Shown here in pieces: positions 1 through 64,000 of a stretch of DNA of 64,000 nt. The stretch's first letter is position 1. Each line of letters starts with the position of its first letter. The notes beneath the pieces were generated by a model, which made no database searches, had not been told where the DNA came from, and was given only the letters and a program-made list of their open reading frames with translations. Source of the DNA: Nitrososphaera sp. (GTDB lineage Archaea > Thermoproteota > Nitrososphaeria > Nitrososphaerales > Nitrososphaeraceae); assembly GCF_013388945.1 (NCBI RefSeq), contig NZ_JACAEH010000004.1:248001-312000 (forward strand), written 5' to 3'. The translations under genes and the position numbers were made by a program.

Positions 1-368
1 ATGTATGACAACAGCGCGCCTGCGGCCTCTGGCGTCAATGAATCACGCCACGACACTTCCATCTTTGCGAGGATCTTTTTTGCGTTCTTGGCAGATATGG
101 TGGCGCCGTCCCTGGCTACCCTGACCTGGTACGGGTATCTGCCGCCCCAGGCCTCTGGCTCGATGTCCTTTTTCCCGTCGGATTTTGCCAAAAACGCGCC
201 GTGGATGGTATCGGTGTCGAGGTTGAGCAGGAAAAGCGGATCGCCCTTTTTCACCGCAAGGACGCGGTCGCCGTAAAGCTTGCCTGACGCAAACAGCATG
301 CGGTCAAAGCACTCGCGCTCTGTCTTGCCCGTGCAGGCGAAAATGTGCCCAGGCCTTCCGGCTCGCAT
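1..368 (-). CDS. DCD-domain protein (C-terminus beyond window)
   Basis: The reading frame runs off the left edge, so only the N-terminal ~122 residues are seen. The translation reads GHIFACTGKTERECF near the N-terminus, then VKKGDPLFLLNLDTDTIHGAF and later EAWGGRYPYQVRV. This order matches the DCD (development and cell death) domain, a small beta-barrel fold related to nucleic-acid-binding EVE/PUA-like domains. The function in archaea is not established. The start is ATG at 366-368; a GTG two codons upstream (to 374) is possible. It is divergent from the small zinc protein that follows. Confidence 0.6.
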   Translation of the reverse strand, partial: MRAGRPGHIFACTGKTERECFDRMLFASGKLYGDRVLAVKKGDPLFLLNLDTDTIHGAFLAKSDGKKDIEPEAWGGRYPYQVRVARDGATISAKNAKKILAKMEVSWRDSLTPEAAGALLSY

Positions 369-442
369 CTGCACAGTTGCCTGCCCTTTCAGATTTAACG
401 CTTCCGCCGAATCTTTTTACATCACTTTGCCGCAAGTATGAC

Positions 443-625
443 ATGACCCTTTGCTACATATGCAACACTCGCACAGCGACGCTTGACTGCGTAGACTGCA
501 GGAGGCCGGTGTGCAAAAAGTGCACCAGGGACTTTCCGTTCTCCCCGGGTGTCTGCCTCGAGTGTGCCACGAAGGTCAAGACGGGCCTTGGCGGCATAAG
601 GAAGGACAAGGGCGAGATCTTTTAA
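443..625 (+). CDS. Small Cys-rich zinc-binding protein
   Basis: A 60-residue protein with the pattern CYICN, CVDC, CKKC and CLEC, i.e. four CxxC-type pairs able to hold two zinc ions, like a B-box or treble-clef knuckle. The frame is open further upstream (to 377), but the ATG at 443 puts the first zinc pair close to the N-terminus and lies shortly after a T-rich TATA-like stretch. The NUDIX gene follows 12 bp later, so the two may be cotranscribed. The specific role is unknown. Confidence 0.6.
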   Translation: MTLCYICNTRTATLDCVDCRRPVCKKCTRDFPFSPGVCLECATKVKTGLGGIRKDKGEIF

Positions 626-637
626 TCCGGCGCGCCG

Positions 638-1201
638 GTGCACAACTGCGTGAAGAACGCGCCGGCCGGCTGGAAACTAAAGTCGTCAAAAAAGGTGTAC
701 GACAACTTTTACCTCAAGGTGTACGAGGACGTGCTGGACCTTGCTGGCAGGGACAAGCTGTACATCCGCGCAAGGCGCCCCGACTACTCGACAATAGTGC
801 CGTTTTCACATGACGGCCGGATACTGACGATAAAGAGCTACCGGCACCTGGTGGACTCGTGGCAGCTCGAGGTGCCTGCAGGCTATATCGAAAAGGGCGA
901 GACTGCAAGGCATGCTGCAATCCGCGAGCTTGAAGAAGAAACAGGCTACCGGGCAAAGAAGATGGTGCACGTCGGCAGTTACACGCTTGACTATTCTATG
1001 TTTGCCCAGACAGGCAACGTGTTTGCGGCCTACGGCATAGAAAAGTCTGGCAGGCAGAATCTGGGCAGGATGGAAAAGATAGAGATAGAATTCGTTCCAA
1101 TCGAGAAAATGAAGCAGATGCTGCTGAAAGGCAGGATACTGAACGCGGCGTCCATAGTGGCGCTCTATCAGGCGATACAATACCACGAATCTAGGAAATG
1201 A
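638..1201 (+). CDS. NUDIX hydrolase, ADP-ribose pyrophosphatase type
   Basis: About 187 residues. The full Nudix box is visible as GYIEKGETARHAAIRELEEETGY (shown by its G-E-R-E-E residues around 80-102), the Mg-binding loop that hydrolyses nucleoside diphosphates linked to another moiety. The upstream strands resemble ADP-ribose/NDP-sugar pyrophosphatases (KVYDNFYLKVYED, LEVPAG). The start is GTG at 638; a second GTG at 650 is possible. Substrate cannot be set from sequence alone, ADP-ribose being the most frequent for this subgroup. Confidence 0.8.
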   Translation: MHNCVKNAPAGWKLKSSKKVYDNFYLKVYEDVLDLAGRDKLYIRARRPDYSTIVPFSHDGRILTIKSYRHLVDSWQLEVPAGYIEKGETARHAAIRELEEETGYRAKKMVHVGSYTLDYSMFAQTGNVFAAYGIEKSGRQNLGRMEKIEIEFVPIEKMKQMLLKGRILNAASIVALYQAIQYHESRK

Positions 1202-1230
1202 CTTAAATCCTATTTCAACGAAATAACGTT

Positions 1231-1773
1231 ATGTCATCTGTAAACGAGAGCCCAAACCACTTCATGGTGCTCGACGCGATCTCGAGAGGGATGAAGAATG
1301 CCGGCAAGATAGCCAAGGCCACCCGGCTTGACAAGGCCACCGTGGACATGGTGATAAGCGACCTCGCCGCGCAGCGCCTGATTGTCATTGTTGAGAAGAG
1401 GGGCTTTTTTGGCGGCAAGCAAGAGCTCCAGATAACCGAGACTGGCACGCGGGTGCTGGTAGCCAAGAAGCAGGAGCTTGAGAAAAAGTTCCAGCAGTTC
1501 CAGCAGTGGTATTCAAACGGCCAGATGCAGCAGCTGCAGAATTCCATGCAGATGGACAGGATGTGGCTGCCGTTCATGCTGTTTTCCGGAATCATGAACG
1601 CCATGTTCTTCATGTCCATGATGTCCTTCATGGGAGCTGCCATGACCCCGGCTGAAAGCGCGGCAGCTGGCGACGCCGGCGCAGACGTGGGTGCCGACGG
1701 GGCTGCAGACGGCGGCGGGGATGTCGGTGGAGATTTCGGCGGTGACTTTGGCGGCGGGGATTTCGGCTTCTAG
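1231..1773 (+). CDS. Winged-helix protein with hydrophobic segment and Gly/Asp-rich tail
   Basis: 180 residues in three parts. Residues 1-75 form a winged helix (AGKIAKATRLDKATVDMVIS as helix-turn-helix, then a wing). Residues 75-110 are Gln-rich and probably coiled coil. Residues 110-135 are Met/Phe-rich and hydrophobic, possibly membrane-associated. The last 40 residues are Ala/Gly/Asp repeats of the GGDFGG type, likely disordered. The combination suggests a membrane-tethered or aggregating DNA-binding protein. A TATA-like CTTAAATCC at about 1202 precedes the ATG by 27 bp. The stop overlaps the convergent gene by 4 bp. Confidence 0.55.
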   Translation: MSSVNESPNHFMVLDAISRGMKNAGKIAKATRLDKATVDMVISDLAAQRLIVIVEKRGFFGGKQELQITETGTRVLVAKKQELEKKFQQFQQWYSNGQMQQLQNSMQMDRMWLPFMLFSGIMNAMFFMSMMSFMGAAMTPAESAAAGDAGADVGADGAADGGGDVGGDFGGDFGGGDFGF

Positions 1774-2411
1774 CCGCCCCTGGACTTTTTGTAAGCCTGA
1801 GGGGCGACGACTGCAAAAGAGCCGGCCAATAGCGCAAGCGGCACCGACAGCAGTATAGAATACTGGTAGAGCGCAAGGTCGACTGTCTCTGCGACCAGGA
1901 TGCACGCAGACTCGGTAGTCACGAGTATCACGGCGCTTGCCTTCAATATCGACCAGAGCTCCGGCTCTCTTTGAAGGCGCGCCAGCTTTTTCAGTCCGCT
2001 GGCAAAGTCGCGCATGGTACCGGCAAAGTTGGGGTAAAAGCCCTTCCTGTCTCCGTGCTCAAGGACGGAGCAGCAGCCGCACGCGTCGCCTACGCCGTGC
2101 CTGCCAAGGATGGTGAGAAACGTCGCCGCGCCCGCAAGAGCGTAGCCCATCGCGTAGGCGATGGCGATGCCGGCAGGGTTGAACCCAAAGACGTACAGGC
2201 CGGCGTTCTCGCCAAGCTCTGCAAAAGAGATGCACAGGATCTCGATTCCAAGCGCGGCAGCAAACATTTCTTTTGAATAGGAAAAGAAGCCGCGCAGCGC
2301 GCTGCGTCGCAAATGAGCGTCAGCGCAGCATTTTTGCTCGCTGCATACAATACACTGGACCTGGCTGCACTGCGTCAGCACGCACAGGCACTGCGAACAC
2401 CTCTCCAACAT
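1770..2411 (-). CDS. Membrane protein with Cys-rich N-terminus
   Basis: 213 residues. The first 30 residues hold eight cysteines (MLERCSQCLCVLTQCSQVQC and following), suggesting a metal- or redox-active cytosolic head. Hydrophobic stretches follow at about 48-66, 78-100, 160-178 and 184-206. A central CGCC motif (about residue 112) could be a second metal site. No family is recognised. A TATA-like CAAATATTC lies ~25-30 bp before the ATG. It sits downstream of the zinc transporter operon on the same strand, but with a 34-bp gap, so any link to metal handling is inferred only. Confidence 0.5.
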   Translation of the reverse strand: MLERCSQCLCVLTQCSQVQCIVCSEQKCCADAHLRRSALRGFFSYSKEMFAAALGIEILCISFAELGENAGLYVFGFNPAGIAIAYAMGYALAGAATFLTILGRHGVGDACGCCSVLEHGDRKGFYPNFAGTMRDFASGLKKLARLQREPELWSILKASAVILVTTESACILVAETVDLALYQYSILLSVPLALLAGSFAVVAPQAYKKSRGG

Positions 2412-2444
2412 TGTTAATGACCGCGACGAATATTTGAACCGTTT

Positions 2445-3272
2445 CTATGCCCTTATCTCTTCGAGCTTTCTTGGCGAGTGCCGCACCACAAGAGCGGCGA
2501 CAAACACGGCGACCTGCACCAGCACTATCGTGCCTGCCGGAGCCAGGTTAAACGCATAGGACACAGCGATGCCTGTGATGACTGAAAACACGGAAACCGC
2601 GACGGAGATGAGCGCCGTCTTTTTGAACCCCTTGCCAAACAGCAGCGCCGTGACGTTTGGTATGACGATGAGCGACGATACCAGAAGTATTCCTACCAGC
2701 CTCATCGACACGACTGCAGCCACGCTTGCAAGCACCACGAAAAGGTAGTTGAGGTGCGCTATGGGAAGGCCGCTTACCCTTGCCTGCTCCTCGTCAAACG
2801 TGATATAGACCAGCTTTTTGTAAAGCAATATTACAATCGACAGTATGGCGCCGGCCATCGCAAGAATCGCCAGCGTGTCGTTCACGCTCACAAGCAGTAT
2901 GCTCCCGAAAAGAAAGCTGAACAGGTCAAGCGTAAAGCCGCCGGACGCGCTCACAAGCAGTATGCCAAGTGCAAGCCCTGACGACAGCAGAATCGCGACA
3001 GTCGCGTCCGCCGGCACCTTTGTAGACTGCCGGAGCTTTGTTATCCCGAGCGCGCCCGCTATTGCAAGCCCGAGTCCGGTCCAGAGCGGGTAGACGCCGG
3101 CGACGAGGCCGACTGCTATCCCGCCAAAAGCCACGTGCGACAGCGCGTCGCCAAAAAGCGAGTTCTTGCGGAGCACCAAGAACAGCCCTATCACGGATGT
3201 AGTTATCGCAACCGCCACGCCGGCTATGAGCGCGCGTTGCATGAATCCAAACTCGAGGATCTCAAGCACCAT
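2445..3272 (-). CDS. znuB: Zn/Mn-type ABC transporter permease (ABC-3 family)
   Basis: 275 residues with about eight membrane segments and the ABC-3 signature near the N-terminus (LFGDALSHVAFGGIAVG), where the conserved His/Asp-like residues are in place. It would form the membrane channel of a high-affinity Zn2+ or Mn2+ importer with the two genes upstream in the same operon (order: binding protein, ATPase, permease; gaps of -10 and 8 bp). Metal choice between zinc and manganese cannot be fixed from the sequence. Confidence 0.85.
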   Translation of the reverse strand: MVLEILEFGFMQRALIAGVAVAITTSVIGLFLVLRKNSLFGDALSHVAFGGIAVGLVAGVYPLWTGLGLAIAGALGITKLRQSTKVPADATVAILLSSGLALGILLVSASGGFTLDLFSFLFGSILLVSVNDTLAILAMAGAILSIVILLYKKLVYITFDEEQARVSGLPIAHLNYLFVVLASVAAVVSMRLVGILLVSSLIVIPNVTALLFGKGFKKTALISVAVSVFSVITGIAVSYAFNLAPAGTIVLVQVAVFVAALVVRHSPRKLEEIRA

Positions 3273-3280
3273 CTTATCGC

Positions 3281-4021
3281 CTACTGGTGGTCGTGCAGGT
3301 GCATGTGCGCCTGCATGCTTGCCTCAGAATACGCCTTGAGCAGGTCGGGATTTTCAAAGAACTCGTGGGTGTGGCCGTGGAAGAACATGCTGCGGTTGAT
3401 GCAGGCTACCCTGCTTGCAAGCTTGCTCACCGCGTCAAGGTCGTGCGACGACCAGATCATGGTTATCTTTTGCTCCTGGTTCAGCTTTTTGAGAAGGGCG
3501 TAAAACCGGTTCTGCGTCTCCAGGTCGATGCCGGTGGCCGGCTCGTCCAGTATCAAAAGCTCCGGCTCATTCACAATCGCCTTTGCTATTAGCACGCGCT
3601 GCTGCTGCCCGCCTGACAGCTCGCCGACGCGCCTGTCCCTGACGCCTGCAAGCCCGACTGTTTCAAGCGCAGAAGCTATACGCTCGCCCTCTGTTTTTTC
3701 CCCAAGGGTTTTTGTGATGCCAAGCGAGACTACCTCCTCGACTGTAGCCGGAAAGTTCTGCTCGATGCTCTTTCTCTGCGGCACGTAGCCCACCCTCTTG
3801 AAGAGGTGGCCGTTTTTGCGGATGTCCTCTCCAAACATCCTGATGGTCCCCCTGTATCCGCCGAGCAGGCCGAGCATGCACGAAAAGAGCGTGGTCTTGC
3901 CTGCGCCGTTTGGGCCAATCATGCCAAGCAGGTCGCCCTGCTCTACTGCAAACGTGATGTTGTCCAGTACCAAGGTGCTGCCGTAGGAAAACGACACGCC
4001 TTCAAGCTCGACTACTGGCAT
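3281..4021 (-). CDS. znuC: Zn/Mn-type ABC transporter ATPase
   Basis: 246 residues. Walker A GPNGAGKTT, Q-loop, signature LSGGQQQR, Walker B LLILDEP and the switch histidine (SSHD) are all present, so it should be an active ABC ATPase. It energises the ABC-3 permease encoded 8 bp downstream. The C-terminus is His-rich (HMHLHDHQ), which may bind the transported metal. The start overlaps the binding-protein gene by 10 bp, indicating translational coupling. Confidence 0.88.
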   Translation of the reverse strand: MPVVELEGVSFSYGSTLVLDNITFAVEQGDLLGMIGPNGAGKTTLFSCMLGLLGGYRGTIRMFGEDIRKNGHLFKRVGYVPQRKSIEQNFPATVEEVVSLGITKTLGEKTEGERIASALETVGLAGVRDRRVGELSGGQQQRVLIAKAIVNEPELLILDEPATGIDLETQNRFYALLKKLNQEQKITMIWSSHDLDAVSKLASRVACINRSMFFHGHTHEFFENPDLLKAYSEASMQAHMHLHDHQ

Positions 4022-4917
4022 TCCAGGCCCTCCTTCAGGTTGGCGACGTTTTCTCTCATCTTTGCAATGTAATCGACGCCTGCGGCGCGCTCGTCTGCGT
4101 CTATACCTTCAACGGGGCTGAGCACCAGAACCCTGCCTCCGGGGATCTCGCCGGCGACCACTTCTGCAAGCCTCGGGTCAACGAGGTCTTCTGAATAGAT
4201 GACGCTTATGCCAAGCGACCTGGCAAGCTCTATCACTTCCTGCAGGCGCTGGGGCAGTATCTCGCCTTCCGGCGATATGTCGTGAATCGCGTGCTGCTCA
4301 AGGCCGTACCTTTTCGCAAAGCGCCCGAACGCGTCGTGGAACGCGATAAACTCTGATTTCTCGCAACTGGACAGCTCGGATCTTATGAAAGAGTCAAGCG
4401 AGTCCAGCTCTGCGCTATAGCTGGCCGTGTTTTCGCCGTAATATTGCGCGTTGTCAGGGTCGGCCTGCGCAAGAGCGGCGCCTATCGCCTCCACCTGGCG
4501 CTTTGCAAGTATCGGGTCGAGCCAGACGTGAGGATCCACGGCGCCGTGTTCACCTTCGTGTACAAGCTCCATGCCTTCGCTTGTGTTCACTATTTTTCTT
4601 GCGCCGATGCCGTCTGCCCAGGTTTCAAACCCTGCACCGTTTATTATCAGCAAGTCCGCGGACCTGACCCTCGTCACGTCGCCAAGCGTTGGCTCCCAGT
4701 CGTGGGGCTCGATGCCAGGCGGCACAAGCGGCGTCACCGTGGCCCTGTCACCTGCAACATGCGACGCAAAATCATAGAGCGGGTAAAACGACGCCACGAC
4801 CTGCAGCCTGTCTGATGTGGCCGTGCTCGCCGGCTGGCCGCCGGTGTAAACTGTCGCGACCATCGCAAGCGGTATGACGACTGCGATGGCTGCAAGCGCC
4901 GCCCTGCTCTGCCTCAC
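4012..4917 (-). CDS. znuA: Zn/Mn-binding lipoprotein-like substrate-binding protein
   Basis: About 301 residues of the cluster A-I metal-binding protein family. After an N-terminal hydrophobic anchor (ALAAIAVVIPLAMVATVY) come SFYPLYDFASHVAGD, GIEPHDWEPT, DPHVWLDP and FHDAFGRFAKRYG, which supply the usual three His and one Asp/Glu metal ligands. There is no clear lipobox Cys, so it is probably anchored by its uncleaved helix. I chose the GTG at 4917 rather than the TTG at 4941, because the latter would put the start inside the operator palindrome. First gene of the operon. Confidence 0.82.
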   Translation of the reverse strand: MRQSRAALAAIAVVIPLAMVATVYTGGQPASTATSDRLQVVASFYPLYDFASHVAGDRATVTPLVPPGIEPHDWEPTLGDVTRVRSADLLIINGAGFETWADGIGARKIVNTSEGMELVHEGEHGAVDPHVWLDPILAKRQVEAIGAALAQADPDNAQYYGENTASYSAELDSLDSFIRSELSSCEKSEFIAFHDAFGRFAKRYGLEQHAIHDISPEGEILPQRLQEVIELARSLGISVIYSEDLVDPRLAEVVAGEIPGGRVLVLSPVEGIDADERAAGVDYIAKMRENVANLKEGLECQ

Positions 4918-4931
4918 ACCGCCTTTAGGTG

Positions 4932-4960
4932 TTATTAACAATATATACTTTTGTTAATAA
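4932..4960. promoter_or_regulatory. Operator palindrome between metal transporter and NikR-like gene
   Basis: TTATTAACAA and TTGTTAATAA form a perfect inverted repeat of 10-bp arms with a 9-bp AT-rich spacer that contains TATATACT. It lies in the 90-bp divergent region between the metal-uptake operon and the ribbon-helix-helix regulator. The long arms suit a tetrameric NikR-like repressor that would control both promoters. Known: NikR proteins bind such spaced dyads when metal-loaded. Inferred: this is its site. Confidence 0.6.
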
Positions 4961-5004
4961 AAAATAAGATGTGTTTATAAGGCAGTTAATAACAAGAAGA
5001 CGCG

Positions 5005-5388
5005 ATGCCCATAGTCAGCATTTCCCTCAACGACGAGATTGTCGCCGAGCTTGACAAGCTGCAAAAGGCGCTCGGGTTCTCCGGCAGATCTGAAATCGTC
5101 AGGGCCGGCATCAGGACCCTTTTGGCAGAGGAAAAGGACAGGCAGAACCTTTCCGGCAGCCTGTATGCCATCTTGCTTGCGGTCCACGACGAAAAGTCCG
5201 ACGACCAGGTGGTGCAGATGGAGCACGACTATGACAGGCTGATCGGCACGCACATACACAACAAGATAGACGGCGACAGGTGCCTTGAGATCTTTTTCCT
5301 GCGCGGCGACGCGTCGGAGATAAAGAACATGACCAAAAAGTTCCAGACAAACAAAAAGATGGATCACGTCAAGCTGATAGCGCTTTGA
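5005..5388 (+). CDS. NikR-like metal-responsive regulator (CopG/RHH)
   Basis: 127 residues. Residues 1-45 are a ribbon-helix-helix DNA-binding domain (VSISLNDEIVAELDKL, SGRSEIVRAGIR). The C-terminal part is the ACT-like NikR domain with candidate metal ligands EHDYD, THIH and a Cys before LEIFFLRG. The spacing from the second His to Cys is 8, not the 6 of E. coli NikR, so the metal may not be nickel. Its divergent placement beside the Zn/Mn transporter suggests a zinc- or manganese-sensing repressor. The stop overlaps the next gene start (TGATG). Confidence 0.75.
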   Translation: MPIVSISLNDEIVAELDKLQKALGFSGRSEIVRAGIRTLLAEEKDRQNLSGSLYAILLAVHDEKSDDQVVQMEHDYDRLIGTHIHNKIDGDRCLEIFFLRGDASEIKNMTKKFQTNKKMDHVKLIAL

Positions 5389-6404
5389 TGTTCTTCACAA
5401 GCCCGATAGGCCTCGGGCACGCGACGCGGGACATTGCCATTGCAGACAAGCTTGGAATTTCAAAAAGCGAATTGATGTTTGTCTCAGGCGAGGGCGCGCC
5501 CGCCCTTATCGAAAAGAGCGGCTACCGCTGCCTCGACCTATACAGGCCGGAAAAGTTCAGCGTCGACAACGGGCAGTTGCAACATTCTTTCCGGTGGCTG
5601 ATGGCCTACTATTCCTATTACAAAAAGTGCAAGGAGATCGCAGGCAGGGTAATCGCGGAAAACCCCGGGCCTGTAATCAGCGACGAGGACTTTGCCTCCA
5701 TCGCAATAGCGGAAGAAGCAGGCAGAAAACACGTCCTTGTCACCGACATTTTAGAGACGCACTTTACAAAGGGCGCGGCGTCGCTTGTGGAGAAAAAGAT
5801 GAACAGGGCCATGCGCGAAATGATGGACAGGTGCGACTGCGTGATAATCCCAGACGTGGGCGAGGACCGGGGCAACCTGAGGTACGTCGGGCCAATCGTC
5901 CGCGAAGTGAGCGCCGACCGGGAAACGCTGCGCCGGCGGTTCAACCTTGCAAGAAAGACGATAGTGGTGAGCGTCGGCGGCACAGACGCCGGCCGGTACC
6001 TCATTGAAAAGACGATCGAGGCGTACAGAAAGCTGAAAGGAAGGCTGGACGCGGACCTGCTCGTCGTGCCCGGCCCGTCGCTGAAACTGCCCGATTCTCC
6101 GGACTACCGCAACCTTGGCTTTGTCGAGAACCTGCACGAGCTTGTCTATGCTGCAGACCTCGTGATATCGCTTGCAGGCCGGTCGACCATGGACGAGTCG
6201 ATGGCGTACGGCACGCCGGGCATATTCATCCCGATAAAGGGCCACTTTGAGCAGGAAGAGGGCGCGGCACGCCTAGGCTACAGCCACGGCGACATCCTGC
6301 GGCTGGAGCCGCTCATCGAAGAAACGATAGGCCGCCGGCGCGACTCCGTGAATGCGGCCGGTGCAAAAAATGCTGCAAAAATCATTTCTGCACTTTTTAG
6401 GTGA
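5388..6404 (+). CDS. MurG/GT28-like glycosyltransferase
   Basis: About 338 residues with two Rossmann halves as in GT-B enzymes: SPIGLGHATRDIAIA at the N-terminus (Gly-rich acceptor loop), IVVSVGGTDAG starting the C-terminal half, and SLAGRSTMDESMAYGTP near the end, the typical UDP-sugar binding region of UDP-GlcNAc transferases. The acceptor is unknown; a glycolipid or glycoprotein of the envelope is plausible. The ATG overlaps the regulator stop by one base, so it is translationally coupled to the NikR-like gene. Confidence 0.72.
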   Translation: MFFTSPIGLGHATRDIAIADKLGISKSELMFVSGEGAPALIEKSGYRCLDLYRPEKFSVDNGQLQHSFRWLMAYYSYYKKCKEIAGRVIAENPGPVISDEDFASIAIAEEAGRKHVLVTDILETHFTKGAASLVEKKMNRAMREMMDRCDCVIIPDVGEDRGNLRYVGPIVREVSADRETLRRRFNLARKTIVVSVGGTDAGRYLIEKTIEAYRKLKGRLDADLLVVPGPSLKLPDSPDYRNLGFVENLHELVYAADLVISLAGRSTMDESMAYGTPGIFIPIKGHFEQEEGAARLGYSHGDILRLEPLIEETIGRRRDSVNAAGAKNAAKIISALFR

Positions 6405-6462
6405 GACTATGCTGAATGCAGCCTCGCCAATAATTAAAAACCATGGGTACCGGCAATGGCGC

Positions 6463-6783
6463 ATGTTGGACCATGCAGGGCGCAAAAAGCGCCTTTCTCA
6501 CATGTTCGCGGCGGGCCTTTTGGCCGCGGCCGCGCTAGGAATAGCCGCCGCTGGATTTGGTGGCGTTGCGTACGCGGAAGAGCCGGCCTGCCTGTACACG
6601 GTAGGCGAAACGGTGGAAGAAGAAGTCGGATTTCTGAACCTGCTCCTCGGCGACACTGGAGCGGCCTTGGAGCAAGAGGTCAATTTTGTCCTTGGAATAG
6701 TGCACGACCCGATAGGTGCGGTTGACGACGAGATAGACACCGTGCACGAAGACCTCGACGGCGTGCAGGCCTGCCTGGACTGA
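6463..6783 (+). CDS. Secreted small protein, unknown
   Basis: 106 residues with an N-terminal signal peptide (basic RKKRL, then hydrophobic FAAGLLAAAALGIAAAGFGG, cleavage near AYA-EE). The mature part is acidic and helical (two heptad-like segments, EEEVGFLNLLL and VDDEIDTVHEDLDGV) with only two Cys (PACLY near the start, QACLD at the end) that could form a disulphide. I chose the ATG at 6463 because a TATA-like AATTAAAAACC sits ~25-30 bp upstream; in-frame ATGs at 6352 and 6409 would place the promoter inside the gene. Confidence 0.5.
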   Translation: MLDHAGRKKRLSHMFAAGLLAAAALGIAAAGFGGVAYAEEPACLYTVGETVEEEVGFLNLLLGDTGAALEQEVNFVLGIVHDPIGAVDDEIDTVHEDLDGVQACLD

Positions 6784-6802
6784 CGTCCCGGCATCCTTTT
6801 TT

Positions 6803-6910
6803 TTACATAACATCTTCAGGTTTTTCCTCGTGGCCGCAGTTTGCACAGCGATAAATCTTGAAGCCTATGTGTTTCATGTTGCCGCCGCACCTGATGCAGA
6901 GATCTTCCAT
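6803..6910 (-). CDS. 35-residue zinc ribbon protein
   Basis: A very short gene encoding MEDLCIRCGG, then IYRCANCGHEEKPED. Two CxxC knuckles separated by 15 residues make a complete zinc ribbon of the rubredoxin/RPB9 kind. Its reading frame has an ATG, a TAA stop, and no overlap with a neighbour, which supports it as real. It is convergent with the secreted-protein gene and divergent from aspartate kinase. Function unknown. Confidence 0.55.
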   Translation of the reverse strand: MEDLCIRCGGNMKHIGFKIYRCANCGHEEKPEDVM

Positions 6911-6970
6911 GCCACTGCAAGCAAACGAGCATTATTTAATATAGGGATCTGCGCGCTCTAGCCCTTACAC

Positions 6971-8398
6971 TTGACCTCCATCACTGTCGCCAAGTTCGGC
7001 GGAAGCGCCCTCGGAGCCGACGGCGTGTTGATCCCCAAGATCATCGAGAGGATAAAGCAGATGCAGGGAGAGTCCAAAGTGGTCGCGGTGTTCTCTGCGC
7101 CGCTGATAGAGTACGAGGGCAAGCTCAGCTCGATGACCGACGTGGCGATAAAGGTGGGCAAGAACTATGCCTCTTCAAACCCAGTCGAGATCGAGATACT
7201 GAGGGAGGTGTACGAGCGCATAGCCGGAGCGCACCTGAAGGACGAGGAGAAAAAAGAGTTCCTCTCGCACCTTGACAGGTTCTACCGCCAGGTCATAATC
7301 TCGTTAAAGGGCGCCGCGGAAAACAGGCGCTTTGTAGACGTCATACGCTCAAGGACGCTTGCGTACAGCGGCGAAGTCACGATGTGTTACCTGATGGGCT
7401 ACGTGATGCGCGCCCACGGAATAAAGGCGACGCACGTCCCGATAGAGCACTGGCCGATAATAACCGACGACAACTTTGAAGCCGCCAACTTTATGCCAGA
7501 AGAGTCAAGGCAGGCGTCGGCCCACCTTGTGGAGCTCATTGAAAGCAATGACGTGGTGAGCATGGGCGGCTTTATCGGCAGGACCGTCGACAACCTCGAG
7601 ACGACGTACGAGCGCGGGGGCTCCGACAGGACTGCCGCAGACATTGCCATAATCTTGAACGACAGGTACGACACAAGGATATCGTTTGAGAAGGACAGCG
7701 CGGTATTGAGCGCCGACCCCAAGATAGTGAAGGACGGCCTTGACTTTGTGCCATATCTGTCGTACAACGAGGCGAGGATTGCCGGCATGTTTGGCATGAA
7801 GATCCTCGACCCGATTGCGATAAAGGAGATAGACGACAACGAGCTTGACATACCCATTGCCATCACGGACATGACCAAGCCCGGAAGCGTGACTGTGATA
7901 AAGCGCACGCCTCCTGCCGACGACTCGGCAAACCCGATAAAGATAGTGACAGGAAAAAAGAACTGCGCGATTGTGAGGATGGAGAGCATGTCGGCGTCGC
8001 ACCTGATTGCAAATTTAGAGAGGGACAAGCAGTACCACGACTTTGTCAAGCTGTCGCCCTACTTCAAGGACGACACCGAGATGACGCGCCTCCTGTTCCT
8101 TGACGCCGACTATGTCAGGCGTCAGGAAAGGCATTTCCGCGCCTATTATCCGAAAACGGAGGTAGTGTACGGCAGGGCCGTCGTGACACTCATAGGCGAC
8201 GAGATGTGGCGCGTGCCCAAGATAGCGTCAACCGCATCGAGCACCGTTAGCGAGCACGACATCAACATCCTCAACCTGGACGCGCAGGAAGAGACGTCGC
8301 GCATACTGATAGTTCTGGAGGACAAGGGTACAAGCGTCGCAGAGGCCGTCAAGGCAATCCACATGACCCGCAACAAAATACACGGAGCCCGGAGATGA
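6971..8398 (+). CDS. lysC: Aspartate kinase
   Basis: 475 residues. Catalyses ATP-dependent phosphorylation of L-aspartate, the first step to lysine, threonine and methionine. The N-terminal amino-acid-kinase fold shows VAKFGGSALG, GRTVDNLETTYERGGSD and a Lys/Asp-rich nucleotide loop; the last ~150 residues hold two ACT repeats (IVRMESM; STVSEHDINILNLDAQ) expected for feedback control. The start is TTG, about 30 bp after a TTTAATATA box. The 3' end overlaps ilvE by 4 bp. Confidence 0.88.
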   Translation: MTSITVAKFGGSALGADGVLIPKIIERIKQMQGESKVVAVFSAPLIEYEGKLSSMTDVAIKVGKNYASSNPVEIEILREVYERIAGAHLKDEEKKEFLSHLDRFYRQVIISLKGAAENRRFVDVIRSRTLAYSGEVTMCYLMGYVMRAHGIKATHVPIEHWPIITDDNFEAANFMPEESRQASAHLVELIESNDVVSMGGFIGRTVDNLETTYERGGSDRTAADIAIILNDRYDTRISFEKDSAVLSADPKIVKDGLDFVPYLSYNEARIAGMFGMKILDPIAIKEIDDNELDIPIAITDMTKPGSVTVIKRTPPADDSANPIKIVTGKKNCAIVRMESMSASHLIANLERDKQYHDFVKLSPYFKDDTEMTRLLFLDADYVRRQERHFRAYYPKTEVVYGRAVVTLIGDEMWRVPKIASTASSTVSEHDINILNLDAQEETSRILIVLEDKGTSVAEAVKAIHMTRNKIHGARR

Positions 8399-9315
8399 CA
8401 GAGGGCAGGATCTGGTTCAACGGCGCGCTCGTCAATTACGACGACGCAAAAATCCACGTCCTTACGCACGCGCTCCATTACGGCACGGGCGTGTTTGAAG
8501 GCATCCGCTGCTACAACACGGTGCACGGAAGCGCGATATTCCGGTTGCAGGACCACATGCAGAGGCTGATAGACAGCGGCAAGGCGTATTTCATGGACCT
8601 TGGATTTTCACGCCAGCAGTTAGAGCAGGCAGCCATTGACACGGTGCGCGCAAACGGCATGGCCGAGTGCTACATCAGGCCCATTGCATTTTACGGCTAC
8701 GGCAAGATGGGCGTAAACCCCATGCCAAACAAGGTGTCAGTAGCGATAGCCGTGTGGAAGTGGGACGAGTACATCAAGGGCTCGGGCGAGGAAAAGGGCG
8801 CGCGCCTTATGACCTCGTCGTGGGCGAGGCTCGACCCGCACTCTATGCCGATGCACGCCAAGGCGACTGCCAACTATGCCAACTCGGCGCTTGCGCGCGT
8901 AGAGGCGCTAAAGGCCGGCTTTGACGAGGCCATAATGCTAAACTCCGCCGGCATGGTCGTGGAAGCGTCTGCGGAGAACATCTTTGTGGTAAAGGACGGC
9001 GAGCTTGCCACGCCGCCGACTTCGACCGGCGCGCTGTGCGGGATAACGCGGGACAGCGTGATGGCGATAGCAGAAGCATACGGCATAAGGTGCGTCGAGC
9101 GCAACATCGCCCGGGACGAGCTGTATTTTGCAGACGAGGTGTTCCTGACAGGCACTGCTGCAGAGATAAAGCCGGTTGGAGAAATTGACAACCGGCTGGT
9201 GGGCAGGGACGGCGGCAAGCCAGGCGCTGTGACGAGGCGCCTGAAAGAACTCTTTGAGGCTGTAGTTCACGGCAAGGACGAGAAATTCAGGAACTGGCTC
9301 ACGCCGATAAGCTGA
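8395..9315 (+). CDS. ilvE: Branched-chain amino acid aminotransferase (class IV)
   Basis: 306 residues of fold-type IV PLP enzymes. Key segments are HALHYGTGVFEGIRCY at the N-terminus, HAKATANYANSALA with the PLP lysine, and the Glu-containing VVEASAENIFVVKDG, then TGTAAEIKPVGEID for phosphate binding. It converts 2-keto acids to Val, Leu and Ile. It is coupled to aspartate kinase by an ATGA overlap, so an amino-acid biosynthesis operon is likely. Its last 49 bp overlap a convergent membrane-protein gene. Confidence 0.87.
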   Translation: MTEGRIWFNGALVNYDDAKIHVLTHALHYGTGVFEGIRCYNTVHGSAIFRLQDHMQRLIDSGKAYFMDLGFSRQQLEQAAIDTVRANGMAECYIRPIAFYGYGKMGVNPMPNKVSVAIAVWKWDEYIKGSGEEKGARLMTSSWARLDPHSMPMHAKATANYANSALARVEALKAGFDEAIMLNSAGMVVEASAENIFVVKDGELATPPTSTGALCGITRDSVMAIAEAYGIRCVERNIARDELYFADEVFLTGTAAEIKPVGEIDNRLVGRDGGKPGAVTRRLKELFEAVVHGKDEKFRNWLTPIS

Positions 9316-9545
9316 AGGTCGCGTATAACAAGAAAGTGTATCGCAAGGTGGACCGGTAGCGCGCCTGCAACGTACGCGCCGGCCTTTTTGGCAGTCAAAG
9401 TCCCGGTTACAAGCATCGCGATTATCCCGGCGGCAAAAATCGCGGCGTGGACTGCGCCGTGCACCAGAAGCGGGTGGTAGGTGAAGTAGAGGTAGAAAGC
9501 GCTCGCCGCGCCTGCGCCGATTCCTGAAAGCACGTACCGCATCAT
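9267..9545 (-). CDS. Small membrane protein
   Basis: 92 residues with three predicted membrane helices (about 5-22, 30-50 and 55-75), including LVHGAVHAAIFAAG and LPVHLAIHFLVI, which place several His residues in the membrane. No family is recognised. It starts within 4 bp of the CinA-like gene stop (ATGA-type overlap), so it is probably the last gene of the aIF6-CinA operon. Its 3' end lies inside ilvE, which lowers certainty on the exact C-terminus. Confidence 0.5.
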   Translation of the reverse strand: MMRYVLSGIGAGAASAFYLYFTYHPLLVHGAVHAAIFAAGIIAMLVTGTLTAKKAGAYVAGALPVHLAIHFLVIRDLQLIGVSQFLNFSSLP

Positions 9546-10330
9546 GCTATCCTGCCGCCCAGCCTCTTTATCTCCCTGCGGAGCTGCGCCGATATTTTGT
9601 CAAGCTTCTGCTTCACCTTGCCTGCGTCGGCGCCCTTGCAGACGAGCTGCACGCGGATCTGCGGTACCGTCTTTTTGTAGTAGCCTTTCGGGTGCGTCTT
9701 TAAGTAGATCTCGTGGCTGCCGTTTGCCCTCACTATCCTGGCAAGCGCCGGCGCTATCATGGCCTCCGACACGCCCCTGGCGTAATAGTTCACTTCCTTT
9801 GAGACGAACCTGCCGACGCCCTCTTTGACAAGCGGCAGTATGCGGCTCTCAAAAACGGCCTTCATCTCTGCAGGCACGCCGGGGAGGCAGAAGATGTTGC
9901 CTATCATGACTGACGGCGCGCTTCCCACCGTGTTTTCAATGGGCGTCGAGCCTTCCGGGATGGTCGCCATCTTTAGCCTGACTTTGTTAATCCTGTAATG
10001 CAGGTGGCGCCGGGCGTAGCTGTTTTTCAGCATCTGCACCGCGCGCTCGTCTATTGCAATTTTCTTGCCCAGCGCCATTGCCACGCCTTCAAGCGTCATG
10101 TCGTCGTAGGTAGCGCCAAGCCCGCCCGTTACGATTAGCAGGTCGGGCTTTCTTGCAAGCGACTCTTTTACCGCAGACGATATGGCGCCAAGGTCGTCCC
10201 CCACCACCGTCACCCTGCCGACGGTGCCGCCCGCCCTTGCTATCCTGCCGGCAAGCCAGTGCGCGTTGGTGTTGAGCGTTATACCGGAGAGGAGCTCGTT
10301 TCCGACGCAGAGAATCTCGATTGTGAACAT
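9542..10330 (-). CDS. CinA/MoaB-like molybdopterin-binding domain protein
   Basis: 262 residues. The N-terminal 170 residues match the MoCF/CinA domain: VGNELLSGITLNTNAHWLA, VTVVGDD, LIVTGGLGATYDD and GNIFCLPGVPAEM. In bacteria CinA proteins act on NMN or ADP-ribose derivatives in NAD salvage; in archaea the exact activity is open. It lacks the C-terminal NMN deamidase domain of bacterial CinA. The start codon abuts the aIF6 stop. Confidence 0.75.
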   Translation of the reverse strand: MFTIEILCVGNELLSGITLNTNAHWLAGRIARAGGTVGRVTVVGDDLGAISSAVKESLARKPDLLIVTGGLGATYDDMTLEGVAMALGKKIAIDERAVQMLKNSYARRHLHYRINKVRLKMATIPEGSTPIENTVGSAPSVMIGNIFCLPGVPAEMKAVFESRILPLVKEGVGRFVSKEVNYYARGVSEAMIAPALARIVRANGSHEIYLKTHPKGYYKKTVPQIRVQLVCKGADAGKVKQKLDKISAQLRREIKRLGGRIA

Positions 10331-10992
10331 TAGGTCTGGAAGATCCTGCTGAGCATGATAAGCTCGGGGCCGCTTGTAAGGCTTCCCACCACAACCGCCT
10401 TTGTGTTTGCCACAATGCCTGACGTCAGGAACGGCACCCCGCCGTTTATCGTGAGGGGCTCGGCCGGCACCTGCAGCGCCTCGGCCACGGCTTTCACCTC
10501 GTCCTCGGTTGCCTTTGGATGGACGCCTGCCCCTGCGTTGGTCGCCACCACGACGGCGCCGGTCTGCACAAAGCCGCCGACGCCCATGCTGTGCGCGGGC
10601 ACCCCGAGGATGTCCTGGATCTGCCCCTCGGCCTCTTTCAGGAGGGGCGACACCAGCGCGCCGTTGTCGTTTGCCGCAATTAGGTTGCCTACTGCAGTGA
10701 ACTTGCTGTCGAGCTTTTCAACATTGAGCCCCGTGCCCTGCTTGAGCCAGCGGACCTCCTCGTCGTCGGCTATGGAGGGCAGGAGTATGCCGTTGTTGTT
10801 CATCACCGACATGGGCCCCACGAGCCTGGTGCCGGCTATGGACGTGGGAACCGGCCGGACCTGCAGGTACTCGGCGAGCTTGTCGCTCTTGGTCTCGGCA
10901 AAGCCGTGCGGCACGAGCATCACGCTGTCGTTTGCCCTGACGAATATCCCGATGTTGGGGCTCTTGTAGAAGGTATAGCGGTAAATCTCCAC
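10330..10992 (-). CDS. eif6: Translation initiation factor aIF6
   Basis: About 220 residues, the family's normal length. Five-fold pentein repeats are visible from the recurring pattern of small residues around NPNIG/ARxxG (SPNIGIFVRANDS, SIAGTRLVGPMSVMNNNGILLP, GNLIAANDNGALVS, VGGFVQTGAVVVATNAGAGVHP). It binds the large ribosomal subunit and prevents joining with the small subunit. I chose GTG at 10992, giving MEIYRYTFYKSPNIG; an upstream GTG at 11037 would add 15 residues not typical for the family. Confidence 0.88.
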   Translation of the reverse strand: MEIYRYTFYKSPNIGIFVRANDSVMLVPHGFAETKSDKLAEYLQVRPVPTSIAGTRLVGPMSVMNNNGILLPSIADDEEVRWLKQGTGLNVEKLDSKFTAVGNLIAANDNGALVSPLLKEAEGQIQDILGVPAHSMGVGGFVQTGAVVVATNAGAGVHPKATEDEVKAVAEALQVPAEPLTINGGVPFLTSGIVANTKAVVVGSLTSGPELIMLSRIFQT

Positions 10993-11052
10993 GTTACACG
11001 CTTGCTGCGCGGACAGTGGATATGAACCTATGCTCACCTGCGAATAGTCGGC

Positions 11053-11469
11053 TCAGATAGAATTGTTCTCGAACGCGCGCAACATCTCTGCGACAGTGAC
11101 TATTCTTACCTTCCTGAATCTTCTCATACCCAGCAAGTGGCTGTCCCCTGACACTATAAAGCTGGCTTTGCCGTCAATGGCGGTCCTGAGGACCGCGTCA
11201 TCATCCGCGTCCTCTTTTACTGCCCTGAACCTCGACCTTATCCTGACGAAAGAACCTGAATTCGCCAAGTCTCTGAGAAAGTCTGCAATATTCTCCTGTT
11301 CCACATACTTTTGTATCTTGGGTTCGTTTGCTATGATAACTACCTCTTCGAGAATCTCCCTTGATATGACCAGTTCGTGGTTTCGCAGAATTTCAAAGAG
11401 GAGGTTTCGGGGTTTTCCTTCCTTGATTAGCGCAGAAATAAGGACGTTGGTGTCCAGAACTATCTTCAT
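11053..11469 (-). CDS. PIN-domain toxin, VapC-like (locus 1)
   Basis: 138 residues of the PIN ribonuclease fold: VLDTNVLISALI with the first Asp, then SREILEEV, KEDADDDAVLRTAIDGKA with acidic cluster, and IVSGDSHLL with the last Asp. These acidic residues bind Mg/Mn in the active site. Its start overlaps the AbrB-type antitoxin by 4 bp, so the pair is a type II toxin-antitoxin module. It is paralogous to the pair at 13.2-13.9 kb. Confidence 0.82.
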   Translation of the reverse strand: MKIVLDTNVLISALIKEGKPRNLLFEILRNHELVISREILEEVVIIANEPKIQKYVEQENIADFLRDLANSGSFVRIRSRFRAVKEDADDDAVLRTAIDGKASFIVSGDSHLLGMRRFRKVRIVTVAEMLRAFENNSI

Positions 11470-11762
11470 GGCATGCGGCTGGCACGCCTTTTCCTTCTGC
11501 TTTGCTGAACTATCTCGTTTATTTCTTTATCCGAAAGTGAGCCATATTTCTTGACTTTCTTGTCCACCTCGCGGTATATTCGTTTCAGATCCTTTATTAC
11601 ATCAGGTATTTCCATCTTCTTCATTATCACGGCGTCATCGTAACCGTACACTAGAAGCTTTGTCTTGGGTCCTATCCCGAGCTTCTCCCGTATCGCTTGG
11701 GGGATGACCACCTGACCCTTTCCGCTCACTACCGTCACATCAGCTTCTTCGTATTGGGACAT
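11466..11762 (-). CDS. AbrB/MazE-type antitoxin (locus 1)
   Basis: 98 residues. The N-terminal swapped-hairpin domain reads VTVVSGKGQVVIPQAIREKLG followed by LLVYGYDDAVIMKK; the C-terminal half is charged and helical (KKVKKYGSLSDKEINE), as for a toxin-neutralising segment. It should bind and repress its own promoter. The promoter carries a TATA box and a direct repeat just before the ATG (see 11774-11787). Confidence 0.8.
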   Translation of the reverse strand: MSQYEEADVTVVSGKGQVVIPQAIREKLGIGPKTKLLVYGYDDAVIMKKMEIPDVIKDLKRIYREVDKKVKKYGSLSDKEINEIVQQSRRKRRASRMP

Positions 11763-11773
11763 GATAAGTATAT

Positions 11774-11787
11774 TCTTACTTTCTTAC
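11774..11787 (-). promoter_or_regulatory. Direct-repeat operator of antitoxin locus 1
   Basis: On the minus strand this reads GTAAGAAAGTAAGA, two GTAAGA units at 8-bp period between a CATATAAAG TATA box and the antitoxin ATG. The same arrangement (13 of 14 bases equal) is found before the paralogous antitoxin at 13236. The position downstream of TATA fits autorepression. Confidence 0.5.
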
Positions 11788-11820
11788 TTTATATGTCTAG
11801 CGGCTCTTGCCCGTTGCAGA

Positions 11821-12456
11821 TTACTTGCGCAAAAGCTTGAACGCGTGGTTGCCGGTGTTTGTGCGAAAGTAGTAGGTTATCCACAGCATCGCAAGCGGCT
11901 CCAAAAGGCGCGCGCCCTCTATGCCCCCGATATCGATTGACTCCCAGCCAAACGCTGTCAGGATGTCAGTGACCATCTTTTTTGCAGAGTCGTCGTTTCC
12001 GCAGATGAACATGGTCGGCCTGCCTTCCGCAAACTTGGGCTTGTACATGTGCGGGTTGCCGACGATGTTAAACGCCTTGACCACCTTTGATCCAGGCAGC
12101 ATCCTCTGCACGGTCTCGCCGGCAGAGTCGGTATGGCCTATCGAAAGCGTGGGCGGCATGGTGGAAAAGTCAAGCGGGTTTGTAACATCGATGACGACCT
12201 TGCCTGCCATGTTTTCCGCGCCTGCCATCTCTAGCGCGCTTTGAGTCCCTGTCCACGCCGTCGCTATCACTATTATGTCGCCGAATTTTGCAGCGTCGGC
12301 AAAGCTCCCGGCAGAAGCGTGCCTGCCGTGCTTTGCAGCCCAGTCCGCAAGCTTGCCTACGTCGCGCGTGCCTATCTTTACCTGGTGTCCAAGGTCCACA
12401 AAGCTGTCGCCCAGCCTTTTTCCCACGTCGCCGGAACCAAGTATGCCTACCTTCAC
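11821..12456 (-). CDS. NADPH:F420-type oxidoreductase
   Basis: 211 residues of the F420-dependent NADP reductase family. The N-terminal Rossmann motif is GILGSGDVGKRLGDSF; further family segments are KIGTRD (binding the 2'-phosphate of NADP), VVIDVTNPLD and KAFNIVG. It would transfer hydride between F420H2 and NADP+. Thaumarchaea make F420, so the role is plausible, but the exact acceptor is not shown by the sequence. Confidence 0.75.
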   Translation of the reverse strand: MKVGILGSGDVGKRLGDSFVDLGHQVKIGTRDVGKLADWAAKHGRHASAGSFADAAKFGDIIVIATAWTGTQSALEMAGAENMAGKVVIDVTNPLDFSTMPPTLSIGHTDSAGETVQRMLPGSKVVKAFNIVGNPHMYKPKFAEGRPTMFICGNDDSAKKMVTDILTAFGWESIDIGGIEGARLLEPLAMLWITYYFRTNTGNHAFKLLRK

Positions 12457-12486
12457 GCCATCCCTATGCGCGCCGCGGATTAAAAA

Positions 12487-12726
12487 CTAGCTGAGGCCCT
12501 CGTTGCGCCTTTCAAGGGCCTTTGCGACGTAGCCGTTTATCTTTTCCCTCATCGCCGGGTCGCTCTCTATCTTTTCCCTCAGCTTTTCGTCGTCGCACTG
12601 TATGCTCTCGTACTCTACTCTCTTGTCCTGCGCAAAGTAGCGGTACTTTACCGTGACCCTTGCCGGCCTGCCGCCGAGCGCAAAGTCGAGTGTAATGCTC
12701 CCATACACAAAGGACGCCGGCATCAT
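12487..12726 (-). CDS. Conserved small protein, unknown
   Basis: 79 residues: an N-terminal beta-rich part (VYGSITLDFALGG, VTVKYRYFAQDKRVEYES) and a C-terminal charged helix (DDEKLREKIESDPAMREKINGYVAKALE). No motif I recognise. Divergent from the next small gene over a 51-bp AT-rich region with TATA-like sequences on both strands, and 30 bp upstream of the F420-reductase gene on the same strand. Confidence 0.5.
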   Translation of the reverse strand: MMPASFVYGSITLDFALGGRPARVTVKYRYFAQDKRVEYESIQCDDEKLREKIESDPAMREKINGYVAKALERRNEGLS

Positions 12727-12777
12727 GAGATTTCAGATGGCAGACTTAAAATAAAACTATCGTCTGTAAAAAAGGGC

Positions 12778-13149
12778 ATGGAAGTCGACGAAACGCTCCC
12801 AGAGCTGACCGAGATGACCTATTTCTCGTTCAGCCTGATGAAGAACAGCCGCGAGTTCAACCTCCACGTCGAGTCTTCCGACTTTGGTTTAAGCGTCGAC
12901 TTTAACATGAAGTACAGCGAGTTTTACGACATCGTCAACCTCATGCAGGCAGTTCTGTACAACGACGGGTACAAGGGCGGGCCAAACGACCTGGACTACC
13001 TGGAGTTTGAGAAGGAAGGCGAGGACGGCGAGTACTGCCTCGTCATCGGGAAATACGTCACGAGCTTTGCACTATACTTCAAGGACGACATCGAGGCGAA
13101 AAAGTTCCTCTCAGAGTTCCAGCGCACCGCCGGACATTTTGACAAGTAA
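12778..13149 (+). CDS. Acidic cytosolic protein, unknown
   Basis: 123 residues, strongly acidic, alternating strands and helices (FNLHVESSDFGLSVDFNMKYSEFYDIV; EYCLVIGKYVTSFALYFKDD). No signal peptide, no Cys pairs beyond one Cys, no known motif. A TTAAAATAAAA box about 30 bp upstream supports the ATG at 12778 as a leaderless start. Confidence 0.5.
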   Translation: MEVDETLPELTEMTYFSFSLMKNSREFNLHVESSDFGLSVDFNMKYSEFYDIVNLMQAVLYNDGYKGGPNDLDYLEFEKEGEDGEYCLVIGKYVTSFALYFKDDIEAKKFLSEFQRTAGHFDK

Positions 13150-13212
13150 ACTATTCAAGGCGCAATGCCGAAGCAGTATCCGGCGTACCACAAAATGCGC
13201 TAACTATATAAG

Positions 13213-13226
13213 GTAAGAATGTAAGA
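13213..13226 (+). promoter_or_regulatory. Direct-repeat operator of antitoxin locus 2
   Basis: GTAAGAATGTAAGA, two GTAAGA units at 8-bp period right after a CTATATAAG TATA box and 9 bp before the antitoxin ATG. Near-identical to the site before the paralogous pair at 11.8 kb. Confidence 0.5.
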
Positions 13227-13235
13227 GAATTATAC

Positions 13236-13532
13236 ATGGCGACGCAGGACGAGATGGAAATAACAATAGTCAGCGACAAGGGCCAGATAGTGATACCTGC
13301 GGCGCTCCGGAACAGGTTTGGCCTGAAGCCGCGCTCAAAGCTGCTGGTCTACGGCCTTGACGACGCCATAGTGCTCAAGAAGCTTGTGCTCCCCGACCCC
13401 AAGGAAGAGATGGAGAAGCTCTGGAAAAAGATCGACAAGAAGATAGAGAAGTACGGCGAGCTTTCTGACGAGGACATACAGAAGGAGATACAGAAAGTCA
13501 GGTCCAGAAGGAGAAAGTCCAAACAGTCGTGA
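13236..13532 (+). CDS. AbrB/MazE-type antitoxin (locus 2)
   Basis: 98 residues, same length as the antitoxin at 11466-11762 and clearly its paralogue: VSDKGQIVIPAALRNRFGL, then LLVYGLDDAIVLKK, then a charged helix KKIEKYGELSDEDIQKE. The tail is very basic (RSRRRKSKQS). It overlaps the toxin start by 4 bp. Confidence 0.82.
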   Translation: MATQDEMEITIVSDKGQIVIPAALRNRFGLKPRSKLLVYGLDDAIVLKKLVLPDPKEEMEKLWKKIDKKIEKYGELSDEDIQKEIQKVRSRRRKSKQS

Positions 13533-13939
13533 TCAGGGCCGTCTTTGATACCAACGTGCTGGTATCGAGCATGATAAAGCGCGGTAGGCCCAGAGATCTC
13601 TGGAATGCCGTTCTTGACGGAAAGATACGCCTCGTTGTTTCAGAAGAAATTCTGGAGGAGCTTATTGGCGTGGCTGGCCGGCCAAAGATTGCGAGGTACG
13701 TCGACAAGGCGGCCATCGATAGCTTTTTGCAGGTGCTTTTGCAGAATGTGGAACTGGTAAAAACCGTGGAAGGCATAAGCGTCGTAAAGGACCCCGATGA
13801 TAACATGATTCTTGAGGCGGCCGTCACCGGCGGCGCCAGGTATGTTGTCTCAGGGGACAATCACCTGCTCAAGCTGGGCAGCTTTAGGGAAATAAAGATC
13901 CTGACGGTGGCTGGCATGCTAGCGATTCTGACCGGGTAA
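13529..13939 (+). CDS. PIN-domain toxin, VapC-like (locus 2)
   Basis: 136 residues with the PIN acidic set: AVFDTNVLVSSMIKRGRP, SEEILEELIG, KDPDDNMILEAAVTGGA and VSGDNHLL. The order and spacing match the toxin at 11053-11469, so the two modules arose by duplication; they now face away from each other around the F420-reductase segment. The start is GTG at 13529 inside the antitoxin end. Confidence 0.82.
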   Translation: MIRAVFDTNVLVSSMIKRGRPRDLWNAVLDGKIRLVVSEEILEELIGVAGRPKIARYVDKAAIDSFLQVLLQNVELVKTVEGISVVKDPDDNMILEAAVTGGARYVVSGDNHLLKLGSFREIKILTVAGMLAILTG

Positions 13940-13940
13940 G

Positions 13941-15053
13941 CTACAGGTTCAGGTCCACCCACAGCGCCGCGTGATCAGACGCTGCGTCCTTTTCTTCCTC
14001 TATCTCTGGAAAGTGCGGAAAGAGCGTGCCGTGCGTGCCGCCCCACACCCCGCGCCTTTCTATGCCGCCTGCCTGCACGGCCTGCGCTACTTTGGGCGAC
14101 ATCAGTATGTAGTCCAGCTTGCCGGACTTGTTCCCGTTGCCGTGCGTGCCGGGCCTGCCGTCGCCTGCAAAACTTGGGTGCGCCATGATGTCCACCAGCG
14201 CGCCGTCGGCAAGGAGCGGCGCAAGGGGCGCGCCGTCAGGCGTGTCGTTCAGGTCACCTGCTACCACGATGTATTCAAACCCGGCCTGCAGGCGCTCGTC
14301 GTATATCTTGCGCGCCTGCCTTGCCTGGCGCTCGCGCCTTGCGTTGGACTCGGAGGGCGGGCCGTAGCCCTTGCTCTTGAAGTGGTTGACAAGCACAAGG
14401 AGCGTCCTGCCCGAAGGCGTCGCCACCCTGTACTCGGCGCAGTCGCGGCTGAACACCGTGCCCCCGGCGTCGGTGTCGTACACGTGGCTGACTATAGACT
14501 CGATTGGATAGTCCCTGCGCGTCATTATGCCCACGTCTATCCCGCGCTCGTCGTTTCCGTCGATGAGCATCGCGTGATCATACTGCTGGCCGCCAACCTT
14601 TGGGATCACCTGCTCGTTAAAGCGCGTGAGCACTATGCGGTTGTCGGCCTCCACCACGCACAGCACGTCGGCGTTCACCTCGTTGATTACGCGCGCCGTG
14701 TTCTCTATCGCAGTTTCTTCGACGTGCTCCTTTCTCAGCTCGAACCAGCCTATCCAGCTGCTGCGGCCATTTGCGACAATCTCGGCCGGCTTGCCCTTTG
14801 GCTTTTTCAAAAAGCTTCCCCGGATCTTGTTGAGCGCAATGTACTTGCTCTTGCCGGCCGTGAGCAGGCCTGTATTCCGGTCCATTATCGTCAGCATCCT
14901 GGACTTGTCTGCGGCAGAGTACGAGTCCTTCTCTGCCAGGTTGGTAAGGTCGGCAAAATCCTCCAGGACTTTTCTGCCGTCGGACCACTTGGGCAGGTTC
15001 ATGATGGCGGGGCGGTCAAACATGTTCTCGACGTTGAACGTGGCAAGGCGCAT
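13941..15053 (-). CDS. Endonuclease/exonuclease/phosphatase family protein
   Basis: 370 residues. EEP active-site elements are in order: ATFNVENMFD (metal-binding Asn), VVEADNR (Glu), NHFKSKGYG, VAGDLNDTPDGAPL (Asp/Asn) and ASDHAALWVDL (catalytic His at the C-terminus). The family cuts phosphodiesters in DNA, RNA or phospholipids; this one resembles secreted or stand-alone bacterial EEP proteins but has no signal peptide. It is convergent with toxin locus 2, ending 2 bp from its stop. Confidence 0.75.
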   Translation of the reverse strand: MRLATFNVENMFDRPAIMNLPKWSDGRKVLEDFADLTNLAEKDSYSAADKSRMLTIMDRNTGLLTAGKSKYIALNKIRGSFLKKPKGKPAEIVANGRSSWIGWFELRKEHVEETAIENTARVINEVNADVLCVVEADNRIVLTRFNEQVIPKVGGQQYDHAMLIDGNDERGIDVGIMTRRDYPIESIVSHVYDTDAGGTVFSRDCAEYRVATPSGRTLLVLVNHFKSKGYGPPSESNARRERQARQARKIYDERLQAGFEYIVVAGDLNDTPDGAPLAPLLADGALVDIMAHPSFAGDGRPGTHGNGNKSGKLDYILMSPKVAQAVQAGGIERRGVWGGTHGTLFPHFPEIEEEKDAASDHAALWVDLNL

Positions 15054-15179
15054 TGCAGCGCTAGCCCGACCAACTATTTATGGACTATCCTTATGAAGCG
15101 TATTTTCTCTATATCTTGCCTTTGCAGGGAATCGGGGAGGCGCCGACAAGCATTTCTGCGGCCTTTTGCACGCCTAGTT

Positions 15180-15209
15180 ATACAAATATGTATTATACAA
15201 CTATGTATA
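15180..15209. promoter_or_regulatory. Tandem dyad operators
   Basis: Two adjacent dyads: ATACA-N4-TGTAT (15180-15193) and TATACA-N4-TGTATA (15194-15209). They lie directly upstream of a TTAAATA box (15213-15219) and 33 bp before the ATG at 15242, so they would cover the BRE/TFB contact region of that promoter. Confidence 0.5.
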
Positions 15210-15241
15210 TTCTTAAATAGTAATAGCGTGCTACGAAAGCC

Positions 15242-15532
15242 ATGCGCACGCGAAGCATTTCCAGGCCGGCCCGCAAAAGCTCGGGGCACACGCCGCGCCT
15301 TGACACCATCCAGATGGTGGAAAAGGCCATCAAAAACGACAAGAAATTCTATTCAAAGAACCAGCTCTGGCGGAGCCTTCCAAAGCAGGTGCAGTATCCC
15401 ACCTTTGTAAAGATACTCGACTACCTCGAAGAAAGCAACAAGATAATGTACGAAAAGGATGGCACGATAATCTGGACTTTTGCCGACAGCGCAGCGGCAA
15501 GGAAATCGCTGAAGGAATCGACTCCGCTCTAG
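15242..15532 (+). CDS. Small winged-helix-like protein
   Basis: 96 residues. After a basic Ser/Arg-rich start, residues 20-75 (TIQMVEKAIKNDKKFYSKNQ, then LPKQVQYPTFVKILDYLEES) look like a winged helix, ending in a KDGTIIWTF wing. It is a candidate DNA-binding protein and possibly the ligand of the two dyads in its own promoter. No family name can be given. Confidence 0.5.
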   Translation: MRTRSISRPARKSSGHTPRLDTIQMVEKAIKNDKKFYSKNQLWRSLPKQVQYPTFVKILDYLEESNKIMYEKDGTIIWTFADSAAARKSLKESTPL

Positions 15533-15563
15533 CTCGCATTGCATCAAAATATCGTGAGTGAAG

Positions 15564-15974
15564 TTATAGCGGTGGCTCTCTGACCTTGACGAGCTTGCCA
15601 TCGACCTGTTTGACCTCGGGGTCCAAAGATACGACACAATCGCAGCCTATAGACATTGCAGTTGCGACTATGAACGCGTCTCCAAGAGACATTCTGTAAC
15701 CGGCTTTTGTCTTTCCTGCCAGTTCTGCGATCTCCTTAGTTATGGGAACTATCCTGTCCTCGCCGATCACACTTTCTATGTTTGCCTTTGCGGCCAGAGT
15801 CTCCTCTTCTCCGACCCTGTAGTATATCGAAATGAGTTCCGCAATAGTCATGAGGCTGACAAACCCTTCAACTTTCTTGGCTCGAACTTTTTCCAGGAGA
15901 GCCAGCGAATCCTCGTATCCCTTCTCTTTGTTCAGGACCCTGACAAAAACGCCGGTGTCGATAAGGACTTTCAT
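15564..15974 (-). CDS. PIN-domain toxin, VapC-like (locus 3)
   Basis: 136 residues: VLIDTGVFVRVLNKE (first Asp; Thr-Gly replaces Thr-Asn), TIAELISIYYR (Glu), MSLGDAFIVATA (Asp) and CVVSLDPEVKQV (Asp). All four acidic positions are kept. It belongs to a different VapC subgroup than loci 1 and 2. It overlaps the antitoxin stop by 4 bp. Confidence 0.8.
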   Translation of the reverse strand: MKVLIDTGVFVRVLNKEKGYEDSLALLEKVRAKKVEGFVSLMTIAELISIYYRVGEEETLAAKANIESVIGEDRIVPITKEIAELAGKTKAGYRMSLGDAFIVATAMSIGCDCVVSLDPEVKQVDGKLVKVREPPL

Positions 15975-16234
15975 CTGACTGCCTTTTTAGCTCTTTCTAT
16001 CCTCGCTTCCGACTCTTCTCTGATCTCGCGCACCAGTTCAGTCGAAGACTTGGACATTTTTCCTTCAAACAACCCGACCATCGCCTTTAGCGGGTTCTCT
16101 TCTTTTTTCATGACCAGAATGCCTCTCTTGCTCTCTTCCACCAGCACTTCCTCGCCTTCTTTTATCCCGTACTTGTCCCTCAGCGGCTTTGGGATTACCA
16201 CCTGGCCCTTTGGAGATACCTTTGCTTTCCCCAC
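15971..16234 (-). CDS. AbrB/MazE-type antitoxin (locus 3)
   Basis: 87 residues: KVSPKGQVVIPKPLRDKYGI, EGEEVLVEESKRGILVMKK, then a charged C-terminal helix with RERARIE-like character (REIREESEARIERAKKAVR). The start is GTG at 16234 after an ACATAAAAG box. Together with the PIN gene it makes the third toxin-antitoxin pair within 5 kb. Confidence 0.78.
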   Translation of the reverse strand: MGKAKVSPKGQVVIPKPLRDKYGIKEGEEVLVEESKRGILVMKKEENPLKAMVGLFEGKMSKSSTELVREIREESEARIERAKKAVR

Positions 16235-16371
16235 GTTGTAGAGTTATACTTGCTCGCTTTTATGTTTTACTTAGTAGGCCATTGGTTAAACTCTCCATCT
16301 GATCAACCGGCAACCAAAGTCTTGCATTTTTCCCGCAAGAGTTTATTACGGCCTCCCCTTTTGAATGGGTG

Positions 16372-17307
16372 ATGCCCAACCCCTTTTACGACCGCGACAT
16401 CGTCTCGATAAAGGACTTTACCAAGTCGGACCTCGAGTACGTGTTCTCTGCAACCGACAGGATAAGGGCGATGAAGCCGTCGCAGAGGGGCGAGCTTGGC
16501 AAGGGCAGGACGCTTGGCTACATATTCTACGAGCCCAGCACAAGGACGAGGATGAGCTTTGAGGCGGCAATAGCGTCGCTTGGCGGCAGTTCCATTGGGA
16601 TTTCTGAACTAAAGTCGTCGTCGGTGGAAAAGGGAGAGAGCCTGGCAGACACGATAAGGGTCATCGATTTGTACTCGGACGTAATAGTGCTCAGGCACCC
16701 GATGGACGGCTCGAGCAGGTTTGCAGCAGAACTTTCTGAAAACCCGATAATAAACGCCGGGAGCGGGAGCGAGGAGCACCCGACGCAGGCGCTGCTTGAC
16801 CTGTATACTATATTGAAGGAGAAGGGCAGGATTGACGGGCTGTCGATAGCCATCGTCGGCGACCTGAAGTACGGAAGGACCGTGTATTCGCTGCTGTACG
16901 GGCTTGCCAACTACAAGGTGGATATTCATTTAGTGTCGCCGCCGTCGCTTGCGGTAAGGAAGGAGTCGATATACGACGTGCAGGGCAGGTTAAAGATAAC
17001 GGAGCACAACGAGCTTGACGGCGTGCTGCAGAAGGCCGACGTGCTTTATGTTACCAGGATTCAGCGCGAGCGCTTCCCCGACTTGCAGGAGTACGAGAAG
17101 GTGCGCGGGTCTTATACGATAGACAATGCGACTTTGCAGAAGGCGAAAAAGGACGTGTCGGTGATGCACCCGCTGCCTAGATTGGATGAAATATCGCACT
17201 CGGTGGACGCGACAAAGAACGCGGTGTACTTCAGGCAGGCTGCAAACGGGAAAGAATTGAGGGCGGCGCTTCTGGCGCTCATGCTGAACGAGAGTCCGGC
17301 GCTGTAG
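16372..17307 (+). CDS. pyrB: Aspartate carbamoyltransferase catalytic subunit
   Basis: About 311 residues. Carbamoyl-phosphate loop STRTRMSFEAA, the mobile 80s loop with the Ser/Lys (SSSVEKGESLADT), HPTQALLDLYTI and HPLPRLDEI are all present. It condenses carbamoyl phosphate and aspartate in pyrimidine synthesis. A GTTTATTACG box ~25 bp upstream supports the ATG at 16372 (a GTG lies just before). The regulatory gene pyrI, usually next in archaea, is not here; the AT-rich Hachiman genes follow instead, convergently, so pyrI may have been displaced. Confidence 0.9.
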   Translation: MPNPFYDRDIVSIKDFTKSDLEYVFSATDRIRAMKPSQRGELGKGRTLGYIFYEPSTRTRMSFEAAIASLGGSSIGISELKSSSVEKGESLADTIRVIDLYSDVIVLRHPMDGSSRFAAELSENPIINAGSGSEEHPTQALLDLYTILKEKGRIDGLSIAIVGDLKYGRTVYSLLYGLANYKVDIHLVSPPSLAVRKESIYDVQGRLKITEHNELDGVLQKADVLYVTRIQRERFPDLQEYEKVRGSYTIDNATLQKAKKDVSVMHPLPRLDEISHSVDATKNAVYFRQAANGKELRAALLALMLNESPAL

Positions 17308-17366
17308 AGTTGCGGCAATGCAATTAGAATTAGATTTTATAGCTATATAATTTTGATACTATTGTA

Positions 17367-19997
17367 TTATTCTTCAAAACCCACTAAACTTTCAATTTCT
17401 TTAAAGAGTATGGGATGGAGCTCGCGTTCAAGTAACGATCTGTTTGTTCTCAGCCATTGGATACAAGCAGAGATATCTTTTACATTTGGATCCATTTTTT
17501 CATATACGCTTACTGCACTATTCCGCGAAAGACCTGTGCTGAGCAGTAAGAAAATTCTTGGATCTGATGCACCTGCTTCAAGATAAGTAGAAATCTCGGT
17601 ACAAAATGTCCTGCGATCAATCTTTTCTTTCATAACGCGAGTAAGAAGATCACAATAGCATTTTAGCCCTCTAGAATAGTCGTATTTGAGTGCTGTTTCC
17701 AATGTTTCATCAAGCTCGTCTATTATCTTATTCACTAGTTTCTTAGTTAATATCTGCTTTTGAACATTCTCTGCATAGTTGAGGTTGCTCTCCAATATTC
17801 TCTTATAACTCATTTGTGAGAGCCAAAACTTTGCTATTAGTGCATAATACTTGTAACTAACGCTCTGTTCTTTCAATAAGTATGTGGAGATATACTCGAA
17901 TATCCTCATCAAATTGTTATAGAAAGCTCTGCCTGCTTCCATATCCGAAGGATCCACATCTGATGGATCCATAGGCAATTCAAGCATTACACTTCTAGAC
18001 AATTCTTTATACAGTTCAAATTGCAATCTTGGATCGATAGACCGGTTTTTCAAAGCAATCTCTTTGATATCTTCAACTTCGTTGGCTCTGATCTTCAGTA
18101 ACTTTTTTAATCGTTGAAATTTATTATCTGGAATCTCCGAACATCTAATCTGTAATTCACGTAAATACGTTCCTTCAGGATCTTTCAGTTGCTTCATAAG
18201 AAGACTGGTTGCTATTGTTTCAACATTTTTCTTGCCATAATCTTGTTTTCTAAACTTTGTAAGATGCTCTAAAAGCAGATCTATATCTTCAATGAGAGTC
18301 TTTTCGACTGCGCTTCTGACTTTTTCCAACTTACCATCGAAAATATCTTTATCAGATTGCCACTTCTCATAATCAAGGCAGTAAACATTACCATAATAAT
18401 CTTTAGCGAGTCTGCCCGCTCGTCCGGCTAGATTGAGAACCGATGATTTATCCATTTTATCTCGTGGGCCTGACTTTGGCTTGTATAAGACGATATTCTT
18501 TGCCGGCAAGTTTACACCTTCAAGAAGAGTACTTGTACAACATAGGAAATCAATTTTCTTCTCATCAAAAAGCTGTTTGACACAAAGTCTAACAAATTGT
18601 GGCATCTTACCATAGTGGTATCCCACACCGCCCTCCAAATGATCAACTAGATAATAATCTGGATGCACGTGTGTTCTTAAGAATTCTATTCCTTCTTGTA
18701 GTTCTGCAGATTTTTTTGTGTTATTAAACTTAAGAATTCCTTCAGCTACCTTCCTACATTCTGCAGGGCCGTTGCAGTAAATCAAAGTGTGTCCTTTATC
18801 TTTTAGAAGATGTTCTGCAGTCCAGATCTTCTTATAATGAATTGCCGAGTCAGAAACTACTCTATCAATATCAACAGTCTGAATATGGACATCTTGATCC
18901 AGCTCCTGCAAGTACATAGAAACATTAACTTCACGTTTTCCAAAATCTACAAAGAAAAAGTTCTGACCTACTGGTGTTTTTTGTGTTTGATGAACTATTA
19001 CTTTGTCTTCTATGTTAAAAATCTCTGGAAAACGATGCGGATCAGCTGTGTTTGGCGAAATGATTATCTTTTGTAAGGAGGGGTTCTGTTTGACAAGCTC
19101 TTGAATAGAATCTTCTATTATAACACCTCTTTTGCTATCGCTAATTTTCTGTGCCTCATCTATAACAAGCAGATCTACAACAAGCCCAAGATCGCTAGAA
19201 ATCAGTTGTTGAAGTCTTTCTTGGGTTAATACTATTACCTTTTTTGGAATCCGTTTAATCTGATCTATGTTGCCATGATCAGCTGAATTGAATACCATTG
19301 CTTCTTGCGGAGTAAGACTAAGTTCTCGAAGACTTCTAGTTACTGCTTCGTGAATCTCCGCGATCAAAGATTTTGTTGGTACCACATAAATAGCACAATA
19401 ACTATCTGATTTGAGCACACGTTCTGCAATGTATTGGTAGACGACAAATGATTTGCCAGCTGAGGTAGGCGCAGTAAATGTGACATTCTTTTTGTTAAGA
19501 AGATCATAGAAGACATCAATCTGAAAATCTGTTAACTGCCATTGATTATTTCCAATTGAAACTTGATTTGCAGTCTTCTTGATTAATATTTCAGGAAATT
19601 TTATGTACGAAATTATCTCATCCTCATAAGTTTCTGCAGTACTAAAGAAAGAGAAATAGTCTGGATACTTTTCATTGTTGACCATAGTTGCGATGGCAGG
19701 TATATCGCCCATCCTTGCAAGCACTAATTCTGCAGCAAATGGCAGAGCGTCATACTCTTTCTTATATAGTTCCAATAGGAAGAGCGAAATCTTGAGAGCT
19801 AACTTGCGATGGTTCTCATCTCGACTTAGTGCAAAAAGCGCAGCTGTTTCAATAAGATGTTTTATTTGCATGTCGGTCAGGGTAGGCTTTGGAATAGGAA
19901 ATCGACTACGAATTAGGTCGATATAGTCCCCTTTGAAATCTTGATTATTGTACGTCTGAATAGAAAACTTCGTAAATAATGTTGCAGGTTCCATCAT
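17367..19997 (-). CDS. hamB: HamB: Ski2-like SF2 helicase of Hachiman defence
   Basis: 876 residues. Residues 1-150 are a helical accessory domain. The helicase core has Walker A APTSAGKS (176-183), a DEAQ Walker B (LLVIDEAQK, about 277-285) and the motif VI NLAGRAGRL (~524), a pattern shared with Ski2/Hel308 enzymes. The C-terminal ~300 residues are helical. Known: in Hachiman, HamB senses foreign or damaged DNA and holds the HamA nuclease in check. The gene lies 8 bp after hamA. It is markedly richer in A+T than its neighbours, a sign of transfer. Confidence 0.82.
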   Translation of the reverse strand: MMEPATLFTKFSIQTYNNQDFKGDYIDLIRSRFPIPKPTLTDMQIKHLIETAALFALSRDENHRKLALKISLFLLELYKKEYDALPFAAELVLARMGDIPAIATMVNNEKYPDYFSFFSTAETYEDEIISYIKFPEILIKKTANQVSIGNNQWQLTDFQIDVFYDLLNKKNVTFTAPTSAGKSFVVYQYIAERVLKSDSYCAIYVVPTKSLIAEIHEAVTRSLRELSLTPQEAMVFNSADHGNIDQIKRIPKKVIVLTQERLQQLISSDLGLVVDLLVIDEAQKISDSKRGVIIEDSIQELVKQNPSLQKIIISPNTADPHRFPEIFNIEDKVIVHQTQKTPVGQNFFFVDFGKREVNVSMYLQELDQDVHIQTVDIDRVVSDSAIHYKKIWTAEHLLKDKGHTLIYCNGPAECRKVAEGILKFNNTKKSAELQEGIEFLRTHVHPDYYLVDHLEGGVGYHYGKMPQFVRLCVKQLFDEKKIDFLCCTSTLLEGVNLPAKNIVLYKPKSGPRDKMDKSSVLNLAGRAGRLAKDYYGNVYCLDYEKWQSDKDIFDGKLEKVRSAVEKTLIEDIDLLLEHLTKFRKQDYGKKNVETIATSLLMKQLKDPEGTYLRELQIRCSEIPDNKFQRLKKLLKIRANEVEDIKEIALKNRSIDPRLQFELYKELSRSVMLELPMDPSDVDPSDMEAGRAFYNNLMRIFEYISTYLLKEQSVSYKYYALIAKFWLSQMSYKRILESNLNYAENVQKQILTKKLVNKIIDELDETLETALKYDYSRGLKCYCDLLTRVMKEKIDRRTFCTEISTYLEAGASDPRIFLLLSTGLSRNSAVSVYEKMDPNVKDISACIQWLRTNRSLLERELHPILFKEIESLVGFEE

Positions 19998-20005
19998 TGA
20001 CTGAT

Positions 20006-21043
20006 TTACAGCTCCTTCTTGAATTTTGCCTTGAACTGATCAACATCGACAAATGGCATAAATTGAACATGAAAATGCTGATCTTTAATCTTGGATCCTA
20101 ATACAGCCTTCTGCATCTTTTCAGCTATTTCGTCATGTCGTTTTTCGAATTCGCTTTTTAGAAAAGCAGTAAGATCCAATTGATCTCTTGAGGAGAGTTT
20201 GCACATGACGTCCCAATTATAACCTATGAAAATAGAATTAACTTCTCTGTATTTTTGTTTGTTTTTAGCGTATGGTAATACAATCTCAGCAAGCACATCT
20301 GCATATCGTCCGAACTTTTCTTTGTCAATGTAAGTGGATATTATATCTAATTCAAACTTGCGTTTCCCTCCGTCTCCATTTGTAAAATCTGTGACACTAT
20401 CAATAGACTTGGAAATCGCGCCGCCCAAATCCTTATACATTTTTGACTCTCCAAAATGGAGTAATATCATGCCATTATCGACTTGTACATGAATACCATC
20501 TGCTCCATGCAACGGCATATTTTTGTTAGTCTTCAACGGCATCTTTTGTACAACCTGAATAATCCCCTCTGATTCAAGCAAGATGAAAAGAATTAATTCG
20601 CCTACTTCAGATGGTTTGGGGTCTTTCTGGCGAAATTTGTCTCTAGCTCGGCGATATATCCTTGAGGAGTACGCTGGATCCTTCATCCTTTCAGGATCTA
20701 GTAGTTTGCTCTCAGTAACATATCTGACAACCGAATCAACAAGAAAATCAATAAGATCGTCTTCTCTAATTTTATCGGCCGTACAAGTTGGAAGATAGAA
20801 CCTGCAGTTTAAAGTCGGAAGTGGTTTTTTAGTCGGAAACGAATGAAGATAATTTTCTATGTCAGCTTGCCAGACTCTTTTCATTTGTTCCAAATATTTA
20901 CTAAATTCTTCTATCTGAGTAGAAGACAACCTCGGAATTCTTCCACAGAGAGGACATATAAAAGGAATTGCTCCTAGACTTGGAGTTCTGCCGTCTGGTT
21001 GACATAATTCAATCTCGAGCAACTGACAGCTTTTCTGAAGCAT
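20006..21043 (-). CDS. hamA: HamA: DUF1837-type nuclease of Hachiman defence
   Basis: 345 residues. The first 45 residues contain Cys pairs (FICPLCG). The C-terminal half is the DUF1837 domain: GADGIHV (Asp182) then a strand and LHFGESKMYKDL (Glu199, Lys201), i.e. the D...ExK arrangement of PD-(D/E)xK nucleases, followed by SIDSVTDF and a conserved helical region. Known: HamA is the effector that degrades DNA when HamB signals infection. It is the first gene of the two-gene operon, AT-rich like hamB, with a GATATGATATC promoter-like sequence upstream. Confidence 0.82.
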   Translation of the reverse strand: MLQKSCQLLEIELCQPDGRTPSLGAIPFICPLCGRIPRLSSTQIEEFSKYLEQMKRVWQADIENYLHSFPTKKPLPTLNCRFYLPTCTADKIREDDLIDFLVDSVVRYVTESKLLDPERMKDPAYSSRIYRRARDKFRQKDPKPSEVGELILFILLESEGIIQVVQKMPLKTNKNMPLHGADGIHVQVDNGMILLHFGESKMYKDLGGAISKSIDSVTDFTNGDGGKRKFELDIISTYIDKEKFGRYADVLAEIVLPYAKNKQKYREVNSIFIGYNWDVMCKLSSRDQLDLTAFLKSEFEKRHDEIAEKMQKAVLGSKIKDQHFHVQFMPFVDVDQFKAKFKKEL

Positions 21044-21059
21044 ACAGATATCATATCTA

Positions 21060-21446
21060 AGAGCAATAACGCATTTAACATAAGGCTCCCGTTAGGGGGA
21101 GGGGGTACCTAGGGAGCCTATGGACGGCAATAGTATCCGACTTACACTTCTATCTCCCATAAATCTCATCTTCCTTCTCCTTTGCCGCGCCTGCCACCTT
21201 GAGCGCCTTTGGCGCAGGCACTCAATCCTGTCGTCGCAAAACTCCATTATCCGCCTCAAAGCACGCGGCCCCGGCAAGATTCTCCCTGCCGCCTGCAATC
21301 TCCCACACCAAACAGCCGCGCCCACCATCACAGCCCCACAAACTCCTTCCACCACCTCCTCGCATGGCCTGCGCTGACGCGCCACTCGCCGAGCTCTTCA
21401 GACAGTCCTGTGCAGAAGGTGCCCTGCTCCGCGGGCATCGTCCCTC
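21060..21446. other. Intergenic stretch without a convincing gene
   Basis: Between hamA and the next HTH gene lie ~390 bp that return to high GC. The segment begins with a G-rich run (GGCTCCCGTTAGGGGGAGG). A minus-strand frame at 21092-21385 encodes an Arg/Cys-rich peptide with no recognisable domain and atypical composition; I do not call it a gene. It could be a decayed remnant or the right boundary of the acquired hamAB segment. Confidence 0.35.
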
Positions 21447-21863
21447 TCAAGCTGCCTGAACGTCACCCTTGCCTTCCTGCAGCTTTTTCAGCGCGCGCTT
21501 GTACGCGTGCACAGTCGGCGTCTCTCCGAGCATCTCCAGGTACAGCCTGACGGTTTCATTAAGCGCCTCGAGTATCCGGGTCTTTTGCTCGACGCTCCTG
21601 GCTTCCTTGAACAGGTTCTGCAGCTCGAATTCGTGGTCCCTTATCTTTGCAAGCGCCAGCTTGTATTCGTGGATAAAGCCGTCCTTTGCCAGGTCGTCGA
21701 GCCAGCTCCCGGCCGCTCCTCGGATGTAGGCGATGTCCCTTGCAATCGTCATCCTGTTTACTTCCAAAAGCTCGGCGATGCGACCCTCGGGCACCCCCTT
21801 GACCAGATAGTACGCCACCTTCTCCCTGCGCGCGTGTATATCCGACCTGTTCACGGACACCAT
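21447..21863 (-). CDS. HTH protein, unknown
   Basis: 138 residues. A helix-turn-helix of the resolvase/terminase-small-subunit kind sits near the N-terminus (YLVKGVPEGRIAELLEVNRMTIARDI). The rest is helical with coiled-coil potential (LALAKIRDHEFELQNLFKEAR) and a basic end. Two promoter-like ATTAGTTCTTxxTA boxes precede it, the distal one being part of a repeated element (21912-22048). It might regulate through the TGTAACATTTT sites upstream. Confidence 0.55.
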   Translation of the reverse strand: MVSVNRSDIHARREKVAYYLVKGVPEGRIAELLEVNRMTIARDIAYIRGAAGSWLDDLAKDGFIHEYKLALAKIRDHEFELQNLFKEARSVEQKTRILEALNETVRLYLEMLGETPTVHAYKRALKKLQEGKGDVQAA

Positions 21864-21911
21864 CTGGAACTCCGTGCGTATTAAGAACTAATTTCCCGGC
21901 CCGCCCGCTAT

Positions 21912-22048
21912 AAAAGAACTAATTGCAGCCAGGTCGCCCGGCCCTCAAAATTGTAACATTTTTTCGTGCTCAAAATGTTACATGATGTAACATTTTTTCC
22001 GCATAACCCACTGGAAACGACCCCCCTCCGGCAGAATCCAGTTCTTTA
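21912..22048 (-). repeat. Repeated element, copy A (MITE-like, promoter-bearing)
   Basis: Ends with inverted AAAAGAACT(AATT) and AGTTCTTT(AAA). Inside, the right part (22008-22055) matches 38430-38480 in inverse orientation over ~46 bp with only a 5-bp indel and a few mismatches; the left end AATTAGTTCTTTTATA (minus strand) is also identical in both copies. In each case the element points the same way, with its TATA-bearing end 20-50 bp from a gene start. Copy A has ~65 bp extra, which carry the TGTAACATTTT sites. Confidence 0.55.
21952..21996. promoter_or_regulatory. Three alternating TGTAACATTTT half-sites
   Basis: TGTAACATTTT at 21952-21962, its complement AAAATGTTACA at 21972-21982, and TGTAACATTTT again at 21986-21996. 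The last two form a perfect 25-bp palindrome (12-bp arms around one G, 21972-21996). Such an array is an operator for a dimeric regulator. The site lies upstream of the HTH gene at 21447-21863 (minus). Confidence 0.6.
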
Positions 22049-22125
22049 AAGCCTGACATGCAAATGAACTGCCGCAGGACGAGGCCGGCACCCACTGACT
22101 TGGAGAATATTCCAAAGTTGGAATA

Positions 22126-22353
22126 TTATTCCAGATCCACAAATTCGCTCTTGTCGCCCTGCAGGTATGCAGAGAGCCTCTTTTCTATCTCCCTTGCATC
22201 CTTCTTTGAAATCTTCTCTTTCTTTTCAAAAAGCAGCAGGTGCATGGCTCTGGACAGCAGGTCTACCTTTTTCTCTAGCTCACTTTTGCGCGTCGTAACT
22301 GCTCGAAATTGGTGTATTTTGAATTTAAGGTTTGTCCGTCGCGCAGCCGCCAC
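22126..22353 (-). CDS. Small charged helical protein
   Basis: 75 residues, highly charged, almost wholly helical: RKSELEKKVDLLSRAMHLLL and KKEKISKKDAREIEKRLSAYLQG. A coiled coil is likely. The basic N-terminus suggests nucleic-acid contact. The start lies close to the divergent or tandem small regulators here; no family is recognised. It follows the winged-helix gene at 22376-22660 by 22 bp on the same strand. Confidence 0.4.
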   Translation of the reverse strand: MAAARRTNLKFKIHQFRAVTTRKSELEKKVDLLSRAMHLLLFEKKEKISKKDAREIEKRLSAYLQGDKSEFVDLE

Positions 22354-22375
22354 TGCTGATCCCTACGGCAGCGCT

Positions 22376-22660
22376 TCATTCCACGTCGGAAAAGAATTTC
22401 TTCATCAGCGCGACCAGCTCGTGCGAAAACCTCGGGTTGAGGCTGATCTCCAAGCCGTAACTTGTAGGGTGCGACATTATCAGGCCTTCTTTTATCATCT
22501 GCTTTCCAATCCTGTCGACCCTCTTCGTGCCGTCCTTGCCAAGGTCTCTCAGGTTGAACCCCTTCTTCAGGTTTTCAAACGACGTGTGGCTAGCGCCCCA
22601 CTTGCCGTGTCTGTACAGCTTCAAAACGATGCGGGCCCTTATCTCATCGTCGCTGAACAT
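22376..22660 (-). CDS. Winged-helix protein
   Basis: 94 residues. MFSDDEIRARIVLKLYRHGKW starts a helical DNA-binding fold, followed by VDRIGKQMIKEGLI as recognition region and a SYGLEISLNPR wing. A candidate transcription regulator of the small archaeal type. It is divergent from another winged-helix gene at 22731, with a TATA-like CTATAAATA between them. Confidence 0.5.
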   Translation of the reverse strand: MFSDDEIRARIVLKLYRHGKWGASHTSFENLKKGFNLRDLGKDGTKRVDRIGKQMIKEGLIMSHPTSYGLEISLNPRFSHELVALMKKFFSDVE

Positions 22661-22730
22661 GGTCCACTTATGATACCTTTGATCGTCAACTATAAATACT
22701 TTGAAGCCTCATCAAGGCTTGGGAGCAATA

Positions 22731-23048
22731 TTGGAAAAGTCGCTGCTCATTCAGTATTTGGGAGACACGCCGAAGCTCAGGATCATAGACTTCTTTCTAG
22801 AAAACAGGAGCGACTACTCAAAGAAAGAGATCATAGAGGGCACGGGCATCTCCAAGACCACATTCTACAAGGTCTGGGACGAGCTAATGCAGTTCGGGAT
22901 AGTAAAAGAGACGAGGAAGTACGGCATGGCGCAGCTCTATGCACTGAAGGAGAGCAACCCGCTGGTAAAAAAGTTCATGGCCTTGGATTCAGAACTTGGC
23001 AAGCAGGCCATGGAAAAGGTTACGGAAAAGAAGGTTCTGGCACACTAA
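22731..23048 (+). CDS. Winged-helix transcription regulator
   Basis: About 105 residues. DTPKLRIIDFFLENRSDYSK then EIIEGTGISKTTFYKVWDEL is a clear helix-turn-helix, followed by a wing (KETRKYGMAQLYAL) and a C-terminal helix. I place the start at TTG 22731 because a CTATAAATA box lies ~30 bp upstream; the frame is open to 22701. Target unknown. Confidence 0.6.
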   Translation: MEKSLLIQYLGDTPKLRIIDFFLENRSDYSKKEIIEGTGISKTTFYKVWDELMQFGIVKETRKYGMAQLYALKESNPLVKKFMALDSELGKQAMEKVTEKKVLAH

Positions 23049-23162
23049 TCCCAGCCGCGATTTTATTCTGCAAAACTTTTCCATCTCATCAACGAAAGCT
23101 CGACTCCAAGTCAACTCTTTTGCGCCCAGTTTTCCTTAAGCACTGCCAGCCATCAAAGGCCG

Positions 23163-23363
23163 ATGATAAAGATACTGTCGCTCATAATCGGGGGGATATT
23201 CCTGATGGCCATGGGCGCGTACGCGCTGAGCGTCTCAAACATCGCGCTCACGTGGCCCCAGGTCCCGTGGCCGCAGGTCGACTGGGCTCTGGTCGGGTTC
23301 GTGACCCTGATAGGCGGCCTGATATCCACCGGGACCGGGATTGCAGTGTCGCGCCTTGCCTAG
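23163..23363 (+). CDS. Two-helix membrane protein
   Basis: 66 residues: one membrane helix at 1-25 (ILSLIIGGIFLMAMGAYAL), a short polar WPQVPWPQVDWA linker with a repeated WPQV motif, and a second helix at 42-62. No known family. It is convergent with glyA, overlapping its stop by 4 bp. Confidence 0.45.
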   Translation: MIKILSLIIGGIFLMAMGAYALSVSNIALTWPQVPWPQVDWALVGFVTLIGGLISTGTGIAVSRLA

Positions 23364-24682
23364 CGCCTGTTCACGAGGCTGATGTACTCGTAGGCGCCGA
23401 CCGCGTTGTCAAACGCGTACTGCACCTTCTGGTACTGCCTGCGGAATTCTGCAACGTCCTTTGCCACCTGCGCCGGGTCCTTCTTGTCCACGACCACGCG
23501 CTTGATGAAAGACGCGATCTCTTTCATCTCGCTTTCCTTCATGCCAAGCCTCGTGACCTCGGGCACGCCTATCCTGACGCCTCCGGGGTGCATGTAGTGC
23601 CTGCCGGCCTTGATGTCGCCCGGAAGCAATTGCCTGTTCAGTATGATGCCTGCCTTTTCCAAGTCCTTTTCGATTGTGCCGCCGTCACCAAACTTTGTCA
23701 CGTCAACTGCCATCTGGTGCGACATGGTATAGCCCCTCTTTTCTCCAAGCACCCCAAAGCCCGCCTCGGCAAGCGCGCCGGCGAGAGCCTTGGCGTTTCT
23801 CACCACCTGCCTCGCATAGTCCTTTCCAAACTCCAGAGATTCAGCAAGCGCTATCGCCTTTCCAGCCACGTGGTGCAGGTGGTGGCTCGACGTGTTGCCC
23901 GGGAATATCCCTTTCTTTATCCCGTCTGCAAACTTTTCATACGCCACTATTATCCCGCCCTGCGGGCCCCAGAGCGTCTTGTGCGAGCTCATGGTCATCG
24001 TGTCGGCGCCTTCCCTGAGCGGGTCCTGGAACTCGCCTCCGGCAATCAGTCCTGCGACGTGCGCGCCGTCGTAGTTGATGTGGATGCCGTGGTCGTGCAT
24101 GAACTGCGACAGCTCCTTTACCGGGTGCGGGAAGAGGAACAGCGACCCCCCGAACATCGCAAGCGTCGGCTTTTTGCCGTCGCGGGCCATCTCCTCTATC
24201 TTTTTCTTTGTCCCGTCGACGTCTATAGTCATCTCCTCCCTCAAAAACGGGTAGTGCTCGATGTTGAGGCCGTGCACCAGGCCGGCGGTGCCTGCGTGCT
24301 CCTTCTTGCCGTGCGATATGTGGCCGCCGGTAGGGATTGACGCTGCCATCATCCAGTCGCCCGGGTTTGAGAACGCGGCGTAGATTGCGAGGTTTGCGAC
24401 GACGCCCGAAGTCGCGCGGCAGTCGGCAAACTCTGACTTGAAAACCCTCCTTGCAAGGTCGTTGCAGATGAGCTCAACCTGGTCAATGTAGACGCAGCCG
24501 GCGTACACGCGCTCGCCGGGCCAGCCCTCCGCGTAGCGGTTCGCAAAGTCGGACATGCACGCCTCCCTGACTGCCGGGCTTGGCACGTTCTCGCTTGCGA
24601 TAAGGGGGATGGAGCGGTTGAACCATTCGTGATGCTCGCGCATCAGCCTGAGGACATCGTCGTACGCTTTCCTTGCACTCAT
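23360..24682 (-). CDS. glyA: Serine hydroxymethyltransferase
   Basis: 440 residues. Fold-type I PLP enzyme that interconverts serine and glycine using a folate- or pterin-type C1 carrier. Visible are ASENVPSPAV, NRYAEGWPGERVYAGC, the PLP lysine in SSHKTLWGPQGG and HHLHHVAG. The start is ATG at 24682, about 30 bp after a TATTATGG-type box. A long plus-strand frame over the same bases is antisense noise. Confidence 0.9.
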   Translation of the reverse strand: MSARKAYDDVLRLMREHHEWFNRSIPLIASENVPSPAVREACMSDFANRYAEGWPGERVYAGCVYIDQVELICNDLARRVFKSEFADCRATSGVVANLAIYAAFSNPGDWMMAASIPTGGHISHGKKEHAGTAGLVHGLNIEHYPFLREEMTIDVDGTKKKIEEMARDGKKPTLAMFGGSLFLFPHPVKELSQFMHDHGIHINYDGAHVAGLIAGGEFQDPLREGADTMTMSSHKTLWGPQGGIIVAYEKFADGIKKGIFPGNTSSHHLHHVAGKAIALAESLEFGKDYARQVVRNAKALAGALAEAGFGVLGEKRGYTMSHQMAVDVTKFGDGGTIEKDLEKAGIILNRQLLPGDIKAGRHYMHPGGVRIGVPEVTRLGMKESEMKEIASFIKRVVVDKKDPAQVAKDVAEFRRQYQKVQYAFDNAVGAYEYISLVNRR

Positions 24683-24724
24683 TGATGTGCACTCTGTAAT
24701 GTCAAGTCCATAATAGTATATCGC

Positions 24725-25681
24725 TCAGGCGGCAAGCACCCTGACGACCTCGGTCCACGCGCTCCCGATGTTTGTCCGGTTGTAGCCTCCGCCCCCGACT
24801 GCGATGAGCCTGCCTGCGCAGTGTTTTTCTGCAATCCTGCGCAGCGCTTTTGCGGCGTGCGCGTGTGCCTGCGCGGAATACCGCAGGTCTGTTATCGGGT
24901 CGCCTGCCAGGCTGTCGGCGCCGCAGTTCAAGAATATCAGTTCCGGCTTGGACGAGTCGATGAACGTCTCTACTTTTGAAAACACATCGAAAAATTCCTT
25001 GTCGCCTGCCTCCGGCAGGAGAGGTATGTTCATCTTCGTTCCCGCAGCCTCACCAAGGCCGGTCTCGTCTGCAGAGCCGGTGCCCGGATAAAGGTAGCGC
25101 CCGTCCTCGTGAATGTCTGCAAAGAAAAGCAATGGATCGCCGACAAATTCGTAAAACACGCCGTCGCCGTGGTGCGCGTCGATGTCAACGTATGCTATCC
25201 TCTTTATGCCATATTTTTTGCGCGCCTGGATCACAGCCACACCGACATCGTTGAACACGCAGAACCCGCCGGCCGAGTCCCTGCGCGCGTGGTGCAGTCC
25301 GGCTATCGGCACGAACGCGTTCTCTACCTTGCGTCCAATCCTGTCCGCCCCTTTCATGACCATGTGAAGTGCCGCAAGAGTCGAGCCGACGACATAGAGC
25401 GTCGCCTCAAATATCCCACGGAAAGAGGGCGTGTCGCCCCTGTCAAGCGGCACGCTCTCGCACCGCTTTGACGCCATCTTGACCAGCTCGACATAGTCCC
25501 TGTCGTGGAATGACAGCACCGCTTCTTCGGTGGCTATTTCAGGCTGCTCCACCACTATGTTGGAGATTTTTTCAGCCTGCAGCCTGGACCAGAACGCGTA
25601 GATCCTGTCCGTCCCAAACGGGTGCGATCCTCCAAAGCCGTACCTGGCAAGCTCGTCGCCGAAAAACACAGCGGTGCCCAC
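24725..25681 (-). CDS. Histone-deacetylase-family (AcuC-like) hydrolase
   Basis: 318 residues with the arginase/deacetylase fold. Zinc and catalytic residues are in YVDIDAHHGDGV, FADIHEDGRYLYPGTG, NCGADSLAGD and the terminal GGGGYN. Likely deacetylates an acyl-lysine or polyamine; archaeal targets are mostly unknown, the chromatin protein Alba or acetyl-CoA synthetase being candidates. Start ATG or GTG region at 25681. It is divergent from the riboflavin operon. Confidence 0.8.
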   Translation of the reverse strand: MGTAVFFGDELARYGFGGSHPFGTDRIYAFWSRLQAEKISNIVVEQPEIATEEAVLSFHDRDYVELVKMASKRCESVPLDRGDTPSFRGIFEATLYVVGSTLAALHMVMKGADRIGRKVENAFVPIAGLHHARRDSAGGFCVFNDVGVAVIQARKKYGIKRIAYVDIDAHHGDGVFYEFVGDPLLFFADIHEDGRYLYPGTGSADETGLGEAAGTKMNIPLLPEAGDKEFFDVFSKVETFIDSSKPELIFLNCGADSLAGDPITDLRYSAQAHAHAAKALRRIAEKHCAGRLIAVGGGGYNRTNIGSAWTEVVRVLAA

Positions 25682-25745
25682 GGCTTTTCAACAAGGCCGG
25701 CGCAAATAATCCTTTTATCCCCATGCCTGCAATCGCTTTCTGCGC

Positions 25746-26339
25746 ATGTTCACCGGCATCGTCGAGGGGCTTGCAGTGGTCAAGTCTGTAGGCAGGGCAA
25801 AAAAGGGCGCCGACACTGTGATGCGCGTCAGGCTGGGCAAGATGGCAAAGGGCCTGAAGAGGGGCGACAGCGTCTGCATAAACGGCGCGTGCCTGACGGT
25901 GACGAAGCTGGCAAAGGGCGAGGCGCAGTTTGAGATGGTGGCAGAGACCATGAGGCGCACGTCGCTAGGTTCGGTCAGGCCCGGCGACAGGGTGAACATA
26001 GAAAGAAGCATGAAGGTGGGCGACAGGCTGGAGGGGCACTTCGTGCTGGGCCACGTTGACGGCACAGCGACGATACTGGACAAGATAGAGAAACAATCTG
26101 AAACAACGATGTGGTTTGCGCTCGACGACAGGTCGCTGTCAAGCGCGCTCGTGCCAAAAGGCTCGGTGGCAGTCGACGGCATAAGCCTGACGGTGGTGGA
26201 CGTGGACGGCGAGAAATTCTCCGTGTCGCTGATACCGCACACATTGGAGATAACCTCCCTCGGCTCCAAGAGGCCCGGCGACAGGGTGAACATCGAGACC
26301 GACGTACTGAGCAAGTATGTCGCCAAGCGACTACCATAA
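25746..26339 (+). CDS. ribE: Riboflavin synthase, alpha-chain type
   Basis: 197 residues made of two lumazine-binding repeats: MFTGIVEGLAVVKSV with CINGACLTV, then GHFVLGHVDGTATI with VDGISLTVVDVDG. It dismutates two 6,7-dimethyl-8-ribityllumazine molecules to riboflavin. This is the bacterial-type enzyme, not the archaeal RibC type, as usual in thaumarchaea. A AATCCTTTTAT box lies ~28 bp upstream. First gene of the riboflavin cluster; a separate promoter follows it. Confidence 0.9.
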   Translation: MFTGIVEGLAVVKSVGRAKKGADTVMRVRLGKMAKGLKRGDSVCINGACLTVTKLAKGEAQFEMVAETMRRTSLGSVRPGDRVNIERSMKVGDRLEGHFVLGHVDGTATILDKIEKQSETTMWFALDDRSLSSALVPKGSVAVDGISLTVVDVDGEKFSVSLIPHTLEITSLGSKRPGDRVNIETDVLSKYVAKRLP

Positions 26340-26341
26340 TA

Positions 26342-26355
26342 CTGGTAATTACCAG
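26342..26355. promoter_or_regulatory. Palindrome before ribB
   Basis: CTGGTAATTACCAG is a perfect 14-bp palindrome, in the 60-bp gap between ribE and ribB. A CTTTTAATAAC TATA box (26368-26377) follows and the TTG start of ribB is ~27 bp after that. The site sits just upstream of the BRE, typical for an operator. Inferred to control the rest of the riboflavin genes. Confidence 0.5.
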
Positions 26356-26399
26356 CTTTCTAGTAACCTTTTAATAACAATCCCGCCGAGCCACCACTG

Positions 26400-27086
26400 T
26401 TGCTAGCCGACGCGATTTCAGCACTGAAGGCCGGCAGGTTCGTGCTGGTCCACGACGACAAGGGCCGGGAGAACGAGATAGACATGGTAGTCGCCGCCGA
26501 GCACGTCACGCCGGCGCACATAGCTGCCATGCGCCAGGACGCAGGCGGGCTCTTGTGCCTTGCCATCGCCAATGAAGTCACAGCAAAACTGGGCCTTGTC
26601 TACATGCACGACATGATAGCCGACATGGGCAGGATAAACCCGCTCTATTCAAAACTGGCGGAAGGAAAGGCCGCGTACGGCGACAAGCCGTCGTTTTCCA
26701 TTTCCGTTAATCACAGGCAGACATACACTGGCATCACAGACAGCGACAGGGCGCTCACGATATCGCGCATGGCGCAGGTGTGCAAGAACATCGAAAACGG
26801 CGGCGTCGAGGAGTTTGCCAGAGAGTTTCGCGCGCCCGGCCACGTTCCGATACTCATCGCGTCAAGGCGCCTGCTTGCAGAGCGCAACGGTCACACGGAA
26901 CTGTGCGTCTGCCTTACAAAGCTTGCCGGGATAACGCCGGCAGTCGCCATTTGCGAGATGATGGACGGGCAGACCCACAGGGCGCTCTCGATTGAAAAGG
27001 CACGAGACTATGCAAAGAGATTGAACATCCCGCTTGTCGAGGCAAGCGAACTTAAGGAAGCGCACCAGAAGGCCAGGATAGCATGA
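26400..27086 (+). CDS. ribB: 3,4-Dihydroxy-2-butanone 4-phosphate synthase
   Basis: 228 residues, start TTG. Makes the four-carbon precursor of lumazine from ribulose 5-phosphate. Active-site segments DDKGRENEIDMVVAAEHVT (acidic Mg site), MRQDAGGLLCLAI, FSISVNH, GHVPILIAS and MDGQTHRALS are all present. No GTP cyclohydrolase II domain is fused. Overlaps ribH by 4 bp. Confidence 0.9.
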   Translation: MLADAISALKAGRFVLVHDDKGRENEIDMVVAAEHVTPAHIAAMRQDAGGLLCLAIANEVTAKLGLVYMHDMIADMGRINPLYSKLAEGKAAYGDKPSFSISVNHRQTYTGITDSDRALTISRMAQVCKNIENGGVEEFAREFRAPGHVPILIASRRLLAERNGHTELCVCLTKLAGITPAVAICEMMDGQTHRALSIEKARDYAKRLNIPLVEASELKEAHQKARIA

Positions 27087-27547
27087 GGCTGGCAATTGTA
27101 GTCTCGGAATTCAACAGCGAGGTGACGTTCCGGATGCTCGAGAACGCGAAAAAGCGCGCCGGCAAGATAGGCGCCAATGTTTCGTTTGTCTTCTACGTGC
27201 CCGGGGTCTACGACATGCCGCTTGCAGTAGAACGGTTATTGAAAAAGCACAATGTCGACGCGGTGGTGACGATAGGCGCCGTCATAAAAGGCGACACGCG
27301 CCACGACGACATAGTCGCCGAAAACGCGGCGCGCCTTGTTGCAGATCTGTCATTAAAGCACGGCAAGCCGGTGGCGCTTGGAATAACCGGCCCCGGCATG
27401 ACCGACGAGCAGGCAGAGGCGCGCGCAGAACAAGTCCCAGTGCGCGCGGTTAACGCGGCGGCAAACATGGTGCTGAGGCTTGGAAAGCTAGAAAAAACGG
27501 TGGGCAAGGGAACAGTGGTGATAGATGATACAGCTTACAATAATTAG
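27083..27547 (+). CDS. ribH: 6,7-Dimethyl-8-ribityllumazine synthase
   Basis: 154 residues. Condenses the butanone phosphate with the ribityl-diaminopyrimidine. Family segments: VVSEFNSEVTFRML (substrate phosphate site), VPGVYDMPLAVERL, VTIGAVIKGDTRHDD (catalytic His) and VALGITGPGMTDEQAEAR. The 3' end overlaps the next gene by 23 bp. Confidence 0.9.
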   Translation: MRLAIVVSEFNSEVTFRMLENAKKRAGKIGANVSFVFYVPGVYDMPLAVERLLKKHNVDAVVTIGAVIKGDTRHDDIVAENAARLVADLSLKHGKPVALGITGPGMTDEQAEARAEQVPVRAVNAAANMVLRLGKLEKTVGKGTVVIDDTAYNN

Positions 27548-28274
27548 GATAGAAGGCTACGGCCCCTGGACTCTCACGCTTGGATACGACCGCGAGGCGC
27601 AGCTCCAGATGCTGCAGGCAAGGATATACCACGACGTGCAGAGGCTCTTCTCCGAAAAAGACTGCCTCGTCTACTTTAATCGCTTCGACGAGTACTTTGC
27701 AATCACAAACGGTCTGTCGCTCAAAGATCACATGGCAATCCAGCGCGAGCTTGCAGGATTGTACAAGGACTTGAAGATGTCCATGGCAATCGGCTCGGGC
27801 AAGACCGCGCTTGCCGCAAGCATGGCCGCGTACAGCGCAAGAAAAGACGGCAAGTATGCAGACGAGCAGGCGCGAATATTCGGCTCTGCCGCAAACGACG
27901 ACCTCTCGACGCAGGTGATGCACATCGATGTCGACAGCTCCACCAAGCTCTCGGGGAGGCTCTCGCCCTACGAGGTCACGGCGCTTGTCATGAAAGTGTA
28001 CAGCGGTCTTGCGGAGGAGTTCTTGAAAAAAGACGCGCTCACGTTCTTCCTTGGAGGCGACAACTTTATGGTGATCTCAAACGGCGTGACAGGGGAGCAG
28101 GCCGACGGGGTGATAAAGAAGGTGACAGCCGGACTCGATGTCAAGCTCAACTGCGGGATTGGCATAGGCAGGACCGGCAGGCGTGCTGCCGAAGCCGCCA
28201 CGAAGGCCCTCGACACCATCCGGGACCTGCGCGACGAGGGCAAGATCCAGACAATCTACGAAATACGATGCTAG
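27525..28274 (+). CDS. GTP cyclohydrolase III (archaeal, GCH III)
   Basis: 249 residues. Archaeal enzyme that opens GTP to a formylamino-pyrimidine, the first step of archaeal riboflavin and F420 synthesis. It is a duplicated GGDEF/nucleotide-cyclase-like fold: each half has a strand with FNRFDEYFAI and FLGGDNFMVIS, and HIDVDSSTKL supplies metal-binding acids. The product still carries the formyl group, so a deformylase is needed next. Confidence 0.85.
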   Translation: MIQLTIIRIEGYGPWTLTLGYDREAQLQMLQARIYHDVQRLFSEKDCLVYFNRFDEYFAITNGLSLKDHMAIQRELAGLYKDLKMSMAIGSGKTALAASMAAYSARKDGKYADEQARIFGSAANDDLSTQVMHIDVDSSTKLSGRLSPYEVTALVMKVYSGLAEEFLKKDALTFFLGGDNFMVISNGVTGEQADGVIKKVTAGLDVKLNCGIGIGRTGRRAAEAATKALDTIRDLRDEGKIQTIYEIRC

Positions 28275-29443
28275 CCATAGAGAACGCGAGCATTCTGCTT
28301 GGACCTGACCTAGATTATGTCGAGCGCGGCTACATCGAAATAGAGGACGGCATCATCAAGGGGGCGGGCGCTGGCAGTTCTGACGCCCGCAAAAAAATCG
28401 ACGGCAGCGGCTTTCTGGTCATGCCGGCCTTTGTGAACGCGCACACGCACATAGCCGACTCGATAGGCAAGGACATCGCGGCAGGCAGCCGGCTTGACGA
28501 GCGCGTCCACCCTGTCTTTGGCGCAAAGAAAAAGATCCTTGAAGCAAGCAGGCCGGAGCACCTCAAGGCGCTTGTTAGAAATTCGGCTGTCTCGATGCTG
28601 AAGAGCGGGATAGCCGCGTTTGCAGATTTTCGCGAAGGCGGCCCCGATGGAATAAGGCTATTGCGCGAAGCGATCTCGGGTCTTCCAATAAGATGCGTCG
28701 CCCTTGGAAGGGTCGACCACTACGGCGGGCCGTCGGGCAGCGGGCTGTCAGAGCAAGAGCTTGCCCAAGCAAAAGAAGTGCTTGCAATTTCCGATGGCCT
28801 TGGAATAAGCGGCGCAAACGAAAACTCTGACGCGGCGCTTGGGCAGTACAGGCAGGCAGCCGGCGACAGGCTGGTCGCAATACACGAGGCCGAGTCAAAA
28901 GAGACAACCGAATTTTCGCTGAAAAACACCGGCAGGCGAGAGGTCGAAAGGGTGATGGGGCACCTGCACCCCGACATCATTGTGCACATGACACAGGCAA
29001 CAGATGACGAGATCGCGCTTGCGTCAAAAACAGGCATAGTCGTGTGCCCGCGCGCAAACGGCGTGCTTGGCGCAGGCCTGCCGAGGGTCGCAGAGATGCT
29101 GAGGCGGGGCTGCCGTGTGGCAATAGGCACAGATAATGTGATGCTCAACTCTCCGGACATGTTCCGCGAGCTTGACTACCTCTGGAAGGCGTCGCACGCG
29201 CAGGGCGACTTTATCGAGCCCCGCCAGCTTGTCAGGATGGCGACTCTCAACGGCGCCCAGATGCTCAGGCTGAACAGCGGCAGCGTCGAGCCGGGCAAAA
29301 ACGCGGACCTGATATTTCTTGACAAGCACCATGCAGACCTTTATCCTGTGCACGACCCGTACGCCGCAATAGTCCACAGGGCAGGCCGCGACTCTATAGC
29401 GGCGGTCATGGCCGGCGGGCGCTTTGTGGGGGCCGTCCATTGA
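28268..29443 (+). CDS. Amidohydrolase (cytosine/guanine deaminase-like) in riboflavin operon
   Basis: 391 residues of the metal-dependent amidohydrolase barrel: FVNAHTHIADS (HxH), AIHEAES (His), DIIVHMTQATDDE (His) and AIGTDNVMLNSP (Asp) provide a complete mononuclear metal site as in COG0402 deaminases. It overlaps both neighbours by 4-7 bp inside the riboflavin operon. Position suggests that it removes the formyl group from the GCH III product or deaminates the diaminopyrimidine, two steps for which no other gene is seen here. Both are inference. Confidence 0.75.
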   Translation: MLAIENASILLGPDLDYVERGYIEIEDGIIKGAGAGSSDARKKIDGSGFLVMPAFVNAHTHIADSIGKDIAAGSRLDERVHPVFGAKKKILEASRPEHLKALVRNSAVSMLKSGIAAFADFREGGPDGIRLLREAISGLPIRCVALGRVDHYGGPSGSGLSEQELAQAKEVLAISDGLGISGANENSDAALGQYRQAAGDRLVAIHEAESKETTEFSLKNTGRREVERVMGHLHPDIIVHMTQATDDEIALASKTGIVVCPRANGVLGAGLPRVAEMLRRGCRVAIGTDNVMLNSPDMFRELDYLWKASHAQGDFIEPRQLVRMATLNGAQMLRLNSGSVEPGKNADLIFLDKHHADLYPVHDPYAAIVHRAGRDSIAAVMAGGRFVGAVH

Positions 29444-30102
29444 AAGTCACGATAAACGCCGCGATGACGCTTGACGGCAAGATAGCGACTGCCGCCGGCG
29501 ACTCGGCGATATCGTCAAAGGATGACCTAAAACGCGTCCACAGGCTGCGCACGACCTCTGATGCTGTGATGGTCGGCATTTCCACCGTGCTTGCCGACGA
29601 CCCGATGCTCACAGCAAGGCTGGCAAGGGGCAGAAACCCTGCAAGGATAGTGGTGGACAGTCGCGGCCGGATCCCCTCAGAATCTAGGCTGCTTCGCACT
29701 GCAAGAGAGACAAGGACCATGGTGGCCGTGACAGAGCGGGCCGCAAAAGAGGCCGTCGGCAGGATAGAGGAATCCGGCGCAGAGGTGATAGTGGCAGGCA
29801 AAGAGTCTGTCGACCTCAAGGCGCTCTTTTTTGCGCTTGAAAAGAAAGGCATCAGGAAGATACTGGTGGAAGGTGGAGGCGAGCTCAACTGGTCTGTTTT
29901 GAAGCTGGGGCTTGCAGACAGGCTGATAGTGACAGTCGCGCCCAGGATAGCTGGCGGCAGGCTTGCGCCCACGCTTGTCGAAGGTGATGGCTTTGACCAG
30001 ATTTCAAAAGGCATCAGGCTAAAGCTTGCGAAGGTGGAGCGCAAGAAGACCGGCGAGCTTGTCCTGCATTACATACCGGGCAAAATCCATAGCACTTTTT
30101 AA
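29440..30102 (+). CDS. Diaminopyrimidine reductase (RibD C-terminal/ArfC type)
   Basis: 220 residues, DHFR-like fold: NAAMTLDGKIATAAGDSAIS, RTTSDAVMVGISTVLADDP, NPARIVVDSRGRIP and LVEGGGELNWSVLK. Reduces the ribosyl side chain of 2,5-diamino-6-ribosylaminopyrimidinone 5'-phosphate with NAD(P)H. Start TTG at 29440 overlapping the amidohydrolase stop. The deaminase domain found in bacterial RibD is absent, as usual in archaea. Confidence 0.85.
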   Translation: MKVTINAAMTLDGKIATAAGDSAISSKDDLKRVHRLRTTSDAVMVGISTVLADDPMLTARLARGRNPARIVVDSRGRIPSESRLLRTARETRTMVAVTERAAKEAVGRIEESGAEVIVAGKESVDLKALFFALEKKGIRKILVEGGGELNWSVLKLGLADRLIVTVAPRIAGGRLAPTLVEGDGFDQISKGIRLKLAKVERKKTGELVLHYIPGKIHSTF

Positions 30103-30126
30103 GACGTAGCTTCACCGTAAAAGCGG

Positions 30127-32727
30127 ATGGCAAAACTGCACGTCGGCAGGGTCGACGACTCCAAGTTCGAAGTCGACCTTTCGTCCCTTACCCGGCACAC
30201 CATAATCCTCGGCGCCACCGGCTCGGGCAAGACCGTGCTCTCAAAAGTCGTGGTGGAAGAAGCAGCATTGCAGGGCATCCCGACTTTTGCCATCGACCCG
30301 AAGGGAGACATCGGCAACCTGGCGTTCAAGTCCTCTTCTTTTGATTTTTCCAAATGGTCAGGCAAGGAGGCCGACGCGCTCAGGCTGGACAGGAAAGAGT
30401 ATGCCGCCAGCCTGCGCAAGCTCTACGGCGACAGGCTCAAGGAGTTTGGAGTCAGCCCGGACGCGCCGGCAAGGTTTGAAAAAATCCCGGTGCGCATATT
30501 CACGCCCAAGTCTTCGGCGGGCCTGCCGGTTGGCATATCGCCGGACCTGGCCGCGCCCAAAGATTTTTCCAGTCTTCTTGCAAGCGACGTGTCGTCGGCA
30601 GCCGACCTGCTCGACCTGACGTCGTACAGCCTGCTCAGGCTTGCCGGCTATGCCGAGTCTGACAGGAGCGAGATAACCTTCGTCTCGGCCATACTTGAAA
30701 ACGCCTGGAAGGCGGGTCAGAGCCTGACTGTCAGGGACCTCATGCGCAGGATAGAGAACCCGCCCGTGAGCATGATAGGCTCGCTCCACGTGTCAGATGT
30801 GCTTTCAGATAACGACCGGCGCAAGCTGGTGACAAAGCTGAACCTGCTTGTCTCCGACCCGAAGCTAAGGTCGTGGTCTGCGGCAGAGCCCTTTAACTTT
30901 TCAGAGATGTTCAAGGAGCCTTCGATAAACGTGCTTGACCTGCGCAACATCCAGTCGGAGCAGGAAAAGCACCTCTTTGTAGAACTGACGCTGCAGCAGC
31001 TGTTCCAGTGGATGATAAAGCAGGGCAGCGCGCAGACTCTGCGCTACTTGCTGTACTTTGACGAGATAGCAGGCTACTGCCCGCCGGTGCGCGAGCCGTC
31101 GTCGAAAAAGCTGCTGCTGCTTTTGATAAAGCAGGCCCGCGCCTTCGGGCTCGGCCTGATGCTTGCAAGCCAGAACGCCGTCGATCTGGATTACAAGGTC
31201 ATTTCAAACGCAAACGTGCGCTTTATCGGCCGGCTGGGCGCGCAGCGGGACATACAGCGCGTGAGCGTGGGACTGGAGCTTGGCTCGCACGCAGAAAAGG
31301 AGATCGGGCGCTTGCAGGCTGGCGAGTTTTTCTGCAACATTTTCGAGCCCCGGTTCCAGGGCGTGATAAAGTCGCGCTGGCCGCTCACGTACCACAGGGG
31401 GCCCCTTGAGAACAGCGAGATTGCAGAGCTGATGGCGGATTTCAAGAAGGACATGCCAGCGGCAGAGAGCGTAGCGCAAGCCGTTGAAGTCGAACCGGAG
31501 CAGGAAGAGGAGCCCGCGCCTGCAAGGCAAAAGGCGCGTGCAAAAGAGGAGGAAGAGCCCGCCATACCGCCGAGCCCGCATGAGGCATTCATGGCGCTTG
31601 AAAAGAGGTTTGAGCCAAAGGACCTCGCGGCATTTATCCGGCTTGGAAGCAACGTGAAGGAGGCAAGGGCCGTCTCCGTCGAGCCGTCGGAAATATTCCA
31701 TCCCGTTTTTGAGATCAGCGCGTCGGTGTTTGAGAAAGGCTACGCCAAGCAGACCCTTGACAGGGTCGAGGAGCTGGCGGCCTTTGACGGGACGCTTGTG
31801 CAGCTGCCGGCGCACAAGCTCACCTCGCAGCGGCTCATCCCTGCCGACGTGCGCAAGGACGCCGGCAAGTGGAAGGGCGAGATAGAAAAGAGGGCGGCCG
31901 CGCTGAAAAAAGAGCTCGTCGCAAAATTCGATGTCGTGATGGAAGACGCGCGGAAGGAGCACCTGGCTGCAAGGACGCAGGGCCCGAAGGACAAGATAGC
32001 AAACATCGACGAGAACATCTCAAAGCTGCTGGACTTGCTCGATGCCGAGAACGAGGCGCAAAAGCAGCAGGAAAAGCTCTACAAGCAGCTGAAAAAGGAG
32101 AAGGCCAAAAAATCCCGGCTGATATCGGTGGAGAACAAAATAGACACCAAAAAGCACAAGATCCAGACCACAAAGCGGAAGGTAGAGCAGCTGCGCACCG
32201 ACAGGGAGGCGCTTGTGGACAAGCTCCGGATAATAGAGATAGAGGAGAAGGAAAAATTCCACGACGCCCTGGCGGAGGTCAAGAGCAAGTCGAGCTTTGA
32301 GATAGCAGGCTGGCTTGTCGAGACGTTCTACCGCGCAAGCATTGCGGTCAACGGCAGGGAGCACCACGGCGACGTGAGGTGGAGCTCATGGTCAGGCAGG
32401 GGAACATGGGGCAGGTGCTCCACGTGCTCTGTCCCGCTCGAGGATGGCTCGGCCTGCAGCTGCGGAAACCTGCTTTGCAGCAACCACCTTGCATACTGCA
32501 AGATATGTCTGGAGCCGGCCTGCAACGAGCACCGCGCGATGTGCTACATCTGCAGCTCGATGTTCTGCTCGCGCCACAGCGTCAAGTGCGAGGTATGCGG
32601 CCAGTCTGCCTGCTCAAACCACAGCGGCGTGTGCAGCATCTGCAGCAGGAAGGCCTGCGTCAACTGCTCGCAGAAGAAGGGGCTCATAAAGCGCGAGCTC
32701 GTATGCCGCATCTGCTCAGGGCGTTGA
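30127..32727 (+). CDS. HerA-like ATPase with coiled coil and Cys-rich repeat tail
   Basis: 866 residues. Walker A LGATGSGKT (~28-36) and DPKGDIGNL, then YLLYFDEIAGYCPP as Walker B (~305-318) and LMLASQNAVDLD define a HerA/FtsK-superfamily motor (DUF853/DUF87-like). A Glu/Ala/Pro-rich linker (~455-480) leads to a second domain and a long Lys/Gln coiled coil (~600-720). The last ~110 residues are a run of Cys/His repeats (CxxC...CxNH), about five zinc knuckles of ~18 residues. DNA pumping or translocation is known for the motor; the zinc tail may bind protein or nucleic acid. Follows the riboflavin operon by 24 bp. Confidence 0.7.
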   Translation: MAKLHVGRVDDSKFEVDLSSLTRHTIILGATGSGKTVLSKVVVEEAALQGIPTFAIDPKGDIGNLAFKSSSFDFSKWSGKEADALRLDRKEYAASLRKLYGDRLKEFGVSPDAPARFEKIPVRIFTPKSSAGLPVGISPDLAAPKDFSSLLASDVSSAADLLDLTSYSLLRLAGYAESDRSEITFVSAILENAWKAGQSLTVRDLMRRIENPPVSMIGSLHVSDVLSDNDRRKLVTKLNLLVSDPKLRSWSAAEPFNFSEMFKEPSINVLDLRNIQSEQEKHLFVELTLQQLFQWMIKQGSAQTLRYLLYFDEIAGYCPPVREPSSKKLLLLLIKQARAFGLGLMLASQNAVDLDYKVISNANVRFIGRLGAQRDIQRVSVGLELGSHAEKEIGRLQAGEFFCNIFEPRFQGVIKSRWPLTYHRGPLENSEIAELMADFKKDMPAAESVAQAVEVEPEQEEEPAPARQKARAKEEEEPAIPPSPHEAFMALEKRFEPKDLAAFIRLGSNVKEARAVSVEPSEIFHPVFEISASVFEKGYAKQTLDRVEELAAFDGTLVQLPAHKLTSQRLIPADVRKDAGKWKGEIEKRAAALKKELVAKFDVVMEDARKEHLAARTQGPKDKIANIDENISKLLDLLDAENEAQKQQEKLYKQLKKEKAKKSRLISVENKIDTKKHKIQTTKRKVEQLRTDREALVDKLRIIEIEEKEKFHDALAEVKSKSSFEIAGWLVETFYRASIAVNGREHHGDVRWSSWSGRGTWGRCSTCSVPLEDGSACSCGNLLCSNHLAYCKICLEPACNEHRAMCYICSSMFCSRHSVKCEVCGQSACSNHSGVCSICSRKACVNCSQKKGLIKRELVCRICSGR

Positions 32728-32925
32728 GCAGTCGACAAGCGTCTGCTCGCCTGTCCTGACCGTCATGCAGTTTGCAAGCCCCTCTGGAAGCTCGCCGCCG
32801 CTTGCGACCTGGTCGCTTGCTATCGACGCCGCTGCAAAGCTTGCGACAAAGAACACCAGCGAAATCGCTACCATGAGGAATATCAAGAGCTTTGACTTGT
32901 TGCTGGTGGCACTCACACCATTCAT
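32716..32925 (-). CDS. Small single-pass membrane protein
   Basis: 69 residues with a membrane helix at ~13-35 (LLIFLMVAISLVFFVASFAAA) and an extracytoplasmic tail containing two Cys (ANCMTV, LVDCSTP), which may form a disulphide. The stop overlaps the end of the convergent HerA-like gene by 12 bp. Function unknown. Confidence 0.45.
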   Translation of the reverse strand: MNGVSATSNKSKLLIFLMVAISLVFFVASFAAASIASDQVASGGELPEGLANCMTVRTGEQTLVDCSTP

Positions 32926-32986
32926 CGCGCAAGAGTGCCTAGTATGCTTTTCTGATAGATTCCAATGATGGGGGCATCCGGTCCGG

Positions 32987-33391
32987 TCATTTTTTGCCCC
33001 GCCCCACCTTCTGGAGCTTTTTTGCGCCCAGGTACGCCTTGAAGCCCGACTTGGTCAGCTTGGCGCCTTTGATGGCCTTTACGGCAATCTTGGCGATCTT
33101 GAACCCTGCGAAAAGCGGCAGGAGCGCAAGCATCAGGATGTCAAGCCAGTGCTTTCTGACAAACTCCTTCGGGTTTGACGTCTTTCTGTACTTCAGGTAG
33201 AGGTCCAGGCCCAGAATGCCAAAGACCGCCCACGTCAGCCATTCCCAGAATTCCTCCACCTCCTTGCCGACAGGGACGGGACTCTCCTGGAGGCCGATGA
33301 GGCCTGCATGGATGTTAAAGTACCCTGCAAAGAAGACCATAACAAGCAGCGATACGAAGATGTCAAAGGCCCTGCTCAAAGACAAGAGCAA
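32987..33391 (-). CDS. Voltage-sensor-like membrane protein
   Basis: About 134 residues. It begins with a membrane helix (DIFVSLLVMVFFAGYFN), then an acidic loop EEFWEWLTWAVFGILGLDLYLKYRK (second helix with Asp), then RKHWLDILMLALLPLFAG (third). The S1-S3 pattern with W and D resembles the N-terminal part of voltage-sensor domains but an Arg-rich S4 is missing; the end is a basic helix (KAIKGAKLTKSGFKAYLGAKK). TTG codons at 33391, 33385 and 33379 are all possible starts. Confidence 0.45.
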   Translation of the reverse strand: MLLSLSRAFDIFVSLLVMVFFAGYFNIHAGLIGLQESPVPVGKEVEEFWEWLTWAVFGILGLDLYLKYRKTSNPKEFVRKHWLDILMLALLPLFAGFKIAKIAVKAIKGAKLTKSGFKAYLGAKKLQKVGRGKK

Positions 33392-33527
33392 TCGCCTTCG
33401 TGGGCTTATTACCTAGTCTCAGCAGCGTCCTTGAGCAGTCATAACCGCGTCTGCTGGAGCCGCCAAAGTTCCGGTGCTTTTTTGAAGCTGAAGGATTTTT
33501 TAGGCTCCGCGCACAATACACCTGCAG

Positions 33528-35096
33528 ATGTTTGAAAACGAGCACACGCTGCGCCACTTCATGACCGAAAAGGCGGAGGGCCAGTTCCACGACCGTTATG
33601 AAAAGGCGCTGGAGCAGGTAAGGCCCGAGTTTGGCAGGAAATACCCGATGATAATAAACGGCAAGGAGGTCAGGACCGCGCAGACGTTTTCACACTCGTC
33701 GCCCATCGATACCAGGGTCGTGCTCGGCCACTTTCCCGCAGGCACGGCAAGGCACGCCAGGCTTGCCGTGGCGTCGGCAAAAAAGGCGTTTGAAGAGTGG
33801 GGCAGGACTGACTGGCGCGAGCGCGTGCGCATATTCCGCTCTGCGGCAGACCTGATGAGCAGGAAAAAGTTCGAGCTTGCCGCGTGGGTCTCGTACGAGA
33901 ACGGCAAGAACCGCTTCGAGGCCATAGGCGACGTGGACGAGGCCATCGACTTTGTGCGGTACTATGCCGAAGAGATGGAGCGCAACAACGGCTTTGAGAC
34001 GCCCATGAAAAGCGCCCAGCCAAACGAAAGGAGCAAGAGCGTCATGAAGCCCTACGGCGTCTGGGGCGTGATAGCGCCCTTCAACTTTCCTGCCGCCATC
34101 CTGACAGGCATGATGACGGGCGCGCTGATAACAGGCAACACCGTCGTGCTAAAGCCGTCAAGTGATGCACCCATAGTCGCGTTCAAGATAGCAGAGATAT
34201 TTTTCCAGGCCGGCGTGCCTGCAGGCGCGCTCAACGTCGTGTACGGCTCAGGTAGCAAGGTGGGAGGCGAGCTTGTTGCAAGCAAGGACGTGTCAGGGAT
34301 TGTCTTCACAGGCTCAAGGGAGGTGGGCTACTCGATGTCAAGGCAGTTTGGCAGGGAAAGCCCGCGGCCCCTAATCGCAGAGCTTGGCGGCAAGAACCCT
34401 GCCATCGTGACTGAAACAGCAGACCTCAACAAGGCAGTCGAGGGCGTGATGAAGGCGGCGTTTGGGTATTCAGGCCAGAAGTGCAGCGCCTGCTCGCGCG
34501 TGTTCGTGCACAAAAAAGTCCGCGACGAGTTTTTGCGCAAGCTTGCAGACAAGGCAAAGAGCCTGCCGGTCGGAAACCCGCTTGACCCCAACACGTTCAT
34601 GGGGCCGCTCGTCAACGAGGACGCGTACAAAAAGTTCCAGCAGTACGCCCGGCTTGCGGACAGGGACGGCAAGGTCTTGGCAGGCGGCTACGTGCGCAGG
34701 GAAGGCGAGCTGAAGCACGGCTACTACGTTGAGCCCACCATAGTGGCGGGCCTTCCAAAGAACCACCGGCTTTTCAGGGAGGAGCTGTTTGTTCCTATCC
34801 TGTGCGTCGCCGACTACGACAACTTCGACGACGCGATAAAGATGGCAAACGACGCAGACTATGGCCTCACGGCCGGGATATTCTCAGGCGACAGTAGCGA
34901 GGTAAAGAAGTTCCTCGACCACATAGAGGCCGGCGTGGTGTACGTGAACAGGCAGGCAAGCGCCACGACAGGAGCGATGGTCGGATGCCAGCCGTTTGGC
35001 GGGTGGAAGGACTCGGGGACGACAGGCAAGAACACCGGCGGCCCGCACTACCTTACGCAGTTTTTGCGCGAGCAGAGCCAGACCATAGTCGAGTAG
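33528..35096 (+). CDS. L-glutamate gamma-semialdehyde (P5C) dehydrogenase
   Basis: 522 residues of the aldehyde dehydrogenase family, P5CDH type (long N-terminus, FNFPAAILTGMMTGALITGN). Catalytic Glu in LIAELGGKNP and Cys in GYSGQKCSACSRVF; NAD-binding FTGSREVG. It oxidises glutamate semialdehyde to glutamate, the second step of proline breakdown. Proline dehydrogenase is 3 kb away at 37238. A GATTTTTTAGG box lies ~30 bp upstream of the ATG. Confidence 0.85.
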   Translation: MFENEHTLRHFMTEKAEGQFHDRYEKALEQVRPEFGRKYPMIINGKEVRTAQTFSHSSPIDTRVVLGHFPAGTARHARLAVASAKKAFEEWGRTDWRERVRIFRSAADLMSRKKFELAAWVSYENGKNRFEAIGDVDEAIDFVRYYAEEMERNNGFETPMKSAQPNERSKSVMKPYGVWGVIAPFNFPAAILTGMMTGALITGNTVVLKPSSDAPIVAFKIAEIFFQAGVPAGALNVVYGSGSKVGGELVASKDVSGIVFTGSREVGYSMSRQFGRESPRPLIAELGGKNPAIVTETADLNKAVEGVMKAAFGYSGQKCSACSRVFVHKKVRDEFLRKLADKAKSLPVGNPLDPNTFMGPLVNEDAYKKFQQYARLADRDGKVLAGGYVRREGELKHGYYVEPTIVAGLPKNHRLFREELFVPILCVADYDNFDDAIKMANDADYGLTAGIFSGDSSEVKKFLDHIEAGVVYVNRQASATTGAMVGCQPFGGWKDSGTTGKNTGGPHYLTQFLREQSQTIVE

Positions 35097-35115
35097 CCAA
35101 GGATATTATAGGACT

Positions 35116-35490
35116 TTGCAAACAACGCGTACGTTGAAGTGGTGGGCAGTTGCCGCAATAGCGGCGTCGGCGCTTGCAGCTGCGGTTGTGGTTGCAACCC
35201 TGTACATGCCTGCGCCGGTCGTAACTGTAGAGATAGTCAACGAGGGCACCACGCCAGACTCGGCGAGGTTTGAGCCCGGGGCAATCGCCGTGCAGCGGCA
35301 CACGACTATTATCTGGAAGAACACCGACGCGTCGGCGCACACGGTGACTTCCCGGTCGCCCTCAGCCGCCTTTGACTCGGGCGTGATGGGTCCGGGCGGC
35401 GAGTTTGAGTTCACGTTTGAGGAGAAGCGCGAGTATGAATACTACTGCAAGATCCACCCAGTGATGGCGGGCAGCGTACAAGTTCAATAG
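35116..35490 (+). CDS. Membrane-anchored cupredoxin
   Basis: 124 residues, start TTG. One N-terminal membrane helix (AVAAIAASALAAAVVVATLYM), then a plastocyanin-like barrel with type-1 copper ligands: His in ASAHTVTS, Cys-x2-His and Met in YYCKIHPVMAGSV. It should carry electrons outside the membrane. Small blue copper proteins are numerous in ammonia-oxidising archaea, where they replace cytochromes c. Confidence 0.85.
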   Translation: MQTTRTLKWWAVAAIAASALAAAVVVATLYMPAPVVTVEIVNEGTTPDSARFEPGAIAVQRHTTIIWKNTDASAHTVTSRSPSAAFDSGVMGPGGEFEFTFEEKREYEYYCKIHPVMAGSVQVQ

Positions 35491-35521
35491 AGCCGGGCTC
35501 AGCACAGATAGGGCATAGCTG

Positions 35522-35547
35522 GAATGCTGTGCATTGCAATGTATTCC
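35522..35547. promoter_or_regulatory. Shared operator, site 1
   Basis: GAATGC-N2-TGCATTGCA-N4-ATTCC, lying 6 bp before a GTTAAATAAT TATA box and 39 bp before the ATG at 35586. The same bases at the same spacing occur at 57842-57867. The outer GAAT/ATTC and the inner TGCA/TGCA arms make it close to palindromic. Confidence 0.55.
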
Positions 35548-35585
35548 CAGCCGTTAAATAATTTGGGGCAGCCATTTCTCCTGAA

Positions 35586-35831
35586 ATGATACACGAACCA
35601 GCAGTAATCGACTGGACGAGGACAAGGAACAAGGGCGTGAGAAGCTTTGACGGCAAGTCTGTAGGAGTAGTCGTCGCCGAGGAAAAAGGAGAGGACTACT
35701 TCATAGTGGAATCCACGAGCGCGAGAAAGAAGTACAGCATACCAAAGGACAAGGTCGAGGGATTCGACGGATCGGAGCTAAAGCTTTCGCTGACACTCAA
35801 AGAAGTCTTTGACTACGGCACAAACATCTGA
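35586..35831 (+). CDS. PRC-barrel-like small protein
   Basis: 81 residues, mostly beta: FDGKSVGVVVAEEKGEDYFIVES then KKYSIPKDKVEGFDGSELKL. This strand pattern is like PRC-barrel/DUF2171 domains that occur in RNA-processing and photosynthetic proteins; the match is weak. It is preceded by the shared operator and a TATA box, with ATG ~28 bp downstream, so it is leaderless. Confidence 0.5.
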   Translation: MIHEPAVIDWTRTRNKGVRSFDGKSVGVVVAEEKGEDYFIVESTSARKKYSIPKDKVEGFDGSELKLSLTLKEVFDYGTNI

Positions 35832-35851
35832 GCCTCTCAACAAAGGGTGCA

Positions 35852-35877
35852 CTGGAACCGTTTTTGCAGGTTCCCAG
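35852..35877 (+). terminator. Hairpin after the PRC-like gene
   Basis: CTGGAACC, then a 9-base loop with TTTTT, then GGTTCC(C)AG: a stem of 6-8 bp located 20 bp after the stop at 35831. Followed by a CATTTTTGC T-rich stretch. Probable transcription end. Confidence 0.4.
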
Positions 35878-35973
35878 CCAGCATCCTGTCTCATTTTTGC
35901 ACTGTATCTACGGGATCGTCCACACATCAGTTTTTATGCCTGAAGCGCCAACAAGGCACTGAACAGGAGAAAC

Positions 35974-36900
35974 ATCACGACCCGCTTCCTAAACGCCGAA
36001 CTTCATTGCCATAACACGTTTTCCAACCACCGAAACGGCTCGGCCCGGATGCCCTATGACTGCGGCGTCGAGATGGCGGGCCAGCTTGAAAAGGCGCTTG
36101 AGAAGAATATCGACGTCCTCTTTGTCACGAACCACAACACGCTTGACGGCTACAGGCAGATAACGGACTATCAGGGCAACCACCCCAAATTCGCCGGCAT
36201 AAAGATCTACCCGGCAGAGGAGGTCACGATAAAGGGCGGCGGCCACGTGCTTGCATACGGCATCTACGAGACCATAAGGCCGGGGATGACGCTTGAAGAG
36301 ACGCTTGACGAGATAAGGCGCCAGGGAGCAGTCTCGTGCGCGGCGCACCCGTTTGCGGTCACAAACGGCATACGCGAAAGGGCCGCCATGTGCGACATGA
36401 TAGAGTCTTTCAACAGCAACAACGTTGACCGCTACTCAAACGCCGTGGCAGGCATATTTGCCAAAGAGAAGAACATGCCCGAGATAGCCGGGAGCGACTC
36501 GCACGTGCTGACAACGATAGGCAGGTGCATGAACGTCGTCGAGGCAGAGAACAACCTCGACTCGGTGCTTGCAGCCATGAAAAAGGGCACGCGGGTAGAC
36601 GACAGGGGCTACGCCTCCCGTAAAGAGGTATACGAGCACGCTCACTACATCATAAGCAGCTCGCGCGAGCTCCTGCTTGAATACGCGTCAAGGCACCACC
36701 GGTCGTCGTATCCGGTGGTCAAGTGGGCGCTTGACAGCTATGCCAAAAACCCGCACGGATTCTGGTGGAGGTCCCTTGGCACCTTTGCGCTCTACCTTGC
36801 AGAACGCATATCTGAAAAGGTGAACATCAGGGGGCACGACCCGGACGTGCTTGAAAACAGGTCGTGGTCAAAGCTCATACCGATGGGCCTGATGCCCTGA
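35974..36900 (+). CDS. PHP-domain metal-dependent phosphoesterase
   Basis: The first canonical start (ATG 36049) would drop the first metal motif, but the same frame upstream reads AELHCHNTFSNHRNGSAR, the HxH of PHP enzymes, back to a stop at 35941. No ATG, GTG or TTG lies between. The best candidate is ATC at 35974, 4 bases after a GGAG; CTG at 35959 is an alternative. Other PHP motifs: VTNHNT, PAEEVT, CAAHPFAV and AGSDSHV. Family members cleave 3',5'-nucleoside bisphosphates or other phosphoesters. About 308 residues. Confidence 0.7.
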   Translation: MTTRFLNAELHCHNTFSNHRNGSARMPYDCGVEMAGQLEKALEKNIDVLFVTNHNTLDGYRQITDYQGNHPKFAGIKIYPAEEVTIKGGGHVLAYGIYETIRPGMTLEETLDEIRRQGAVSCAAHPFAVTNGIRERAAMCDMIESFNSNNVDRYSNAVAGIFAKEKNMPEIAGSDSHVLTTIGRCMNVVEAENNLDSVLAAMKKGTRVDDRGYASRKEVYEHAHYIISSSRELLLEYASRHHRSSYPVVKWALDSYAKNPHGFWWRSLGTFALYLAERISEKVNIRGHDPDVLENRSWSKLIPMGLMP

Positions 36901-37204
36901 GCGCCTTCAGCGCCCGCCTTGCAAGCTCTTCCCAGTGCCTGCTCTCAGAGTAGGGGACGCAGAACCACCCTGCCATAGGGGGCCTCTCCTTGAACGGGTT
37001 GAGCAGGTGCCACTCTTTGAGGCCAAACGCAACTGCGTCAAACTCCTTGCCCAGCCGGAAGATCATCTCTTTTTTCCAGTAGAACGCAAACACCTTGCCG
37101 CCGGACGTGATGCCGGGCGCAGACATCATCCTGCCGGCCTTCACCCCTTTGTGCCTCGACATCTTTTTTACGATGGAGGCAAAGAGCTCCTGCTCCTTTT
37201 CCAT
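36875..37204 (-). CDS. TfoX N-terminal-like small protein
   Basis: About 109 residues: ELFASIVKKMSRHKGVKAGRMM, then APGITSGGKVFAFYWKKEMIFRL and a C-terminal PPMAGWFCVPYSESRHWEELARRAL. The GRMM..G..GKVFAF core resembles TfoX-N/YjbR-type domains; weak match. I choose the ATG at 37204 since a TTTTATGC box precedes it by ~28 bp; an in-frame ATG at 37228 overlaps that box. The stop overlaps the convergent PHP gene by 26 bp. Confidence 0.5.
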   Translation of the reverse strand: MEKEQELFASIVKKMSRHKGVKAGRMMSAPGITSGGKVFAFYWKKEMIFRLGKEFDAVAFGLKEWHLLNPFKERPPMAGWFCVPYSESRHWEELARRALKALRASGPSV

Positions 37205-37237
37205 ATCATGTGTGCGCCCTGGGTGCATAAAAGCAAG

Positions 37238-38107
37238 CTACTGCTGCACAAGCGACCGGGCTAAAAGCAGCAGGTTGCGCTTGCGCTCCCTTATCCTGCG
37301 GACCGAGTAGGGGAGCCACTGGCTGCCGTATGGGATGTACTCTGCGACGCGCAGCTTCCTTGCGACAAGCCCTGCCTTTAGCTCGTCGCGGATCCCCATC
37401 AGCATCTGGAACTCTGGATTGCCTCCAAGCTCCAGGGCCTTTTCCACAAGGTCCGAGTCGTGGGTTGCCACTGCAAAGAAACTGTCGCTCTTGGCAAGCA
37501 TCTCAAGCAGGTGCAGATAGTTCCTGTCAACCTGGTCCTTTGAGGAAAACGCGTGCTCCTCTCCTTCGTGGTACGCGCCCTTGACCAGCCGCACCTTGCC
37601 GCCGTGCTCTATTATGTGCAGGAGGTCGCTTGCGCTTCTCTTCAGGTACGCCTGGATTGCGACCCCGACCTCGCTGTATTCCTTCAAGAGCTCGAGGTAG
37701 ATAGTTATCGTCTGCTCGGTGAACCTTGCAGACTCCATGTCAAGCCACAAGAATTGATTTAACGACTTTGCTTTGGCAGCAAGCGCCCTGAAATTCTGCA
37801 GGCAAGCGTCGTAGTCGATTGCAAGCCCAAGCTGCGTCGGTTTTACAGACACGCAGCCCCTGACGCCCCTTTCCTTCAAAAGGTCCATGAGCGAGAGGTA
37901 TTCTCTGACCGCGGCGTCAACCTGCTTTGCGTCAAGCGTGTCCTCGCCAAGGAAGTTGAGTATTGCAGACATGCCCCTGTTGTTGGCGTCAATCGCGGCC
38001 TTTGCGGCGTCCTCTTGTGAGTAGCCTGCGACCCACTTTTTTGCGACCCGGAAAAGCAGGCGCTCTGTGAGGCCGGGGTCGTATCTTTCAGAGTGCACCG
38101 CCTGCAT
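37238..38107 (-). CDS. Proline dehydrogenase
   Basis: About 290 residues. FAD-dependent beta-barrel enzyme oxidising proline to P5C. Typical segments: AILNFLGEDTLDA, CVSVKPTQLGLAIDY, FLWLDMESARFTEQT, RLVKGAYHEGEEHAF and the terminal YIPYGSQWLPYSVRRIRER that binds FAD/proline. I chose ATG 38107 because a GAATTAATATC box lies ~27 bp upstream; the open frame continues to 38215. The partner P5C dehydrogenase is at 33528. Confidence 0.87.
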   Translation of the reverse strand: MQAVHSERYDPGLTERLLFRVAKKWVAGYSQEDAAKAAIDANNRGMSAILNFLGEDTLDAKQVDAAVREYLSLMDLLKERGVRGCVSVKPTQLGLAIDYDACLQNFRALAAKAKSLNQFLWLDMESARFTEQTITIYLELLKEYSEVGVAIQAYLKRSASDLLHIIEHGGKVRLVKGAYHEGEEHAFSSKDQVDRNYLHLLEMLAKSDSFFAVATHDSDLVEKALELGGNPEFQMLMGIRDELKAGLVARKLRVAEYIPYGSQWLPYSVRRIRERKRNLLLLARSLVQQ

Positions 38108-38214
38108 GGAGTAATTTGGCGTTTCGTCGATATTAATTCTCCTTAAACATACGCTTGAAGAAACTCGACGATCGGATTTGTTAAATAAAAGCTTCCTGCA
38201 CTTGCCGCGAGTCA

Positions 38215-38436
38215 TTGAGCCGGGAGAGCCGCAACACGCTACGGGACATGCTGGAAGAGGTGCTGGACAAACTCGGGCCCACCTTCAAGCAGACCATCTA
38301 CGACGAGCTGGAAAGGGCGGGGATGCACATCGACTCTCCCAGTCCCTCCCTGCCAGAGGTGGAGAGGATGTTCAAGAAACTTTTCGGCCCCGACGTCGCG
38401 GCGCTGCTTATGAAGAACCTGAGAAAACGGGCTTAA
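38215..38436 (+). CDS. Small helical protein, unknown
   Basis: 73 residues, start TTG 25-30 bp after a GTTAAATAAAAG box. It is all helix: SRNTLRDMLEEVLDKLGPTFKQ, IYDELERAG, PSPSLPEVERMFKKLFGPDVAALL. This resembles small thaumarchaeal proteins near regulators (NitRB-like length), without a known role. The repeated element copy B begins inside its stop codon. Confidence 0.45.
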   Translation: MSRESRNTLRDMLEEVLDKLGPTFKQTIYDELERAGMHIDSPSPSLPEVERMFKKLFGPDVAALLMKNLRKRA

Positions 38437-38507
38437 AAGAACTGGATTCTGTCGGAGAGGGAGGGGGTCGTTTCCAGTGGAAAACAGCCGGAAAAATTAG
38501 TTCTTTT
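38435..38507 (+). repeat. Repeated element, copy B (MITE-like, promoter-bearing)
   Basis: 73 bp bounded by AAAAGAACT(GGATT) and (AATT)AGTTCTTTT as imperfect terminal inverted repeats. The part 38430-38480 equals the copy A core (22008-22055, inverse) apart from a 5-bp indel and a few substitutions. It ends in TTCTTTTATATGG, whose TATA is ~25 bp before the IMPase ATG at 38535, so the copy supplies that promoter. Confidence 0.55.
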
Positions 38508-38534
38508 ATATGGCGCAAGCACTAGCCTGACTCG

Positions 38535-39323
38535 ATGCGGCAGGAACAGCGTCTGGCAGCCCTGAAGGAGGCCTGCCTGCAGGTGCACGCCCGCACGAAA
38601 AAGATTGCCGGGACTGCCCGGGGCAACAGGCAGATGGGCAGGGGGGCAGGAGGCGACATCTCGAGGAGGATAGACCTTGTCGCCGAAAAGACCGCGATTG
38701 ACGTATTAAGAAGGCGCGGCATCGATGCCACGATAATCGGCGAAGAGTGCGGCAGGATAGAGGGCAAGAACGGCTACGTGATAATGGACGCAATTGACGG
38801 CACGACAAACGCGTCGCGAAGGATTCCGTTCTACTGCTGCTCGCTTGCCTTTGCCACTGATTTTCGGCTGAGCGCGGTTACCGATGCAGCAATCATTGAT
38901 CTTGTTAACGGAGACCTGTACTATGCGTCAAAGGGCAAGGGGGCGTTTTGCAACGGCAAGAGGATAAGGGTGAAGGAAGCCGGCGACGACATTGTCATGG
39001 GGATGAACGTGTCAAAGATAGGCCCTGATGTTGCAAGCAAGCTGGCGCCGGTGATGGCAAGGGCAGACCACGTGCGGGTATTCGGCGCGGTCGCGCTGGA
39101 GCTGTGCTACCTTGCACGAGGATTAATAGACGCGTCTATCGACTTGAGAGGCAAGATAAGGCCGACTGACATTGCGGCCGCGTACCTCATCGTGAAAGAA
39201 GGGGGAGGAAAGATATACTCTGATGGCAAGGAGCTTGAGAGCGATCTTGATATCAGGACACGTTTGTCCTTTGTGGCTGTTGCACAAGATAACGTACTGC
39301 ATTACCTTGGCATGGCATACTAG
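38535..39323 (+). CDS. Inositol monophosphatase/FBPase-family phosphatase
   Basis: 262 residues. Metal-binding motifs: GEECG (Glu), MDAIDGTTNASRRIPFY (DxIDGT) and RPTDIAAAYLIVKEGGG (late Asp). It dephosphorylates myo-inositol phosphate, fructose bisphosphate or related sugars with Mg2+. Dual IMPase/FBPase activity is common in archaea. The promoter lies in the repeated element. Confidence 0.82.
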   Translation: MRQEQRLAALKEACLQVHARTKKIAGTARGNRQMGRGAGGDISRRIDLVAEKTAIDVLRRRGIDATIIGEECGRIEGKNGYVIMDAIDGTTNASRRIPFYCCSLAFATDFRLSAVTDAAIIDLVNGDLYYASKGKGAFCNGKRIRVKEAGDDIVMGMNVSKIGPDVASKLAPVMARADHVRVFGAVALELCYLARGLIDASIDLRGKIRPTDIAAAYLIVKEGGGKIYSDGKELESDLDIRTRLSFVAVAQDNVLHYLGMAY

Positions 39324-39418
39324 CATGGGATACTGCCACTCTTTAGGCGGTCAACACTACATCATATTACGACGATGATACGGGTTGGAAAGTCGGGATA
39401 CCTGTATCGAAAGGCAGA

Positions 39419-39844
39419 TCATGAAAGCGTCCGTTCATACGCTTTTTCATCTGAAGTTACAATCCCCCTAAATACTGCAAGGTTATGCGTAATGACATCA
39501 ATTTGCTTTCTCTGCCTACGATCAAAGTACGTTACCGTGAATTTAGGTCGCAGCGGTTGCCTTGCTTTCAAATACGCGGCAAAGCTGTTAACGAATATTC
39601 TGATTCTTTTCCCAGGAGGCATGAATTCCAGCCTTCGAAAAATTTCCATAGCTGTTATTTGCTCTCCCCTAAAGTCCCGGATTTCCTTATCGCATCTTAT
39701 AGAGATCCTGCGTGCCGAGGAAAAACCCACATTTGCGATCACGATAAACAACGAGTCTCCTTCGCATTCAAAGTCCACGATAACTTCGGGGAGCTGAGAG
39801 ATGCTCTCACCATTGTTCTTATCGGACCCGGGCCGTCGCATCAT
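39419..39844 (-). CDS. Unknown beta-rich protein next to tail-tube gene
   Basis: 141 residues, mainly strands: EVIVDFECEGDSLFIVIANVG, ARRISIRC, KRIRIFVNSFAAYL, KFTVTYFDRRQRKQIDV. This reads like an immunoglobulin-like or C2-like domain. It starts 3 bp after the tail-tube stop on the same strand, so the two form an operon. Function unknown; a partner of the tube protein is possible. Confidence 0.5.
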   Translation of the reverse strand: MMRRPGSDKNNGESISQLPEVIVDFECEGDSLFIVIANVGFSSARRISIRCDKEIRDFRGEQITAMEIFRRLEFMPPGKRIRIFVNSFAAYLKARQPLRPKFTVTYFDRRQRKQIDVITHNLAVFRGIVTSDEKAYERTLS

Positions 39845-39847
39845 CGA

Positions 39848-40348
39848 TCAGGATTCCGAAGGCTCGGTAACGCTGGTATCTCTTTCCCATCCTTCATTTT
39901 CTAGCTTGATGCTGCGGATCGCGACCCTTGGGGAGTTTGAGTCAAGCTCTGGCAGGGCCTGAAATTCTGAAACCCAGCAGCGATATATCTTGTAGGCCAT
40001 GACCACCGTTCCCTGCTCATTCAAAAGCTCAAGTATGATATCCTTTCTAAAGTTCTTCAGCGAAGCCGCCGCGTCTCCCTGCATGTTCTGGACCATGTTT
40101 GCCCAGGATTCAAAGGTGGGGTCATGTGTCACGCCTTCCTCAAGAATCACCGGCGCAAATCTCGTTCTGCCGGGCATCTTGTGGATTGTACTTGGATTCC
40201 CGCCCTCCCTGAACTCGAGAACCTCGGTAATTCTCGCAAGCGGCGAAACCTTGGTGATTCCAGCGACATATTTTCCGTCAATCTTTATCCTGAACTTGAA
40301 GTTCTTGTAAGGATCGTATCTGTGGGTATTTACCGAGAATTTTGCCAT
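39848..40348 (-). CDS. T4 gp19-type tail tube protein (contractile injection system)
   Basis: 166 residues. The family signature is clear: YKNFKFRIKIDGKYVAGITKV, EFREGGNPSTIHKMPGRTRF, VILEEGVTHDPTFESWAN, FRKDIILELLNEQGTVVMAYKIYRCWVSEFQALPELD and a final IRSIKLENEGWERD. Such proteins form the hexameric inner tube of phage tails and extracellular contractile injection systems. No sheath, baseplate or ATPase gene is in view, so this is an orphan or a relic. It lies ~140 bp from a tRNA gene, a common integration site. Confidence 0.75.
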   Translation of the reverse strand: MAKFSVNTHRYDPYKNFKFRIKIDGKYVAGITKVSPLARITEVLEFREGGNPSTIHKMPGRTRFAPVILEEGVTHDPTFESWANMVQNMQGDAAASLKNFRKDIILELLNEQGTVVMAYKIYRCWVSEFQALPELDSNSPRVAIRSIKLENEGWERDTSVTEPSES

Positions 40349-40491
40349 GGCTCTGATGTAGGCTGCCGGATTTCGTTATTATCTTTTTTTGGTACTATTT
40401 TCTAGTTAATTCTTCTGTTCCGACTGCTGCCCATCAAACTATTCAATATCTGAATGCTGAATACAAGTGGAATAGAAAGAATGTGTGTAAG

Positions 40492-40597
40492 CGCCCGGGC
40501 CGGGATTCGAACCCGGGTCGGAGGAGTGACAGTCCCCCATACTGGACCGGACTGTACGAACCCAGCTAGCAGCCGGGAATCACTATACTACCCGGGC
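40492..40597 (-). tRNA. tRNA-Asp (GTC) with a 33-nt intron in the D-loop
   Basis: Acceptor GCCCGGG (40597-40591) pairs with CCCGGGC at the 3' end; discriminator G at 40492; no CCA encoded. Anticodon loop CTGTCAC gives GTC. T arm CCGGG-TTCGAAT-CCCGG. Total 106 nt; removing 33 nt (40548-40580) from the D-loop gives exactly 73 nt with D arm GTAT-AGTGGTCCA-GTAT. A TTTAATTGG box lies ~30 bp upstream. G73 fits archaeal tRNA-Asp. Confidence 0.85.
40548..40580 (-). other. Candidate tRNA intron (D-loop)
   Basis: 33 nt between D-loop bases AGTG and GTCCA. It holds a strong hairpin (CCCGGCT-GCT-AGCTGGG), and CCGG-CTG can also pair with CAG-T-CCGG spanning the splice region, a relaxed bulge-helix-bulge form. 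The exact cut sites may shift by one or two bases because G repeats at both ends. Confidence 0.6.
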
Positions 40598-40628
40598 GCA
40601 TGTATCGCAACTCTTGGCAGAACCAATT

Positions 40629-40649
40629 AAAGTGTTTTGTTTACACTTT
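40629..40649 (-). terminator. Hairpin at the end of the secreted protein gene
   Basis: AAAGTGT-N7-ACACTTT overlaps the stop codon of the gene at 40641-41654 and is followed (minus strand) by AATT. Could end that transcript; the tRNA TATA box overlaps its right arm. Confidence 0.35.
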
Positions 40650-41654
40650 GTGCCAGCAGATTGGGCACGGCCTATTCTCGTCCACAACCTTTGAGAACAC
40701 CGCGCTGTCCTGCTTTATCTCCAGCAAAGTGAGCGTTACCGTGCAGCCGTTGGTCGCCTTGTCGCCTACGTGCAGCGTGATAGGCGTGCCTTCCGACACC
40801 GCCACAGGGTACTCGATGAAATTGAGCCCGCTGACATAGTCTGCGCCTATCTCCTGGACCAAAAGCGGCCCGTCGCGCTCACCTTCCCTCAGCTCGATGG
40901 TGGGCCCGGACTGCGAGCTTGTCCTGATGCGCTTTATGTCAAGCGAGTGCGCCCCGTCGCTTGAGGTTATCAGCTTGTTGCCCTGCACCTCGAGGTGAAT
41001 GGTCGAGCCCTGGCTTATCATGCCTGTTGCCTGCATGACCTGCCCGTCTATGCACTCCCTCGCGTCTTCAACGGTGCACGGGACTGCAACAGGCGTAAAG
41101 CGGGCGACTGACATCGTGACGCCTGCGTCTCCGCGGCTCAACAATACCAGCGTGCCTTTTCCGCGCTCCAGGTTCCATCCCGCAACTATTGCCGAGCTCT
41201 CGCCTGCTGCGCGCACAAACACCCTGGCCGAGTTTGCGCTTGCTTTCGAAACTACAAACCCTGCGACATAGTCTTCCGGGTCTGTCTGCACGCTGCTCTG
41301 CGGGTACGGCTCTAAACCGACAAGTCTTACTGAATACTGCCCAAATGCTGCAGAAGGCGACGGGTCTGCGCCTATCACAAGCGTGCGCTCTCCCATGTCC
41401 TCGCCTGCAACCTCGACTGCCACAATGACCGAGGCCTGGCCCTCCCAGATGCACACGACGTCTGACGGGCACCTGGAGTCGCCGGCCATCTCTACAAACG
41501 TCACGGCCACGTCTTCAGGCTCTATTACTGCCTGCTCTCCAACTTTCAATTCAAATGGCAGGTCAAGCGTCGCTGACACGCTTTCCTGCGCCTGCGCAAG
41601 AGCCGCTGACAGGAGCGCAAGGGCTGCCATGACCGCAAGTGCCGGCTTTATCAA
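40641..41654 (-). CDS. Secreted protein with CIW-type domain, unknown
   Basis: About 337 residues. N-terminal signal peptide (IKPALAVMAALALLSAALAQAQ). The first mature domain has DSRCPSDVVCIWEGQASVIVAV, a Cys-linked pattern seen in many small exported beta proteins. Two further beta domains follow, and the C-terminus ends in CPICWHKV. Start at TTG 41654, ~28 bp after TCTATAAGA; the open frame extends to 41705. A regulon site (41716-41729) lies ~30 bp upstream of the TATA. Confidence 0.5.
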   Translation of the reverse strand: MIKPALAVMAALALLSAALAQAQESVSATLDLPFELKVGEQAVIEPEDVAVTFVEMAGDSRCPSDVVCIWEGQASVIVAVEVAGEDMGERTLVIGADPSPSAAFGQYSVRLVGLEPYPQSSVQTDPEDYVAGFVVSKASANSARVFVRAAGESSAIVAGWNLERGKGTLVLLSRGDAGVTMSVARFTPVAVPCTVEDARECIDGQVMQATGMISQGSTIHLEVQGNKLITSSDGAHSLDIKRIRTSSQSGPTIELREGERDGPLLVQEIGADYVSGLNFIEYPVAVSEGTPITLHVGDKATNGCTVTLTLLEIKQDSAVFSKVVDENRPCPICWHKV

Positions 41655-41715
41655 CAGCCATCTGCCGCCGTCCAGTCTTATAGAGAATATGGAGCAAGAC
41701 TCCACACTTTATGGG

Positions 41716-41730
41716 AGGTAACAAAGTTAC
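41716..41730 (+). promoter_or_regulatory. Local regulon site 1
   Basis: AGGTAACAAAGTTAC, ~30 bp upstream of the TATA of the secreted protein gene (minus). Equal to sites 42910-42928 and, with one change, to the reverse of 42526-42550. GTAAC-AAA-GTTAC is itself palindromic. Confidence 0.55.
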
Positions 41731-41956
41731 GCTCTGCTTAATAGCGCATCCTTGAAGAAAAAAGACGGAGCAGGTCACCGCCTAACCTAGGGTGGTTGTG
41801 TGCGGAGATGTGTGCATGATATAACCCCACCACGTCCCGCATAGCCGGCCAGGCCTGCTCCAATCTTTTATTCAAACCAGTATGCTTGACTGAGACTAAT
41901 AAGGAATTTTGAAAAGGATACAGAAAGTAGGACTAGAAAGAAAAAAGGAAAAGGAG
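41731..41956. other. Intergenic stretch
   Basis: No gene seen. Contains CACCTAACC...GGTGGTT and AACCCCACC, which can pair into a hairpin around 41790-41850, and a T/A-rich part near 41860-41940. Could hold a small RNA, but nothing decides it. Confidence 0.25.
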
Positions 41957-42472
41957 CTACTGCTCCTCTTGGATTTCCGGCGCCTTGAAGACCTTGACAG
42001 CTCCAAAGCCGAACTGGCCGTGGCCGCCAAGCGCCGCTAGAGCGTCCATCTCCGTGCCTTCAGAGACGTGCAGCACGCTGCCGTTGCCAGCGTCTACAAT
42101 CACCATCTTTTGCGTGTCGTCGGAGAACACGCGGAAGACGTAGACCACGTAGCCCTGCTCGATTGTCAGGTTGCCCCCGATGACGCTGCCGTTTCCTGCG
42201 TCAGCCGCGATTCCGGCGGCTTCTGCAAAGCCCACCCCGACCCTTGACATCAGCTCGTCGCCTGCGTCAACCGAGCCCGTGATCTCGGGGAACGCAGAAA
42301 GCGAGCTGTAGAACACGTCGGCCGGACCTCCGATCCTAGTCGCCTCAACCGTGAACGTCTTTGCCTCGTCTGGAGCCTGTGCACTGGCCAAAGAAAATGA
42401 CCCTATCGATCCGATAGCGGCCGCCGCTGCAAGGGCGCCAAGCACCATTGCGTAAAACTGCCTGTTGGACAT
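41957..42472 (-). CDS. Secreted PepSY-domain protein
   Basis: About 171 residues. Signal peptide AMVLGALAAAAAIGSIGSFSLASAQA. The core holds one PepSY-like unit: GSVIGGNLTIEQGYVVYVFRVF then KMVIVDAGNGSVLHVSEG. PepSY domains often inhibit proteases or bind ligands outside the cell. I chose ATG 42472, ~25 bp after TTTGTATATC; the frame is open to 42541. A regulon site lies ~30 bp upstream of that TATA. Confidence 0.65.
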   Translation of the reverse strand: MSNRQFYAMVLGALAAAAAIGSIGSFSLASAQAPDEAKTFTVEATRIGGPADVFYSSLSAFPEITGSVDAGDELMSRVGVGFAEAAGIAADAGNGSVIGGNLTIEQGYVVYVFRVFSDDTQKMVIVDAGNGSVLHVSEGTEMDALAALGGHGQFGFGAVKVFKAPEIQEEQ

Positions 42473-42525
42473 CGGGCAATGGTTGGCACGATATACAAAA
42501 AGCGTTGCCAAACCTTTGCAGCCGT

Positions 42526-42550
42526 CAATGTTAGCTAACATTGTTACCTC
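42526..42550. promoter_or_regulatory. Local regulon site 2, perfect palindrome
   Basis: CAATGTTAGCTAACATTG (42526-42543) is a perfect 18-bp palindrome, extended by TTACCTC. Read on the minus strand it is GAGGTAACAATGTTAGCTAA, matching sites 1 and 3. It lies between the PepSY gene (minus) and the winged-helix gene (plus), upstream of the TATA boxes of both. Confidence 0.65.
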
Positions 42551-42631
42551 AAACTTATTTTACTCCGGACTTGCGCGGTTCCGACGTGCTTAGCAATGGC
42601 TATTGGTCCGCACGCGGCAGACTGAACAGGC

Positions 42632-42928
42632 TTGACGCATGAATACAGGGACAGGATATACATCAGAAAGGACATCATAGTCAAGCTGTCAGAAGTGGGC
42701 GAGCTCAACCAGACCAAGCTTCTCAGCTACTGCGGCCTCAACATAGTCAAGCACAAGGAGATCCTCGACGACATGGAGGCAAAGGGCTTTATCGAAAAGT
42801 TCCAGGAAGAGTGGAGGACAAAGTCGGTGACCAAATACCGCGTGACTGAGAAGGGCCGGCAGTTCTCGAAAATGATACTCGAGCCGTACGAGGAGATGTT
42901 CCCGCGCAAAGGTAACAAAGTTAGCTAA
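42632..42928 (+). CDS. Winged-helix regulator of the local regulon
   Basis: 98 residues, start TTG. A winged helix: IYIRKDIIVKLSEVGELNQ, TKLLSYCGLNIVKHKEILDDM as recognition part, FIEKF... and a KYRVTEKGRQFSKMI wing, similar to archaeal DUF-type ArnR/PadR-like regulators. A CTTATTTTA box is at ~42553. Being the only regulator among genes that share the AGGTAACAAxGTTA sites, it is the likely ligand. Site 3 overlaps its own stop codon. Confidence 0.65.
   Translation: MTHEYRDRIYIRKDIIVKLSEVGELNQTKLLSYCGLNIVKHKEILDDMEAKGFIEKFQEEWRTKSVTKYRVTEKGRQFSKMILEPYEEMFPRKGNKVS
42910..42928 (+). promoter_or_regulatory. Local regulon site 3
   Basis: AGGTAACAAAGTTAGCTAA, directly upstream of the TTTAAAC TATA box (42933-42939) of the membrane protein at 42961. 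It overlaps the stop codon of the winged-helix gene. Confidence 0.55.
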
Positions 42929-42960
42929 AGCCTTTAAACAAAATTGAAAGTCTTGCCATT

Positions 42961-43614
42961 ATGTCAGACGACCAGCCCAAAGAGAGCGTGTTCGGGATAA
43001 TGGACGACCTGCTCTCGCATCTTAACCGGACGAAAAAGCTGTTCATGGCCCTTGTGGTCTCCTCTTTCATAGTTGCGCCTCTTGCAATCATACTTTCGAT
43101 ACTTATCTTCATGCCGCCGTTCCTTACAGGCGTAGGCCAGCAGCAGGACGTAGTCATATCTGCAAAGGCCGGCGTGATACAGGGCTTTCCCAACGATACA
43201 ATGGCGCCGGGCACCGCCGCAAGCGGCTGGGTGCGCATAGTGCCAAGCGAGGACGCAGAAAAATTCAACTTTACTATTACAAGACCGATAGAGGGTGGCG
43301 ACACCATCTTTGTCGAAAGGTCGCAGCTGCACGTAGAGTACGTCCCTGCCGGCGAGACGAGGACTATAACCGTGTTTGAGGCGCAGCCGATGCCTCCGCG
43401 TTTTCTGTACGTGGGCGCCCAGCCCGCGGCCCCCTTTGACGTGACCTGGATAATGGTCGCAGTAATAGGCGTGTCTGCTGCGATGGCCGGCGCGTGGCTC
43501 TTTATCGGAGTCAAGGAATACCGCTTTTTTGCGCACTGGAACCGGCGCTACTCCAACTACAAGGAGATGCAGGATAAGGTGGACCGGGAGCTTGAAGGCT
43601 CGGGCCAGACCTGA
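42961..43614 (+). CDS. Membrane protein with external beta domain
   Basis: 217 residues: one helix at ~26-52 (KLFMALVVSSFIVAPLAIILSILIF region), an outside domain of ~110 residues rich in strands (GWVRIVPSEDAEKFNFTITRP, LHVEYVPAGETRTITVFEAQP), a second helix at ~165-188, and a basic cytosolic tail. The middle resembles an emp24-like or Ig-like sensor fold only loosely. A leaderless start ~25 bp after TTTAAAC. Controlled by site 3 if the regulon holds. Confidence 0.5.
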   Translation: MSDDQPKESVFGIMDDLLSHLNRTKKLFMALVVSSFIVAPLAIILSILIFMPPFLTGVGQQQDVVISAKAGVIQGFPNDTMAPGTAASGWVRIVPSEDAEKFNFTITRPIEGGDTIFVERSQLHVEYVPAGETRTITVFEAQPMPPRFLYVGAQPAAPFDVTWIMVAVIGVSAAMAGAWLFIGVKEYRFFAHWNRRYSNYKEMQDKVDRELEGSGQT

Positions 43615-43661
43615 AGAAAGATTCCATTAACGTTATCTTGCTGTATCTGCATAACGTAACC

Positions 43662-44927
43662 GTGGCGTACCGGCGAGCCGCTGTCGTTGCGTTGGTAGCC
43701 GGCTCCGCGCTCGTGGCCTCCATCTTTGTGATGATGCCCTCGCTTGCCCTCATCAACGCAAGCGAGCCTTCGAGGAGGATAATGGCGCTTGGCTCAAACG
43801 CATACTACCCAGATACAGAAAACGAGCAAGTGACGATGAACGCGGTCAGGCCCGGCGACATGAAGCCCAATTCCTTTGTGTGGTTCTTGGACCCCTACGG
43901 CAAGACGATGGGCGAGCTGTACGACGGGTCCAGCGCGTCGCTGACCCTTGACAGAAAAGAGCTTGAGCGATTCGAGCAGCGCGACGCCTTTGAATATTAC
44001 CTGCTAATCAGGCTCCCTGCTTGGCTTGGCGGAGAAAAGGACGACACGTCTTCATTCAGGGCATACCACGCCATATCGCTTTCGGACAACTGCCTGTTCA
44101 GGTACTGGTCAACCGAAGGCCGGTGGCGGATGGAGAACCCGTGCGCAGGCGACATCTACCGCGCATGGGACGGCCTTGCGGTTGCCGGCCCGGCGTCCGT
44201 AGGCATGGTGGGTGGCACCATCTCTACCGGCTACCACCCGGCGCTCCAGATGTTCAGGCTGTCGGTGGACTCGGAAGGCTACCTCGTGGCGCACAAGCCT
44301 GACAACAGCCTTCAGGGCGACGGCGTGCAGGCGGAAGGCAGGAGGCTGTCTCCGCAGGACGTTGACGAAAGCAACAAAGAGATGGTGCAGGCGGCAGGCG
44401 AATATGCAGGATACTCGCTTCCATTTCCATCGACAATCCAGACCGATTACCGGCTGACCGATCTCAACCCTTCAATCGGCCCCTGGTGGATGGAGACGCA
44501 GTCAGAACCGCCTATGCAGGCGACATACACTTACTCTAACCGGCAATACGCCGCCATCACCATAGACGTCTATCCTGTGCAAAATCATCCGGACCTGAAG
44601 CTTGGAGGCCCCCTGGTCAGCCGCTCTGACTCTGGCTACCTTGTCAACGGCACCGTCGTCGGCGCGCTGCTCCATTTAGCTTACCCGCGCCCCCAGGGAA
44701 TGCCCGAGCCGCAGATTAGGGAGGGGACCAATATCGCAGGCGACTTTGCCATCCTCGTGGCCCCAAGCGAACTTGGCGGCGACAGTTACACGGGCGCAGG
44801 AGCAATAGTGTGGGGAAAAAGCCCTGACGGGAAGGAGGACATCGTGGTGGTGCTCAACACAAGCGACGTGAGGATGGACGAGCTGGCTTCAATGGTCGAG
44901 AGCCTCGGGGTACGCAAGTCAGGCTAG
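43662..44927 (+). CDS. Exported anchored protein, unknown
   Basis: About 421 residues. An N-terminal helix (VVALVAGSALVASIFVMMPSLAL) anchors or exports it. The rest is outside, Pro/Tyr/Trp-rich, with an NCLFRYWSTEGRWRMENPCAG segment whose two Cys could pair; later YTYSNRQYAAITIDVYPVQNHP. No known domain. Start taken as GTG 43662; TTG 43638 is also possible. It follows the membrane protein by ~50 bp and probably works with it. Confidence 0.5.
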   Translation: MAYRRAAVVALVAGSALVASIFVMMPSLALINASEPSRRIMALGSNAYYPDTENEQVTMNAVRPGDMKPNSFVWFLDPYGKTMGELYDGSSASLTLDRKELERFEQRDAFEYYLLIRLPAWLGGEKDDTSSFRAYHAISLSDNCLFRYWSTEGRWRMENPCAGDIYRAWDGLAVAGPASVGMVGGTISTGYHPALQMFRLSVDSEGYLVAHKPDNSLQGDGVQAEGRRLSPQDVDESNKEMVQAAGEYAGYSLPFPSTIQTDYRLTDLNPSIGPWWMETQSEPPMQATYTYSNRQYAAITIDVYPVQNHPDLKLGGPLVSRSDSGYLVNGTVVGALLHLAYPRPQGMPEPQIREGTNIAGDFAILVAPSELGGDSYTGAGAIVWGKSPDGKEDIVVVLNTSDVRMDELASMVESLGVRKSG

Positions 44928-44970
44928 GCACAGTAACAGCTTTTTTAGCCGTCGCAATGCAACAAATGGC

Positions 44971-45258
44971 ATGTGGCGCCTTGTAAAGTACCTTGAAGAG
45001 AACCAGCTGTCGCTCTTTGAAACGGTGGACGCAAGAAAGGAGACGCACAGAGAGCTTGCGGAAAAGCTGGCCGAAGTCAGGCCGGGCGGCGAAAAGGACA
45101 ACGCCGAGCTTGCAAACGCCGTCATGACGGCAATGTGGCTTGGCAGGCGGGCGCAGGCGATAAAAGAGTCGGGCGACAAGAGCGCCGAGCAGTTTTTCCG
45201 CGAAGCCGTGCTAACAGCGTTTGAGACTGGCAGGCGCTCGGCGATAACCGCGCCCTAG
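44971..45258 (+). CDS. Small helical protein, unknown
   Basis: 95 residues: MWRLVKYLEENQLSLFETVDAR, KLAEVRPGGEKDNAELANAVM, and SAEQFFREAVLTAFETGRRSA. All helical, cytosolic, no Cys. No family recognised. It lies between the exported protein and the Doc-like gene on the same strand. Confidence 0.45.
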   Translation: MWRLVKYLEENQLSLFETVDARKETHRELAEKLAEVRPGGEKDNAELANAVMTAMWLGRRAQAIKESGDKSAEQFFREAVLTAFETGRRSAITAP

Positions 45259-45327
45259 CTTTGCCATGAATCAGTTTGTCATCAACTCGCTTATATTTTG
45301 CTGCCAACTCAAGGATGATTGGCCCGG

Positions 45328-45720
45328 ATGGATTTCTATTATGTAAGCTACGAAGTAGCAGTATCGCTGCACTCCAAGGCCGTTACTGGCGAAAGAGTAC
45401 GGGATCCGGGCAGACTGCGCGCTATACTGGATACGGTACAGGACATAGGTCATCGGAGTTCGGAGAAGGATGCAATCGCCAAAAAAGCTGCATACCTTCT
45501 TTGCGAGATAAGTTGGCAGCAGCCATTTACCAAAGGAAACAAGCGCGCATCTTTTGTCATCTCCAGTACTTTTCTGCGCATTAACGGATGGAGGTTTCTA
45601 CCGATAATCACCTGGGACACCATGTTCGACCTTATAATGGCTATTGCCCAAAGGAAGAAATCCCGTCAGCAAGTCGAAACGTTCATGAAAACCTTTTTAG
45701 TCCCAAGTCCCCAATTGTAG
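45328..45720 (+). CDS. Doc/Fic-like toxin with degenerate motif
   Basis: About 130 residues of Doc length. Helices around AKKAAYLLCEISWQQPFTKGNKRASFVISSTFLRINGW match the Fic core HPFxDGNKR, but the catalytic His is Gln and the acidic residue is Lys. So the AMP- or phospho-transfer activity may be lost or altered. Start ATG 45328, ~28 bp after CTTATATTTT. A small gene follows at 5 bp and may be the antitoxin. Confidence 0.6.
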   Translation: MDFYYVSYEVAVSLHSKAVTGERVRDPGRLRAILDTVQDIGHRSSEKDAIAKKAAYLLCEISWQQPFTKGNKRASFVISSTFLRINGWRFLPIITWDTMFDLIMAIAQRKKSRQQVETFMKTFLVPSPQL

Positions 45721-45725
45721 TCTAC

Positions 45726-45848
45726 ATGGCGGTAACGGCAAAGCGCAAGCGCCTGACGCAGAAAGAAGTAGACGAACTTGCCTTGAAGATAGGCGAGCAG
45801 GTCATTAAAGAATCCAAACCTCTTCTCGACAGACTCGCCAAGGTCTAA
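45726..45848 (+). CDS. 40-residue partner of the Doc-like protein
   Basis: MAVTAKRKRLTQKEVDELAL and then IGEQVIKESKPLLDRLAKV: a basic N-terminus and one amphipathic helix, like the toxin-binding tail of small antitoxins. It starts 5 bp after the Doc-like stop. Order toxin-antitoxin is the reverse of phd-doc. Function inferred from position. Confidence 0.45.
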   Translation: MAVTAKRKRLTQKEVDELALKIGEQVIKESKPLLDRLAKV

Positions 45849-45905
45849 CCTTTTGTCGTGCTGCACAGTGTCGAACTGAACTAAAGGTTACTATGTTTAT
45901 TAGTC

Positions 45906-45922
45906 GGTAAGTATTTCTTACC
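45906..45922. promoter_or_regulatory. Dyad before the HxlR gene
   Basis: GGTAAG-TATTT-CTTACC, 5 bp before the ATG of the HxlR regulator and after its ATGTTTATTAG TATA box. Position between TATA and start suggests autorepression by blocking initiation. Confidence 0.5.
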
Positions 45923-45926
45923 AGGT

Positions 45927-46301
45927 ATGTCTGAAGCACCATCTGACCCCAAACAGGACGTCTCTTGCCCTGTCATCGACATCTGGAGCATCCTTGGAAG
46001 GCGCTGGTCGCTCCTCATAATAAAGAACCTGAGCACAAAGGAAACCATACGCTTCAACGAGCTGAAGAGGGCGCTTGCCGGCATCAGTAGCACCGTGCTT
46101 TCAGAGCGGCTGCTGGAACTTGAAAGGGAAGGCCTAGTGTCTAAAAAGATCTACCCCGAGGTGCCGCCCCGCGTGGAGTACAGCCTGACGCCGCAGGCAA
46201 AGGAGCTTGAAGTGATAATAAAAGAACTGGTGCGCTGGGTCAGCCGCTGGAAGAGCCCGGTCGCGGCAGAGGCAAAAAAAGAAGGGGCTACAGCTTCTTA
46301 A
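45927..46301 (+). CDS. HxlR-family transcription regulator
   Basis: 124 residues. HxlR/MarR-like winged helix: CPVIDIWSILGRRWSLLIIKNL, FNELKRALAGISSTVLSERL and KKIYPEVPPRVEYSLTPQAKE wing. The Cys near residue 13 is the redox-sensing position in this family (CPV), so thiol or aldehyde stress may be its signal. It overlaps the convergent proteasome alpha gene by 14 bp. Confidence 0.82.
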   Translation: MSEAPSDPKQDVSCPVIDIWSILGRRWSLLIIKNLSTKETIRFNELKRALAGISSTVLSERLLELEREGLVSKKIYPEVPPRVEYSLTPQAKELEVIIKELVRWVSRWKSPVAAEAKKEGATAS

Positions 46302-46938
46302 ACTGGCCCTCCCTCACCACGCCCACCTCGACTACCGGCCGCTCACCAAGCGCCTTTTCTATCGCCTTGTTCGCAAGCTGCGTCGCCTGCTCGACTGTCA
46401 TGTCGGCGCTGTACTCGCGCTGAATCACGTCAAGCGCGCTGTCTGCAGATTGTCCAATGGCAAAGCCGGCTCCACGGAAGTATGTGCCGCTTGGGTCCAC
46501 CTGGTACATGTGCACGCCTGTCTGGTCCGCGCCTGCGATTATCACCGACGCCGCCTGCGGCCTCACCGCGTATATCGTGTAGTTGTGCAGGTAGCTTCCG
46601 AGGTGCTGCGCAAGCGACCCGATGTCGGCAGGGCTCTCGAAGCTCAGCCGGTGCTTTTGCGCCTGCAGCCGCAGCTCGTCTATGAGCTGCAGGATGTCGC
46701 CTATGTAGCCAGAGCCTGTCGCCCCGACATGGCCGTCGATTGCAAATATCTTTTCAGTCGGCTCCATCAGCGGCCGTATCGGCTTGATGTGGCTTGCTAT
46801 CAGCGCAAACCTGGGCGTCTTGATGCCGATTGTCGTCGATCCGCGGCTTACGGCTTCAAGCGCGCTGTCTACGAGCACCAGCCTGCCTTCCGGCCCGTAG
46901 AATGACGGGTACCTTCCAAACGCCTGGTTTTCAGCCAT
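46288..46938 (-). CDS. Divergent proteasome alpha subunit
   Basis: 216 residues, shorter than the usual ~240. Alpha features: SALEAVSRGSTTIGIK, PTEKIFAIDGHVGATGSGYIGD (with the Lys of the ATPase-docking pocket), IYAVRPQAASVIIAGAD and YQVDPSGTYFRGAGFAIG. The gating N-terminus differs: FGRYPSFYGPEGRLVLVDSA instead of the normal [20 protein letters not shown]. No catalytic Thr. It starts directly after the beta stop (TAGATG). Confidence 0.75.
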   Translation of the reverse strand: MAENQAFGRYPSFYGPEGRLVLVDSALEAVSRGSTTIGIKTPRFALIASHIKPIRPLMEPTEKIFAIDGHVGATGSGYIGDILQLIDELRLQAQKHRLSFESPADIGSLAQHLGSYLHNYTIYAVRPQAASVIIAGADQTGVHMYQVDPSGTYFRGAGFAIGQSADSALDVIQREYSADMTVEQATQLANKAIEKALGERPVVEVGVVREGQFKKL

Positions 46939-47514
46939 CTAGACCGCCTCCGCCCTGACCAGCTTTGGGATGACAAGCGTGTCGACGCCGTTTCCCGAGC
47001 CGGGATCCCGCTCCATCGCCGCCCTGACTGCCTTTGCGGCCACTTCTTTTGCCTCGTCGTTTGTCAGGTCAGCCCTGTACACGCTCTCTAGCACGCCGTA
47101 CGCTATGGGCGAGCCCGAGCCGGACGAGGCAAATTCCTCTTCTATCACCGCGCCGGACATATCGGCAGTCACCACGTGGGGCCCTTCCTCGTCGACTCCC
47201 GCCACCAGCAGCTCAACAAAGTAGGGCTGGTAGTTCTTCAGTCCCGAGTACGCCAGGTTTGCTATCAGCCGCGCAGATTCTCTGACTGTCAGCGGAAAGC
47301 CCCTGCGAAGCTCCATCAGCTTGCGCTCGGCCTTTGCCACCTTTATCAGGTACTCTGCGTCTGACAGCTGTCCCGCTATGGCTATTGCCAGCGTGTCGTC
47401 TATTTTCGCTATTTTCTGCGTTATCTTGGACCCGATGAAAAAGCCCTTGCTCGCCCTCTTGTCGGAGCCGAGCACGACTCCCTCGCGGGTCTTGATACCG
47501 ACTATCGTTGTCAT
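46939..47514 (-). CDS. Proteasome beta subunit, catalytic
   Basis: 191 residues without propeptide beyond Met: the mature Thr1 follows directly (TTIVGIKTREGVVLGSDKRA), with Asp17 and Lys33 in the right places, so it should be an active threonine protease after Met removal. GSGSPIAYGVLE keeps the Gly/Ser segment near the active site. It is in one operon with an alpha-like gene, unusual for archaea, where alpha and beta are normally apart. Confidence 0.82.
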   Translation of the reverse strand: MTTIVGIKTREGVVLGSDKRASKGFFIGSKITQKIAKIDDTLAIAIAGQLSDAEYLIKVAKAERKLMELRRGFPLTVRESARLIANLAYSGLKNYQPYFVELLVAGVDEEGPHVVTADMSGAVIEEEFASSGSGSPIAYGVLESVYRADLTNDEAKEVAAKAVRAAMERDPGSGNGVDTLVIPKLVRAEAV

Positions 47515-47573
47515 TTGATCTATTATGGAATGGACTGCATTAATTGACCGGGTATGGCAGAATCAGGTCACAG

Positions 47574-48230
47574 CTAGTTGTTGACAGGCGCGCGGAAGCC
47601 GTAGGCGTTGCCGGGCACCAGCCTGTCCTGCAGGGCTTTGGTAATCTGCTCGTATATCGCGTACGAGCCTATCATCGACTGCAGCTTCTCGCGCTCTGTC
47701 GACGCGTTCGTCTCTATGACGATGTAGTCGGAGACCATCCGGAGGTTTATCTGGAACGAGCCGTCGTCGCTTGACCACTGGAGCGTAAATCCTGTGGCGC
47801 TCTCGATGAGGCCTACCCAGCGCAGGTTCTTGAACCACCTGCCCACAAGCGCCCGCACAATCTCTGCCGGCCTGATGTCGACCGGGATATAGCTCTGGAG
47901 AAGCTGCACGTACTGCCTGCCCTTTGGCTCGACTTTTGTCGCGACCGCATTTGCGCCGGTCTTGCTGAGGTGGTATCCAACTTTTGATTTCTCGACAAGG
48001 CCCATCTCTTCCAACCTGCGGAGCGCCCTTGCGAGGCTCTGCTGGTGGATCCCAAGCCTGCGCATTATGCCCTTGAACGAGTAGTTCGAGCCTGCCTCGT
48101 TGAGGAGCGCAAGCACCTTGGTGTCGTTGTTGTGCAGGTCATCAGTCGAGATCTCTTCCTTTTGAACTAGAACCGCCTGCTTGCCGCTGGGGATCTCCTT
48201 GACCTCCTTCCCGGCCTGCTCCTTTTCCAC
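47574..48230 (-). CDS. Winged-helix regulator with C-terminal sensor-like domain
   Basis: 218 residues. N-terminal charged tail, then a MarR-like winged helix (KVLALLNEAGSNYSFKGIMR, HQQSLARALRRLEEMGLVEK, GYHLSKTG) and a ~120-residue alpha/beta C-terminal domain (RPAEIVRALVGRWFKNLRWVG; YIVIETNASTEREKLQSMIG). A TTTAAATCC box lies upstream. It is next to the proteasome operon, same strand, 59 bp before it; a regulatory link is possible. Confidence 0.6.
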   Translation of the reverse strand: MEKEQAGKEVKEIPSGKQAVLVQKEEISTDDLHNNDTKVLALLNEAGSNYSFKGIMRRLGIHQQSLARALRRLEEMGLVEKSKVGYHLSKTGANAVATKVEPKGRQYVQLLQSYIPVDIRPAEIVRALVGRWFKNLRWVGLIESATGFTLQWSSDDGSFQINLRMVSDYIVIETNASTEREKLQSMIGSYAIYEQITKALQDRLVPGNAYGFRAPVNN

Positions 48231-48313
48231 TGGCAGGTATTATGCGGTATTGGGATTTAAACAGTCCAGTTTCCGTCCGGTTAGCAGGTAAGCCTTTCCC
48301 TACCGCTGCATAG

Positions 48314-48733
48314 TCACTTTTTGTTCTTCATTTCTTCCGGGATTGCGTCCATGTCCATGTAAAACGGCTCCCAGATGTGGCCGTTGATGTCCTTGAACGC
48401 CCGGCCGTACATCCAGCCGTAGTCCTGCTTTTCCCTGTATTCAGAGCCGCCGGCTGCGACTGCTTTACTCACTATCTCGTCCACCTCTGCGCGGCTGTCA
48501 AGCGAGAGCGCGACCAGCACCTCGGTGCTTTCGGCGTCGCAGATCTCCCTGCCGGGGATAAAGCCCATGAAGAACTTGTCAGCCAGCAGCATGGCATAGT
48601 TGTCCTCGCTTATCACCATGCACGCCGCGTTGTCGTCGGTGAACATCGGGTTGAACGAAAACCTGAGCCTGCCAAAGAACTCCTTGGTCTTTTTCAGGTC
48701 CCTGACCGGCAGGTTGACAAACACCTTGGTCAT
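48314..48733 (-). CDS. VOC-family (glyoxalase-like) protein
   Basis: 139 residues with two beta-alpha-beta-beta-beta units: VFVNLPVRDLKKTKEFFGRL and EYREKQDYGWMYGRAFKDINGHIWEPFYMD. The final Asn-Gly-His and Glu are metal-ligand positions; the N-terminal His is absent (NLPV), so metal binding may be changed. Follows another VOC gene by 6 bp. Confidence 0.75.
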   Translation of the reverse strand: MTKVFVNLPVRDLKKTKEFFGRLRFSFNPMFTDDNAACMVISEDNYAMLLADKFFMGFIPGREICDAESTEVLVALSLDSRAEVDEIVSKAVAAGGSEYREKQDYGWMYGRAFKDINGHIWEPFYMDMDAIPEEMKNKK

Positions 48734-48739
48734 CTCGCA

Positions 48740-49237
48740 TCACTCCGCGTAGGCCTTTTTCAGGGCCGCCATGTCAAGCTTTTTCATCTGCAGCATCGCC
48801 TTTATGGCGTTTTCGGCCTTCCTTTCGTCCTTGCTGTGCACCATCTCGTCAAGTATGGAAGGGACTATCTGCCACGACACGCCGAACCTGTCCTCCAGCC
48901 AGCCGCACTGCACTTCCTTGCCGCCTTCGGTGAGCCTGCCCCACAGCTTGTCGACTTCCTCCTGCGTTTCGCAGCTGACAAAAAGCGAAATCGCCGGATT
49001 GAACTTGAACACCGGGCCTCCGTTGAGCGCGACGAACCGCTGCCCTTCAAGCTCAAACGTCACGCTCATCACGGATCCTTCCTGCCTTCCAGAAGCTTCT
49101 GCGCCTGCTTCTCCGTACCGGGCTGTCTTTACTATCCTCGAGTTCTTGAAAACGGACGTGTAGAACCTGGCTGCTTCTTCGGCGTTGCTGTCAAACCACA
49201 GGAACGGTGTGATTTTTTGCGCTGTCGTCGTGTTCAT
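48740..49237 (-). CDS. VOC-family PhnB-like protein
   Basis: 165 residues of the 3-demethylubiquinone-like/PhnB subgroup: KITPFLWFDSNAEEAARFYTSVF, FVALNGGPVFKFNPAISLFV and GKEVQCGWLEDRFGVSWQIVP. A GCCTTTTATTC box ~27 bp upstream belongs to a promoter module also used by the MFS gene. First gene of a two-gene operon. Substrate unknown. Confidence 0.78.
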   Translation of the reverse strand: MNTTTAQKITPFLWFDSNAEEAARFYTSVFKNSRIVKTARYGEAGAEASGRQEGSVMSVTFELEGQRFVALNGGPVFKFNPAISLFVSCETQEEVDKLWGRLTEGGKEVQCGWLEDRFGVSWQIVPSILDEMVHSKDERKAENAIKAMLQMKKLDMAALKKAYAE

Positions 49238-49259
49238 GGGTGCAATGGGGCAAGATAGA

Positions 49260-49278
49260 ATAAAAGGCGTTGCTCCCC
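49260..49278 (-). promoter_or_regulatory. Twin promoter module, VOC side
   Basis: On the minus strand GGGGAGCAACGCCTTTTAT: BRE plus TATA, ~25 bp before the VOC start at 49237. An extra CTCCCCAAGGGGAG palindrome overlaps its upstream edge. Identical 19 bp at 49443-49461. Confidence 0.65.
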
Positions 49279-49330
49279 TTGGGGAGGCGCCAGGCTGCTT
49301 GCATGCGGGACTTGAAGTAAGAAATAACTG

Positions 49331-49344
49331 ACTGACCGGTCAGT
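49331..49344. promoter_or_regulatory. TetR-type palindrome
   Basis: ACTGACCGGTCAGT, perfect 14-bp palindrome, adjoining a TATATTTATTAG box. Midway between the twin promoter modules of the VOC and MFS genes. TGACCGGTCA-like cores are known from TetR operators; no TetR gene is in this window. Confidence 0.5.
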
Positions 49345-49442
49345 ATATTTATTAGATGGGCGCGTCATAAGTTGTCGGGCCACATGGAAGCGCAAGCTTT
49401 TACCTCATTCCGCTTTATGCCGTCACGCGTTGACCTCCCTTT

Positions 49443-49461
49443 GGGGAGCAACGCCTTTTAT
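49443..49461 (+). promoter_or_regulatory. Twin promoter module, MFS side
   Basis: GGGGAGCAACGCCTTTTAT, preceded by CTCCCTTT, ~25 bp before GTG 49484. Same 19 bp as the inverted module at 49260-49278. Confidence 0.65.
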
Positions 49462-49483
49462 CCCAGGGGTTGTTGATCGGGAG

Positions 49484-50968
49484 GTGGCCGGCGTAGAGAA
49501 ACAGGGCGGAAATAGTTCAGGATGGCTGATTCTTGCCATCCTTAGCTGCCTGGGCCTGATAGTCATGTTCGACGAGACCATGATACTGCCTGCCATCCCG
49601 GATTTCATCCGCGATTTTAACATCTCGTACAGCGCCTCCTCGTGGCTCCTTTCGGCCTACATCATAGCGGCGGCAGTCATGACCCCTATCGGCGGAAGAC
49701 TGTCTGACATCTATGGCAAGAAAAAGATACTCCTCATAGTGATGGGGATCTACCTGCTGGGCGTCATCGGGGGGCGGTTTGCCACCGGCATGGAAACCAT
49801 GCTTGCGGCAAGGGCCGCGCAGGGCGTCGGCATGGCCATGTTCCCGATAGCCTTTGGAATAATAAGAGAAGTCCTGCCGGAGAAGAGGCTTGCGATAGGC
49901 CAGACCATATTCAGCTCCACGTTCTCCGGCGGCGCGGTCGTCGGCCTCGTGGGCGGGGCTGCGCTTATCCAGAACTTTGGCTGGCAGTCGACATTTGTGG
50001 CTATACTCCCGTTTGCGATAGGGCTCTGGCTTGCCATAGTAAAGTTCGTGCGCGTCCCTGCACCTGTGCCTTATCCCGGCATGGAGGCCGCCGGCCCGCC
50101 GGACAGGTCGATAGACCTGAAAGGGACGCTCACCCTTACGGCCACGATAATCACATTCTTGGCAGGCATCACGTTTCTGGAAAGCCGGAGCGCCGGCGCA
50201 GAATACATGACTGCCGGGCTCTTTGCCGCCTCAGGAGTGTCGCTTGTGGGATTCATCGCCATCGAAAAGAGGGTGCGCATGCCGCTGCTTGACTTAAAGC
50301 TGATGACAAGCAAGAGCTTCCTCCCGCCGACTCTAATACTCCTCCTGACTTTCATGTCGATCTTCATGGTATACCTCACGATGCCTATCATGGTGAGGAG
50401 CCCCGAGCCGCTGGGATTCGGGGGCGACGTGCTTGCAGTTGCAAGCGTGCAGCTGCCCTTCATGCTGGTCCTGCTTGCAGGCACCGTACTGTCAGGATTC
50501 ATGCTGAGCAGGATAAAGAACACGCGGCTGACGCTTGCCGGAACCATAATCAGCGCGGCCGGCTTTTTCATCCTGCTGATGTTCCACTCGACTGAAAGCG
50601 AGGTCTCGTTCGGGCTGACCATACTTGCAGCCGGCCTGGCGCTCTCCATTGCCGGCGCGTTCAACGTGATACTCGTTTCCGTGCCCATGCAGATGACAGG
50701 CATCGCGCTTGGGATGACGCTCCTCCTCAACCTTGTGGGCATGTCAGTCGGGCCGGCGCTTTCCGGGATACTGCAGGAGACGTACCAGGGGTCGGTGCCG
50801 GGAGTCGCAGGCACGTTCCCGGCGGAGGCTGCCTACAACTTGATATTTGTCACCTCGGCAGCCGTGTCGCTTGCGTCAGTCGGCATGGCGCTCTTTGTGG
50901 CCGGCAGAAAAGCCGCGCCTGCGATAACGACTCCGGATCCAAGAGAGGCAGGAAAGGGAAGCGCCTGA
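49484..50968 (+). CDS. MFS drug exporter (DHA2, 14-helix type)
   Basis: About 494 residues with ~14 membrane helices. DHA2 signatures: PAIPDFIRDFNISYSASSWL, MTPIGGRLSDIYGKKKIL (motif A) and MAMFPIAFGIIREVLPEKRL (motif C region). Likely a proton-driven exporter of toxic organic compounds. The frame is open from TTG 49430, but the promoter module ending at 49461 supports GTG 49484 as leaderless start. Confidence 0.83.
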   Translation: MAGVEKQGGNSSGWLILAILSCLGLIVMFDETMILPAIPDFIRDFNISYSASSWLLSAYIIAAAVMTPIGGRLSDIYGKKKILLIVMGIYLLGVIGGRFATGMETMLAARAAQGVGMAMFPIAFGIIREVLPEKRLAIGQTIFSSTFSGGAVVGLVGGAALIQNFGWQSTFVAILPFAIGLWLAIVKFVRVPAPVPYPGMEAAGPPDRSIDLKGTLTLTATIITFLAGITFLESRSAGAEYMTAGLFAASGVSLVGFIAIEKRVRMPLLDLKLMTSKSFLPPTLILLLTFMSIFMVYLTMPIMVRSPEPLGFGGDVLAVASVQLPFMLVLLAGTVLSGFMLSRIKNTRLTLAGTIISAAGFFILLMFHSTESEVSFGLTILAAGLALSIAGAFNVILVSVPMQMTGIALGMTLLLNLVGMSVGPALSGILQETYQGSVPGVAGTFPAEAAYNLIFVTSAAVSLASVGMALFVAGRKAAPAITTPDPREAGKGSA

Positions 50969-50975
50969 CGCGGGA

Positions 50976-51263
50976 CTACATCACTTCTATAGAGTCTTCC
51001 TCAAAGCCCATCGAGACGAGCATGGCTTTTGCCGCCTCGCGGTGATCTCCCTGCAGCATTATCTGGCCGTCCTTGAACGTGCCACCTGTCCCTATCTTTG
51101 TCTTTAATTTCTTGGTTATTGCAGGAGCGTCCTTGTTGTCCTGCAGGCCTGATATTATCGTGACCGGCTTGTTGAACCTGCGCGTGTCCTTTGAGATCCT
51201 TATGCGCGCGCTTTGCCGGTCAAGCTCTTTTGTGAGCTCGTCCATTGAAAAGTCGTCTGACAC
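50976..51263 (-). CDS. Translation initiation factor aIF1 (SUI1)
   Basis: 95 residues, SUI1 fold: RRFNKPVTIISGLQDNKDAP, KKLKTKIGTGGTFKDGQIML and QGDHREAAKAMLVSMGF. It binds the small ribosomal subunit and checks start codon choice. Convergent with the MFS gene, 7 bp apart. Confidence 0.9.
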   Translation of the reverse strand: MSDDFSMDELTKELDRQSARIRISKDTRRFNKPVTIISGLQDNKDAPAITKKLKTKIGTGGTFKDGQIMLQGDHREAAKAMLVSMGFEEDSIEVM

Positions 51264-51320
51264 TTGGAGTCTCTTTGCGCTCCTATCAAAAAAGTGTTTG
51301 GAAGTAGCGCTTGATGGTAT

Positions 51321-52010
51321 TTAAGGACCGGAATATTGAACCGTATTATTCAACGCATTCTTTATGTTCGGAATCGCTTCCATCACCTGTGAATCATACG
51401 CCTGGTCGGTCACAAAAAATGCGGCACTAAACCCAGTCCCATCATTCAGGTCCACTCCGCAGCATGTGATTCCGCCGCTTCCAAACGCATAATCCTCTCT
51501 GAAATCATTTCTGGTTACTGGCGAACCGTCCGATCTCTTTAATTCGGTATCAATGTAAAACTTGACTGTCTCGGGAGGTTTTACAACAACTTCTCTTACG
51601 ACCTTTTCACCTTTCGCAAATCCATCCACATCATTATCCCATGTAATTTCGATTTCCTGATATGTAGTCTGGCCTCTAGGGGAAGCTCCGTAACCAGATT
51701 TTGCCATTGTGCTATAGAAAGGCATAGCATCCTTCATGTTATTGATGGCCTCGTAGGCATCTATTCCTTCTGGAGCCGCAATAATGTAAACTGTAAGATT
51801 GCCCGTTAGTTCTGGAGCCGTCTGCGCAACTGCCTCATTGCTGGCTGATGTTCCTATCGTGGTTTCTCTTGGTACTGACACACTAGGTTGCATGTAGCTA
51901 GCGTTGTTATATCCAAGTAATACCGCTGCAATAGTCGCTGCAGCAATAACTCCAAATCCAATGAAAATGTAAGTTGATTTTTTTGTTGTAGGATTTTTCA
52001 TGATAATCAC
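51321..52010 (-). CDS. Membrane-anchored exported protein, unknown
   Basis: 229 residues. One N-terminal helix (YIFIGFGVIAAATIAAVLLG) then an external domain with TCCGVDLNDG vicinal cysteines and YYTVK-like strands (TVKFYIDTELKRSDGSPVTR). More A+T than neighbours. Coupled to the gene upstream by a 4-bp overlap. No family recognised. Confidence 0.5.
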   Translation of the reverse strand: MIIMKNPTTKKSTYIFIGFGVIAAATIAAVLLGYNNASYMQPSVSVPRETTIGTSASNEAVAQTAPELTGNLTVYIIAAPEGIDAYEAINNMKDAMPFYSTMAKSGYGASPRGQTTYQEIEITWDNDVDGFAKGEKVVREVVVKPPETVKFYIDTELKRSDGSPVTRNDFREDYAFGSGGITCCGVDLNDGTGFSAAFFVTDQAYDSQVMEAIPNIKNALNNTVQYSGP

Positions 52011-52447
52011 TCGTACATTATCCTCAGGTCGGACTGAATATCATACAAACAGACATTGTCTGCACCTGTGGACTGGATCCTTACTTCGTATTGCCCTGAT
52101 GAAGTACCCGTCCAAGTCAATGCAGCATGTCTGTCGCCATCAGTGTGAGCAAATGCGTGATCATAATTTGAACCACCGGGAGATTCTAGCATCAACTCCA
52201 TATCATATATGCCGCCTGAAGGGCCGCCTACAGTTGCAATGACAAACTTGTTGTCAGTATTGTTAACTGTGACATCCAAGACCGATATCCATGCGACTTG
52301 TTCCGATGTGCAGAAAAAAGCCCCACCACCCGGCAATTCCGTATCAGATGCTGATAGAAATGCTGTCGCCTTCTGATTGTCTGATAACAAGTATGTCGAT
52401 GGAATTAGAGCCGACAAAGCCGATACTAACAGCAACCTCACAAGCAC
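52007..52447 (-). CDS. Secreted beta protein, unknown
   Basis: 146 residues, start GTG. Signal peptide (RLLLVSALSALIPSTYLL) and a beta-sandwich-like mature part: AALTWTGTSSGQYEVRIQSTG, as in PPC or CBM-type domains, with Cys in FFCTSEQ and NVCLYD. Forms an operon with the anchored protein that follows. Promoter GGATAATTATTTC upstream. Confidence 0.5.
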   Translation of the reverse strand: MLVRLLLVSALSALIPSTYLLSDNQKATAFLSASDTELPGGGAFFCTSEQVAWISVLDVTVNNTDNKFVIATVGGPSGGIYDMELMLESPGGSNYDHAFAHTDGDRHAALTWTGTSSGQYEVRIQSTGADNVCLYDIQSDLRIMYE

Positions 52448-52554
52448 AGGCGATTTACTATTGTGAAATAATTATCCCTTGAGTATGCAAAATATAGCAA
52501 ATTTTCTCTGCTTTTTTTTACAGATAATCATTAAATAAAATAAGTCCGGCTGGC

Positions 52555-53487
52555 TCAGGGGCGCTCGTCCACCTGGACCCCCACCTGGAACTGCCGCCCG
52601 TACCTGTTGACAGTCACAGTGACGGTGTCGTTCACCTTCTTTTTCTTGACTGCGCCTGCAATCTGCGACGGCTCCTCTATCCTCTCGCCATCAACCTGCT
52701 CTATCACGTCGCCCCTGCGCAAGCCCGCGTCGTCTGCCGGGCTGTACGGCTCCACTCCAGCTACAAGCGCACCCTCTGCACTTAGGCCGTAGTACCTCGC
52801 CACTTTAGGCGTCACCTTGACAGAAGCAATCCCGATCCAGGGCCTGCTCACCTTGCCGCGCTCGACCAGTTCCTTCAGGATCTCCTTTGCGGTGTTTACC
52901 GGCACTGCAAAGCCGATGCCCTGCGCGTACGGCATGTTGGCGGTGTTTATTGCGACAACCTCGCCCTTGGTGTTGACAAGGGGTCCGCCCGAGTTGCCCG
53001 GGTTTATGGCAGCATCTGTCTGTATCAGCTCAAGCACGCCGGTCCTGGTCTGTATGCTCCTGTCCAGTGAACTGACGATGCCTGCAGTGACTGCCGGCCC
53101 GCCTGTAAGCCCGAACGGGTTGCCTATTGCAATCACGATCTGCCCCGCCTTCAGCGCAGCAGAGTCGCCAAGCTGTGCCACCGGCAGCGGCGCGTCGGCC
53201 TCCACTTTTATCACCGCAAGGTCTGTCGTCTCGTCGCTTCCCACAACCCTGCCCCTCAGCACCCTACCGTCTGCCAATGTCACCTTCAATCTTTCTGCGT
53301 CGTCGATCACGTGGTTGTTTGTCAGTATGTGCCCGTCGCTGTCGATGATGACGCCAGAGCCCACGCCTTCCACCGGGAAGACCCGGAAAAGCTGGTCGTG
53401 CATCATGCGCACGCTTGCGATGTTCACTACGCTTCCGCTCACCTTTTCCACCGCGCTCACAAGCACGTTTTCATCCACCGGAATCAT
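52555..53487 (-). CDS. HtrA/DegP-like serine protease with PDZ domain
   Basis: 310 residues. Catalytic triad: His in LTNNHVID, Asp in ETTDLAVIKV and Ser in NPGNSGGPLVN; oxyanion region intact. A C-terminal PDZ domain (PYSPADDAGLRRGDVIEQVDGERI) selects substrates. There is no signal peptide or membrane helix, so it acts in the cytosol, unlike most bacterial HtrA proteins. Confidence 0.87.
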   Translation of the reverse strand: MIPVDENVLVSAVEKVSGSVVNIASVRMMHDQLFRVFPVEGVGSGVIIDSDGHILTNNHVIDDAERLKVTLADGRVLRGRVVGSDETTDLAVIKVEADAPLPVAQLGDSAALKAGQIVIAIGNPFGLTGGPAVTAGIVSSLDRSIQTRTGVLELIQTDAAINPGNSGGPLVNTKGEVVAINTANMPYAQGIGFAVPVNTAKEILKELVERGKVSRPWIGIASVKVTPKVARYYGLSAEGALVAGVEPYSPADDAGLRRGDVIEQVDGERIEEPSQIAGAVKKKKVNDTVTVTVNRYGRQFQVGVQVDERP

Positions 53488-53539
53488 GGCGGTGTATACG
53501 GCAAAAGAGCTTAAATCGACCAGCTATCGAAAAACCGGG

Positions 53540-54130
53540 TCACGCCTGCCGGTAGCGCGCCGCAAACGTCTCCTCTTCTGCACCGGCAAGGTCCTGCGCA
53601 AACTGCGTCTTTATCATATTGCCGTAAACTACAAGGTCGCGGGCCATCGTCCTTATCCTCTTCTCGATGTGCTCGTTTGTCAGCCTGCCGTCGGTAAAGT
53701 CCTGCACGCCGCTTATCGACACCCCGTAAGGCAGGCTCCAGCCGTAGCACTGCCTGACAGCTGTTCGCATCTGATCCATTACAGTCAACCCCTTTTCGTG
53801 CGACGCAACGACGTAGCCGAACAGCTTGCCGGCAAACTCCTCGTAAAAGTGGTCGAGAAAGTTCTTCAGCAGGCCGGACATGGAGCCGTGGTAGTCAGGC
53901 GACGCAAGTATGAACGCGTCGGCCCACTCGACTTCTTTTGTGACTTTTTCAAGAGCAGGCGAGCTTGCGTTTGGCGCGTACATCGGCAAGTCCGCTTCCC
54001 TGAGCGCAAGCAGGCGCGTTTGCGCACCGCGCTTTTGCGCCTCTTCAAGCGCCATCCTTAGCACCTTGAGGCTGTACGAGTTCTCCCTCATGCTGCCGGC
54101 CACGCCGAGCACCTTCAGCTCTCCTGTCAA
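53540..54130 (-). CDS. NADPH-dependent FMN reductase
   Basis: 196 residues, flavodoxin-like: KVLGVAGSMRENSYSLKVLR (FMN phosphate loop), ADAFILASPDYHGSMSGLLKNFLDH and YVVASHEKGL. Reduces FMN or quinones/chromate with NAD(P)H. Start TTG/ATG near 54130, before a GTTTTAAATAG box. Confidence 0.83.
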   Translation of the reverse strand: MTGELKVLGVAGSMRENSYSLKVLRMALEEAQKRGAQTRLLALREADLPMYAPNASSPALEKVTKEVEWADAFILASPDYHGSMSGLLKNFLDHFYEEFAGKLFGYVVASHEKGLTVMDQMRTAVRQCYGWSLPYGVSISGVQDFTDGRLTNEHIEKRIRTMARDLVVYGNMIKTQFAQDLAGAEEETFAARYRQA

Positions 54131-54203
54131 TACGCATTTTCTACCGCAGGTTTCTATTTAAAACAGGCAGCAACCTGAGACTTGCCAAGTCAGCCACGGC
54201 TGA

Positions 54204-54875
54204 CTAGCCGTCAACTTCGGCGTTTGCAAGCGGTATGGCGACCTTCTCTTCTTCTGCTTTCTGATCGGGCTTTGGCTTGGGCGCGGCATCCTGCATGATG
54301 GGCACGGCGCCGGCGGTTATCTGCCTGCTCTTTATCAAAAAGTCCCTGAGGATCTTGCTGCGCTCGTCGGCCATCTCGCTCGTCTTTACCTCAAACACTC
54401 CGTGGATGACCAGCCTGTCGTCCTTCTGGTACAGACCCACGTCGATGAGCCCGTGGCCGTTGCTTATGATGGCGTCCTTCATGCTCTCTACGAGGAGGAG
54501 CGAGTCGGGGTACGGCCTGGGTATGTACGACACGACCTCGTCGATTATCGTGTCGCCATAGACCATCACGGGGTTGTTTATGAGCATAAAGTTTGGCACC
54601 TTTATCAGCCGGCCGGTCCTGACAGACGGAAGGCGCTCGCCGTCTCCCACCTCCATCAGAGTCGTGCGCAAAAGCCCCATGTGCATGATGTCGCCCTTTG
54701 TCGTGATGCCTGCAGCAGTCATCTTGATCCTGCTTCCTTCCTTGATGTCCTTTGTCTTTCTTATCACGAAATAGGCGAGGACGTCTGCGATGTAGTCCTT
54801 GAACACGAAGGACACGCCCATGGAACTGAACAGCACACCCATCAGTGGGAGGTAGGTAATTATCTCCTCGGCCAT
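54204..54875 (-). CDS. MscS-like small channel
   Basis: 223 residues. One or two membrane helices (LPLMGVLFSSMGVSFVFKDYIADVLAYF) lead into the MscS beta domain: IKEGSRIKMTAAGITTKGDIMHMGLLRTTLMEVGDGE and VPNFMLINNPVMVYG. Much shorter at the N-terminus than E. coli MscS. The end is Pro/Lys/Glu-rich. Likely osmotic release channel or a regulator of one. Confidence 0.72.
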   Translation of the reverse strand: MAEEIITYLPLMGVLFSSMGVSFVFKDYIADVLAYFVIRKTKDIKEGSRIKMTAAGITTKGDIMHMGLLRTTLMEVGDGERLPSVRTGRLIKVPNFMLINNPVMVYGDTIIDEVVSYIPRPYPDSLLLVESMKDAIISNGHGLIDVGLYQKDDRLVIHGVFEVKTSEMADERSKILRDFLIKSRQITAGAVPIMQDAAPKPKPDQKAEEEKVAIPLANAEVDG

Positions 54876-54944
54876 CCAACGACGGTTCGCCGGATTCGGG
54901 TTAAGCCATTGACTTGAAAAGTTCTAACAATGTATGAAAAAGTC

Positions 54945-55073
54945 TTAGACTGTTATCCGCCTGCTGCATGAGATGCACTCTACTGTCACCTTTTCGCCGC
55001 TCCTGTCAACTATCCTGAACTTTTTAGAGCCGCAAGCGGGGCAGACGGGGCACGCCCTCAGGCCTCTTGCCAT
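54945..55073 (-). CDS. 42-residue zinc ribbon protein
   Basis: MARGLRACPVCPACGSKKFR, then VDRSGEKVTVECISCSRRITV: CxxC-x2-C plus a CxxC pair, giving a zinc ribbon. Starts 1 bp after the nadM stop, so it belongs to the metG-nadM operon. Function unknown. Confidence 0.55.
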   Translation of the reverse strand: MARGLRACPVCPACGSKKFRIVDRSGEKVTVECISCSRRITV

Positions 55074-55074
55074 C

Positions 55075-55614
55075 TTACCACCTCGCAGGGTTGGTGTTGG
55101 ACCTGGCAAGCATCTTTATCCTTTGCGCGCCGTCCACCTCCTCTATCACCTTTGCGACTGCGCGGGGCACGAGGTGCTTCCAGGGCCTGCCTGACGCGAT
55201 GAGGCGGCGTATGCTGGTGCCGTTGTACTCTTTTTTCTTCTCAAACGCCGGCTTTTTCACGGCAAGCGACCTGTCAAGCGCGCCTGCGAGGTGCGCGACA
55301 AACTCGTTTCCGGAGTAGATGACGTCAAAGGGCGGAACCTGTGACCTGAGGTATCCGAGCCACCGGGCGTTGTTCTCGTCGTTGTGGTATGGCACGATGT
55401 AGCACCTTGACAGGTCGATTCCGTCGTCTGCAAGCGCGTTGTGGATCATGAGCACCCGCTCGCCGGCGGTGAACGGGTCCTTGTCGATAAAGTTGAACTG
55501 GGCGCTCCCCACCACTATTATCAGCTCGTCGCACTCGGAGAGCACCTGCCTTGCAAGCGCAAGGTGCCCGTTGTGGAACGGCTGGAACCTGCCAGCTACA
55601 AGCCCGCGCTTCAT
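55075..55614 (-). CDS. nadM: Nicotinamide-nucleotide adenylyltransferase
   Basis: 179 residues, archaeal NadM: GLVAGRFQPFHNGHLALARQ (HxGH for ATP), IIVVGSAQFNF, DPFTAGERVLMI and the ISIRR-like NGTSIRRLIASGR. Makes NAD from NMN and ATP. Overlaps metG by 4 bp. Confidence 0.92.
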   Translation of the reverse strand: MKRGLVAGRFQPFHNGHLALARQVLSECDELIIVVGSAQFNFIDKDPFTAGERVLMIHNALADDGIDLSRCYIVPYHNDENNARWLGYLRSQVPPFDVIYSGNEFVAHLAGALDRSLAVKKPAFEKKKEYNGTSIRRLIASGRPWKHLVPRAVAKVIEEVDGAQRIKMLARSNTNPARW

Positions 55615-57263
55615 TTCCTACCCAGCTTTGCCTTCTGCTCCTCTATTTCCTTTGCCTCTAGCTTCTTGAAGAGTGGCTCCACCCTGCCAAGGGCGTGGCC
55701 TGCGAGTATGGCAAACTGGCCGGCAGAGTCCCAGCTTTGTTTATGCACGCTTCCCTGCAGGCCGAGCTGCGACCACATCTTTTCAGCAGAGAACGGTATG
55801 AAAGGCGCAAGCAGGATGGCAAGAGACCTTGCCGCGTTCACGGCGACGTAGAGCGTGGCTGCTGCAGTATCTTTCTCGCTCCAGGGCTTTTTCTTCTGGA
55901 AGTACTGGTTAAGCTGGTTGCTGAGCGCAAGGATCCTCCTGAGCGCCCTGTCGGTCTCGTTTGCAGACAAGAGCTCGCCTGTTTCCTTCACAGCTGCAGC
56001 GACCGCGTCTTTGATCTCGCTGTCGTCCTGCGCAAGCGTGCCTGCCTCCGGCACCCTGCCTGCAAACGACTTTTGCGTGAACGAGAGCGCCCTGTTGACA
56101 AAGTTGCCCACGTTTGCTATCAGCTCGTTGTTTATCTTTTCTGCAAAGGCGTCAAAGTCAAAGTTCAGGTCGTCCTGCGAGTACGTCACAATAGACGCCA
56201 TGTAAAAGCGCAGATAGTCGGGGTTGAACACCGACACAAAATCCCGAAGCCCGATGTACCAGTTGCGGCTCTTTGATATCTTCTGGTTCTGCAGCATCAG
56301 GTGCCCGCGCGTGGGGATGTAGTCTGGAAGCTTGTACTCCCTGTTTATGCCCATCCTCATCGCCGGCAAGAACAGGTAATGATGATAAACGATGTCCTTG
56401 CCGATAAAGTGGTAGATGTCAGAGCCGTTCCAGAACTTTTTGCCGTCGCCGCCCTTTTCCTCTATCAGCTTCGCAGCGGTCGATATGTAGCACAGGTGGT
56501 TGTCAAACCAGCCGTAGAACACCTTGCCCTTTGCCTCGTCGAGCGGTATAGGCACGCCCCACGAGAGGTCGCGGGTGATGTCCCAGTCCTGTAGCCCCTC
56601 GTTTATCCAGTTGATAACATAGTTCTTGACATCTGTCTGCAGCCTGGCGTTTTCTGAAAGCCACTTTTTCAGCTCCTGCGAAAAGTTGGAGAGCTTGAAG
56701 AAATAGTGCGTGCTCTGCTTTTTCACCGGCGGCCTGCCGCAGATGGCGCACTTGGGCTCCAGTATCTCGTCAGGCACCCTGCCGCATTTTTCGCACAGGT
56801 CGGAATACTGGTTGTCGGCGCCGCAAAATGGACATTTACCGACGACGTAGCGGTCTGGCAAGAACTTGTCGTCAAACTCGCAGTAGAACTGCACGACGTC
56901 GTGCTCGTAGATGTGGTCGTTCTGCTTGAGCTTTTTGAACACGTCCTGCACGAACTTTACGTTTTCAGGAGAGCTCGTGCGGTAGAAAAGGTCAAACGAG
57001 ATGCCGGCTGCCGCAAAGTCTTCTGCGTCGCGCCTGTTCCAGTGCGCGACATAGTCCTCGGGCTTTTTGCCCTCCTTTTCGGCCTTTATCAGAATCGGCG
57101 TCCCAAAGTCGTCGCTTGCGCAGATATGATATGCTTCAACGCCCTTGAGGCGCAGAAAGCGCGTGAAAATGTCTGCCGGCAGGTAGGTCGAGGCTATGTG
57201 CCCCAGGTGTATCTCGCCGTTTGCATAGGGGAGGGCGCTTGTAATTATCGCACTTGCCGGCAT
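55611..57263 (-). CDS. metG: Methionyl-tRNA synthetase
   Basis: About 550 residues. HIGH motif in ALPYANGEIHLGHIAS, zinc knuckles CPFCGADNQYSDLCEKCG and CAICG, ASDDFGTP, and KISKSRNW as KMSKS. The C-terminal tRNA-binding EMAP-like domain is absent. Start ATG 57263, ~27 bp after CTTAAAATC; the open frame extends to 57320. Confidence 0.92.
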   Translation of the reverse strand: MPASAIITSALPYANGEIHLGHIASTYLPADIFTRFLRLKGVEAYHICASDDFGTPILIKAEKEGKKPEDYVAHWNRRDAEDFAAAGISFDLFYRTSSPENVKFVQDVFKKLKQNDHIYEHDVVQFYCEFDDKFLPDRYVVGKCPFCGADNQYSDLCEKCGRVPDEILEPKCAICGRPPVKKQSTHYFFKLSNFSQELKKWLSENARLQTDVKNYVINWINEGLQDWDITRDLSWGVPIPLDEAKGKVFYGWFDNHLCYISTAAKLIEEKGGDGKKFWNGSDIYHFIGKDIVYHHYLFLPAMRMGINREYKLPDYIPTRGHLMLQNQKISKSRNWYIGLRDFVSVFNPDYLRFYMASIVTYSQDDLNFDFDAFAEKINNELIANVGNFVNRALSFTQKSFAGRVPEAGTLAQDDSEIKDAVAAAVKETGELLSANETDRALRRILALSNQLNQYFQKKKPWSEKDTAAATLYVAVNAARSLAILLAPFIPFSAEKMWSQLGLQGSVHKQSWDSAGQFAILAGHALGRVEPLFKKLEAKEIEEQKAKLGRK

Positions 57264-57330
57264 CGGCTTTCCAAGCCGCGCACCAGATTTTAAGGTATCA
57301 CCCGGCAGCGACCCAGACAAGGCGAGACGC

Positions 57331-57804
57331 TTATGCGAAATTTTCCACTATTGTTACCTTGCCTGTCATCCAGGGATGCGGCTCGCAGTGGTAGAGATAC
57401 TCGCCTGTTTGCGTAAAGACAAACTCGTAGGTTCCGCCATGACCTATCAGACCGATCGTGTCAAGGGAGTCAAATTTGCCGTTTATGGGGTCGACGTAGC
57501 CAGTGTCGGTAGTCACGCTATGAAAGGTTGTATCTTCGTTCACCCACACTATCATGTTGTCTACACCGAGCATTCCCCTGACCTGCTTGGGCACAAAATT
57601 CCGTTCCTGAGTTTCGATGTACGAACCTTCCACAATGGTGACTTTCACGGATTCCGGGGGATTGAGGACCTCTGCCGGAACCGCCGGCCTTCTGTTTGCC
57701 TCAGGCAGGTAAAAGTACTGGTAATAGACAAGGCTGATAGCCACAGCAACAACGAAGGCGACTATTGTGATGCCGGCAGTGTTCTTTAGCTGCGGAATAT
57801 ACAT
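57331..57804 (-). CDS. Membrane-anchored cupredoxin
   Basis: About 157 residues. N-terminal helix (TAGITIVAFVVAVAISLVYYQYFYL), then a plastocyanin-like barrel with His in DTTFHSVTTD and Cys-x-x-His, Met-region in YLYHCEPHPWMTG. Type-1 copper site. Start ATG 57804, ~27 bp after ATAAATATC. Divergent from the secreted helical protein; the shared operator lies between. Confidence 0.85.
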   Translation of the reverse strand: MYIPQLKNTAGITIVAFVVAVAISLVYYQYFYLPEANRRPAVPAEVLNPPESVKVTIVEGSYIETQERNFVPKQVRGMLGVDNMIVWVNEDTTFHSVTTDTGYVDPINGKFDSLDTIGLIGHGGTYEFVFTQTGEYLYHCEPHPWMTGKVTIVENFA

Positions 57805-57841
57805 CACGCTGTAATGGGAGTAGACGATATTTATCGACGCT

Positions 57842-57867
57842 GAATGCACTGCATTGCAGAGAATTCC
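57842..57867. promoter_or_regulatory. Shared operator, site 2
   Basis: GAATGC-N2-TGCATTGCA-N4-ATTCC, 21 of 26 bases equal to 35522-35547. It lies ~5 bp before CTTATCAG, the TATA of the gene at 57903, and ~10 bp upstream of the cupredoxin TATA on the other strand. Confidence 0.6.
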
Positions 57868-57902
57868 TTCCGCTTATCAGAGCATTCGCCGAATGCACCA
57901 CA

Positions 57903-58763
57903 ATGGCAATTAATTCAAAACGCGCAGCTAGCATCGTGCAACGAAAAGGCGCTGCGACGCTGGTTGTCGCAGCGATGGTATTTGCCGGGCTGGCATACGC
58001 CTATCCGGCGCAAAAGGCATTTGCCCACAATTTTTCGCAAACTGAAACAACCGAGTTTTTGGCAGCAACAGAAATGACCAAGGCCTACCTTGACCTTGCG
58101 AGGACCAACCTTACAGACCGCGAGATGGCCAAGATGTACGCAGAAAAGGCGACGACGTTTCTTGACACGTGGATGAGCGAGATAAAGGAAAGGAACGAAA
58201 GGGTTGGAACAGACCTTTCCGCGTCGCTCAGCCAGCTTCCAGTCTCTATAGAGGAAAGGCAGTCGGCAGCGCAGATAAGGGAGCAGGTCCATGACATCAG
58301 GGACCTGATAGCCGAGGCCGTGAGCGTAAGGATAGACAGGGCCGAGCTTGCAAGCAGCGCAACCTGGTCGCTTGTGATGGCAAAGGTCCTCAGCGAATCA
58401 TTATTGCAGTACCAGGTTTCGCAGGGAGTCGAGGAAGGGCTGGCCTACGAGCTTGCGTACGGCATAAAGAAAATGAGCGAGATGGGCAACATGACCTCTA
58501 CGATGGAGCCGGGCGCCATGAAGATGGCGCAGTACAATGCAGCCAAAGCGCTTGCCTCAAAGGCCTTTTACATCTCCACCAAGATAAAGAAGTCCGACGC
58601 GACCGACCCTGCGCTTGTGGACACGGCCAAGATGTCTCTGAGGCAGGTAAAGATCGGCATAGAGGACAAGATGCCGTGGATGCAGGTGATAACGACGATG
58701 CACCAGAAGGTGCACGAGAACCTGAGGATGGGCTTTAACCTGCAGATGAAAATGCAGATGTAA
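57903..58763 (+). CDS. Secreted helical protein, unknown
   Basis: 286 residues. Signal peptide (GAATLVVAAMVFAGLAYAYPAQKAFA). The mature protein is nearly all helix (EFLAATEMTKAYLDLARTNL, EAVSVRIDRAELASSATWSL, ASKAFYISTKIKKSD) with many Met (about 20), mainly at the C-terminus (MHQKV...MGFNLQMKMQM). Met and His richness suggests copper binding, and it is opposite a cupredoxin gene. No family known to me. Confidence 0.55.
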   Translation: MAINSKRAASIVQRKGAATLVVAAMVFAGLAYAYPAQKAFAHNFSQTETTEFLAATEMTKAYLDLARTNLTDREMAKMYAEKATTFLDTWMSEIKERNERVGTDLSASLSQLPVSIEERQSAAQIREQVHDIRDLIAEAVSVRIDRAELASSATWSLVMAKVLSESLLQYQVSQGVEEGLAYELAYGIKKMSEMGNMTSTMEPGAMKMAQYNAAKALASKAFYISTKIKKSDATDPALVDTAKMSLRQVKIGIEDKMPWMQVITTMHQKVHENLRMGFNLQMKMQM

Positions 58764-58784
58764 GGTTAGACCGGCAGGGGACGC

Positions 58785-59987
58785 TTAACCTTGCTGGTAC
58801 CTCTTTTGTTTTGCAGTCAGCCTGTCGATGTCCACGCCCATCGCTTCAAGCGCCAGGCGCGCGATCCCGTCGTCGATGCTCTCAGGAACAGGGTATACTT
58901 TTTTCTCCATCTTTTTGTGGTTCTTTGCGACGTGCAGGATGGAGGCAAGCTGGTTTGCAAACGACATCGCCATTACTTCCGGCGGGTGGCCTTCTGCCGC
59001 GACAAGGTTGACTACCCTTCCCTTTGATAGCAAATACAGCTTTTTGTCATTAATGTCAAAGCGCTCGACATCTTGCTTGATCTCTGCAGGCCTAAAGTTT
59101 CGATAGAGGTAGGCCACGTCTATCTCAACGTCAAAGTGGCCCGTGTTTGCCAGGACCGCGCCGTCCTTCATCGCTTCAAAATGCTCCTTTCTTACGACGT
59201 CTGTCTGCCCCGTGCACGTGATAAAGAGATCGCCGTGTTTTGCGGCATGCGCAAGCGGCATCACGGAAAACCCGTCCATCCTAGCTTCAAGCGCTTTTAC
59301 AGGGTCGACCTCTGTCACCGTGACGGCAGCGCCCATGCCGCGGGCCCTTGCAGCCACGCCCTTGCCAACCCAGCCGTATCCACATACTACGACATTAGAG
59401 CCGGCGATGAGCATCCCCGTCGCCCTGAGTATGCCATCGAGAGTGCTCTGCCCCGTGCCGTAGCGGTTGTCAAAGAGGTACTTTGTGCGCGCGTTGTTCA
59501 CGGCAATGACGGGGTAGCACAGCTTTTTTGATCTCTCAAGCGCAGACAGTCTCTTGACGCCTGACGTTGTCTCTTCCGTCCCGCCGATTATGCCCCTGAT
59601 TTTTGCAGCGTGCGCGGCGTAGTGTAGGTCACCGCCGTCGTCGGTGATTATGTCGGGCGCAAACGCAAGCACGTCGCGTATGCACTTTTTGTACTCTGCC
59701 TGCGTCTCGTTACGCCACGCATAGACGGAGACGCCCTCGCTTCGCAAAAACGCCGCAATGTCTTCCTGCGCAGAAAGCGGGTTTGCAGAGCACAGCGCCG
59801 CCTCTGCGCCCAGGCGCTTTGCGGCCATCACAAGCACCGATGTCTCTTTGGTGACGTGAAGGCAAAAGCCGGCCCGCAGGCCTTCAAGCGGATTTTTGTC
59901 CTTTGCCACCTTGTCGACAATAGACATCATCCTGCGCGCCCACTCGTACCTCTTTTTACCAGTATCTGCAAGCGAGCTGTCTGGCAT
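58785..59987 (-). CDS. ahcY: Adenosylhomocysteinase
   Basis: About 400 residues. Hydrolyses S-adenosylhomocysteine. Visible: CLHVTKETSVLVMAAKRLGAE, DDGGDLHY, TTSGVKRL, the NAD loop VVCGYGWVGKGVAARARGMGA and the terminal DRLTAKQKRYQQG. Start ATG 59987, ~26 bp after CTTATACGC; the frame is open to 60098. Confidence 0.92.
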   Translation of the reverse strand: MPDSSLADTGKKRYEWARRMMSIVDKVAKDKNPLEGLRAGFCLHVTKETSVLVMAAKRLGAEAALCSANPLSAQEDIAAFLRSEGVSVYAWRNETQAEYKKCIRDVLAFAPDIITDDGGDLHYAAHAAKIRGIIGGTEETTSGVKRLSALERSKKLCYPVIAVNNARTKYLFDNRYGTGQSTLDGILRATGMLIAGSNVVVCGYGWVGKGVAARARGMGAAVTVTEVDPVKALEARMDGFSVMPLAHAAKHGDLFITCTGQTDVVRKEHFEAMKDGAVLANTGHFDVEIDVAYLYRNFRPAEIKQDVERFDINDKKLYLLSKGRVVNLVAAEGHPPEVMAMSFANQLASILHVAKNHKKMEKKVYPVPESIDDGIARLALEAMGVDIDRLTAKQKRYQQG

Positions 59988-60019
59988 TGCACTGGAATGG
60001 ACAAGAGCGCGTATAAGGC

Positions 60020-60535
60020 TTACTGGCTCTCGAATTCTGAGAACCGGGACTTGCCCCGCCTCATGACTGCAAAGAGCCCGAGGATGATAGCAATCCACAC
60101 CGCGCTGATCGCCATGTTGGTCGTGCTGACGTACATGTAGGGTATGGCGTCTACAATGTCCTTCTGCATCGCGACAAGCGTCACGTGTATGTCACTCATG
60201 CCGGCGCTGTAGGCGCTGCTGTGGGGCTCAAGCGACGCTATCGAGTTTGCCCTTGAAAGGATGCGGTCAAGCTCCAGCTGGATGAGCCCAAAGTCGGTCC
60301 TTGCCGTCGGGAACGCCCACACGGGGTTGCCGCTCTTTGGAAGGTCGGCCTTTGCCGCGCGGATATACTCTGCAAGGTCGTACGGCGTCTGGGCAGAAGC
60401 CGCCCTTGCGAGGTTGCCAAGCGCCCTGTCTATCGGGTAGACAGTGTTCTGGTAGCCGTAATACGACAGGCCTGCGGCAAGCACGAAAAGCCCGATTATG
60501 CCTGCGGTGGCAAACTTGATCGCCGACATCCGCAA
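60020..60535 (-). CDS. Two-helix membrane protein with external domain
   Basis: 171 residues: helix at 8-27 (FATAGIIGLFVLAAGLSYYGY), an outside helical domain of ~100 residues with PYDLAEYIRAAKADLPKSGN, and a second helix at ~140-158. The shape resembles four-helix chemoreceptor-like sensor domains without a signalling part. Function unknown. Confidence 0.5.
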   Translation of the reverse strand: MRMSAIKFATAGIIGLFVLAAGLSYYGYQNTVYPIDRALGNLARAASAQTPYDLAEYIRAAKADLPKSGNPVWAFPTARTDFGLIQLELDRILSRANSIASLEPHSSAYSAGMSDIHVTLVAMQKDIVDAIPYMYVSTTNMAISAVWIAIILGLFAVMRRGKSRFSEFESQ

Positions 60536-60624
60536 TCAAGGCATCGGGCGCCGTATTTAGGTGTGGCGGAGTCTCTCTCCTGTTCCGATGGAATTTTATA
60601 ACCAAAAATGATAGTGCATCTGAA

Positions 60625-60930
60625 TTGGCACTGGTCAAGGTCGCCCGGCAGGGGGAGATAACCGAAAACTCGGGCAAGGAGGTAAACGTCAACGGGACGA
60701 GAATAGCGCTTTTTTACGCAGGCGGGAAATACTACGCCATGGAGGCGCTCTGCCGCCACCAGGACAAGCCAATTGCCCCGGGCAAGGTCGACGGCGAGGT
60801 GGTCGAGTGTCCCTGGCACTCGTGGCACTACAACATACGCACCGGCGAGCTTCTCGACTACCTTTCGGGTGTCAAGATGACCACCTACAGGGTCGACGTC
60901 AAGGGCGGCGACATCTATGTCGACGTGTAA
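60625..60930 (+). CDS. Rieske [2Fe-2S] ferredoxin
   Basis: 101 residues, start TTG, 25 bp after TTTTATAACC. Cluster ligands Cys-x-His in EALCRHQDKP and Cys-x2-His in ECPWHSWHYN. Type of the soluble ferredoxins of dioxygenases and nitrite reductase small subunits. No membrane helix. Confidence 0.85.
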   Translation: MALVKVARQGEITENSGKEVNVNGTRIALFYAGGKYYAMEALCRHQDKPIAPGKVDGEVVECPWHSWHYNIRTGELLDYLSGVKMTTYRVDVKGGDIYVDV

Positions 60931-60965
60931 AAGGGTAAATAGAGCCATTTTCGGTTGAAAGTAAA

Positions 60966-62345
60966 GTGAAGCTGTACAACACCCTGACCCGCACACTTGA
61001 AGAGGTCTCGCCCCGCGACGGCACAGTCGGGATGTACGTCTGCGGCGTGACTGTCTACGACAGCTCGCACATAGGCCACGCCCGCACGGTCATCGTCTTT
61101 GATGTCCTCAGGAGGTATTTGATGTCAAAGGGCTACAGGGTAAAGTTTGTCCAGAACTTTACCGATGTCGACGACAAGATAATCAACCGCGCAAAAGCGG
61201 AAGGCAAGACAGCGGAGGAGATTTCAAGGAAATACATCGACGCGTATTTCCGCGACTTTGCCGGCCTGAACGTGCTGGCAGCAGACGTGCACCCAAAGGC
61301 CACCGAGCACATCAAGGAAATGATAGACCTCATCAAGGGGCTCGTGGACAAGGGGCATGCCTACCTTACTCTCAACGGCGTTTATTTCAGGGTCAGGTCG
61401 TTTCCCGGCTACGGCAAGCTATCAAAAAAACCGGTCGAGGAGCTAGAGGCCGGCGCAAGGGTTGAAGTAGACGCGTCAAAGGAGGACCCGATGGACTTTG
61501 CGCTCTGGAAGTTTTCAAGCGAGCCTCCTTTCTGGGACAGCCCGTGGGGGAAGGGGCGCCCCGGCTGGCACATCGAGTGCTCGGCGATGGCGCTAAAGTA
61601 CCTCGGAAACGGCTTTGAGATACACGGCGGAGGCCACGACCTTGTTTTCCCGCACCACGAAAACTAGATAGCCCAGTCGGAGGCTTTTACCGGCAGGCCG
61701 TTTGCCAGGGTCTGGATGCACTCGGGCATGGTGACTATAAACTCACAAAAGATGAGCAAGTCGCTTGGCAACATTGTCACGATTGAAAAGGCGCTCTCTG
61801 ACTGGGGCATGAACACGCTGAGGCTCTATTGTCTTTCGGTCCACTATGCAAAGCCGCTTGACTATACTGCCGACCTCCTGAAAGAGTCGGCGCAGCGATG
61901 GCGGCAGATAGAGACGTGCGCGTACGAGCTTCGCGCCGCTGCAGAGCAGCTTGGCGAAGCTGCCATGGCGCCGGCAGACGAGCTGCAAGATTTTGAATCG
62001 GCGATGGACGACGACATGAACACGTCGCTTGCGCTCACCGCGTTCTTGAAATTCGTGACGAGGATAAACCAGCTTGCAGCGTCTGACAGGCTGACCGCAG
62101 GGGTCGCCCGGGCGTCGCTCCCGGCGTTTGAAAAAATGATGGGCATCCTGGGGCTGAAGGTGGTGGAAGCCGGCGAGCAGGAGCGAAAGGAGATTGAGGC
62201 GCTAGTTGCAGAGCGCAACCGGTTGCGGGCGGATAAAAAGTTCAGGGAGGCCGACGACATACGCAAAACGCTGGTGCAGCGCTCGGTGGAACTGATGGAC
62301 CACAAAGGCAGGACGGTCTGGAAGAAGGTAGAAAGGCCCGAGTAG
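60966..62345 (+). pseudogene. cysS: Cysteinyl-tRNA synthetase interrupted by in-frame TAG
   Basis: 460 codons in one frame from GTG 60966 to the stop at 62345, with TAG at 61665-61667 (codon 234). Before it: [20 protein letters not shown] (HIGH) and FPHHEN; after it: IAQSEAFTG, NSQKMSKSLGN (KMSKS) and the anticodon domain. In the family the position after HHEN is Glu, a zinc ligand (Glu238 in E. coli). One base change (GAG to TAG) explains it: a sequencing error, a true nonsense mutation, or readthrough. The protein would otherwise be complete. Confidence 0.85.
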
Positions 62346-62423
62346 CATGTTTTAACCTCTTTGTGCATTTCGATACACTTGCCTGTTAATGTCGGATAAG
62401 GCCGACACAATTGAGTATAGGCA

Positions 62424-62750
62424 ATGAAGATTATCGACGGCAAGCGTACAGGCTCGGTCACTTTTGACGAGGACGGGATGCTCATAGGCGAGCTGGCCGG
62501 CGACGTCATTGTCAATTCCGGCTACCTCGAGCTGAAGGGCAGGGTGCTTGGAAACCTGCTTGTCAGGGGCGGCTCGTGCAGGCTCACCGGCATCGTGAGG
62601 GGCAACGTGGTCAACGAAAAGGGCGACCTGGAAGTGTTCGGCACGGTGCACGGCAAGGTGATAACGAAAACAGGATACACCTACATCAACCCGGAAAGCA
62701 AGATAGGCGGCGTAGAGAACGCGCCGCTGAAGAAGGAAATGAGCACCTAG
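62424..62750 (+). CDS. Bactofilin-like polymer-forming protein
   Basis: 108 residues with short beta-helix turns of ~18 residues (LIGELAGDVIVNSGYLELKG, RVLGNLLVRGGSCRLTG, IVRGNVVNEKGDLEVFG, TVHGKVITKTGYTYI). This is the bactofilin core, a filament-forming cytoskeletal domain. Overlaps the convergent zinc protein by 4 bp. Confidence 0.72.
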   Translation: MKIIDGKRTGSVTFDEDGMLIGELAGDVIVNSGYLELKGRVLGNLLVRGGSCRLTGIVRGNVVNEKGDLEVFGTVHGKVITKTGYTYINPESKIGGVENAPLKKEMST

Positions 62751-62938
62751 CCAGACTTTATCTTTTCAAGGTCCTTCTGCAGCGACTCTATCGTCTTTGG
62801 GATCTCTTCCTTTGCGCAAGGCAGACACATCTGTTGGAGCGACAAGGGATATGCAAAGTATTTTTCATTGAGCGCAATGTCGCGCTTGCACTTTGTGCAC
62901 TTCTTCATCTTGTACGGGTCGGTGTTTTTCACTATCAC
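62747..62938 (-). CDS. Small zinc-finger protein
   Basis: Up to 63 residues: KKCTKCKRDIALNEKYFAYP and QQMCLPCAKEE supply two CxxC pairs; a helical tail follows (IPKTIESLQKDLEKIKSG). GTG 62938 overlaps the TGA of the nuclease gene; GTG 62932 and ATG 62908 are other possible starts. Likely cotranscribed with the beta-CASP nuclease. Confidence 0.5.
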   Translation of the reverse strand: MIVKNTDPYKMKKCTKCKRDIALNEKYFAYPLSLQQMCLPCAKEEIPKTIESLQKDLEKIKSG

Positions 62939-64000
62939 ACTTCTACGACCTCGCCCTGCTCTGGCGCGTGCGCGTCGTAGCCGTACTTTTCCCTTATCTC
63001 TGCCGCAAACTTTTCGCACGACGGCCCGTCTCCGTGGACGCACAGCACCTTGGGGTTGCCCTTCACGCGGTCCAGGATCTCGAAAAGCTCGCTTCGGCTG
63101 TTGTGGCCTGAGAACTCGAAGCGCTTGACGTCGGCGTAGCACTTGTGCATCTTGCCGTCAAAGTTGGCGACGCGCTTGTCAAGGAGCATCCTTCCCGGCG
63201 TGCCCTCGCCCTGGTAAGACACGAGCGCTATGCCGTTCTTCTCGTTGTTCATTATCGCCTGCGTGTAAAATATCGCGGAACCTCCGACGAGCATGCCTGC
63301 CGGCGAAATGATGACGCACGGCTCGGTTGCCACCTTCTTGCGCCTGCTCCAGCCGGTTATCCACTCTGCGCCGCCTATTGCGCGCTTGAACATCTCGGGG
63401 TCGCGAAGGTATGCAGGATGACGGCCCATTATCTCGTTTGCCTTGAGAGCCATGCCGTCCATGACCACCTTGTGCTTGAAATCGTAGGCCTCAAGCACGC
63501 AGGCTATCTCCTGGGCGCGCTCTACCGAAAACGACGGTATGAACATCGTGCCGCCGCGCCCTATCACTTCGTAGCAGAATTCCACGAGCTCCTTTTCGGA
63601 CTGCTCGCGCGGCGTCTGCTCTGCCTGCGAGTAGGTGCTCTCTATTATCATCATGTCTATGGGACCAAAGTCCAAATCGGCCGGGCGCAAAAGTTTCGAG
63701 CCGCGGGTGTTGATGTCGCCGGTGTAGAACAGCTTTTTCCCTTCGTGCTCCACGATGACAGTCGAGCCACCGACCACGTGGCCCGACTCGTGCAGAGTCA
63801 CTTTCACGTCCTTGACCATGTACGGCTCCCTGTACTGGAGTTTCTTGGAGCTCTTGAGCATGGTCATGACGTCGATGTATTCAAACGGCAGGTAGAACCC
63901 TGACAGCTTTATCATGTCCTCTATGAGGAGTTCTGACAGCTCAAACGTCGGAAGAGTCGCAAGCGCAGGGATGTCAGCCGAGCCCGAGAGGTAGAGCGAC
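62935..64000 (-). CDS. Beta-CASP RNA nuclease (N-terminus beyond window)
   Basis: The frame is open to the right edge (SLYLSGSADIPALATLPTFE is read before the first Met at 63915), so the N-terminal metallo-beta-lactamase HxHxDH motif lies outside. In view: HESGHVVGGS, TGDINTRGSKLL, IIESTYSQAEQ, the beta-CASP motifs FIPSFSVERAQE and SGHNSRSEL (C-terminal His), ending in VLCVHGDG. Related to archaeal CPSF/RNase J proteins that cut or trim RNA. Confidence 0.85.
   Translation of the reverse strand, partial: SLYLSGSADIPALATLPTFELSELLIEDMIKLSGFYLPFEYIDVMTMLKSSKKLQYREPYMVKDVKVTLHESGHVVGGSTVIVEHEGKKLFYTGDINTRGSKLLRPADLDFGPIDMMIIESTYSQAEQTPREQSEKELVEFCYEVIGRGGTMFIPSFSVERAQEIACVLEAYDFKHKVVMDGMALKANEIMGRHPAYLRDPEMFKRAIGGAEWITGWSRRKKVATEPCVIISPAGMLVGGSAIFYTQAIMNNEKNGIALVSYQGEGTPGRMLLDKRVANFDGKMHKCYADVKRFEFSGHNSRSELFEILDRVKGNPKVLCVHGDGPSCEKFAAEIREKYGYDAHAPEQGEVVEV

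Follow-up and report, generated by a model that had tools for sequence, protein, structure and literature searches.

Two intergenic stretches of an archaeal genome belong to a small dispersed repeat family that lies mostly behind genes

Introduction

Correia elements of Neisseria are MITEs with terminal inverted repeats (TIRs) that lie predominantly upstream of genes, and the pneumococcal SPRITE, BOX and RUP sequences are small interspersed repeats, some of them terminator-like, which insert into one another (PMC10969869). REPs typically number more than 100 copies (PMC2817692). aCPSF1 of Methanococcus requires U4 tracts and binds best to two of them (PMC8716108). The copper-limitation promoter motif of N. 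viennensis, TTCSGSMTTTGWACYANT, was considered as a counterpart and rejected, since it differs in sequence from the boxes described below (PMC7785015). The open literature searched held no description of small extragenic repeats in the genus to which the present genome belongs.

An earlier sequence-only reading of a 64,000-nucleotide stretch (the window; positions 248,001-312,000 of contig C31 of the host genome) had proposed that two near-identical stretches at 22 kb and 38.4 kb are copies of a small mobile or regulatory cassette that distributes a promoter. Here we report that both are members of a small non-coding, extragenic repeat family that occurs in part of one archaeal genus. In departure from that first reading, the copies do not in general stand before genes.

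Genomes and methods

The host genome (G000; 1.99 Mb in 31 contigs, designated C) was compared with its congeners, those named here being G026, G027, G029, G032, G040, G041 and G042; loci are designated L. A sequence model (R1) was built from nine short forms of the repeat and run against G000 and 17 congeners at a threshold of E up to 0.1, at which many of the weaker hits span one box only. From these hits, we selected 17 full units for the analysis of gene context. Neighbouring genes were taken from a simple codon-score caller, not from curated annotation, and the expectation under random placement was derived from the intergenic DNA of the own-genome loci. Rfam searches with 40 loci gave no match above the gathering score at the unit, the only matches being tRNAs nearby and, in a congener, one archaeal SRP RNA. 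Together with the gene content, this SRP RNA points to an archaeal host, which we take to belong to the ammonia-oxidising Nitrososphaera group.

Results

Sequence and structure of the two window copies

The two copies consist of the following parts:

22,008-22,053, minus strand: left block of copy 1, GGCTTTAAAGAACTGGATTCTGCCGGAGGGGGGTCG plus box A TTTCCAGTGG (box A at 22,008-22,017), from alignment and DNA search
21,946-21,999, minus strand: insert of copy 1 between box A and box B, GAAAAAATGTTACATCATGTAACATTTTGAGCACGAAAAAATGTTACAATTTTG, with three half-sites and a constant TTTTGAGCACGAAAAAATG core
21,911-21,925, minus strand: box B of copy 1 (AATTAGTTCTTTTATA), from sequence and pattern search
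21,880-21,892 (approximate), minus strand: further box in tandem, TTAGTTCTTAATA, at a shorter distance from the start codon of the gene at 21,447-21,863
38,430-38,510, plus strand: whole unit of copy 2, GGCTTAAAAGAACTGGATTCTGTCGGAGAGGGAGGGGGTCGTTTCCAGTGGAAAACAGCCGGAAAAATTAGTTCTTTTATA, from alignment, DNA search and model R1
38,471-38,483, plus strand: box A of copy 2, TTTCCAGTGGAAA, from pattern search
38,497-38,508, plus strand: box B of copy 2, TTAGTTCTTTTA, from pattern search

When the reverse complement of 22,053-22,008 was aligned with 38,430-38,480, 44 of 51 columns were identical, with two mismatches and one 5-nt gap. The 16-mer AAAGAACTGGATTCTG, searched with up to two mismatches in the 2 Mb genome, matched solely the two copies (control, 0). 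Both copies contain the box B sequence of copy 1 and terminate in TTAGTTCTTTTATA, and the box B pattern TTAGTTCTTTWA occurs at 19 sites of the genome compared with one for the reversed control. The near-identity and the shared end noted earlier are thus real. The claim that the element is bounded by terminal inverted repeats, AAAAGAACT/AGTTCTTTT, did not hold: copy 2 has this inverted repeat and copy 1 a near match to it, but the left arm is found in the two window copies only, and their homology continues outward of it into GGCTT.

Copy 1 is not a simple duplicate of copy 2, because a hairpin-forming insert of about 54 bp separates its box A from its box B. This insert recurs at C26:162,588 with 97.5% identity over 119 bp. 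The stretch 21,946-21,999 and the loci L011, L016, L021, L043 and L136-L141 carry a second repeat module, in which locus-variable half-sites (GTTACA, GGTGCA, GATACA) surround a constant TTTTRAGCACGAAAAAATG core. Partial co-variation of the half-sites could reflect alternative hairpins or a DNA-binding family. When 85k species were scanned for the hairpin-core pattern, seven scattered bacterial matches were obtained, a number near chance.

Make-up and distribution of the family

Members of the family share a layout of a G-rich run, box A TTTCCAGTGGAA, a variable spacer and box B TTAGTTCTTTTATA, which together form a non-coding unit of about 57 bp. The host genome holds about nine units with both boxes. 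A DNA search of this genome with copy 2 recovered copy 1 and five more strong matches (E below 1e-5), and a pattern search found 11 exact box A palindromes. Among the nine short-form sequences box A and box B are invariant and the spacer differs.

Further copies, which the sequence-only reading had asked to be looked for, were found in this genome and in four congeners. R1 gave 13 hits in G000, 16 in G026, 16 in G027, 8 in G032 and 15 in G042, a single marginal hit in G029, and no hit in the remaining 12 of the 17 congeners, the near-complete G040 and G041 among them. A strict search of 70 genomes across the family returned matches in G000 and G026 only. Constant throughout the genus are TTCCAGT and the box B sequence, while the spacer, the G-run and the inserts vary and the two boxes are 18-43 nt apart. 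In G027 and G032 the box A palindrome has not been conserved, TTCCAGT often being its sole remnant. An RNA hairpin at box A was considered and rejected, since it is unconserved across the genus.

Two longer arrangements were also seen. At L136, L138 and L139, box A or a variant lies together with the GGTGCA hairpin in a longer repeat, ACTTCCGGGCACGG...GGATACAGGGTGATGTGCGTTGTCAGGCTGCTAATGGATAATTA. At L078 (G026) and L085, L090 and L102 (G042), another insert, CTACAAATACAAGCGTAGTTGTAG, separates box A from box B and is near-identical at several loci.

Position and orientation relative to genes

A co-directional stop codon lies within about 61 nt of 13 of the 17 full units, against 7% expected at random (p 7e-13); when orthologous sites were collapsed, this held for 11 of 14 units (p 6e-11). 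The upstream neighbour is co-directional in 13 of 17 cases (expected 49%, p 0.02), and the downstream neighbour in 8 of 17 (expected 51%). Units are mostly found 10-60 nt past a stop codon, pointing the same way as the gene that it ends, and often between convergent genes. Exceptions exist: a co-directional stop is absent ahead of at least four full units (C4, L170/L171, L175). Several sites carrying box B with no clear box A lie 23-36 nt after stops.

These positions bear on the proposal that the unit is a MITE-like cassette which, like the Correia elements, inserts upstream of genes and supplies them with a TATA box. We consider it unlikely. The downstream gene is co-directional no more often than at random, so there is no general promoter placement, and at four of the nine own copies (C15, C17, C26:127 kb and C26:162 kb) the unit faces a convergent gene, for which box B cannot be the promoter. 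Most copies have no TIR, the nine units scanned showed no consistent target-site duplication, and the 7-mers upstream of other genes in this genome are TTAATAA/TTAAATA-like. In its favour, the TTTTATA of box B lies at a leaderless distance before the gene after copy 2 (26 nt), the C16 gene (25 nt) and an HTH gene of G042 (25 nt). Since box B contains TTTTATA, it could double as a core promoter; a TATA sequence about 25 nt upstream of a co-directional start occurs at these three places and not family-wide.

Genes beside the window copies

The genes next to the two copies are:

38,248-38,436, plus strand: small ORF in the orientation of copy 2, with its stop codon at the left edge of that copy
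38,535-39,323, plus strand: inositol-monophosphatase (IMPase) family gene (PF00459) after copy 2, with its ATG 26 nt past box B
21,447-21,863, minus strand: first gene after copy 1, encoding a 138-aa helix-turn-helix (HTH)-like protein with sub-threshold hits only
20,006-21,043, minus strand: HamA, the Hachiman effector nuclease (Pfam E 4.5e-41; PADLOC HamA1 E 7.6e-51)
17,367-19,997, minus strand: HamB, the Hachiman helicase (PADLOC HamB1 E 1.6e-173)

Copy 1 therefore stands before a Hachiman defence operon composed of the HTH-like gene, HamA and HamB (17,367-21,863, minus strand). The operon is part of an island of about 6 kb (about 17,307-23,360) that is flanked by SHMT and, at 16,369-17,307, by a convergent gene which we take, from inspection by eye, to be aspartate carbamoyltransferase. 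In G029 the counterparts of these two flanking genes are adjacent.

As had been claimed, both window copies have the same orientation relative to the gene that follows. In copy 2, box B lies 26 nt before the ATG; in copy 1, the tandem box is nearer the start. Each copy follows one gene and precedes another; a promoter role is thus possible, but by sequence it is inseparable from a role at the gene end. For the two window copies themselves, we regard it as plausible.

The HTH-type genes at C31, C1, C16 and in G042 all have box B upstream. The C1 gene (4,792-5,202) is a paralogue of 21,447-21,863 with 74% identity, and it is preceded by the same tandem arrangement of box B. At C16 (L128:8,156-8,206), a divergent pair of box B sequences lies between two genes; TATGCAT half-sites and GAGCACG are nearby, and an HTH gene begins with its ATG 25 nt downstream.

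The HTH genes would also fit a regulon with no mobility involved: the palindromic box A (11 bp) and box B would be binding sites of a transcription factor, perhaps of the HTH protein, whose genes have box B before them. The palindrome is invariant in nine copies, and box A persists at orthologous sites despite divergence of the spacer. On the other hand, most sites lie after genes and several between convergent genes, the distance between the boxes is far from fixed, and spacers common to unrelated loci imply copying of whole units. Taken together, such a regulon seems improbable to us.

Gain, loss and copying between loci

One empty site was found. The host genome carries a unit directly past the stop codon of carB; in G026 and G040 there is no insert, and carB and the convergent gene overlap at their stop codons. 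The own-genome insert exceeds the unit by about 80 bp, so that its boundaries are only approximate. At the IMPase promoter the unit is absent from the orthologues of seven or more congeners, so that the unit of the host genome was probably gained there, which speaks for the promoter cassette. At the 3′ end of SHMT, a unit is present in G026 only. For the orthologues of the convergent genes at C26, no empty site was demonstrable because the sequences are too divergent.

L180 and L166, unrelated loci in two species, share unit and spacer with 92.6% identity over 54 nt. Such shared spacers indicate that whole units have been copied to new places. Other units stay in place: the unit is retained at orthologous positions of G026 and G042 (L170/L171, L185/L176), as are box A and the G-run at L184/L186 (G000/G042). 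Some units have thus been retained long after copying.

A search for target-site duplications, a further expectation of the cassette, scanned nine units and revealed no direct repeat that was consistent among them; five own-genome units, which the scan did not match, were judged by eye only. The mobile cassette thus fared unevenly: dispersed copies, the empty site and units shared at unrelated loci agree with it, but general placement as a promoter does not.

Another candidate is a REP/BIME-like selfish repeat lacking host function, which would be spread by a transposase and tolerated only in the 3′ flanks of genes, where insertions do least harm. The units are extragenic and patchy in distribution and form subfamilies with common spacers or inserts. 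However, their orientation bias to the upstream gene and their conservation at orthologous sites suggest some constraint, and their number is far below that given for REPs (PMC2817692). We therefore rate this explanation as even less probable than the cassette or the regulon.

A separate MITE carrying box B

A distinct element of 232-278 bp carries the hairpin core and box B, the latter near one end and pointing outward, as the promoter-cassette proposal would have it. Its ends, GGCTTTGTAAAAAAAG..TTTTTTTACAAAGCC, are inverted over about 20 bp. Copies were found at L056 (C21), L057 and L058 (C22) and L051 (C15), and contigs C7 and C9 end inside the element. Three of the four copies for which both ends were found are flanked by perfect 9-bp duplications (GCCTGCAAA, CCGTGGCGC, ACTTGCGCG). 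By its structure, this element is a MITE; box B can hence ride on mobile DNA.

Discussion

We read the family as a dispersed repeat of gene 3′ flanks. A few genes would have taken over its box B as a TATA-type promoter, and these may include the genes that follow the window copies, the Hachiman operon and the IMPase-family gene. The mode of movement, the 3′-end function and the promoter activity are what we infer from sequence comparison. A role at the gene end with occasional promoter use is our working mechanism, preferred but held tentatively. The unit, about 57 bp with a G-rich run, box A TTCCAGTGGAA, a variable spacer and box B, would act mainly at the gene end, where the T-rich box B (transcribed as UUCUUUUAUA) may help to form the 3′ end of the transcript. 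Where a start codon chances to lie about 25 nt downstream, box B might serve as a core promoter, as at copy 2 and, via the tandem box, at copy 1. Termination as such is not well supported by the sequence, since box B contains no more than a single U4 tract (TTTTA sites) or none at all (the TTTAA variants, which have three T), whereas aCPSF1 needs such tracts.

A bolder version of this gene-end mechanism, which we regard as a long shot, is a dual-use cassette for gene boundaries: one T-rich box would end the upstream transcript and start the next, and the unit, spread by copying, would have been exapted repeatedly as promoter of newly arrived genes, e.g. in the Hachiman island. If the units do shape 3′ ends or promoters, transcription boundaries in these archaea could be studied on a natural set of sites that can be counted. 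The units also illustrate how a defence island that has newly inserted may come under ready-made control sequence.

Compared with archaeal aCPSF1 U-tract terminators, the family likewise places T-rich sequence a few tens of nucleotides past stop codons, but as a defined box of 12-14 nt, coupled to box A and a G-run, with one U4 tract at most, found at few genes and lacking in some congeners. With Correia elements it shares a dispersed non-coding unit whose promoter-like motif is able to sit upstream of a gene; it differs in being mainly downstream of genes and in having no family-wide TIR. REP/BIME sequences are similar as short, non-coding intergenic repeats with composite and modular forms. 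The present units are extragenic as well, but palindromic in part of the genus only, reside in an archaeal host and number about nine (8-16 model hits per genome) instead of more than 100. MITEs differ by their TIRs, which the family as a whole does not have, and by their target-site duplications, which were not seen at the nine units scanned; the separate 232-278 bp element does show 9-bp duplications. In common with MITEs, the units are non-coding, occur at several scattered loci and have both filled and empty sites. The pneumococcal SPRITE, BOX and RUP repeats are unrelated in sequence and host, and the present family has no conserved stem-loop terminator, but their nested insertion resembles the hairpin insert that separates box A from box B.
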